The notes below the pieces were generated by a model. The model saw only the letters and a list, made by a program, of their open reading frames with translations. It was not told the DNA's origin and did not search any database. This document shows positions 1 through 32,637 of a stretch of DNA of 32,637 nt, piece after piece; position 1 is the stretch's first letter, and every line of letters starts with the position of its first letter. The translations under genes and the position numbers were made by a program. Source of the stretch: Bacteroidales bacterium (GTDB lineage: Bacteria; Bacteroidota; Bacteroidia; Bacteroidales; VadinHA17); contig JAHYJA010000020.1 of the NCBI GenBank assembly GCA_019429325.1, positions 1 through 32,637 of the forward strand. Reading direction: 5' to 3'.

Positions 1-64
1 GGGGTTTCGGGGTTTCGGGGTTTCGGGGTTTCGGGGTTTCGGGGTTTCGGGGTTTCGGCGTTTC
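1..64. repeat. 8-bp tandem repeat GGGGTTTC, eight units
   Basis: Seven exact GGGGTTTC units begin at positions 1, 9, 17, 25, 33, 41 and 49, and an eighth variant unit GGCGTTTC begins at 57. The array touches the left edge of the window, so its true length is unknown. The regularly spaced G4 runs fit the sequence rule for a G-quadruplex on this strand, but folding is an inference. No coding potential was assigned. Confidence 0.95.
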
Positions 65-65
65 C

Positions 66-98
66 ACGTAGAGGCAGGTCTGAGACCTGCCTCTACGT
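66..98. repeat. 33-bp perfect palindrome, REP-like hairpin
   Basis: The arms ACGTAGAGGCAGGTCT (66-81) and AGACCTGCCTCTACGT (83-98) are exact reverse complements around a single central base at 82. The element ends immediately before the stop codon of the RAYT gene (stop at 99-101 on the minus strand). It is a sister of the palindrome at 223-263. RAYT transposases are known to be associated with such hairpins; that this one is the cognate substrate is inferred. Confidence 0.9.
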
Positions 99-623
99 TT
101 ACGATGTATTGCCACAAAACCCCGCCGGATTATTTTTGATATATAACCGGACGCGTTTCAATTCATCATACGATCGGATGATCCGATCGTAAAAACGGGG
201 CTGCCAGATTCCGGTTGATCGCGTTGATGTAGAGACAGGTCTCAGACCTGTCTCTACATCAACCGGAAATAATTCATTGATCCGTCGTGATGAAAACGAT
301 TTGAATGCCCTGATAAATTCCGAAATGCCATGTTTATGTTTTAAATACGGATTGTTTATGATTGCAATTATACCATGAATATGATTTGGCATAATTATAA
401 ATTCATCCAGATAAATATTGGAATAATGATTTGGCAAATCATACCAACAATCATAAACAATTTTCCCCATTCCTGATAATTTTATCTGAGATTGAACAAT
501 TTCACCAAACAACCATTCCCGGTTTTTTGTACAAATGGTTATAAAATATGTGCCATCACGGGAATAATCATATCCCTTCAGCCGTGTGGAATCAACACGA
601 TATTTGTTCCTGAACCGATTCAT
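99..623 (-). CDS. RAYT-family transposase (Y1/IS200-like)
   Basis: The 174-residue protein belongs to the REP-associated tyrosine transposases, single-strand DNA nucleases related to IS200/IS605 TnpA. Seen: an N-terminal core with GYDYSRDGTYFITICT (residues 17-32), the HUH metal-binding motif MPNHIHG (H81, H83), and a C-terminal FYDRIIRS segment in which Y145 is the likely catalytic tyrosine. The family then usually continues with a short YIKNNP-like end, as here. The odd feature is residues 121-134 (VDVETGLRPVSTST), which are encoded wholly by a palindrome lying in frame between the helical region and the GIWQPRFYD segment. A sister palindrome follows the stop codon. No IS-type terminal repeats or target duplications were seen, so it is probably a domesticated or REP-linked gene rather than an IS. 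Whether the protein with the insert is active cannot be told. Confidence 0.85.
   Translation of the reverse strand: MNRFRNKYRVDSTRLKGYDYSRDGTYFITICTKNREWLFGEIVQSQIKLSGMGKIVYDCWYDLPNHYSNIYLDEFIIMPNHIHGIIAIINNPYLKHKHGISEFIRAFKSFSSRRINELFPVDVETGLRPVSTSTRSTGIWQPRFYDRIIRSYDELKRVRLYIKNNPAGFCGNTS
223..263. repeat. 41-bp perfect palindrome inside the RAYT gene
   Basis: The 20-bp arms GTTGATGTAGAGACAGGTCT (223-242) and AGACCTGTCTCTACATCAAC (244-263) flank one central base. The core GTAGAG-R-CAGGTCT and its complement are shared with the 66-98 palindrome; the one arm difference (A here, G there) is matched by T versus C in the other arm. A further arm, TTCCGGTTGAT at 209-219 and its complement at 258-268, is offset by nine extra bases (CGCGTTGAT) on the left side. 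Confidence 0.92.
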
Positions 624-719
624 AAAATATTCGCGGGCGAGACAGGTACAATATTGAGAAAAAAGAGGGTAAAATCAAAATTCCTGTTAAAAATTCGCAT
701 CTTTATAATCAAAAAAGAT

Positions 720-1682
720 ATGATCAAAGAAATAAAATTACAGGACCTTAATACTGCAGATTTTATCGCAGAAAAGGTACAGGAGATCAGGGCGGCAGTT
801 GGTGACGGAACGGCCATCAATGCCCTTTCGGGAGGCGTCGATTCATCCGTTGTCACGATGATCGGTCACCAGGCGCTAGCGAAGAAGCTTAGGACGCTTT
901 TCATCCAGAACGGACTGATGCGAGAGGGAGAGGCTGAACAGGTTGTTGCTCTCTTCAGGGCTTTTGATGTTGACGTTGAGGTTATCGATGCCCGGAAAGA
1001 ATTTTTTGACGCATTAAAAGGGGTCACAGACCCTGAAGAGAAACGCGAAGCGATTACCCAGACCTTTTACAGGGAGGTGTTTGGCAGGATAGTAAGGGAA
1101 AGCGGCTCTAAATTTCTCCTCCAGGGCACCATACTGACTGATGTCGACGAGACGGTTGCAGGCATCAAACGCCAGCACAATGTATTCGAACAGCTGGGCA
1201 TCGATCCCCAGAAGACATTTGGATACAGGATCTTAGAGCCACTAATCCAGTTACGGAAGGATGGAGTAAGAGCTGTCGGCAAGGCACTCGGCCTTCCCCC
1301 GGAGTTGTTCGGGCGTATTCCATTTCCCGGTCCGGCCCTGTCGGCCCGTGTCATCGGTGAAGTGACTCCCGAACGTATCGCTACGGTCCGTAAGGCTACC
1401 GTTGTGGTGGAACGCCTTTTAAGAAACACGGGGGCTTTCCAGTATCTGGCAATACTCCATGAGGACCGGGTTACAGGAATGCGCGACGGCAGGCGCGACT
1501 TTGGCCAGCAGATCGAGATACGGTGCTGGGACAGCACTGATGCCCGCACTGCCACCCCTACAAAACTTCCTTTCGAACTGCTCCGCGAGCTTGCGGACAA
1601 CATCATACGTGATGTGCCGGGTGTGGTAAGCGTAACATATAATATCACGACTAAACCGCCTTCGACCATCGAAGCGATATAA
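720..1682 (+). CDS. guaA: GMP synthase ATP-pyrophosphatase domain protein, no amidotransferase
   Basis: The start is taken as ATG 720, giving 320 residues; the reading frame is open further upstream but that part overlaps the divergent RAYT gene and resembles nothing. Seen: the PP-loop SGGVDSS (residues 37-43), the FPGPALSARVIGEVTPERI segment typical of the GuaA synthetase domain, and the C-terminal dimerisation end YNITTKPPSTIE. Canonical GuaA is about 510 residues with an N-terminal class I glutamine amidotransferase domain, which is absent here and not encoded next door. Family knowledge: this domain adenylates XMP and replaces the adenylate with ammonia to make GMP. The region that is usually LYPDVIES reads ILTDVDET, so this may be a GuaA-like paralog (often labelled ExsB family) with another substrate. 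It stands alone between RAYT and a repeat array. Confidence 0.75.
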   Translation: MIKEIKLQDLNTADFIAEKVQEIRAAVGDGTAINALSGGVDSSVVTMIGHQALAKKLRTLFIQNGLMREGEAEQVVALFRAFDVDVEVIDARKEFFDALKGVTDPEEKREAITQTFYREVFGRIVRESGSKFLLQGTILTDVDETVAGIKRQHNVFEQLGIDPQKTFGYRILEPLIQLRKDGVRAVGKALGLPPELFGRIPFPGPALSARVIGEVTPERIATVRKATVVVERLLRNTGAFQYLAILHEDRVTGMRDGRRDFGQQIEIRCWDSTDARTATPTKLPFELLRELADNIIRDVPGVVSVTYNITTKPPSTIEAI

Positions 1683-1685
1683 AAT

Positions 1686-1739
1686 GGCGTTAAGGCGTTA
1701 CGGCGCAGAGGCGCAGGGGCGTAGAGGCGTAAAGGCGTA
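1686..1739. repeat. 8-bp-period GGCG repeat array
   Basis: GGCG recurs at 1686, 1694, 1702, 1710, 1718, 1726 and 1734, an exact 8-bp period, with variable last four bases (TTAA, TTAC, CAGA, CAGG, TAGA, TAAA). The array starts three bases after the guaA-like stop codon and runs almost to the 3' end of the convergent GH2 gene. A related array lies at 31636-31727. Confidence 0.9.
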
Positions 1740-1743
1740 TTTA

Positions 1744-4185
1744 CTATTGAACTACTTCCAGTGATACAGTTGCGCTCTGCAGGCCGTCAGCCTTAAGTGT
1801 AACGGTTACTTTCCCCGGCTTGTCGCGCGACTGGAGGTAAACCAGCAGTTTCCCCCGGAACGCGTGTTGTTTATTATCCTTGTAATCTTCAATGTTAACA
1901 GGATTCGCATCCTCCATCCCCAGAAGCCTCACCGGGCCGTCTATTTCGCATGTTACCTCATTGGTTGCACTGTAAACGGTATTCCCCGCTTCGTCGCACA
2001 GGGTAATGAAGATATGGGCAAGATCCTCCCTGTCAGCCTTAAGGGCCGGCTTTTCGCACCTGGCAACGATCTTTACCGGATTACCTGTTGTTCTGATCTC
2101 ATCTGATGCCACTATCATTCCCCTGTTTCTGGCTACCGCCCTGAGTGTACCTGTCTCAAACGGGACCTCCCACGAAATGGTGCGGTTCTGGAAATCAGCC
2201 AGATTCTTTGCACCAAGCGTTCTGCCGTTCAGCAGCAGTTCAACCTCCTCGCAGTTTGTGAAGGCATTGACGCTGATCGTCTTGCCCTCTTCCCAGTTCC
2301 AGACAGGATCGACCCGCTTATGAGCCCACAGGCTCTCATTGCGCGGAGAGATGAGCCGGTCGGTGGTTCCGAGGAAGACCATCGGTTTATCGCTCCAGAG
2401 GCTCTCCCTGAAGAAGGCTTCAGGTTTCTTATTGCCTGCCAGGTCTATTATTCCTGATGTGCTGTGACGGCTGGGAAACTGCCCGGCCTCTCCCAGGTAC
2501 TCTATGCCTGTCCAGAGGAACTGCCCCATCACGTAATCATTATCGGCAACGCTGTTCCATGCCTCGAGCGACATGCCGTTCTCGCTGCCGTAAAGCGGCC
2601 TGTCGGGGTATTTCTTATGGTCAGGCTCGTACCTGAATTCCTGGTAATTATACCCGGCCACATCAAGCGCTGCCGCATAACCTGTTTCGTTTGACATAAG
2701 TGCAGAGGCGAGGCCGGCCGTTACAGGACGACTCCTGTCAAGTTGCTTAATGACTGCAACAAGCTCCCTGGCAATCTCACCGAGCCTGTCGGCATGCGGA
2801 AGATTCTGATCGAATTTTGCCCATGTCTGCGGATTGGCTTCCGTGTTAAGTATGGGATGTGTATATGGATCGTTCGGGTAATCGACCTCATTGCCGATGC
2901 TCCACATTATAAGGGAAGGATGATTGCGGTCCCTCAGGACAAAATCCCTGAGGTCAGTGGCAGCCCACTCACTGAAATCGGTAGCATAGCCATCCTTGCC
3001 GGGTACCCCCTTGTTCCAGCCTGTCAGCCATTTCTTCTTTGGCAGCTCCCACTCGTCGAAGGCCTCCCCTATCACAAGGAAGCCCTTAGCGTCGCACAGC
3101 TCCATGAAATCAGTTGAAAAAGGATTGTGACTGGTGCGTATTGCGTTACAGCCAAGCTCCTTCAATACATCAAGGCGCCTCGACAGTTCCTTTTTTGGCA
3201 CGGCCGAGCCCAGTGCGCCAGCATCGTGGTGCATGCATATCCCCTTCAGCTTAATGTTCCTGCCGTTCAGAAAGAGTCCCTTAACAGGATCAAATCTTAA
3301 TGTCCGGAAGCCAACCGGGGTCACCGCCTTATCGGATAATCTGCCTCCGCTGATCTCCGTGACAAGGGAATAGAGCCCGGGAGAGTCGACATCCCACAGG
3401 GCAGGGTTGCTGACCATAATAACCTGACTGACAACTGTTTCCCCGGTCGCCCCGGAGGTTACTTTACTGGTTGCCTTCCCGGCAACCTTCGTCCCATGAT
3501 ACAGGGTGTTTGTAAGGGTCAGCTTTGCCCTTTTTCCTGTTCCGTTGGCAATACTTACTTCAACCTGCAATTTCGCCTTTTCAGAAGTTACTTCCGGGGT
3601 CGTCCAGTAAACACCCCATTGTTTTATGTGGAGAGGATCCTTCAATACCAGGCTTACATCCCTGTAGATACCCGAGCCGGTGTACCAGCGGGAATCTCCG
3701 AAAAGAGAATGATCAACCTTCACTGCTATAAGATTCTCTTTACCGAAATTAATATAGGGAGTAAGGTCATACTGAAAAGAAATATACCCGTTCGGACGCT
3801 TCCCGAGGTAATTGCCGTTTATCCAGACCTCGCTGTTGTTATAAACACCGTTAAAATAAATATATACCCGGCGTCCTTTTTCACTTTCGGGCAATGTAAA
3901 TGTCTTGCGGTACCATCCTATGCCGCCGGGCAGGTAGCCAGTGGCGCTGGCATACTCCTTGCTGAAAGGTCCTTCGATGCTCCAGTCGTGAGGCAGGTCA
4001 AGAAGGCGCCAGCCTGAGTCATCCAGCGTGCTTTTCTGCCCATCCCCCACATCTCCCTTAAAGAAAAGCCAGTCGTGGTTGAAATTCATGGTTTGCCTCC
4101 CGGCAGATTGCCCGTTACTGACGTTCCCAACAAAAAAGAACAAAGAAAAGAAGGTACATGCAATGATTACTTTCAAAGATTTCAT
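1744..4185 (-). CDS. Secreted GH2 beta-galactosidase-like glycoside hydrolase
   Basis: The 813-residue protein starts with a signal peptide (residues 1 to about 26, ending near NGQSA), so it acts in the periplasm or outside. The order is typical of glycoside hydrolase family 2: a sugar-binding jelly-roll domain (about 35-185, with LPHDWSI and GGIGWYRK), an immunoglobulin-like domain (about 190-300), a TIM barrel (about 300-600), and C-terminal beta domains. Catalytic residues are visible: acid/base E433 in MWSIGNEVD and nucleophile E535 in YGSENG; NAIRTSHNPF (347-356) is the usual barrel motif. GH2 members remove beta-galactosyl, glucuronyl or mannosyl residues; the domain layout resembles Bacteroidota beta-galactosidases acting on plant or host glycans, but the substrate is not decided by sequence. 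There are no SusC/SusD genes or other hydrolases beside it, so it is an isolated enzyme rather than part of a visible polysaccharide utilisation locus. Confidence 0.9.
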   Translation of the reverse strand: MKSLKVIIACTFFSLFFFVGNVSNGQSAGRQTMNFNHDWLFFKGDVGDGQKSTLDDSGWRLLDLPHDWSIEGPFSKEYASATGYLPGGIGWYRKTFTLPESEKGRRVYIYFNGVYNNSEVWINGNYLGKRPNGYISFQYDLTPYINFGKENLIAVKVDHSLFGDSRWYTGSGIYRDVSLVLKDPLHIKQWGVYWTTPEVTSEKAKLQVEVSIANGTGKRAKLTLTNTLYHGTKVAGKATSKVTSGATGETVVSQVIMVSNPALWDVDSPGLYSLVTEISGGRLSDKAVTPVGFRTLRFDPVKGLFLNGRNIKLKGICMHHDAGALGSAVPKKELSRRLDVLKELGCNAIRTSHNPFSTDFMELCDAKGFLVIGEAFDEWELPKKKWLTGWNKGVPGKDGYATDFSEWAATDLRDFVLRDRNHPSLIMWSIGNEVDYPNDPYTHPILNTEANPQTWAKFDQNLPHADRLGEIARELVAVIKQLDRSRPVTAGLASALMSNETGYAAALDVAGYNYQEFRYEPDHKKYPDRPLYGSENGMSLEAWNSVADNDYVMGQFLWTGIEYLGEAGQFPSRHSTSGIIDLAGNKKPEAFFRESLWSDKPMVFLGTTDRLISPRNESLWAHKRVDPVWNWEEGKTISVNAFTNCEEVELLLNGRTLGAKNLADFQNRTISWEVPFETGTLRAVARNRGMIVASDEIRTTGNPVKIVARCEKPALKADREDLAHIFITLCDEAGNTVYSATNEVTCEIDGPVRLLGMEDANPVNIEDYKDNKQHAFRGKLLVYLQSRDKPGKVTVTLKADGLQSATVSLEVVQ

Positions 4186-4327
4186 AATACAATATTTTAT
4201 TAATAAAGGTTCAATTCCGGCCGAATAAAGGAGCCTGTTAAAATTATTGAATTTTAATAAAAATGTTTCATCTTTAACCCCATTTAATTGATAAATTCAG
4301 CCTTTCCAAAGCCGGATCTGAAACAGG

Positions 4328-5410
4328 ATGACCCAGGATCAACATTACAATATGGTAAGCAAACTAAAGCCGGTGAGGATTGTGATCCCCATCCTTCTGG
4401 GTCTGGCCATTGTGGCCTGGGTGATCTTCAGGGAGATAGACACCAATATTCTGAGCAACCTGTCCTTTTCGTGGAGATCCCTCTTCTGGATACTGATTGC
4501 CTGGTGCTGTATGATCGGAAGGGATCTGGGGTATATGATCAGGATCAGGATACTTACGGAAAATGACCTCACATGGCGTCAGGCATTCAAAGTCATAATG
4601 CTCTGGGAATTCACTTCAGCCATCTCCCCCTCAACTGTAGGAGGCACGGCACTGGCGGTTGTCTTCATACACAAGGAGGGGGTTTCGGTGGGAAGGAGCA
4701 CATCTGTCGTTCTCGCAACATCCTTTCTTGATGAGCTCTATTTTGTCCTTATGTTTCCTGTCATCCTGCTGGTGGTAGGCAAGGATATGCTGTTCATAAC
4801 CTCCCTGCAGGGAACGGGGGCCGGATTTCTTAACAATCTGATGATAATCGCTGTAATCGGATATACTGTAATTCTCGCATGGGTGCTTCTTGTCGGGTAC
4901 GGGCTCTTCATTAACCCCGAGGGGTTACGAAGGATCATCGTGGCATTTTTCAGGCTTCCCTTCTTAAGAAGGTGGAAAGATTCCGCCATAAGAGCCGGCG
5001 ACGATATTGTCCGGAGTTCCCGTGAACTGAAGGCAAAATCCTTTGCATTCTGGCTGAAGGCTTCGATGGCTACATTTCTTTCCTGGACCTCGAGATACTG
5101 GGTGATAAATGCCATCCTCGTTGCCTTTTTTGCGGTGCAGGAGCATTTCCTCATCTTTGCAAGACAACTGGTTACCTGGATAATGATGATAATAAGTCCT
5201 ACCCCCGGAGGAAGCGGATTTGCAGAGCTTATACTCGGCCGGTATATTACTGATGCCATCCCGGTCGATCCCTCCTCTGCCGGGAGCATTGCCCTGGCCA
5301 TGACCATCATCTGGCGGATGATAAGCTATTACCCTTACCTGCTGATCGGTGTGCTGATAGTTCCTGGTTGGATTCAGAAGAAATTTGTTTCTCCGAAATT
5401 GAAGAATTAA
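4328..5410 (+). CDS. LPG synthase/YbhN-type flippase-like integral membrane protein
   Basis: The 360-residue protein has about eight hydrophobic segments and the look of the lysylphosphatidylglycerol synthase transmembrane family (UPF0104/YbhN): a first membrane helix IPILLGLAIVAWVIF, the segment WEFTSAISPSTVGGTALAVVFIHKEGVS (given here only as the region around residues 91-118), and late ISPTPGGSGFAELI (about 289-302), where the two P-x-GG/S-x-G motifs are typical of the family. Only the membrane part is present; the soluble aminoacyl-transferase domain of MprF is missing. Such stand-alone proteins are thought to move or modify lipids or lipid-linked intermediates; the exact job is unknown. 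The start could also be ATG 4352, eight codons later. It is transcribed divergently from the GH2 gene across 142 bases and has no partner gene downstream. Confidence 0.78.
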   Translation: MTQDQHYNMVSKLKPVRIVIPILLGLAIVAWVIFREIDTNILSNLSFSWRSLFWILIAWCCMIGRDLGYMIRIRILTENDLTWRQAFKVIMLWEFTSAISPSTVGGTALAVVFIHKEGVSVGRSTSVVLATSFLDELYFVLMFPVILLVVGKDMLFITSLQGTGAGFLNNLMIIAVIGYTVILAWVLLVGYGLFINPEGLRRIIVAFFRLPFLRRWKDSAIRAGDDIVRSSRELKAKSFAFWLKASMATFLSWTSRYWVINAILVAFFAVQEHFLIFARQLVTWIMMIISPTPGGSGFAELILGRYITDAIPVDPSSAGSIALAMTIIWRMISYYPYLLIGVLIVPGWIQKKFVSPKLKN

Positions 5411-5433
5411 TATGTTTTTAATCTGTTTTTTTC

Positions 5434-5441
5434 TATTTTTG
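5434..5441 (+). promoter_or_regulatory. Bacteroidota -7 box TATTTTTG
   Basis: This is an exact match to TAnnTTTG, about 100 bases before the ATG of the 144-residue secreted protein. No good -33 TTTG lies at the expected distance. If real, it gives a long 5' leader containing a palindrome and a short ORF. Confidence 0.5.
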
Positions 5442-5464
5442 TTATAACCAACAGATTAATCTGA

Positions 5465-5548
5465 ATGAGAGGCAGAACCATGATCCGGAGGTTTTTATTC
5501 CTTATGCCCTCATTCGGGAAGTTAATTAATACCCGGCAGTTAATATGA
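5465..5548 (+). CDS. Possible 27-codon leader ORF coupled to next gene
   Basis: An ATG at 5465 opens 27 codons (start MRGRTMIRRFLFLMPS) that end with TGA at 5546-5548, overlapping the ATG of the next gene (5545) as ATGA. It lies just after the predicted promoter at 5434. The peptide is basic and hydrophobic, with no recognised family. The ATGA overlap is a common sign of translational coupling, but an ORF of this size can occur by chance. Confidence 0.25.
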   Translation: MRGRTMIRRFLFLMPSFGKLINTRQLI

Positions 5549-5979
5549 AGAAGTATATTTTCTCAATTTTGTGCATGCTTGCAACAGGCCTTGTGGCATC
5601 CGGGCAACTTACTGATCCTCTTGTCAGCAAATGCGTAAAGAGTACCGGCTCATCTGCAATTTACCTTAAGGACTTCAGGGTTCAGCTCGGTCCCGTGAGC
5701 ACGGGAAGCGACTTAAGGTACATTACAAACATGCCGCTCTGGAAGGATACAAAATACCGTTTTTCGATGTGCAACTCCGAGGATTCCAAAGGAGACCTGA
5801 TTCTTACCATACGCGACGATGCCAACAACGATATCCTTTCATCTGTAGATCACGAGACGGGTAAACCCAGGCCATATGTCGATTATGTATGCAACAAGAG
5901 CGGCGTCTATCAGCTTAATTACGATTTTACCGGACGACAGACAGGCTCGGGAGTCGGCATTGTCTCACTGATGAGATAG
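5545..5979 (+). CDS. Secreted hypothetical protein, 144 residues
   Basis: I do not recognise the family. Seen: a clear Sec signal peptide (residues 1-20, IFSILCMLATGLVASG, cleavage near SGQ) followed by a small, mostly beta-like domain with three or four cysteines in the mature part (KCVKS, MCNSE, YVCNKSG). The pattern of beta strands, a conserved-looking RYITNMPLWKDTKYRF segment and a final GVGIVSLMR resemble small periplasmic or surface proteins common in this phylum, but no function can be given. The gene ends four bases before the convergent DUF6427 gene. Its start overlaps the stop of a possible leader ORF, and the upstream region has a -7 box and an inverted repeat (5461-5469 with 5509-5517), so regulation through the leader is possible. 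Confidence 0.75.
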   Translation: MKKYIFSILCMLATGLVASGQLTDPLVSKCVKSTGSSAIYLKDFRVQLGPVSTGSDLRYITNMPLWKDTKYRFSMCNSEDSKGDLILTIRDDANNDILSSVDHETGKPRPYVDYVCNKSGVYQLNYDFTGRQTGSGVGIVSLMR

Positions 5980-5983
5980 CTCT

Positions 5984-6982
5984 TTATCGGACCAGTTCCA
6001 GGATCTGGATCAGGAAGACCAGCAGGAAAAAGAGAGCAAAGGAGATCTCCGTAATTACTTTTCTTCTGAAAAATATCAGGAAGTGAGCCAGGAAATAGCT
6101 TACAGGCATGCCGGCCAGCCAGATAATATCAAAAGATACTGACGGTGAGAAAATGAAGATCGCTCCGGCAATGAACAGTATCCAGAAAAGAAGGTAAAAT
6201 GTTTTGCGTGAACTGATCTTCCCGGTATTAAGGACCGGCAGCAAATGAAGGATACTGAACAGCAGGAGGAGTCCCGGCAAAATAAGGACAAGCAGTGAAA
6301 ACCCATTCAGTGCATAATCCGGAATATCTCCCGTGATGCTTCGCTCAAGAATCAGAAAAACTGTCTCAGGGCCTTTATCCAGAACGTAATAGAATCCTGA
6401 AGTCAGGGCGAAGGGAGTCGCCATGCCCGTCAGTGCAATGACGAATTCCCTCAGCCCTGCCGGCCTGATGAGGATGATCCCGATAACGAGCAGCGCGGCG
6501 AACCAGATAAAATTTGCATAAAACAGACAACCTGTGCTTATCAGGAATCCGGCGTCGAACAGATCATATGCTATTCCCTGCACTCTGTAGGTTTTCATGA
6601 TCTTTCCTGCGGCCAGTACCAGGAAGATAGATGCAGGCAGCACGGGATTAAGGACCTGGAAGGCTGGAAACAGGGCACTCAGCATTACGTAGACCACTGC
6701 CGGAAGAAAAGTCCTTTCGCTGATGAAGATCACTGATGTATTGAAACTTACAAGGAGATAAGCCATCAGCAGAACCATGGAAAATGTAACTATGAGTCCG
6801 ACCGCATGATTACCTCCGGTGATCGATTTAAGGAGAGCGTAAAGAGGCATCGGATCGCTTTCGTAATATAGCTCGTATGAGATATGCGGATTAAGGAACG
6901 AACCGATCCACAGAAGAATGGCAATAACAATTATCAGGATGACCACACCGGGTCCTGTTCCCCTTAAAATTCGCAGAAGCAT
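5984..6982 (-). CDS. DUF6427-type polytopic membrane protein
   Basis: The 332-residue protein consists almost wholly of hydrophobic segments, about nine to ten membrane helices, with short loops. The opening MLLRILRGTGPGVVILIIVIAI, the first loop with HISYELYYESDPMPLYALL and the position directly downstream of purD match what I know of DUF6427, an uncharacterised family restricted largely to Bacteroidota. Its start lies six bases after the purD stop, so the two genes are almost certainly co-transcribed. There is no known biochemical role; linkage with a purine gene may only reflect operon history. The gene ends four bases from the convergent secreted-protein gene. Confidence 0.7.
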   Translation of the reverse strand: MLLRILRGTGPGVVILIIVIAILLWIGSFLNPHISYELYYESDPMPLYALLKSITGGNHAVGLIVTFSMVLLMAYLLVSFNTSVIFISERTFLPAVVYVMLSALFPAFQVLNPVLPASIFLVLAAGKIMKTYRVQGIAYDLFDAGFLISTGCLFYANFIWFAALLVIGIILIRPAGLREFVIALTGMATPFALTSGFYYVLDKGPETVFLILERSITGDIPDYALNGFSLLVLILPGLLLLFSILHLLPVLNTGKISSRKTFYLLFWILFIAGAIFIFSPSVSFDIIWLAGMPVSYFLAHFLIFFRRKVITEISFALFFLLVFLIQILELVR

Positions 6983-6988
6983 ATTTGT

Positions 6989-8257
6989 CTATAAATCAAA
7001 TCCTATGTCAGTTCTGTAGTAGATACCATCGAATGATATTAATCCTGCGTTCCTGTAAGATCTTTCAAGTGCTTCCTCCATTGTGGCGCCCCAGGCGCTT
7101 ACAGCAAGAACCCGGCCTCCTGATGTAATAACATTACTATCCCGGATATCCGTTCCTGAATGAAACACCACACACTCGCCTGTTGTGTCGAGACCATGAA
7201 TTGTTTTACCTTTCCCATAAGCGCCCGGGTAGCCTCCGGAGGCCAGTATAACTGTCGACACAACACGGCTGTCAATCACAATCTCCCTCTTTTCAAGGTC
7301 GCCCATCGCCACACCTTCAAGAAGATCGAACATATCCGATGATATTCTCGGTATTATGGCTTCTGACTCAGGATCACCCAGGCGTGCATTGTATTCGATA
7401 ACATAGGGATCTCCTCCTGAGTTAATAAGACCAAAAAAGATAAATCCCTTATAATCAATCCCTTCCACCTGCAGACCTCTCATGGTAGGATCAATTATTC
7501 TCTCTTTCACCTTAGCCATAAATGCATCATCTGCAAAAGGAACCGGTGATACAGCTCCCATTCCGCCGGTATTCAGGCCGGTGTCACCCACTCCTATCCT
7601 CTTGTAATCTTTTGCCTCCGGCAACAGTTTGTACGATTTGCCGTCGGTTACAATGAAAACCGATAGTTCAATGCCCTTCAGGAATTGTTCAATTACAACC
7701 TTCCGGCCGGCATCACCGAATTTACCTTCCGTAACTGCCTTCAGTTCCCTGACAGCTTCCTCCATACCCGGGATGATCAGCACACCTTTACCGGCCGCGA
7801 GGCCGTCAGCTTTTAATACATAGGGCGGTTCGAGTGTTTTCAGGAAATCCTCCGCCTCCCCGAGCGATGATGCGTCAAAGGTCCTGTGAACAGCAGTCGG
7901 TATGTTATGCCTTACCATAAACGACTTGGCAAAATCCTTGCTGCCTTCGAGCATTGCTGCCGACCGCACGGGACCAATAACCGGTACGGTCCTGAGCCGG
8001 GGATCATTAAGGAAGAAATCGTGAATACCCTCCACCAGCGGAGCTTCGGGGCCCACAACAACCATACCTGCTCCATGGTCGATTACTGCTTTCCTGACTT
8101 CCGCGAAACTCCCGGGATCGATCTTCAGGTTTGTTCCTGTCTGAGCGGTACCTGCATTGCCCGGGGCGACAAAGATCCCGGTTACTTTTTTACTCTGTGC
8201 AAGTTTCCATGCAAGGGCATGTTCCCTGCCACCGGCACCAAGAATAAGTATGTTCAT
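6989..8257 (-). CDS. purD: Phosphoribosylamine-glycine ligase (GARS)
   Basis: The 422-residue protein is full length for PurD, which joins 5-phosphoribosylamine and glycine with ATP to give GAR, the second step of de novo purine synthesis in the cytoplasm. Seen: the N-terminal nucleotide-binding fold GAGGREHALAWKL, FVAPGNAGT (about 31-39), the ATP-grasp part with KADGLAAGKGV, the NTGGMGAVSPVPF segment, and the metal/ATP site YNARLGDPE. The start MNILILGAGGREHA is at the usual place. A TATTTTTG -7 box lies 28 bases upstream. It is followed by a DUF6427 gene with a six-base gap. No other purine biosynthesis gene is adjacent; the GuaA-like gene is about 5 kb away. Confidence 0.97.
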   Translation of the reverse strand: MNILILGAGGREHALAWKLAQSKKVTGIFVAPGNAGTAQTGTNLKIDPGSFAEVRKAVIDHGAGMVVVGPEAPLVEGIHDFFLNDPRLRTVPVIGPVRSAAMLEGSKDFAKSFMVRHNIPTAVHRTFDASSLGEAEDFLKTLEPPYVLKADGLAAGKGVLIIPGMEEAVRELKAVTEGKFGDAGRKVVIEQFLKGIELSVFIVTDGKSYKLLPEAKDYKRIGVGDTGLNTGGMGAVSPVPFADDAFMAKVKERIIDPTMRGLQVEGIDYKGFIFFGLINSGGDPYVIEYNARLGDPESEAIIPRISSDMFDLLEGVAMGDLEKREIVIDSRVVSTVILASGGYPGAYGKGKTIHGLDTTGECVVFHSGTDIRDSNVITSGGRVLAVSAWGATMEEALERSYRNAGLISFDGIYYRTDIGFDL

Positions 8258-8285
8258 CGGTCAGAGGTTAGAGATAAGTAGGGAT

Positions 8286-8293
8286 CAAAAATA
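8286..8293 (-). promoter_or_regulatory. -7 box of purD, TATTTTTG
   Basis: Read on the minus strand this is an exact TAnnTTTG match, 28 bases before the purD ATG at 8257. A clear -33 TTTG is not seen. It suggests purD is transcribed on its own and not only from the deacetylase gene upstream. Confidence 0.5.
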
Positions 8294-8314
8294 CCATTTC
8301 GTTACGAGAAATAA

Positions 8315-8382
8315 AAGAAGACGGAAGACCGAAGACGGGAGGAAGAAGAAAGTAAGAAGTTGGCAATTGGCAGTTGGCAAAG
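8315..8382. repeat. Degenerate short-period repeats in the purD upstream spacer
   Basis: A purine-rich stretch repeats GAAGACSG-like units (about 8317-8350), followed by three 7-bp units TTGGCAA, TTGGCAG, TTGGCAA (8360-8380). It occupies most of the 140-base gap between the deacetylase stop and purD. No gene or stable hairpin was seen in it. Confidence 0.65.
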
Positions 8383-8397
8383 ATTTTTTCTGCACGA

Positions 8398-9027
8398 CTA
8401 GCAAGACCTGCCCCCTGCCAGATAAGACGGGAATTTGAAGTTGTATCCCTCTGCCTCTGCCAGATCAATGAATTCCTCAAGGAACAGCAGGGCGGAGGAT
8501 CCGGGCCTGTCGTGAAGAACGATCACTGCCCCCGGCCGGATCAGCCTCATCAGCGTCCTCAGGGAATTCCCTGGGCCGAAACGGCTGTCAAAATCATATG
8601 GCATTATATCCCAGAAAACTATTTTATACGATTTGCTGAGCCGCCTGAACTGAGCCGGGCTCAGATGACCGTAAGGCGGCCTGAAGAGCCGGGCTGAGGT
8701 AAACGGGGCGGCCCTCTCAGCATTTTCAACATATCTTGCGCAGGAAACCCTCCAGCCATCAAGATGCAGGTATCCGTGGTTGCCGATAAGATGACCCCCG
8801 GCTCTGATAAGGCTGATAAGACCGGGATATTTTTCAGCCGCTGCCCCGGTACAAAAAAATATCGCCCTGAGATCCCGCCCTGCAAGTAACCTCAACAGTA
8901 ACGGTGTTGATTGCGGGTCGGGACCGTCATCAAAAGTAAGGCATAAACTTTTTCCGTCCCCGCTCATCCTGAAGAGGGCATCGGGATAGAGCAGGCGAAC
9001 TAAAACTCCTGGCCTGAAAAACCTCAT
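8398..9027 (-). CDS. NodB-type polysaccharide deacetylase
   Basis: The 209-residue protein is a compact carbohydrate esterase 4 (NodB homology) domain, a metal-dependent deacetylase of N- or O-acetylated sugars. Seen: motif 1 TFDDGPD with D33 and D34, motif 2 GNHGYLH with metal ligands H84 and H88, motif 3 RPPYG (116-120), and motif 5 VLHDRPG with H172. There is no signal peptide or membrane anchor, so it appears cytoplasmic or uses the inner membrane only loosely; this is somewhat unusual because many relatives work on peptidoglycan outside. It begins six bases after the stop of the DUF2723 glycosyltransferase gene, which suggests a shared transcript and perhaps a shared lipid-linked or cell-envelope glycan substrate. 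The substrate is not evident from sequence. Confidence 0.9.
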   Translation of the reverse strand: MRFFRPGVLVRLLYPDALFRMSGDGKSLCLTFDDGPDPQSTPLLLRLLAGRDLRAIFFCTGAAAEKYPGLISLIRAGGHLIGNHGYLHLDGWRVSCARYVENAERAAPFTSARLFRPPYGHLSPAQFRRLSKSYKIVFWDIMPYDFDSRFGPGNSLRTLMRLIRPGAVIVLHDRPGSSALLFLEEFIDLAEAEGYNFKFPSYLAGGRSC

Positions 9028-9033
9028 CTGGGT

Positions 9034-12000
9034 CTATTTAACCGAATAAAGCCTGGTGTAATAATTATTAAGGTCAGGCTCAAGAGTCAGCGTAATTGAG
9101 TCTGATCCCAGTTCAACCGACATCCGGTAAATATCGAGAAGCGCCTGCATATTGATGCCGACAGGATAATCCATTCCATAACGGTTCTCAGCCCTGGCAA
9201 CAATCGCATAATCGAGGTATTCCTTTGCGTAGGCGATGATATCGTAAATAATCTTTTCACCTTCGGCCTTTAATCCCGATCTTATAAGCACCTCAGCAAG
9301 ACCTGTAGAAAAGAAGTCGTCCGGCATTTTCTCAACAGGAACGAGACCCAGTCCGCGGTATGCCACCTCAACTGCCCTCGTGGTGTCTCCATGCTGAAGC
9401 AACGCTTTCCCGAGATTTCCGAAGATCCTCCTGTAATTGCTGAACATCCTCCTGTTGACCTCATCGAGGTAAACTGCAGGATCTTCGGCATTCCCCCATT
9501 CAAAACTGTTCATCATATTATCGTACATCACATGGGGGTCGATCATCCCGAACTCTCCCTGTTCAGGCTGATCTGTTGTTACAGGAACAACACGGTAGGC
9601 CAGCCCTTCCTGAACAAAGAATTTTTCAAGTCCCTTGTACTGACTCGACGGTACGGTCGTGGAAATATATACTGGCCTTTCCCAGTTATTCGTCGAGAGG
9701 AGGTCCATCATTGCCAGATCGCCCTTAAAGGCATTGTTCTCAGTGTATTCCCATATCATCGGAGAGACGATCCTGTGCTTATAATACTCTTTCACGGTCC
9801 CGTTTGCCACAACCTGGTCAGGATCGACATTTATAATGAACTTATTTGCCGGCAGGAAATTAAAGTAATCACCCCTGCCCGTGACATCGACCATGAACTT
9901 CCGGTCGTCCTGACCGACAAATTCGACAGCCTGGGCCAGATCGACGGGTTTGTCGACCCTGCTGATCACCGGGATCTGGACCCGGACGCCATCGAGGTAT
10001 TTTTCAGGTCCCAGGCTAAGAGGCAGAGGGTCTGACTCAAAAGCTTTCTGCCTCATCATCTCCACATACCATCCTGCCTGTATGTAGCTCAGGTTTGCCA
10101 CGCGTATGTCGGTACGCACCGCTTCCACATCCTGGACGTACCATACAGGGAATGAATCGTTGTCGCCGTATGTGAAAAGTACGGCGTTGGGGGCGCACGA
10201 CTTAAGGTAATTGGCGCCGATATCCCTTGCAGTATAGCGGCCCGATCTGTTATGGTCATCCCAGTTCCGGACACCCATGAGGACCGGACAGGCTGACATA
10301 AGGATAATAAAAGTGATCCCTGCCGAAATCCTGCCGTCGAGTACCCTGCTAAGCTTCTCGTAAAGGAGCATGAATCCCATCCCTATCCATATCGCAAATG
10401 CATAGAATGAGCCTGCATAGGCGTAATCCCTTTCGCGGGGCTGGTTCGGATACTGGTTCAGATAGAGTATTATTGCAAGTCCGGTCATAATAAAGAAGGC
10501 GAGCACAAGCCAGAAGCCCTTATTGTACCGTTTGTAATGCCAGAACGCTCCGGCAACACCTATCAGGAAGGGCAGGAAAAAATAGACATTCCTGCCTTTG
10601 TTGTTCTTAAGATCGGAAGGAACATTATCGAGGCTTCCAAGTCTCGCCTCATCAATGAACTTTATTCCGCTTATCCAGTTCCCGTGCAAGGGGTTGCCGT
10701 TACCCTGAACATCATTCTGCCTTCCGGCAAAATTCCACATGAAGTACCGTAAATACATGAATCCGACCTGGTATCTGAAGAAATAGCGAAGATTCTCACC
10801 GAAAGTGGGGCATACAACAGTCTGCTTCTCAGTACCCGATCCCACGCTGTATCTCCTGCCTGTTATCTTTCCCCAGTATTTGTAAGCATCTTCGTGGTCG
10901 GGCTCAGGACTGTACATCCTGGGGAATATTGTACTGAACTGCTCGCTGTACTTATACTCCGGCCGGTAATAGGGCACATATTTCCCGCCAATCTTGTTGT
11001 AACCCGAAATCACATTTTTTGCATCAACCACGGGCGCGCTGTAATATGGTCCGTGGAGTTTCGGGGAACTGCCATACTGCTCCATGTTGATGTAATATGA
11101 AAGGGAAAAAATGTTAGATGGATCGTTCTGATTCATCGGGGGACGGGCTGATGACCTTATCACGATCATGGCATAGGATGAATATCCTATCATAATGACG
11201 GTAAGTGATGTCAGTATATAGTTCAGTATCACTCGCCTGGATCTTATTGAATATCTTATACCCAGGATCAGGAGAGCACCTGTCAGCACTATGAAAAAGA
11301 TGGTGCCGGACTGGAAAGGCAGTCCGAATCCGTTGACAAACAGCAATTCAAACCAGCCTGCTGCCTTCGGAACGCCCGGGATTATAAAGAAAACCACAAA
11401 CCAGATTATGAAGATGGCAACCAGCAGGGTCTTCAGAACACCTTTTACGCTTATTTCATACTTCCTGAAGTAAAAAACAAATACCAGCACCGGGATAACG
11501 AGAAGGTTCAGCCTGTGAATGCCGATACCGAGACCCATGATATACGCGATAAGGATTATCCATCTCCCCGAGGAGGGTTTATCGGCTTCATCCTCCCACT
11601 TGAGCATTGCCCAGAAGACAAGGGCGGTGAAGAGTGACGAGGCGGCGTAGAGCTCTCCCTCCACGGCTGAGAACCAGAAGGTATCGGAGAAGGTATATGC
11701 CAGGGCTCCGATGATCCCGCTTCCGATGACCGGGAGAATCTGTTTCGTTTCGGAGATTATCCCGCCCTCATAGATCTTCCTTACAAGGTGCGTTATGGTC
11801 CAGAACAACAGCATTATCGCCAGTCCGCTGCAAAGCGCCGAGAGGGCATTCATCGTAAGTGCAACCTGTGATGTATCACCTCCGGCAAAAAGTGTGGCGA
11901 TCCTGCCGATCATGATAAAAAGCGGAGCGCCCGGAGGATGTCCCACCTGCAGCCCGAAGGCACAAAGGATGAATTCTCCGCAATCCCAGAAACTGACGGT

Positions 12001-12099
12001 CGGTTCAAGGGTCAACAGATAGACAGCCGATGAAATAACGAACAGAGACCAACCGGTGATCGTGTTCCATCTGCGGTATAGAGCCCAGACTGAGTCCAT
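9034..12099 (-). CDS. DUF2723 (TMEM260-like) membrane glycosyltransferase
   Basis: The 1021-residue protein has about 12 hydrophobic segments in its first 620 residues and a large soluble C-terminal part. The first loop after helix one carries TVSFWDCGEF (D39, E42) and GHPPGAPLF (H54), the acidic and His-Pro-Pro signature of DUF2723, a GT-C fold family related to eukaryotic TMEM260 protein O-mannosyltransferases. By analogy it should transfer a sugar from a polyprenyl-phosphate donor to a protein or glycan on the outer face of the inner membrane. The C-terminal part (about 650-1021) includes YLKSCAPNAVLFTYGDNDSF and a helical repeat-like end. It heads a minus-strand pair with a polysaccharide deacetylase, six bases downstream. 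Acceptor and sugar are unknown. The length is usual for the phylum. Confidence 0.85.
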   Translation of the reverse strand: MDSVWALYRRWNTITGWSLFVISSAVYLLTLEPTVSFWDCGEFILCAFGLQVGHPPGAPLFIMIGRIATLFAGGDTSQVALTMNALSALCSGLAIMLLFWTITHLVRKIYEGGIISETKQILPVIGSGIIGALAYTFSDTFWFSAVEGELYAASSLFTALVFWAMLKWEDEADKPSSGRWIILIAYIMGLGIGIHRLNLLVIPVLVFVFYFRKYEISVKGVLKTLLVAIFIIWFVVFFIIPGVPKAAGWFELLFVNGFGLPFQSGTIFFIVLTGALLILGIRYSIRSRRVILNYILTSLTVIMIGYSSYAMIVIRSSARPPMNQNDPSNIFSLSYYINMEQYGSSPKLHGPYYSAPVVDAKNVISGYNKIGGKYVPYYRPEYKYSEQFSTIFPRMYSPEPDHEDAYKYWGKITGRRYSVGSGTEKQTVVCPTFGENLRYFFRYQVGFMYLRYFMWNFAGRQNDVQGNGNPLHGNWISGIKFIDEARLGSLDNVPSDLKNNKGRNVYFFLPFLIGVAGAFWHYKRYNKGFWLVLAFFIMTGLAIILYLNQYPNQPRERDYAYAGSFYAFAIWIGMGFMLLYEKLSRVLDGRISAGITFIILMSACPVLMGVRNWDDHNRSGRYTARDIGANYLKSCAPNAVLFTYGDNDSFPVWYVQDVEAVRTDIRVANLSYIQAGWYVEMMRQKAFESDPLPLSLGPEKYLDGVRVQIPVISRVDKPVDLAQAVEFVGQDDRKFMVDVTGRGDYFNFLPANKFIINVDPDQVVANGTVKEYYKHRIVSPMIWEYTENNAFKGDLAMMDLLSTNNWERPVYISTTVPSSQYKGLEKFFVQEGLAYRVVPVTTDQPEQGEFGMIDPHVMYDNMMNSFEWGNAEDPAVYLDEVNRRMFSNYRRIFGNLGKALLQHGDTTRAVEVAYRGLGLVPVEKMPDDFFSTGLAEVLIRSGLKAEGEKIIYDIIAYAKEYLDYAIVARAENRYGMDYPVGINMQALLDIYRMSVELGSDSITLTLEPDLNNYYTRLYSVK

Positions 12100-12205
12100 A
12101 AAAGAGCGTTTTTAATAAAACAAGGAAACAAAGAACGCAAAAAAAAATTATTTGCCCGCACTCACCATCTTATTTAACCACATTTTAACCTGAGAATAAA
12201 TTTGT

Positions 12206-12213
12206 TACTTTTG
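12206..12213 (+). promoter_or_regulatory. -7 box TACTTTTG before the barrel-like protein
   Basis: This is an exact TAnnTTTG match 17 bases before ATG 12231. A TTTA at 12184-12187, 18 bases upstream, could serve as the -33 element. It implies a very short 5' leader. Confidence 0.55.
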
Positions 12214-12230
12214 TCCAAAGCCACCTGTTT

Positions 12231-13322
12231 ATGAGATCCTTTAAGCTGATATTCCTTCTTCTGCCTGCCATCTGGACAGGCAGTGCCGGACAGGATGCCA
12301 CTGATGCCGGAATGCCCCCGGAGGTACTCTCTTTCAGGCTCAGGAATCTGAATTTCGTAAAGAATAACGAATACTCGAATCCCATTGTCGAAGGATACAC
12401 ACTTATCGGGTATTTTCTTCAGCCTGAGCTTGTCTATACGCCCTCATCAAAGTTCTCGCTTGGCATCGGTGTACATATGCTGAGGTATTCGGGAGCTGAA
12501 AAATTTTCTGCTCTAAGGCCGGTTGTGTCGGCCAGGTATAATTTTGCCCCTGATGCTGCGCTGACAATGGGATCGCTCGGCGGCAGCGACTCCCACGGGA
12601 TGCTGGATCCCCATTTCAGCAGTGAAAGGATATATAGCAACTGGGCAGAGGAGGGGATAGCCCTCAGCTTTCGCGGCGATAAACTTTTCAACGACACATG
12701 GCTCAGCTGGGAGAATTTTATCTTCAGGGGAGACTCCGTAAGGGAGGTGTTTACTTTTGGCGAGTCGTTCAGATACTCCTCCTCTCCCATTAGTGAATTT
12801 ATCAGTTTTGAAATACCCCTGCAGGTTCAGTTCAGGCATTATGGCGGACAGATAAGCGATTATCCCGAACCTGTTGAGACATATTTCAACCTGGCCACCG
12901 GCGCAAGGGTGAATTTTGACATTGCGGGGAAAAGATACGGGACTGCCGGGTTTGAGTACTCATTGTTCCTGAGCAATGAGCTGACCGGAAAATCGACTAT
13001 CGGATTATCGTCAGGGAACGCGGAGTGGTTCAGGCTTAATTACGGCTTAAGGAATCTTCAGATTGAGATCGGTTACTGGATCGCACATAATTTCTATGCT
13101 CCCAGCGGTAATCCCATTTTCAGCTGTGTCTCTGACCGAAATGAGGGGATCATCATACCTGACCGCAGGATCGCTACCGGGTCAGTTAAGCTCACCATCA
13201 TCCCGGAAAACTTTTTCCACCTTTACGCGGGGCTGGATGCCTGGTACGATACAGATCTGAAAAGGCTTGACAGTGCCGTCGCACTTCACCTCCGGCTTGA
13301 CAGCTTTTTCGGCCGCCACTAA
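12231..13322 (+). CDS. Exported beta-rich protein, probable outer-membrane barrel
   Basis: I cannot name the family. The 363-residue protein has a Sec signal peptide (residues 1-20, IFLLLPAIWTGSAG, cleavage before QDA) and then many alternating hydrophobic/polar strands rich in aromatic residues (for example FSLGIGVHMLRYSG, RPVVSARYNFAPD, EIPLQVQFRHYGG, TAGFEYSLFLSNE), which is the pattern of an outer-membrane beta-barrel of roughly 14-16 strands or a related all-beta fold. It ends in HLRLDSFFGRH rather than the classic terminal aromatic residue. It has its own promoter-like box and is divergent from the DUF2723 gene. Its TAA stop overlaps the stop of the convergent DNA glycosylase gene by four bases. 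Confidence 0.72.
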   Translation: MRSFKLIFLLLPAIWTGSAGQDATDAGMPPEVLSFRLRNLNFVKNNEYSNPIVEGYTLIGYFLQPELVYTPSSKFSLGIGVHMLRYSGAEKFSALRPVVSARYNFAPDAALTMGSLGGSDSHGMLDPHFSSERIYSNWAEEGIALSFRGDKLFNDTWLSWENFIFRGDSVREVFTFGESFRYSSSPISEFISFEIPLQVQFRHYGGQISDYPEPVETYFNLATGARVNFDIAGKRYGTAGFEYSLFLSNELTGKSTIGLSSGNAEWFRLNYGLRNLQIEIGYWIAHNFYAPSGNPIFSCVSDRNEGIIIPDRRIATGSVKLTIIPENFFHLYAGLDAWYDTDLKRLDSAVALHLRLDSFFGRH

Positions 13323-13846
13323 ATAAGGTACCTCCAGGGCCTCGTACTCCAGTATTCTCCTGCGTAATCCACGCCTATCCTGTGACTGCTTCTTATTACT
13401 GGTTTCAGGCCGCTGTCCTCTATCCATATCCTTGAAGAAACAGTGAGGTCCTCGCCATAATATGTCCGGTCGATACCGATCTCCCGGGCCAGCCTGCCGG
13501 GACCGTTAAATCCCTCTATCCCCCTTATCAGTACCGCCTGCGGATCGTTTTCCACTGAGGTCACGACATTAAACATCCAGTACATGCCATAAACGAAATA
13601 TACATACACCAGTCCTCCCACCCCAAACATTACTTCCGTGCGTTTTGTCCTTCCCCTGCTGGCGTGGCAGGCCATATCCTCATTTCCGCGGTAAGCTTCG
13701 GTTTCAGTAATCATGAATTTCAGCGGAGGACCTGAATCCGGCCTCACGACAAGGTGCTTGCCAGGCAGCTCCGGCGCCACCCTGAGAACATCGCGGGTGT
13801 AAAATTCACGTGCAAGCCTTATACCTGATCCCATGATAATGTTCAA
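13319..13846 (-). CDS. DNA-3-methyladenine glycosylase, AAG/MPG family
   Basis: The 175-residue protein belongs to the alkyladenine DNA glycosylase family, which removes alkylated and deaminated purines in base excision repair. Seen: the core ITETEAYRGNEDMACHA (46-62), in which E50 corresponds to the catalytic glutamate of human AAG, then MFGVGGLVYVYFVYGMYWMFNV, the strand that carries the DNA-intercalating and base-pocket residues, and VLIRGIEGFNGPGRLAREIGI (first 20 residues of that segment being the diagnostic part). Typical bacterial members are 180-200 residues, so it is slightly short at the N-terminus; ATG 13846 and ATG 13834 are both possible starts. It stands alone, convergent with the barrel-like protein, the two stop codons sharing CTAA. 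Confidence 0.92.
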   Translation of the reverse strand: MNIIMGSGIRLAREFYTRDVLRVAPELPGKHLVVRPDSGPPLKFMITETEAYRGNEDMACHASRGRTKRTEVMFGVGGLVYVYFVYGMYWMFNVVTSVENDPQAVLIRGIEGFNGPGRLAREIGIDRTYYGEDLTVSSRIWIEDSGLKPVIRSSHRIGVDYAGEYWSTRPWRYLI

Positions 13847-14026
13847 ACTGATCTGTTCAGGGCTGCCGGTTCTTAAGCTCCTTCTGTTCAGAAGAAAATA
13901 TTGTCTTCTTCCTCTTACAGAAAGATCTGCTGTTCCGGCCAGTTAACGCCCGGGTAAAAATAAGACTGATTTTGGACTTCGGAAATAATTTCTGTCTGAT
14001 ATTCTTTTTTTTTCTGAAATATATTG

Positions 14027-14034
14027 TATTTTTG
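14027..14034 (+). promoter_or_regulatory. -7 box TATTTTTG of the ribosomal protein operon
   Basis: This is an exact TAnnTTTG match 60 bases before the rplM GTG. The -33 region is T-rich (14005-14013) without a clean TTTG. The 248-base gap between the glycosylase and rplM holds nothing else recognisable apart from the small inverted repeat at 14036-14055. Confidence 0.6.
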
Positions 14035-14035
14035 C

Positions 14036-14055
14036 AAACCCAAAATAGAGGGTTT
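14036..14055 (+). promoter_or_regulatory. Small hairpin at the start of the rplM leader
   Basis: AAACCC (14036-14041) and GGGTTT (14050-14055) can pair around an eight-base loop, followed by more T residues. It lies where the rplM transcript should begin, so it may be a leader element or an early pause site; it may also be chance. Confidence 0.25.
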
Positions 14056-14094
14056 TTCATAAGTACAAGTGTTTTATTAAAAAATTAACTGCCA

Positions 14095-14553
14095 GTGGAT
14101 ACCTTAAGTTACAGGACAGTTTCGGCCAACAAGGCGACTGTCAATAAGGAGTGGGTGATTATCGATGCCCAAGGGGCCATTCTCGGACGGGTTGCATCGG
14201 TAGTGGCATCGATGCTGAGGGGAAAGCACAAGACAAACTTCACCCCTCATGTAGATTGCGGTGACAATGTGGTTGTTATCAATGCTGAAAAGGTATCGCT
14301 TACAGGCAAAAAATGGTCGGACAAGGAATATGTAAGGCATACAGGTTATCCAGGGGGACAGAGATTCACCAGTGCAGAGGAGATGCTGAAGAAGAATCCC
14401 ATCGGGCTTGTCGAACATGCTGTAAGGGGTATGCTTCCCAAGAACCGTCTCGGGAGGGATCTTTTCAGGAATATGCATGTTTACGCAGGCCCTTCTCATC
14501 CGCACGAAGCACAGAAACCTAAAAAAATTGAAATAAACAACAACCAAGCATAA
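14095..14553 (+). CDS. rplM: Ribosomal protein L13 (uL13), GTG start
   Basis: The 152-residue protein is full-length uL13 of the large subunit. The start is GTG at 14095, chosen because the next residues DTLSYRTVSANKATVNKEWV match the usual Bacteroidota L13 N-terminus and no ATG is available before the conserved core. Seen: WVIIDAQGAILGRVASVVASMLRGKHK, then the region YVRHTGYPGG, the MLPKNRLGRDLFRNMHVYAG segment and the short charged end. It opens the operon rplM-rpsI-rpsB-tsf; rpsI follows after two bases. A -7 box lies 60 bases upstream, leaving a leader in which L13-type autoregulation could occur, although I cannot identify the binding site. Confidence 0.97.
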   Translation: MDTLSYRTVSANKATVNKEWVIIDAQGAILGRVASVVASMLRGKHKTNFTPHVDCGDNVVVINAEKVSLTGKKWSDKEYVRHTGYPGGQRFTSAEEMLKKNPIGLVEHAVRGMLPKNRLGRDLFRNMHVYAGPSHPHEAQKPKKIEINNNQA

Positions 14554-14555
14554 AT

Positions 14556-14942
14556 ATGGAGTCAATCAATGCTATTGGAAGAAGAAAAGCAGCCGTTGCC
14601 AGGGTCTTTTTAACTGATGGTAAGGGCAATATTACGGTCAACAACCGCGATTACAGGGAATACTTCAGTTCTGAGACGCATCAGTATGTTGTTACCCAGC
14701 CGCTTGTTCTTCTGAACGCTTCCGACCAGTACGATATCAGGGTCAACCTTGACGGAGGAGGAGTCAAAGGTCAGGCTGAAGCGCTGAGACTTGGGATTTC
14801 AAGAGCGCTCGTGATGGTAAATGAGGAAAATAAGCCTGTACTGAAAGCCAACGGATTTCTCACCCGCGACCCCCGCGAAGTAGAGAGAAAAAAACCGGGT
14901 CAGCCCAAGGCACGCAAGAGATTCCAGTTCAGTAAACGATAA
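14556..14942 (+). CDS. rpsI: Ribosomal protein S9 (uS9)
   Basis: The 128-residue protein is full-length uS9 of the small subunit. Seen: AIGRRKAAVARVFLTDGKG near the N-terminus, the DIRVNLDGGGVKGQAEALRLGISRAL core, and the basic tail GQPKARKRFQFSKR ending in KR, which reaches the P-site tRNA in the ribosome. It starts two bases after the rplM stop and is followed by rpsB after ten bases, so these genes form a tight transcription unit. Confidence 0.98.
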   Translation: MESINAIGRRKAAVARVFLTDGKGNITVNNRDYREYFSSETHQYVVTQPLVLLNASDQYDIRVNLDGGGVKGQAEALRLGISRALVMVNEENKPVLKANGFLTRDPREVERKKPGQPKARKRFQFSKR

Positions 14943-14952
14943 AAAAACAAAA

Positions 14953-15837
14953 ATGCCAAGAACAAATTTCCAGGAACTGCTTGATGCAGGTGTTCATTTC
15001 GGTCACCTTAAGAGAAAATGGAATCCGGCCATGGCTCCCTATATCTTCATGGAGCGCAACGGTATTCATATTATTGACCTCGAAAAAACCGTTGTTAAAA
15101 TCGATGAAGCTGCTTCAGCCATGAAGCACATAGCCCGTTCAGGCAAGAAGATCCTTTTCGTCGCCACCAAAAAACAGGCCAAGGAGACAGTTGCAGAAAG
15201 GGTCAAGGAAATTAATATGCCATACGTTACTGAGCGCTGGCCGGGAGGAATGCTTACCAACTTCCCGACGATTAGGAAGGCCGTCAAGAAGATGTCGTCG
15301 ATAGACAAGATGGCCGGCGACGGCACATTCACAAACCTCTCGAAGCGCGAAAGGCTGCAGGTAACAAGGCAGAGAGCCAAGCTCGAGAAAAACCTCGGCA
15401 GTATTGCCGATCTCACCAGGCTTCCTTCTGCTATCTTCGTGGTGGATGTCTGTAAGGAACACATAGCTGTAAGAGAGGCAAAAAGGCTCGGCATCCCTGT
15501 CTTTGCAATGGTTGACACCAACTCCGATCCCACCGAGATCGAATTCCCGATACCGGCCAACGATGACGCTTCAAAATCCATTTCCCTCATAACGGGCATA
15601 CTGTGCCAGGCTATCGCTGAGGGCCTGAACGAAAGGAAGTTCGACAAGGACAAGGAACCGGGCCAGAGAGATAAGAGCATGACCCGAAAGGAACTTGAGC
15701 CTGAACTGCATCCTTCGATAATCGAGGCAATTGCAGCAGAGGAAGAGGAGGTTGAGGCTAAAGATAGCGACACTGAGGAGGTTGAAGAGGAAGAAGAGAT
15801 CACTGCTGAGGTTGACGACAACGAGGAGGATCTTTAG
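14953..15837 (+). CDS. rpsB: Ribosomal protein S2 (uS2) with acidic tail
   Basis: The protein is 294 residues, longer than the roughly 240 of Escherichia coli. Residues 1 to about 230 are the normal uS2 fold: LLDAGVHFGHLKRKWNPAM at the start, ERWPGGMLTNFPTIRKAV in the middle and the IPVFAMVDTNSDPTEIEFPIPANDDA region, where the diagnostic part is VDTNSDP. The remaining 50-60 residues are a strongly acidic extension (EEEEVEAKDSDTEEVEEEEE) ending in DDNEEDL. Such tails occur in S2 of this phylum; their role is unknown to me. It lies between rpsI and tsf, the classical rpsB-tsf pair, with 31 bases before tsf. Confidence 0.97.
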   Translation: MPRTNFQELLDAGVHFGHLKRKWNPAMAPYIFMERNGIHIIDLEKTVVKIDEAASAMKHIARSGKKILFVATKKQAKETVAERVKEINMPYVTERWPGGMLTNFPTIRKAVKKMSSIDKMAGDGTFTNLSKRERLQVTRQRAKLEKNLGSIADLTRLPSAIFVVDVCKEHIAVREAKRLGIPVFAMVDTNSDPTEIEFPIPANDDASKSISLITGILCQAIAEGLNERKFDKDKEPGQRDKSMTRKELEPELHPSIIEAIAAEEEEVEAKDSDTEEVEEEEEITAEVDDNEEDL

Positions 15838-15868
15838 AATATTGAGTAATTAAAACATTTAAAATAAG

Positions 15869-16699
15869 ATGGCTGCAATAAGTGCTGCAGATGTGGCAAA
15901 ATTAAGGAGAGTGACCCTGGCAGGGATGATGGACTGTAAAAGAGCACTCGAGGAGTCAGGCGGAGACTTTGACAAGGCAATTGAGATTATACGCAAGAAA
16001 GGACAGGCTGTCGCCAGCAAAAGAGCCGACAAAGAAGCTACCGAAGGAGTGGTACTGGCAAAGGTTACCCCGGACAAAAGGCTGGGTGCACTGATCGTAC
16101 TTAACAGCGAAACCGATTTCGTCGCAAAGAATGCCGACTTCATTGCACTCGCCGGTAAGATACTCGATGTTGCCCTCGCCGGAAATCCGGCCAACCTCGA
16201 AGGACTCAAATCACTCGCAATGGATGGCGGTAAGGTGGGCGATAAAGTGGTTGAATATGTCGGTATCATCGGCGAGAAACTTGAGCTCTCTTATTACGAA
16301 AAGATCGAAGCCGCTCATGTTCAGGCATATATACACCCGGGCAACAGGCTTGCCACACTTGTCGGCTTTACTAAGGCCGGACTGGATCCTCAGATATACA
16401 AGGATGTAGCAATGCAGGTGGCAGCAATGAGCCCAGTTGCAGTCGATAAGGATGATGTTGCCCCTGCAATAATTGCACAGGAGATCGAGATCGGGAAAGA
16501 ACAGGCCAGACGCGACGGGAAACCGGAAAATATGCTGGATAAGATTGCCCAGGGCAAACTCGGAAAATTTTTCAGGGAGAGCACTCTTCTCAACCAGGAC
16601 TATGTTAAGGATAACAAGATTACCATCAGACAATATCTTGAATCGGCCGACAAAGAGCTCACTGTAACGGCTTTTAAAAGGTTTACACTTAATCTGTAA
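15869..16699 (+). CDS. tsf: Translation elongation factor Ts
   Basis: The 276-residue protein is full-length EF-Ts, the nucleotide exchange factor of EF-Tu. Seen: the N-terminal UBA-like domain with VAKLRRVTLAGMMDCKRAL, the TDFVAKN motif of the core (about residues 76-82) that inserts into EF-Tu, and AAMSPVAVDKDDVAP near the second core subdomain. It closes the rplM-rpsI-rpsB-tsf run and is followed after 29 bases by a strong intrinsic terminator. Confidence 0.98.
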   Translation: MAAISAADVAKLRRVTLAGMMDCKRALEESGGDFDKAIEIIRKKGQAVASKRADKEATEGVVLAKVTPDKRLGALIVLNSETDFVAKNADFIALAGKILDVALAGNPANLEGLKSLAMDGGKVGDKVVEYVGIIGEKLELSYYEKIEAAHVQAYIHPGNRLATLVGFTKAGLDPQIYKDVAMQVAAMSPVAVDKDDVAPAIIAQEIEIGKEQARRDGKPENMLDKIAQGKLGKFFRESTLLNQDYVKDNKITIRQYLESADKELTVTAFKRFTLNL

Positions 16700-16728
16700 C
16701 TTTCGTTGGTTCATAATACAATAATAGG

Positions 16729-16755
16729 GCGCCCCCTGCGGGGCGCTTTTTTTTT
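16729..16755 (+). terminator. Intrinsic terminator after tsf
   Basis: GCGCCCC (16729-16735) and GGGGCGC (16740-16746) form a perfect seven-base-pair GC stem with a four-base loop, followed directly by nine T residues (16747-16755). It separates the ribosomal operon from pyrH. Confidence 0.95.
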
Positions 16756-16780
16756 ATGAATTATTGTCAATACATTTTAC

Positions 16781-16788
16781 TATTTTCG
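16781..16788 (+). promoter_or_regulatory. Near-consensus -7 box TATTTTCG of pyrH
   Basis: It matches TAnnTTTG at seven of eight positions and lies 26 bases before the pyrH ATG, directly after the tsf terminator. The nearest upstream TTG (16764-16766) is too close for a standard -33. Confidence 0.4.
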
Positions 16789-16814
16789 TCTTATCATTAA
16801 CAGTAAAACAGAGT

Positions 16815-17522
16815 ATGAAATATCCGAGGATCCTATTGAAGCTAAGCGGCGAGTCGTTGGCGGGGAAGGGAAGTTACGGCATCAGCGAAGAGGTGCTCGA
16901 TGAGTATGCCGGTCAGGTGATTGATGTGATAAATGAAGGGTGTGAAGTGGGCATTGTCATCGGAGGCGGCAACATCTTCCGCGGCCTCAGAGGAACGGAA
17001 TCGGGGTTCGACCGGGTAAAAGGCGACCAGATGGGCATGCTTGCCACCGTAATAAACGGCCTTGCCCTCGAAAGCGTAATAACAAGGCTGGGGGGAAAGG
17101 CAAAACTTTTCACTTCAACGGCGATGGCGCCTTTCGGGGAACTCTACAACAGGGACAGGGTCGTTGAGGCTCTTGCCGGTAAAACCGCATGCGTCCTCTC
17201 GGGAGGGACCGGCAATCCATTCTTCACCACCGATACCGCCGCAGCACTGAGAGCTGTTGAGATAAAGGCAGACATCCTTCTTAAAGGCACAAGGGTCGAC
17301 GGGGTCTATACAGCTGATCCGGAAAAATACCGGAATGCCGTCAAATTTGAAAAAATCTCCTTCAGTGAGGCCATCGACCGCAAGCTTAAAATAATGGATC
17401 CCACAGCCTTCACAATGTGCCACGAGAACAAAATGCCGGTAATCGTCTTCAATATGAACATCCCGGGAAATCTTAAGAAGATAGTAAATGGCGCTATTAC
17501 CGGGACCCTGATTTCGGTTTGA
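16815..17522 (+). CDS. pyrH: UMP kinase
   Basis: The 235-residue protein is bacterial hexameric UMP kinase of the amino-acid-kinase fold, converting UMP to UDP with ATP. The start is ATG 16815, not the frame's earlier ATG at 16764, because MKYPRILLKLSGESLAG is the conserved N-terminus and the upstream codons overlap the promoter. Seen: KLSGESLAG (phosphate binding), IVIGGGNIFRG, GDQMGMLATVINGLAL, FFTTDTAAALRA, and LKGTRVDGVYTADP at the UMP/ATP site. pyrH is followed by frr after 62 bases, the standard pairing in many bacteria. Confidence 0.97.
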   Translation: MKYPRILLKLSGESLAGKGSYGISEEVLDEYAGQVIDVINEGCEVGIVIGGGNIFRGLRGTESGFDRVKGDQMGMLATVINGLALESVITRLGGKAKLFTSTAMAPFGELYNRDRVVEALAGKTACVLSGGTGNPFFTTDTAAALRAVEIKADILLKGTRVDGVYTADPEKYRNAVKFEKISFSEAIDRKLKIMDPTAFTMCHENKMPVIVFNMNIPGNLKKIVNGAITGTLISV

Positions 17523-17528
17523 ACTATA

Positions 17529-17557
17529 TTGCTTTTTAATCCATTTTACTATTTTTG
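17529..17557 (+). promoter_or_regulatory. Promoter of frr: TTG, 18 bases, TATTTTTG
   Basis: TTG (17529-17531) as -33 and an exact TAnnTTTG (17550-17557) as -7 are separated by 18 bases, the best complete promoter in the window. It lies 27 bases before the frr ATG and suggests frr is also transcribed independently of pyrH. Confidence 0.6.
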
Positions 17558-17584
17558 CTTTTCCCGAACCTTAAAACATACCGT

Positions 17585-18148
17585 ATGAACGAGGAAATCG
17601 ACCTTATTATTGAAGAGACCAGGGAAAGGATGGAAAAAGCCCTGGAGCATCTTGAGCATGAACTTGCGAGACTTCGCGCAGGAAGAGCAACACCTGTTCT
17701 CCTGGATGGCATAACGGTTGACTACTACGGTGTTAACTCCCCTCTTTCACAGGTTTCGAATATCAACACACCCGATCCGAAGACAATCCTTATCCAGCCC
17801 TGGGAAAAAAACATGCTCGGGGTGATCGAAAAGGCCATTATGGCCGCCAATATCGGGTTAACCCCTGTAAATAACGGGGAAGTAATCAGAATAAACATCC
17901 CTCCCCTCACCGAAGAGCGCAGGCATCAGCTTGTAAAACAGGTGCGTAATGAGGGGGAGACAGCCAAGATAAGCCTCAGGAACGCCCGTAAGTGGGCAAA
18001 CGACGAACTTAAAAGACTGCTTAAGGAAGGTCTTGCCGAGGACCTTGAGAAGATCGCCGCCGAGAACGTCCAGACCATGACAGGCGAATACTCCGCAAAA
18101 GTCGATAAGGTGATGGCAGCCAAGGAAAAAGACGTGATGACGGTCTGA
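17585..18148 (+). CDS. frr: Ribosome recycling factor
   Basis: The 187-residue protein is full-length RRF, which with EF-G splits post-termination ribosomes. The start is ATG 17585 (MNEEIDLIIEETRERMEKAL); an in-frame earlier start at 17555 would run through the promoter box. Seen: HLEHELARLRAGRATPVLLDG, the ILIQPWEKNMLGVIEKAI segment and the C-terminal helix with VRNEGETAKISLRNARKWAN, matching the three-helix bundle of the family. The stop is two bases from the convergent acylase gene, so no separate terminator fits between them. Confidence 0.97.
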   Translation: MNEEIDLIIEETRERMEKALEHLEHELARLRAGRATPVLLDGITVDYYGVNSPLSQVSNINTPDPKTILIQPWEKNMLGVIEKAIMAANIGLTPVNNGEVIRINIPPLTEERRHQLVKQVRNEGETAKISLRNARKWANDELKRLLKEGLAEDLEKIAAENVQTMTGEYSAKVDKVMAAKEKDVMTV

Positions 18149-18150
18149 AA

Positions 18151-20571
18151 TTATCTTCCGGGCACCAGTTTCAGAGTATATTTTGCAGCTGCCTTCACTG
18201 CTCCGTCAGTAAAGGCATCCTTATAAAACCCTTTATCTACATACGTCTTTGTCTGTGAAAGGTAGAATTCGCTTGCAGGCACACCCGATGCGCCGGTTGG
18301 TATGACCGTATAAGACTCGTCCCAGTCGGCAGTGTTGTAAATATGCCTCTCGGACGCTCCGTTTGTGACCCTGAATCCGTCAGAATAGGTTGAGGGACAT
18401 ACCGTGTGGGCGGCGCCACCGGTCGGGAAAGCCGGTGAATTAAGTTTGAAAACTCGGTCGAGAAGCTTCACTGTACCCATGGGATGTTCGAGAGTAATAG
18501 TGAGTATATCTCCCCACTTCCAGCTGCCGACATCGTTCCCGTAACTCTCCGACAGAACCCGGACCATATCCCTGAAGCTCCTGAAAATTATCTCCTCAAG
18601 CGATTCCGTCTGAGGGGTGTTTATATCATTCACCCATTTATCAGGGCCGCTTTTAAGGATCTTGTATATATAGTAGTCTCTTACCGAAACCTGCAGTTGA
18701 TCATATAAATCACCCAGCTCGTCCGACAGAAGGTTTTTTGCCAGGCTGATGGTGAAAAACTCAAAGATCGCCGGTGCCGCTTTATTGCCACTCATTTCAT
18801 AATCCCATTCCTCAAGGGTGGTGAGGGCGCTTATCTCCAGTGGGCTCATCTCAGGTAAGCGCTCCTTAACACGCAGGATAAAAGGTGTAAGCAATGCAGC
18901 ATAATCCGAATGCTGATCGGCAATCATCCTTTTGAAGTCATCTATTCCCAGTATCTCTTTCTCCCCGAGCATCTCCCTTATCCGGTTTATCCTGTAGGGG
19001 ACATAAAACCTGTAGGAGATGAAATAAGGGTAGTCACTGCTAACCGTCTTGTTATTCGCAGAGGAGACCGAGCCGTTCTCCGGATTATAGCTTGCCGGCA
19101 GCTGATCAGGCGGCACGTAACCTTTCCAGTCATACTCATCGGTCTCTCCTGACCTTATTATCGAACCATGGCCTTTCCTTACCGGAATTCCTCCGCCTGT
19201 AGCCAACCCGATGTTCCCTTCCGTATCGGCATAAGCGAAGTTCTGGCTTACCGAATTGAAAGAGGCCAGGGCCTGAAGAAAATCCTCCCAGGTGCCAGCC
19301 ATGTTAAGGTCGTGGACACCTTTCAGCTCACTGCTCTGATCATAACCCGACCATCTCATACTCAGGACAGCGTCATCTATGTCCCTGAAGCCGGAAATTA
19401 CCGCACCACGGTGCGTGAACCTGACTGCCAGGGTATCCGCCCTTCTCTTTCCGGATCTTATTATCTCCTGTTTAATCAGCATATCGCGCCACTCACCGTT
19501 GAACCAGTACTGGTTCTCATTTTCGGGATTTATTTTTTCTGCATACAGGTCAATATCGTCAACCATCAGGTTGGTCATCCCCCAGGCAACCTTCTCGTTA
19601 TGACCGGCAACAGCAAAGGGTGCCCCCGGAAGATAAACTCCGGTGACGTTAAGCTTGCCGGGTATCACCTGGTGCATCTGCATCCAGATGCCGGGGGCGT
19701 TTAAACCCAGATGCATGTCGTTAGAGAACAGAGGTTTGCCTGTAGTGCTCCTCGATCCGCTTACCGCCCAGTTATTGCTTCCCGAGAAAGCATGGATCCC
19801 TAGTGACTTCAGCTTGTCGAGCGACCCGATAAATGTAAGAGCCTCCTGAAGTCTCTCATCCTTCAGGCTGAAATCGGGGAAGACCTCAGTGGCCTCCGTA
19901 AGCCAGTCGGGGATCAGCTCTCCTGCTTTCTCAGGTCCCAGCTTCTGCACCAGTCTGTAGTTAAAAATATCCGCTGACAGGTTTCCAGAAGCAAGATCCC
20001 ATCCCATATAGCCTACTAAACAGACGATATTCTCAAGCATCCAGTCATCGGGTCTGTAGGAGAGTATCCTGAACTCGGGAGGCAGTTTCCTGCCAGCCTG
20101 CCTGATGTAGGTGTTCACTCCGTCGGTAAAGGCCTGTAAATGGTCCAGCAGACCCTTTTCCATTATGCTCAGCTCCATCTTCGATTTTGTCATCATGTCA
20201 AGACTGCGCAGGAAGAGATCCGTCTGGATGTAATCTTCTCCGAAAATCTCCGATAACCGTCCGGTTGTCGCACGGCGGATCAGGTCCATCTGCCACAATC
20301 TCTCCTGAGCCATAACAAAGCCTGTGGCAAAATAGAGATCATACTCATTCTCAGCATAGATATGCGGCATTCCTCTCTCGTCGCGGTAGACGGTCACATC
20401 CTTCGTGAGCCCTGTTAAGATGAGCTCTCCGTTGTAGAGGGGCAGGGCACCCTTCTTAACACCGTTCAGCAGGATCAGCCCGCCGATAATAACAAGGATT
20501 ATCAACCCTGCCAGGAGGGTCAGAATGGTTTTTAATGTCTTCATTTTCTTCAGGGGTTTGGTCGCCGCCAA
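18151..20571 (-). CDS. Penicillin acylase family Ntn hydrolase, second tandem copy
   Basis: The 806-residue protein belongs to the penicillin amidase (S45) family of N-terminal nucleophile hydrolases, which cut amide bonds of small acylated molecules such as penicillins or acyl-homoserine lactones. Seen: a single N-terminal membrane anchor (about 11-35), the alpha-chain region with VYRDERGMPHIYAENEYD and ARQERLWQMDLIRRATTGRL-like AQERLWQMDLIRR, then FSGSNNWAVSG, where S265 is the expected nucleophile released by self-cleavage. Beta-chain features follow: KPLFSNDMHLGL, GAPFAVAGHNEKVAWGMTN and the FAYADTEGNIG segment. A shorter start at ATG 20544 is possible. Its start lies four bases after the stop of a close paralog, so both are made from one transcript. 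The substrate is unknown. Confidence 0.92.
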   Translation of the reverse strand: MAATKPLKKMKTLKTILTLLAGLIILVIIGGLILLNGVKKGALPLYNGELILTGLTKDVTVYRDERGMPHIYAENEYDLYFATGFVMAQERLWQMDLIRRATTGRLSEIFGEDYIQTDLFLRSLDMMTKSKMELSIMEKGLLDHLQAFTDGVNTYIRQAGRKLPPEFRILSYRPDDWMLENIVCLVGYMGWDLASGNLSADIFNYRLVQKLGPEKAGELIPDWLTEATEVFPDFSLKDERLQEALTFIGSLDKLKSLGIHAFSGSNNWAVSGSRSTTGKPLFSNDMHLGLNAPGIWMQMHQVIPGKLNVTGVYLPGAPFAVAGHNEKVAWGMTNLMVDDIDLYAEKINPENENQYWFNGEWRDMLIKQEIIRSGKRRADTLAVRFTHRGAVISGFRDIDDAVLSMRWSGYDQSSELKGVHDLNMAGTWEDFLQALASFNSVSQNFAYADTEGNIGLATGGGIPVRKGHGSIIRSGETDEYDWKGYVPPDQLPASYNPENGSVSSANNKTVSSDYPYFISYRFYVPYRINRIREMLGEKEILGIDDFKRMIADQHSDYAALLTPFILRVKERLPEMSPLEISALTTLEEWDYEMSGNKAAPAIFEFFTISLAKNLLSDELGDLYDQLQVSVRDYYIYKILKSGPDKWVNDINTPQTESLEEIIFRSFRDMVRVLSESYGNDVGSWKWGDILTITLEHPMGTVKLLDRVFKLNSPAFPTGGAAHTVCPSTYSDGFRVTNGASERHIYNTADWDESYTVIPTGASGVPASEFYLSQTKTYVDKGFYKDAFTDGAVKAAAKYTLKLVPGR

Positions 20572-20575
20572 TTTA

Positions 20576-22972
20576 CTATTTTTCCGGAATTAATCTAAGG
20601 GTATATTTTGCAGAGGATCTGACGGCATTTTCTGAAAAAAGATCCTTATAGAACTTGCCTTCGATATATGCTTCAGCCTGGGAAAGGTAAAACTCGCTTC
20701 CTGGAACACCCGAGATCCCGCAGGGTATGACCGACTCCGATTCATCCCAGTCAGCAGTGTTCAGAACATGCCTTACGGATGCCCCGTTTCCCACTTTAAA
20801 CTCCGATTCGAACGAAAAATACGGACTTACTGTATGATCGCTCCCTCCAACGCCAAACCTCCGTGAATTGAGCTTAAAGAGGAAATCAAGTATTTTTACC
20901 GTTCCGAGAGGATGTGTGAAAGTAAGCTCATGTATTTTCCCCCACTTCCACCTGTCAATGTGCTTCCCGTAATTCTGAGCCAGCTCCGCAATGCTCTCCT
21001 TAAAACTTTGCATTATGATATCGTCGGGCGTTTCTTTTTCAGGAGTATTAATATTGTCGACCCATTCGTCGGGACCGTTAACGAGCAACTTGTACAGGTA
21101 ATATTCTCCGGTCATATAGTAGAGTCTGTCGTAAAGCTCACCCAGTTCGTCTGCAAGCAGGTTTTTTTTGTAGGACTTTCTGAAATGTTCAAAGATGGCT
21201 GGTGCAACCAGGTCCTTGTTCATATTATAATCCCAGCCTGAAAGGATTTCAAGGGCATCTCTTTCAGTCCTATTCAGATCGTCAGCCCGTTCAGAAAGTT
21301 TCAGGATATGCGGGACAAGCAGGCTTGCGAAAACGGAATGCTGGTCATTTACCATCCTTCTGAAATCTTCCTGACAAAGCATATCCTTCCCTTCGATCAT
21401 CTCTCTTATCCTTTTTATGCGGTAGGGCATTACAAACTCCGAGCTGACATAATAGGGATAATCATCTGTCACCGTTTTATTGTTGGCCGAGGAAACATAC
21501 CCTTCGGGGGGGTTAAAACTTGAAGGAAGCTGTTCAAACGGCACATATCCTTTCCAGTCGAATTCGTCTGTCTCCCCGTTCCTTATGAGGGCGCCGTTCC
21601 CTTTTCTTACAGGGATGCCTCCGCCGGTGTTAAGCCCAATATTGCCATCGACATCTGCATAGGCAAAGTTCTGGCTTATCGTTCTGAATGTCGAGATTGC
21701 TTCCCTGAAATCCTCCCAGTTTTCCGCTCTGTTCAGCAGGTATGCTGTTCTGATCTCATTGCTGGGATCAAAGCCCGACCACCTCATGCTCAGACTGCTG
21801 TTATTAACGTTTGCAGTGCCAGGAATAACCGGTCCTCTGTGAGTGGATCTTATTTCGACAGTATCATTTTTTCTCCCTCTTATTGTGATCACTTCTTTCC
21901 TGACCGTCATACCGGTCCACTCCCCGTTGAAGTAATACTGATTTTGATTTTCAGGATTGATCTTTTCAGCGAACAGGTCAACATCGTCCACCATCAGGCT
22001 GGTCAGTCCCCATGCAATCCTTTCATTATGGCCGGCGATCACAAACGGCTCTCCCGGGATGACCACTCCCGTCACATCGAGCCTGCCCTTCACCACCTGA
22101 TGCATCTGTATCCAGACACCCGGGAGACCCAGACTCAGGTGCATGTCGTTCGAAAGCAGGGGCTTCCCCGTTTCTGTCCTGCTTCCTGAGACAGCCCAGT
22201 TGTTGCTCCCGGAAAATGAGTGTATTCCAAACCTTCCGACCCGGTCGAACGATGATATTAGCGATCGTGCTTCAGAAATAAGGTCGTCATCGAGCCTGAA
22301 GTCCGGATAAATGATATCTGTTTCAACATTCCAGTCAGGGATAAGCTGAACGGCCTTTTCAATTCCGAGTTTTTTAACCACCTCATGGTAAAATAGTTCG
22401 GATGTCAGATTCCTTGAGGTGAGGTTCCAGCCCATGTACCCCACAATATTTGTAATATCCCTGAGCGTCCACTCTTCGGGAGAGTAGGTAAGGATCCTGA
22501 ATTCCTGCGGCAGATCCTTATGACACCTCCTGATAAATGCGTTTACGCCGTCAGCATAAGCCTGAAGGCACTCCATTATCTCAGGCGGTTGTATTTTGAG
22601 GATCTCTTCCGATTTCTCGCTTATCTTCAGGCAACGCATTAACTTGTCTGCCTCCACGAATGATCTTCCGAAGATCTCCGAGAGTCTTCCTGTTGAACTG
22701 CGCCGGATCAGGTCCATCTGCCAGAGACGCTCCCTGGCTGATATATACCCCACGACCATATAGAGGTCGTGCTCATTGCCGGCATAGATATGCGGCATTC
22801 CCCTTTCATCGGTAAAAACCGTTACTTCCTCTTTCAACCCGGGAATAACGAGTTCTCCTTCATACTGCGACCAGGATCTTCTTTTCTCAGTTGTCGAAGA
22901 GACGAACCCCGTGATCAGTGCAGGCAATATTATGACTAGCAGTGAATAATGCAATTTCTTAAGGGTTATCAT
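20576..22972 (-). CDS. Penicillin acylase family Ntn hydrolase, first tandem copy
   Basis: The 798-residue paralog has the same layout: an N-terminal signal or anchor segment (LLVIILPALITGFVSS), DERGMPHIYAGNEHDLY, ARERLWQMDLIRRSSTGRL, the processing site FSGSNNWAVSG with nucleophile S256, LSNDMHLSLGLPGVWIQMH, GHNERIAWGLTSLMVDDVDL and FAYADVDGNIG. The two copies align along their whole length, so a tandem duplication is clear, yet they differ at many positions and are probably old. The catalytic serine and the following Asn-Asn-Trp are intact in both, so neither looks dead. The radical SAM gene lies 45 bases upstream on the same strand. As in the second copy, the natural substrate (lactone signal, N-acyl amino acid, antibiotic) is not determined by sequence. 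Confidence 0.92.
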   Translation of the reverse strand: MITLKKLHYSLLVIILPALITGFVSSTTEKRRSWSQYEGELVIPGLKEEVTVFTDERGMPHIYAGNEHDLYMVVGYISARERLWQMDLIRRSSTGRLSEIFGRSFVEADKLMRCLKISEKSEEILKIQPPEIMECLQAYADGVNAFIRRCHKDLPQEFRILTYSPEEWTLRDITNIVGYMGWNLTSRNLTSELFYHEVVKKLGIEKAVQLIPDWNVETDIIYPDFRLDDDLISEARSLISSFDRVGRFGIHSFSGSNNWAVSGSRTETGKPLLSNDMHLSLGLPGVWIQMHQVVKGRLDVTGVVIPGEPFVIAGHNERIAWGLTSLMVDDVDLFAEKINPENQNQYYFNGEWTGMTVRKEVITIRGRKNDTVEIRSTHRGPVIPGTANVNNSSLSMRWSGFDPSNEIRTAYLLNRAENWEDFREAISTFRTISQNFAYADVDGNIGLNTGGGIPVRKGNGALIRNGETDEFDWKGYVPFEQLPSSFNPPEGYVSSANNKTVTDDYPYYVSSEFVMPYRIKRIREMIEGKDMLCQEDFRRMVNDQHSVFASLLVPHILKLSERADDLNRTERDALEILSGWDYNMNKDLVAPAIFEHFRKSYKKNLLADELGELYDRLYYMTGEYYLYKLLVNGPDEWVDNINTPEKETPDDIIMQSFKESIAELAQNYGKHIDRWKWGKIHELTFTHPLGTVKILDFLFKLNSRRFGVGGSDHTVSPYFSFESEFKVGNGASVRHVLNTADWDESESVIPCGISGVPGSEFYLSQAEAYIEGKFYKDLFSENAVRSSAKYTLRLIPEK

Positions 22973-23017
22973 ACTGCACAGGTTAAATTATACCCATAAG
23001 TTACGAAATCCCTGAAA

Positions 23018-23929
23018 TCAGCAAATAATTTTTCTGTTTAATCCGGAAGTGCAATTATTACAGATATCTATGGAGGAGCGGCCTGAAATGAGTTTTTTCC
23101 GGAAAGTATTGAATTTCTGACCGTTCCAGATCTTCCTGAATGATTCCTCATTAAGATCTCCCATAACGTGCTCCGCATTCTTGTCAAAACAGCATGGAAC
23201 AACTTTACCTTCCCAGGTAACTACAGGATTGAACCAGAGCCTGGCGCACCGGCCGGGTAATGAACTCCTTATCTCATAAGTTCCTCTGACCTGCCTGTAT
23301 CTCCGGAACCTCTCCTGGGCAGGCAGCCATTCCCCGATATCGTCCCTGCTGATTATCTGCATCGATTTCAGCCGGAGCGATGCTTTCATTTCACTGGAAA
23401 ACTTCCTGGCAGCCGTTATCTGGTGCTCATTCTTCCTGCTGACCAGGAATTGTATTTCCAGATCCATGGATGATCTGTGCTTCCTTTTTGCTTCCGCGAC
23501 ATTCTGAATGCCTTCAATTACCTTTTCAAAATCGCCTCCTGCACGGTAAGCTGAATAGACAGGGCCGTCCATCCCGTCGAGCGGGACGATCAGCTTCGAC
23601 AGGTCGGAGGCGGCAAGTCTGTCAGCATTTTCTGGTGTGAGGAAGTGGCCGTTGGTCGACACCGTTTTCCGGCATCCTGCTCTTACTGACAGGATTGAAA
23701 AGAATTCAGGGTGCATCATCGGTTCACCCTGAAAATAGAGATTGAGCCAGAGCAGGTAAGGTTCCATCTCCGTCATGATTTTCCTGTAAAGTACAGGATC
23801 CATAAATCCTTTCCCCCGGGTCATGGCGCCGGATCCCGAAGGACATTCCGGACATTTGAGGTTACAATGATTGGTCAGTTCGATACCGGCAGCGACCGGC
23901 ATTAAGCTCACCGACGGCATTCGCGTCAC
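23018..23929 (-). CDS. Radical SAM/SPASM-type protein, 5' end uncertain
   Basis: As listed the protein has 303 residues from a GTG (23929); ATG 23920 and 23902 are alternatives. It carries the radical SAM cluster motif CNLKCPEC (C22, C26, C29), a QGEPMMHPE segment, STNGHFL and, in the C-terminal SPASM-like part, C228, the pair C246-C247 and C290/C293, expected to hold a second iron-sulfur cluster. Such proteins generate a 5'-deoxyadenosyl radical and modify peptides or small molecules; the target here is unknown and no precursor peptide gene was found. Upstream of the GTG the frame stays open and protein-like for about 46 more codons but has no start codon, so the true N-terminus probably lies further upstream (see the separate entry for 23930-24068). 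It leads the minus-strand run with the two acylases. Confidence 0.85.
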   Translation of the reverse strand: MTRMPSVSLMPVAAGIELTNHCNLKCPECPSGSGAMTRGKGFMDPVLYRKIMTEMEPYLLWLNLYFQGEPMMHPEFFSILSVRAGCRKTVSTNGHFLTPENADRLAASDLSKLIVPLDGMDGPVYSAYRAGGDFEKVIEGIQNVAEAKRKHRSSMDLEIQFLVSRKNEHQITAARKFSSEMKASLRLKSMQIISRDDIGEWLPAQERFRRYRQVRGTYEIRSSLPGRCARLWFNPVVTWEGKVVPCCFDKNAEHVMGDLNEESFRKIWNGQKFNTFRKKLISGRSSIDICNNCTSGLNRKIIC

Positions 23930-24068
23930 ATTGCTCTTAATGAAGGAATACCCTGCAGAAAAGGCGTTCCGGTATCTGATTGATCTTATAATGACGAACC
24001 TGGATATAAAAAGTAAAGTAAGAGATTTTTTTGCAAAACGATAGGGTAAAATGCCCTTTAACGGTCAT
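23930..24068 (-). other. Probable lost or frameshifted 5' end of the radical SAM gene
   Basis: In frame with the radical SAM gene, these bases encode a plausible basic and aromatic N-terminus (ending RSIRYRNAFSAGYSFIKSN) with no stop codon back to a TGA near 24065, but also no ATG, GTG or TTG. An ATG at 24068-24066 lies in the neighbouring frame; removing one base from the seven-A run (plus-strand T7 at 24026-24032) would fuse it to the gene with no stop between. Either an assembly error, a real frameshift or programmed slippage would fit. Confidence 0.5.
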
Positions 24069-24109
24069 AGGGGTGTAACAGGTACAAAAACACAAAGAAA
24101 ACCGTATCA

Positions 24110-24117
24110 TATTTTTT
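24110..24117 (+). promoter_or_regulatory. Possible -7 box TATTTTTT of the four-gene module
   Basis: It matches TAnnTTTG at seven of eight positions, 18 bases before ATG 24136. Weak evidence, since the spacer is AT-rich. Confidence 0.25.
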
Positions 24118-24135
24118 AACTAATAGAATTATGCC

Positions 24136-25437
24136 ATGAAAACATTCAGAAATTGCTCACTTGCAGCGGTCATCCTGCTTACAGCTTTTACCACCCAGAC
24201 CGCTTTTGCCGGCATTTTCGGCAAGAACAAAAACGATCAGCAGGAATTCAGGACCATCAGGGGTAAGGTGATCGATTCCGAGAACGGATCCCCTCTTATC
24301 TTCGCATCGGTTGCAGTCAAAGAAACCAACGTTGCAACCGTTACCAACATCGACGGTGAGTTCAGTATCAAGATCACCGAGAATGAGGTCTCCAAAAACC
24401 TCGAGATCACCTACCTGGGATACAGGAACAAGGTCATCCCTATAGGTGAAATGAAAGACAATGGTTACAGGAACATGATCTCGCTCGAACCGGCTCCAAT
24501 CCCCATCAGGGAAGTCATCGTAAAGCCTCTCGATCCGGAAGAGATCGTCAGAAAGGCGATAGGCAATATCGGCAGGAATTATGTCAATGAACCAAACCTG
24601 ATGACTGCCTTTTACAGGGAAACGGTCCGCAAGAACCGCACCTACGTATCCATAGGAGAAGCCGTAGTCGAGATTTTCAAGGCTCCCTACAACAACGACT
24701 TCCGTTTCGACGGCGCCAGGATGTACAAAGGCAGGAAAAGCTCTGATGTGCAGAGGATGGATACTGTACTCTTCAAACTGCAGGGCGGACCGGTAAGCGT
24801 TCTGCAGCTCGATATAGTAAAGAATTCAGAGGTTGTTCTGACCCACGACGCCATGAAGTATTACAATTATGCCCTGAGAAGCGTTATTGAAATAGACGAC
24901 AAGCCTCATTACGTAATTGAATTCGTCCAGAAACCGAGCGTAGATATCCCGCTTTTCCTGGGTTACCTTTATATAGAAGTTGATACTTACGCCCTGACCG
25001 AAGCTGAATTTGGATTCAACATGACCGACAAGGATGCGGTCAGCTCCATATTCATCAGGAAAAAGCCGCTTGGAATGGAAGTAACCCCCGAGGTGGCCAC
25101 ATACAGAACAAAATACCGCTCGCAGGACGGCAAAAGCTTTTTCGCCTACTCAAGGGCTGAAGTAAGGTTCAAGGTCAACTGGAAAAGAAAACTCTTCAAT
25201 ACCTTCTACACAACGATGTCTGAAATAGCCGTCACCGACCGTACATCCGAAGAAGTTATTAAATTTGCAGCAAGGGATAAGATCAAATACACCGACGTAT
25301 TCTCAGACAAGGTTGGTGATTTTACCGATCCCGATTTCTGGGGCGAATATAACGTGATAGAACCCGACCAGAGCATCGAGTCAGCCATACGCCGTCTGAG
25401 CAGAAGGCTGAAATTCAGTGACAGGGAGGAAGAATAA
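24136..25437 (+). CDS. Exported carboxypeptidase-regulatory-domain protein (module gene A)
   Basis: The 433-residue protein has a signal peptide (residues 1-25, ending TAFAG), then a CarboxypepD_reg-like beta-sandwich (about 39-115: IRGKVIDSENGSPLIFASVAVKE at its start, TNIDGEFSIKI, ITYLGYRNKVI), then a domain of about 300 residues that begins EIVRKAIGNIGRNYVNEPNLM and includes LMTAFYRETVRKN. This second part resembles the segment after the regulatory domain in DUF5686-type surface proteins but stops far short of their beta-barrel; I cannot name it with certainty. Gene B (26965-28569) has the same two parts in the same order, with matching stretches such as VIEFVQKPSVDIPLF versus VIEFVQKESVDLPLF. 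It is followed by the sigma factor gene after 15 bases. The role is probably at the cell surface or periplasm. Confidence 0.78.
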   Translation: MKTFRNCSLAAVILLTAFTTQTAFAGIFGKNKNDQQEFRTIRGKVIDSENGSPLIFASVAVKETNVATVTNIDGEFSIKITENEVSKNLEITYLGYRNKVIPIGEMKDNGYRNMISLEPAPIPIREVIVKPLDPEEIVRKAIGNIGRNYVNEPNLMTAFYRETVRKNRTYVSIGEAVVEIFKAPYNNDFRFDGARMYKGRKSSDVQRMDTVLFKLQGGPVSVLQLDIVKNSEVVLTHDAMKYYNYALRSVIEIDDKPHYVIEFVQKPSVDIPLFLGYLYIEVDTYALTEAEFGFNMTDKDAVSSIFIRKKPLGMEVTPEVATYRTKYRSQDGKSFFAYSRAEVRFKVNWKRKLFNTFYTTMSEIAVTDRTSEEVIKFAARDKIKYTDVFSDKVGDFTDPDFWGEYNVIEPDQSIESAIRRLSRRLKFSDREEE

Positions 25438-25452
25438 CCATCAAAACATATA

Positions 25453-25989
25453 ATGGCCAGTGACATTGAAATAATCAGGAGGATCCGCGAAGGTGATGTT
25501 AAGCAGTTCGAGTCACTTTTCAGATCCTCCTATGTTTCACTGGTCAGATATGCAAAAACGATAATCAAGGATCACGATACGGCGGAAGAGATAGTCCAGG
25601 ACCTGTTCTTCAGGCTCTGGCAGGATAAGGAGAAGATCAATATAGTGAGTTCTTTGAACGGGTACCTGTTCCGGGCGGTATATAACCGCTGCCTCCACCT
25701 GATAGGCCACAGGAAGATCGTGGAACGGCACGCGCAGGAAGCCTCGAACGTTCAGGAGAGTGCTCCCGACGACCCGCTCGATATCCTCAGGTATCGAGAT
25801 CTGCAGAACAAAGTAGCCCGGATACTCGAAAGATTACCCGAACGATGCGGCAGGATCTTTTGTATGAGCAGGTTCGAAGGATTGAAATACAATGAGATAG
25901 CAGAAAAACTGTCGGTATCGGTAAAGACCGTCGAGGCAAACATGGGCAGGGCACTTAAGGAATTCAGGAAAGCGCTGGAGGAAATATGA
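25453..25989 (+). CDS. ECF RNA polymerase sigma factor, FecI-like
   Basis: The 178-residue protein is a two-domain extracytoplasmic-function sigma factor. Seen: region 2 with FRSSYVSLVRYAKTIIKDHD, the core-binding AEEIVQDLFFRLWQDKEKI (about 49-68), and region 4 with YNEIAEKLSVSVKTVEANMGRAL (about 148-170), the helix-turn-helix that reads the -35 part of its promoters. Its stop codon overlaps the ATG of the FecR-type anti-sigma gene as ATGA, so the two proteins are made in step. Usually such pairs in this phylum control a SusC/SusD transporter gene next door; here both neighbours are instead non-transporter surface-type proteins. It probably directs its own operon and perhaps more distant genes. 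Confidence 0.95.
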   Translation: MASDIEIIRRIREGDVKQFESLFRSSYVSLVRYAKTIIKDHDTAEEIVQDLFFRLWQDKEKINIVSSLNGYLFRAVYNRCLHLIGHRKIVERHAQEASNVQESAPDDPLDILRYRDLQNKVARILERLPERCGRIFCMSRFEGLKYNEIAEKLSVSVKTVEANMGRALKEFRKALEEI

Positions 25990-26990
25990 AAAAGATGAAA
26001 AACATAGAGAAATTAACCGAAAGGGAGTGGGAAGAGCTTGCTTCATTCCTTTCCGGAGAACAGAACGAAAAATCAGAGGTTCCCGGCCGTTTTCTGGACG
26101 GGGATACCCTGGATACTGAAAAACACTGGAAAGAACTTAAAATGATGGATGACGATAAGGAAATAAATGTCGACAGAGCCTGGGACAGACTCTATTCAAG
26201 GATGAATGAGAACGGGATGACAGCACCGACTCCGGTTCGCAGGTACAGTTTAACGGGGATGCCGGTGCTGAGAATAGCTGCAACGGTTCTGATTCTTCTG
26301 ACTTTCGGTTCCGGTCTGATATACCTTGGCAACAAAGGGCTCCCTGGCAGTAAAACAACCATTGCCACAACATCTGAACAACAGAATATACGGGTCGATC
26401 TCCCCGACGGCAGTGTCGTCTTCCTTAACCGAAATACGGAATTGTCATATCGCAGGAACTTCTCCGGACACGGCAGAAATGTTGCTCTTGCAGGCGAAGC
26501 CCTCTTCGATATTGCCCATGACGAGTCCAATCCTTTTACTGTAAGTGCAGGCAGCGCGAAAATAAGTGTCCTGGGAACTACCTTCAATATAATTACCGGC
26601 GATAACGGTCCGGATGTTGAGGTCTTTGTTCAGACCGGGAAGGTCATGCTTTCAGATGACTCGGGAAAACAGAGCCTCGTGATCGATCCGGGCTATATAG
26701 GCACCATCGGTTCCGGCCAGCCGGAAGTGAAACTCAATACCGATCCCAATTATCTCTCGTGGAACACGGGGAAACTTGTCTACAGCGGACAGAAGCTTGA
26801 AAATGTTTTCAACGACCTCCGGAAAATTTACAGGATCGAAATAAACACCAGCGATCCTGATATACTCAGCCAGAGCATAACAACAACCTTCGAAAATCAG
26901 TCGCACGAAACAATTATCCTTGTAATTTGTACTACCTTTAACCTCAGCTTTACAAGGGATGGCGATGTTTACCATCTCTCGCGAAGATAA
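25986..26990 (+). CDS. FecR-type anti-sigma factor
   Basis: The 334-residue protein has a cytoplasmic N-terminal part (1 to about 90) that should hold the sigma factor, one membrane helix (about 93-114, VLRIAATVLILLTFGSGLIY), and a periplasmic FecR domain with RVDLPDGSVVFLNRNTELSY (about 138-157), GEALFDIAHDESNPFTV and VLGTTFNI, then a C-terminal domain with YSGQKLENVFNDLRKIYRIEI that resembles the DUF4974/STN-like part of FecR proteins. In the known system this periplasmic part is contacted by an STN domain when ligand arrives, leading to release of the sigma factor. The STN domain here is on gene B, which overlaps the end of this gene by 26 bases. Confidence 0.93.
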   Translation: MKKMKNIEKLTEREWEELASFLSGEQNEKSEVPGRFLDGDTLDTEKHWKELKMMDDDKEINVDRAWDRLYSRMNENGMTAPTPVRRYSLTGMPVLRIAATVLILLTFGSGLIYLGNKGLPGSKTTIATTSEQQNIRVDLPDGSVVFLNRNTELSYRRNFSGHGRNVALAGEALFDIAHDESNPFTVSAGSAKISVLGTTFNIITGDNGPDVEVFVQTGKVMLSDDSGKQSLVIDPGYIGTIGSGQPEVKLNTDPNYLSWNTGKLVYSGQKLENVFNDLRKIYRIEINTSDPDILSQSITTTFENQSHETIILVICTTFNLSFTRDGDVYHLSRR

Positions 26991-28569
26991 ACGTAAACTG
27001 AAGAAGGTGATCAACAATGGCACCATCCATATCAGAATACCGGCCATTGCATTGTTTCTTTTTCTGACACACTCACCGGCTCTGTTATGCCAGAAAAGCA
27101 TACTTGATTCGGTATTTACATTCCGCTCCGGGATGGTGAGAACGGAAAACGCCCTTAACATCATCTCCGAAAAAACCGGCTACAACTTCACTTACGACAG
27201 CCGTCTGGTGGAGGCCGAGAAGAGGGTCCGGATGACATTCACCGGGATGAGGCTGAGCGAGGTTCTCGACAGTATCCTCGGGAACGACACTCTTGCCTAT
27301 TCGGTGATCGACAGGTATATTATCATAACCCGCAATGCTCCATCCATCTATCCTCCCCGCGACCCGGGAGTATATACAGCGACGGAAACGACCTATATAA
27401 GCGGCCTGATAATCGATGCAGATTCGCGGGAGCCTTTGCCTTCGGCCACGGTGAGCCTTATGAACAAGGGAAGGGGTACCGTGGCGAACAATAACGGGGA
27501 ATTCGGGCTCATGATAACACCCGATTGCCTCGATGATACCCTCTTTGTATCATACCTGGGCTACTACGGCAGGAAGATCCCCGTCCGCTACACCCCCGGA
27601 AACGACTTCACAATAGGTCTGAAGAGCGAGTTCATCTCCATACCCGAGATCATTATCAGGAATCAGATACCGCAGGAGGTGATCAATAAAGCGGTATCTG
27701 CGATACCCGGCAACTATGGCACCTCACCTGCCCGGCTGACTGCCTTCTACAGGGAGGGCGTGCTGAAAAAGAGTGAGCTTCAGACCTACTCCGAAGCTGT
27801 CCTTCAGATCTACAAGAGCTCTTATACCTCACTGTTGCTCAACGATCAGATCAAAGTGCTCAAAAGCAGGAAGATCGAGAACGTCAACCGCACCGATACC
27901 CTTGCAATAAGGCTGAAAGCCGGGTTAAGCACAAGCCTCGAGCTCGATGGTGTGCGAAACAGGTTCGATTTCATCTCCTGGCCCGATATGGATGATTATA
28001 CCTACCGGATGACCGACATCGTTACCTTCGACGAGGAGGCCGCCTTTGTGATCGAGTTTGTCCAGAAGGAGTCGGTCGATCTGCCTCTCTTCAGGGGGAC
28101 ACTCTATATCAATACTTACGATTATGCGCTGCTGCGGGCAGAATTTGAGATCAACCCGGCACACATACATAAAATGAAGGATTCATTTGTCTCATCCGCA
28201 TCACGCGGATTTACAACATGGCCGGTTTCTGTAAAATACGCGGTTAATTACCGGAAGCACAGTAACCGCTATTTCCTCAGTCATGTGCGGGGCGATCTGG
28301 TATTTGCCTCACGGCAGAGAAAGAGGCTCTTCAATACACAGTTCAATGTGTTCTTCGAGCTTGCAGTAACCGATATAACCCTCGGGAACGTGGCAAGGTT
28401 CGAAAGAGAGGAGCTTGCGCCCATTCATGCGGTCTTTTCAAGAACGATCACCAGCTACGACCAGGTTTTCTGGGGCAACCAGGATTTTCTAAAGCCGGAA
28501 GATAATCTTCTTCAGGCTCTTAAGAACATGAGCGTGAGGCTTCAGGAATTTTCAGAGGATCAGGACTAA
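26965..28569 (+). CDS. STN + carboxypeptidase-regulatory surface protein without receptor barrel (module gene B)
   Basis: I take ATG 26965 as the start because AAGGG lies six bases before it; ATG 26959 is also in frame. The 534-residue product has a signal segment (about IPAIALFLFLTHSPALLCQ), an STN domain (about residues 50-122: RTENALNIISEKTGYNFTYD, VRMTFTGMRLSEVLDSILG, YSVIDRYIIIT), a CarboxypepD_reg-like domain (about 145-220: ISGLIIDADSREPLPSATV) and the same 300-residue C-terminal part as gene A, with RLTAFYREGVLKK and VFWGNQDFLKPEDN. In SusC-like TonB-dependent receptors the same first two domains precede a plug and a 22-stranded barrel; here neither a plug nor room for a barrel exists. 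It is therefore a candidate sensor input for the FecR protein. The stop codon overlaps that of the convergent OmpA gene. Confidence 0.85.
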   Translation: MFTISREDKRKLKKVINNGTIHIRIPAIALFLFLTHSPALLCQKSILDSVFTFRSGMVRTENALNIISEKTGYNFTYDSRLVEAEKRVRMTFTGMRLSEVLDSILGNDTLAYSVIDRYIIITRNAPSIYPPRDPGVYTATETTYISGLIIDADSREPLPSATVSLMNKGRGTVANNNGEFGLMITPDCLDDTLFVSYLGYYGRKIPVRYTPGNDFTIGLKSEFISIPEIIIRNQIPQEVINKAVSAIPGNYGTSPARLTAFYREGVLKKSELQTYSEAVLQIYKSSYTSLLLNDQIKVLKSRKIENVNRTDTLAIRLKAGLSTSLELDGVRNRFDFISWPDMDDYTYRMTDIVTFDEEAAFVIEFVQKESVDLPLFRGTLYINTYDYALLRAEFEINPAHIHKMKDSFVSSASRGFTTWPVSVKYAVNYRKHSNRYFLSHVRGDLVFASRQRKRLFNTQFNVFFELAVTDITLGNVARFEREELAPIHAVFSRTITSYDQVFWGNQDFLKPEDNLLQALKNMSVRLQEFSEDQD

Positions 28570-29579
28570 TACTTGTCGATCAGCCTGTAGAGCTCGGTAA
28601 GATCGGGGGTCAGTACTATCTCGGTTCTTCTGTTCTTCTGGCGTGCATCCGCCGTGTTACGTGCATCGAGAGGGAGAAACTCGCTCCTGCCCGAGGCAGT
28701 GAGGCGTTTCGGATCGATCTTCGTCCCTTCGAGAAGAACCCTCACCACCGTCGTGGCCCTCTTCACACTCAGGTCCCAGTTATCCCTCAGCTGACCGCTT
28801 CCGGGGTTATAGGGAACGTTATCGGTATGACCCTCGATGGTGATCTGTATGCCGGGGTTCCTCTCAAGGACCACAGCCAGCCTCCTGAGGGCATTCCTGC
28901 CGTTGGCGTCGATCTCCCAGCTTGCCGACCTGAACAGAAGCTGTTCATCGAGCGAGACATAAACCTTGCCGTCCCTCATGGTCACGGTGAGCCCGTTGTT
29001 CTCAAAGCCCAGCAGCGCCTCCGACACCTTGTTCTTAAGGTCCTGAACGATGCTCTTCTGTGAATCGAGTATCTTTTCGAGCTCAGCCAGCCTCGCGTTC
29101 CGTTTCTCAAGCTCGTATGTGAGCTCATCCAGGGAGGCTTTCTTCATATCGAGGTTCATCTCCAGATCACGAAGCAGGGTCTCCCTGTTCTTCAGATCTG
29201 CCTGGGCAGCCTGAAGCTCCGAAAGGAGTTTTTTGGTCTCGGTGACGTTTCCCCGTATCATGGTCTCCTGGGCTATCTCGAGGTCATTGTACCTCCGGGA
29301 AAGTATGTTGTACTCCTCCCTTGCCCTTCTGAGCTCTTCCCTGACGGATGCAATGTCCGCCTCAGCGCTTGCAGCCGTCTTCTCAAGCGAAGCGATCTTC
29401 GCCTCAAGCTCCCTGTTAGTCATCGAGAGTGCAATATTTTCCGTCTTGAAATCATCCCTCTCGAACATGAACTGCCTGCTTCTGTCCTGCAGATCTCCGT
29501 ACCTCTTTCCCGTGAGGCACGAGACGGAAGAAATGGCAAGAAGCAGACCTGCAAGCGGGTAAATAATCGATCTCCTCAT
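28566..29579 (-). CDS. OmpA-domain lipoprotein with long coiled coil
   Basis: The 337-residue protein has a lipoprotein signal with lipobox SVSC (C21), a long helical coiled-coil region (about 40-185, many heptads such as LEAKIASLEKTAASAEADIA and LAELEKILDSQKSIVQDL), and a C-terminal OmpA/MotB peptidoglycan-binding domain (about 205-330): FRSASWEID, ITIEGHTDNVPYNPG (with the diaminopimelate-binding D of HTDN), LSVKRATTVVRVLL and the final NRRTEIVL. It should be anchored in the outer membrane (or inner leaflet of it) and grip the cell wall, the coil spanning the periplasm. It is read towards the four-gene sigma module but on the other strand, and the stops share CTAA. The neighbour upstream is the divergent dxs gene. 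Confidence 0.93.
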   Translation of the reverse strand: MRRSIIYPLAGLLLAISSVSCLTGKRYGDLQDRSRQFMFERDDFKTENIALSMTNRELEAKIASLEKTAASAEADIASVREELRRAREEYNILSRRYNDLEIAQETMIRGNVTETKKLLSELQAAQADLKNRETLLRDLEMNLDMKKASLDELTYELEKRNARLAELEKILDSQKSIVQDLKNKVSEALLGFENNGLTVTMRDGKVYVSLDEQLLFRSASWEIDANGRNALRRLAVVLERNPGIQITIEGHTDNVPYNPGSGQLRDNWDLSVKRATTVVRVLLEGTKIDPKRLTASGRSEFLPLDARNTADARQKNRRTEIVLTPDLTELYRLIDKY

Positions 29580-29649
29580 CTTGTTTATTTAGTAATAATC
29601 GTTAGACAACCATCCGTTTATAATGTTGTAATGGCAGTTACCTGCCGGA

Positions 29650-29657
29650 CAAAAATA
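29650..29657 (-). promoter_or_regulatory. -7 box TATTTTTG of the OmpA lipoprotein gene
   Basis: Read on the minus strand this is an exact TAnnTTTG, 70 bases before ATG 29579. No clean -33 is seen at the expected distance. Confidence 0.4.
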
Positions 29658-29704
29658 AGAAAATCCCCTTTAAGCTTCAGCAAGCAGAGGGGAATAATAA
29701 TTCT

Positions 29705-29712
29705 TATATTTG
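29705..29712 (+). promoter_or_regulatory. -7 box TATATTTG of dxs
   Basis: This is an exact TAnnTTTG match 27 bases before the dxs ATG at 29740. It also explains why the apparent in-frame TTG at 29710 is unlikely to be a start codon. Confidence 0.55.
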
Positions 29713-29739
29713 CAGTATCAAAAAGTGATCATAGTTCAC

Positions 29740-31650
29740 ATGAATACCGAGGAGAGCCTGCTGTTCAACATTTCATCTCCGGAAGACCTCAGAAAGCTAA
29801 CACCTGTTGATCTTGTAAGGGTTAGCGCTGAGCTCCGTCAGTTCATCATTGATGTGGTCTGTAATAATCCGGGGCATTTCGGCGCCAGTCTCGGCGTGGT
29901 GGAGCTCACTGTTGCCCTTCATTATGTTTTCAACACACCCTACGATAAGATCATCTGGGATGTCGGGCACCAGGCCTACGGCCATAAGGTGCTCACCGGA
30001 AGGAGGGATCTTTTCTCAACCAACAGGAAATACAAGGGTATAAGCGGTTTTCCAAAAATGTCGGAAAGTGAGTATGATGCCTTTGGCACCGGCCATTCAT
30101 CCACCTCTATCTCTGCAGCCCTTGGAATGGCGGTAGCGGCCAGGCAGAAAGGCGAAAACCGCCATGTTGTTGCTGTGATAGGCGACGGCGCCATGACTGC
30201 CGGCGAAGCCTTTGAAGGACTGAACCAAGCCGGTTTTTCAAAGTCGGATATCCTGGTTATCCTGAACGACAATAAGATAGCCATCGATCCAAACGTCGGT
30301 GCACTGAAGGAGTATCTGCTCGATATCTCCACAAGCAAAACATATAACCGCTTCAGGGATAAGGTATGGAACGCTCTCGGCCGGTTCGGCAAGATTGGTC
30401 CCAAGACGCGGACACTGGCGCGCCAGCTCGAAGCGGGTTTTAAAAGCACCCTTCTCGATAAAAGCAACCTTTTCGAGGGAATGAATTTCAGGTATTTCGG
30501 TCCCATTGACGGTCATGATGTGATGCACCTGACGAGTGTCCTTGAGGACCTGAAGAGAATTCCCGGCCCGAAGCTTCTCCATTGCCTCACAGTCAAGGGC
30601 AAGGGTTTTAAGAAGGCAGAGGAGAACCAGACAGCCTTCCATGCACCGGGAAAGTTCAATAAGGATACGGGTGAACTGCTCGATACAGCCGACAAGAATC
30701 TCCCCCTGACATACCAGGAAGTGTTCGGGAGGACCATCCTTGAGCTTGCGAGGATGAACGACAGGATAACGGGGATCACCCCTGCCATGCCGACAGGAAG
30801 CTCTCTCAGCATCATGATGAAGGAGATGCCCGGAAAGACCTTCGATGTCGGCATCGCCGAACAGCATGCGGTGACCTTCTCGGCAGGACTGGCAACACAG
30901 GGTATGATACCCTACTGCAATATCTACTCATCATTCATACAGCGTGCCTACGATCAGGTGATACACGACGTAGCCCTGCAGAACCTACATGTGGTTTTCT
31001 GCCTCGACCGGGGCGGGCTGGTGGGAGCCGACGGTGCCACACACCATGGATTTTTCGACATCGCCTTCATGCGGAGCATACCCAACATGATCGTCTCTGC
31101 CCCAATGAACGGAGGTGAGCTCAGGAACCTGATGTATACGGCACAACTCGAAAAACACAGGTCGCCGTTCTCCATCCGCTACCCGCGGGGATGCGGACTT
31201 ACATCTGACTGGGACCAGCCATTCTCCGAGATCGTGGTCGGTACGGGAAGGCTGATATCCGAAGGGTCCGATATCGCGGTCCTGAGCATCGGGCACCCGG
31301 GAAATTTCGTGACGGATGCCATGAAAATTCTGGAGAAGGAGCGTTTCTCTGTGGAGCATTACGATATGAGGTTTGCGGCGCCCCTCGATACGGCTATCCT
31401 CCATACGGTGTTTAAGAAGTTTAACAGGATAATTACAGTTGAAGATGGCATGCTGAAGGGAGGGTTCGGAAGTGCCGTCATCGAATTCATGTGCGACAAC
31501 GGTTACCAGGCAGAGGTGAGGAGACTGGGCATCCCTGATTATTTCGTGGAGCACGGCACGCAGGAGGAGCTGATACGCGAGTGCGGGTTCGACACCGAAA
31601 GCATTGTGAAGACGGTGAGGGAGATGGTGCTTAAAGGCGTTACGGCGTAG
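29740..31650 (+). CDS. dxs: 1-deoxy-D-xylulose-5-phosphate synthase
   Basis: The 636-residue enzyme condenses pyruvate and glyceraldehyde 3-phosphate with thiamine diphosphate, the first step of the MEP isoprenoid pathway. ATG 29740 is chosen; an in-frame TTG at 29710 lies in the promoter. Seen: GHFGASLGVVELTVALHYVF, WDVGHQAYGHK, the ThDP/Mg motif GDGAMTAGEAFEGLNQAG followed by NDNKIAIDPN, EQHAVTFSAGLA with the catalytic glutamate, and CLDRGGLVGADGATHHGFFD in the pyrimidine domain, where most relatives have DRAG. The C-terminal transketolase domain is complete. The last codons, AAAGGCGTTACGGCGTAG, are part of an 8-bp repeat array, so the ending KGVTA is repeat-derived and longer or different ends may occur in relatives. 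Confidence 0.97.
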   Translation: MNTEESLLFNISSPEDLRKLTPVDLVRVSAELRQFIIDVVCNNPGHFGASLGVVELTVALHYVFNTPYDKIIWDVGHQAYGHKVLTGRRDLFSTNRKYKGISGFPKMSESEYDAFGTGHSSTSISAALGMAVAARQKGENRHVVAVIGDGAMTAGEAFEGLNQAGFSKSDILVILNDNKIAIDPNVGALKEYLLDISTSKTYNRFRDKVWNALGRFGKIGPKTRTLARQLEAGFKSTLLDKSNLFEGMNFRYFGPIDGHDVMHLTSVLEDLKRIPGPKLLHCLTVKGKGFKKAEENQTAFHAPGKFNKDTGELLDTADKNLPLTYQEVFGRTILELARMNDRITGITPAMPTGSSLSIMMKEMPGKTFDVGIAEQHAVTFSAGLATQGMIPYCNIYSSFIQRAYDQVIHDVALQNLHVVFCLDRGGLVGADGATHHGFFDIAFMRSIPNMIVSAPMNGGELRNLMYTAQLEKHRSPFSIRYPRGCGLTSDWDQPFSEIVVGTGRLISEGSDIAVLSIGHPGNFVTDAMKILEKERFSVEHYDMRFAAPLDTAILHTVFKKFNRIITVEDGMLKGGFGSAVIEFMCDNGYQAEVRRLGIPDYFVEHGTQEELIRECGFDTESIVKTVREMVLKGVTA

Positions 31651-31727
31651 ACTTTGCCAGCCATAGCTGACCGGAGGGAAGCGAAGGTTGGGGCGTTACG
31701 GCATTATGGCGTTGGGGCATTACGGGC
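31636..31727. repeat. 8-bp-period GGCR array overlapping the end of dxs
   Basis: GGCG units begin at 31636 and 31644 inside the last dxs codons, and GGCG, GGCA, GGCG, GGCA and a diverged unit begin at 31692, 31700, 31708, 31716 and 31724. The two parts are in the same 8-bp phase but are separated by 40 bases (31652-31691) with an imperfect inverted repeat (CTTTGC at 31652-31657, GCGAAG at 31681-31686). The unit is close to GGCGTTAC, as in the array at 1686-1739. Confidence 0.85.
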
Positions 31728-31782
31728 TCTGTGATAAACTCCGTGAAACACCGTGGTAAACTCCGTGAAACTCCGTGGTAAA
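31727..31782. repeat. 22-bp tandem repeat, two full copies plus a part
   Basis: Two copies (31739-31760 and 31761-31782) consist of CTCCGTGAAAC followed by WCCGTGGTAAA and differ at one base. A diverged half copy CTCTGTGATAAA lies in front. It fills the spacer up to about 35 bases before the DUF1080 gene; no promoter-like box was seen there. Confidence 0.85.
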
Positions 31783-31817
31783 AAAGAAACCATAATAAAC
31801 AACAAATAACTGAAACT

Positions 31818-32597
31818 ATGAGAAAAACAATCATTTACATCGCGTTATTGCTGATAGCTGCCTCATGCGGCCAGACATCGGTCAAAACCGAAAAGGAGAA
31901 CTGGATACAGCTCTTCAACGGTAAGGACCTTACCGGTTGGGATATTAAGATCAAAGGCTACGAACTGAACGACAACTACAAAAACATCTTCAGGGTTGCG
32001 GACGGATTGTTGCAGGCCCGTTTTGAAGGCTTTGAGAAGTTCAACAACGAATTTGGCCATATCTTCTATAAGGAGCCCTTCTCTCACTACAAACTGCGGA
32101 TCGAGTACCGTTTCGTGGGAGAGCAGGTTCCCGGAGGACCGGCATGGGCTCTGCGCAACAGTGGTGTTATGCTTCATTCCCAGTCGGCGGCTTCGATGCT
32201 GCTCGACCAGGATTTTCCCGTTTCCATTGAGGCCCAGTTCCTTGGAGGGAACGGTGTCGACGAAAGGACCACCCTTAATGTATGCACACCCGGAACTCAC
32301 ATTGAGATGGATGGAGAGCTCGTTACACGTCACTGTAACAATTCCAGATCAAAGACTTACCATCTTGACACATGGGTAACAGCTGAGTTTATCGTCAGGG
32401 GCAGTGATGTTATCTATCATATTCTCGAGGGCGACACTGTAATAATGTACAACAAACCGCAGGTGGGTGGGGCGCATGAAGGCTATCCCGTGCCCGAGGG
32501 AACGCTTATTGACAAAGGATACATCTGCCTGCAGGCAGAGAGTCATCCAGTGGATTTCAGGAAAGTGGAAATTCTTAGTCTAGAAGATAAAAGATAA
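31818..32597 (+). CDS. DUF1080 lipoprotein, 3-keto-disaccharide hydrolase-like
   Basis: The 259-residue protein starts with a lipoprotein signal MRKTIIYIALLLIAASC (likely lipidated C17), then a DUF1080 (PF06439) lectin-like jelly-roll domain: WIQLFNGKDLTGWDIKIKG, a long middle with FGHIFYKEPFSHYKLRIEYRF and RNSGVMLHSQS, SIEAQFLGGNG, and a C-terminal LQAESHPVDFRKVEILSL, the usual end of the fold. Family knowledge: several members split 3-keto-glycosides made by a partner dehydrogenase. No such dehydrogenase is in the window. The protein ends EDKR, with the stop in an A-rich repeat that continues into the last 40 bases of the window. It may be an outer-membrane-anchored sugar-processing enzyme, but substrate and partner are unknown. 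Confidence 0.87.
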   Translation: MRKTIIYIALLLIAASCGQTSVKTEKENWIQLFNGKDLTGWDIKIKGYELNDNYKNIFRVADGLLQARFEGFEKFNNEFGHIFYKEPFSHYKLRIEYRFVGEQVPGGPAWALRNSGVMLHSQSAASMLLDQDFPVSIEAQFLGGNGVDERTTLNVCTPGTHIEMDGELVTRHCNNSRSKTYHLDTWVTAEFIVRGSDVIYHILEGDTVIMYNKPQVGGAHEGYPVPEGTLIDKGYICLQAESHPVDFRKVEILSLEDKR

Positions 32598-32615
32598 AAG
32601 GGAAAAGACAAAAGT
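32580..32615. repeat. A-rich GATAAAA-like repeat at the window end
   Basis: Units AGATAAA, AGATAAAAGG, GAAAAGAC and AAAAG follow one another across the DUF1080 stop codon. The pattern is loose and similar in kind to the purine-rich spacer before purD. Confidence 0.4.
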
Positions 32616-32637
32616 TAGAGTGATTGATACTTTTATC

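Follow-up and report, generated by a model that had tools for sequence, protein, structure and literature searches.

An in-frame double-foot REP palindrome in a RAYT gene of a Bacteroidales bacterium and its counterparts in related RAYT genes

The stretch of Bacteroidales DNA analysed in this study, 32,637 nucleotides in length and referred to as the window, encodes near its first position a RAYT (TnpAREP) whose gene is interrupted in frame by a perfect palindrome. The same palindrome recurs at the side of the gene and is absent from the corresponding site in near relatives. Judged by these features of the sequence, the locus is probably a REPtron of TnpAREP subclass 2.4 (RAYT group 4), in which the gene of an HUH/tyrosine single-stranded DNA nuclease would have acquired a copy of the double-foot REP hairpin cognate to its enzyme; the copy lies where the gene encodes an exposed loop joining helix alphaC to the WQ strand. 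As a phenomenon, REPs in frame inside RAYT genes were already published in 2018 (PMC6006769). Unusual here is the site, 7 residues before WQ, which is unique among the 63 linker palindromes of a survey including the best 80 of at least 500 candidate loci.

The RAYT gene and the palindromes of its locus

Features of the locus, in window coordinates:
1..64, no strand assigned: tandem array of GGGGTTTC, adjoining the downstream palindrome and reaching the contig end
66..98, minus strand: sister palindrome adjoining the stop codon; perfect, 16-bp arms, 1-nt loop, core at 68-96
99..623, minus strand: RAYT (TnpAREP) gene, 174 aa, stop codon 99-101
141..143, minus strand: catalytic tyrosine Y161 within YIKNNP, invariant in 60 homologs
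169..191, no strand assigned: second perfect palindrome within the RAYT coding sequence, following closely on WQ; non-REP, 11-bp arms, 1-nt loop
201..206, minus strand: W140-Q141, counterpart of the conserved TnpAREP WQ; W140 invariant and Q141 nearly so in 60 homologs
223..263, minus strand: in-frame palindrome encoding residues 121-134; perfect, 20-bp arms, 1-nt loop
375..386, minus strand: HUH motif NHIH, residues 80-83; H81 and H83 invariant in 60 aligned homologs

A sequence-only reading made earlier of this DNA had called the gene a RAYT and its palindrome one of the type associated with RAYTs. Both assignments are supported by the score for PF01797 (Y1_Tnp; 31.9 bits, cutoff 23), by the double-foot pattern and by the motifs NHIH, WQ and YIKNNP, which correspond to NH[IFV]H, WQ and YIxNNP of subclass 2.4. 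The distance between H81 and Y161 is 80 aa with the insert included; in subclass 2.4 the HuH-Y distance is long and variable with a median of 88 aa (PMC6006769). The score for NF047646, the equivalog of REP-associated tyrosine transposases, lies at 66.5 bits under the curated cutoff of 80, which counts against the assignment to subclass 2.4. For NF033573 (IS200/IS605 TnpA) the score was 23.2 bits, also below the curated cutoff (55). The RAYT family profile matched one PDB sequence, TnpArep 4er8 (E 3.1e-8), and with the AlphaFold2 model (mean pLDDT 87.3) Foldseek returned IS200/IS605 transposases and 4er8 (TMq 0.61). The protein shares its HUH-Y fold with IS200/IS605 TnpA such as those of IS608 and ISDra2, but it has Y-NNP where class 1 has a Y-Q context. 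Hairpin-bound ssDNA chemistry is common to these TnpA proteins and RAYTs.

Both palindromes described in the earlier reading, the one of 41 bp encoding residues 121-134 (VDVETGLRPVSTST) and the one at the RAYT stop codon, turned out to be perfect. Palindrome 223-263 begins at ORF base 360, a codon boundary, and contains a 29-bp double-foot core, GTAG...CTAC, at 229-257, beyond which the arms extend for 6 bp on each side; 7 residues lie between the core and WQ. Both palindromes fit the double-foot pattern GT[AG]G ... C[TC]AC, the double-foot hairpin of the locus being GTAGAGACAGGTCT. When folded as single-stranded DNA, a check already suggested in the reading, they reach about -22 (223-263) and about -18 kcal/mol (66-98), and none of 200 shuffles folded as well. 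The values for RNA are -35.6 and -28.7 kcal/mol, respectively. The cores differ as had been noted, i.e. by A or G on one arm, T or C on the other arm and by the central base. In the reading this was taken as a sign of selection for the hairpin. However, GAGAC and GAGGC variants both occur in one genome of the same genus (G011), so that the exchange looks like a difference between REP variants; alternatively, template switching at hairpins could have altered both arms at once. The covariation is real, but by itself it is no proof of selection on the hairpin of this gene.

The loop encoded by the palindrome, between helix alphaC and the WQ strand, is predicted to be exposed and disordered (pLDDT about 60 at residues ~119-140, below 50 at 130-135). 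Because it adjoins W140-Q141, and the W94/Q95 region of E. coli TnpAREP is listed among the residues contacting GTAG (PMC6006769), an effect on GTAG recognition is possible. If the locus is a REPtron as proposed, the HUH-Y enzyme would recognise foot and hairpin in ssDNA and, acting on such hairpins, might itself have produced a REP copy in the vicinity of the gene that encodes it. Where a loop is tolerant, such as this one, which apparently accommodates 14 residues, in-frame insertions would survive, and the in-gene hairpin would stay usable as a REP copy.

In the genome from which the window derives (3.39 Mb, 263 contigs, 96.95% complete) this RAYT was the only one found, a second match being weak, on the other strand and at the same place. 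With up to 3 mismatches allowed, the 29-mer has 2 copies in the assembly, both at the RAYT locus and none elsewhere, and hence does not behave as a high-copy dispersed REP. Without dispersed family copies, the genome gives no sign of the enzyme spreading its REP. In this respect, as in its NF047646 score, the locus differs from subclass 2.4. The sequence-only reading had named absence of the palindrome from the rest of the genome as a result that would speak against it; such absence was indeed found for dispersed copies in this genome, but relatives of the same genus do contain dispersed copies of the family. A looser double-foot pattern detected 2 further palindromes of different sequence elsewhere in the genome (L032 1501-1528 and L033 1501-1528), one of the GTTGCATGCAAC type and one degenerate; no matching RAYT was found in the assembly.

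In-gene palindromes among related RAYTs

The survey comprised all 51 RAYT genes from the 60 nearest genomes (52 match rows, E <= 1e-15) and the best 80 of at least 500 named candidate loci. These 131 loci included 4 duplicates, ORF-identical pairs of same-genus loci and Bacteroidia/Bacteroidales MAG records (L004=L084, L008=L110, L013=L090, L022=L160). HUH, W and Y were recognised in 107 of the 127 unique ORFs; the other 20, lacking a recognisable HUH...W...Y, are excluded from all counts on 107. All P values are nominal, since the sequences are related.

A double-foot palindrome after the first Met was present in 61 of the 107 RAYTs (26/41 and 35/66 in the two sets, the second being the best 80 of at least 500). 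Six more (L010, L015, L086, L120, L124 and L128) contain footless REP-like palindromes, so that 46/107 are without a strict in-gene copy and 40/107 if footless copies count. Read from stop to stop, the 107 ORFs hold 71 palindromes, of which 63 lie in the linker from HUH to W and the other 8 precede HUH. All linker palindromes except that of the window (62/63) end at least 29 residues before W. The site of the window's palindrome is shared by L003, a broken relative. L010, L015 and L142 contain in-gene rows of several palindromes or palindrome-like peptides (VETPKLGVST; VETGLKPVCT).

This frequency is peculiar to RAYT genes. Among neighbouring mechanical ORFs of at least 150 aa (both strands, 209.5 kb) none of 236 contained a double-foot palindrome, compared to 63/107 RAYT ORFs from stop to stop. 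The pattern occurred 71 times in 8 genomes, 12 times at surveyed RAYT loci (8 inside the ORF) and 59 times elsewhere; one of the latter (L186) was not recognised, leaving 58 classified palindromes. Only 4 of these 58 lie inside any ORF of at least 90 aa, three of them in ORFs of 100-112 aa, which may be spurious, and one as a 23-nt match in a 346-aa ORF. In the viral contigs searched for relatives, 4 stretches fit a pattern, none encoding a relative.

An origin of the palindrome by chance, in a stretch of ordinary protein sequence, can practically be dismissed, and no supporting points were found. Codon-shuffled RAYT ORFs (20 rounds) held a double-foot palindrome in a mean of 0.1 and a maximum of 1 out of 107, which excludes chance. 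Furthermore, the window's site is empty in L004, L006 and L085, and other RAYTs encode differing peptides while keeping the DNA palindrome. The segment is thus not ordinary protein sequence in most homologs, which the earlier reading had named as the outcome that would contradict it, and the frame-keeping, lineage-specific insert which it had proposed is borne out: of the nearest relatives, L004 has the palindrome outside the gene only and L006 in other places within it, and L003 shares it.

According to Quentin et al. 2018, TnpAREP subclass 2.4 is abundant in Cyanobacteria and Bacteroidetes, is associated with double-foot GTAG...CTAC REPs and has REP insertions within tnpAREP genes, which leave the frame undisrupted and are generally located between HuH and Y (PMC6006769). 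The window's RAYT resembles this subclass, or RAYT group 4, as an HUH-Y enzyme with NHIH, WQ and YIxNNP, and its double-foot REP is found both beside the gene (66-98) and in frame between HuH and Y (223-263). It differs in the place of the insert, which follows alphaC and precedes the WQ strand, the usual location being the HuH-alphaC linker. Di Nocera et al. 2013 described GTAG-tagged REPs and REPtrons, and REPs inside various genes of several species (PMC3733652). The GTAG-tagged palindromes beside a RAYT and the in-gene REPs are common to both cases; there, however, the in-gene REPs are spread over many unrelated genes, whereas in our 8 genomes they lie in RAYT genes, with at most 4 of the 58 others in any ORF. 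Rickettsia palindromic elements (RPE), cited in the same paper, are likewise palindromic DNA in frame in coding sequence, but occupy many kinds of genes (PMC3733652); in the present case the RAYT gene itself is the recipient, and its insert corresponds to the flanking REP. Among the matches listed, a literature search with thin coverage of subscription papers and with preprints outside its scope returned no other account of REPs located within RAYT genes.

Reading phase, pairing and perfection of the hairpins

In the linker, 55 of 63 palindromes begin on a codon boundary (GTA GRG) and 8 in the next phase; the third phase would read TAG. Counted per distinct arm, the first reading phase predominates for 31 of 35, and before HUH the phases are distributed 3 vs 5. 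Random insertion leaves the strong bias in the linker unexplained, a point against the REPtron account proposed above. The 32 distinct 28-nt linker palindromes vary at positions 9-12 (entropy 1.5-1.9 bits), yet 31-32 of the 32 are paired there; their foot is fixed since the filter demands GTAG. The mid-stem varies and stays paired, therefore it is not the encoded peptide which is conserved.

Phase and pairing, together with the concentration of palindromes in RAYT genes (61/107 compared to 4/58 elsewhere), would fit an in-gene hairpin kept by selection, either as a linked source copy travelling with the enzyme or as an mRNA or ssDNA hairpin for self-control of the RAYT. We consider this alternative possible, though rather unlikely. 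Perfect copies are more frequent in genes than among dispersed palindromes (26/30 in genus and order vs 28/58, p 0.0005; in-gene over all 55/67), which points in the same direction. Against it, perfection is no rarer among the flanking palindromes, located up to 600 bp from a RAYT, than among those in genes (29/35 vs 52/64, p = 1). Perfection is therefore a property of the locus, whether or not the copy resides in the gene, and we discarded it as evidence of selection at the level of the gene. Selection for retention is also opposed by the repeated change in linker presence, at least 13 times on well-supported branches of the tree described below, and by the RAYTs without an in-gene copy. In-gene stem mismatches (GT 2, AC 0; at the centre 2 and 2) are too few to judge selection at the RNA level.

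Alternatively, template switching may copy one arm onto the other, so that perfection and covariation of the arms arise by mutation and selection is not needed. According to published reports, hairpins can originate and persist through this process (PMC8794818), and it can lengthen the identity between arms (PMC3820800). It would explain why pairing continues past the feet into locus-specific bases, on average for 1.09 bp vs 0.35 bp expected (114 palindromes; 0 of 20,000 simulations), a nominal statistic since the copies are related; 72 of the 114 show no extension. It would also suit L001 and L003, which have the palindrome at the same site with different self-complementary extensions, and the palindrome 169-191 that arose in the same gene. 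The latter is a candidate footprint of template switching: palindromes other than the strict double-foot type occur in 10/107 RAYT ORFs, nine of which contain footless REPs, leaving 169-191 as the sole non-REP one. A palindrome like it was obtained in 5 of 2000 codon shuffles, and L004 and L006 are without a counterpart. On the other hand, dispersed intergenic copies are perfect in just 28/58 cases and therefore not all hairpins are kept perfect, and the presence of palindromes in RAYT genes at all is left unexplained. We consider template switching, too, possible though rather unlikely.

A role of the palindromes as seeds of tandem repeats was considered and rejected. Arrays lie within 30 bp of 23/80 in-gene palindromes vs 57/1855 control positions, but linkers free of palindromes are similar (arrays in 10/44 RAYTs without a palindrome vs 19/63 with one). 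Since such linkers have arrays nearly as often, the linker itself may be repeat-prone.

Match to flanking copies and changing presence in the linker

In-gene palindromes match those beside the same gene. At the 14 loci with both, the arms differ on average in 0.5 of 14 bases compared to 3.67 with partners permuted, and none of 10,000 permutations was as low; L117 with a poor match at 4 is the exception. The AGGTCT core is found beside or in L001, L003, L004 and L006 and beside L085, an Ignavibacteriales RAYT. Its placement varies: before WQ in L001 and L003, in two other loops in L006 and only downstream in L004. In one copy of L006 both feet are altered together (ATAG...CTAT).

The palindromes come and go between close relatives. 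L009 has a palindrome and L013 has none, with core halves 97% and 94% identical. In a tree of the 107 RAYTs, composed only of those found in the present survey, parsimony requires at least 28 changes of linker presence, of which at least 13 fall on starred, well-supported branches; some clustering of presence persists all the same (as low a value in 2 of 500 shuffles). An in-gene palindrome without any double-foot palindrome within 600 bp outside the gene was found in 48/107 RAYTs, contrary to what would be expected if palindromes had simply hopped into the gene from its flank. L108 and L163, with core halves 92% identical, have palindromes differing in mid-stem and reading phase, which suggests that the mid-stem is perhaps not strictly read by the enzyme.

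We tentatively propose, as a speculation less secure than any alternative discussed above except chance, that the RAYT gene is the home of its REP. The linker would be a slot, used mainly in one phase, into which the hairpin cognate at the time is brought again and again, either exchanged or newly inserted; enzyme and substrate would be inherited as a unit, and dispersed copies would be decaying offshoots. The window might then be a limiting case, with the only copies of the genome and the hairpin moved next to the GTAG-linked WQ region. The restriction to RAYT genes, the single main phase and a mid-stem that varies freely yet stays paired extend the description of 2018 in ways that can be tested. 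For the question of what keeps REPs and their transposases matched, it would matter if the substrate is carried by the gene itself: a matched pair could then easily be inherited together or transferred horizontally, and this genome with its two copies would be a minimal system for the action of the enzyme on its hairpin.

The relative sharing the window's palindrome site, L003 (837-1000), is broken just past the palindrome, where an array of units of about 8 bp follows, and the WQ/Tyr half was not found behind it. L066 has its HUH half in one frame and its Tyr half in another, separated by an array of units of about 18 bp resembling half a palindrome; a pseudogene and a copy-number switch are both conceivable.
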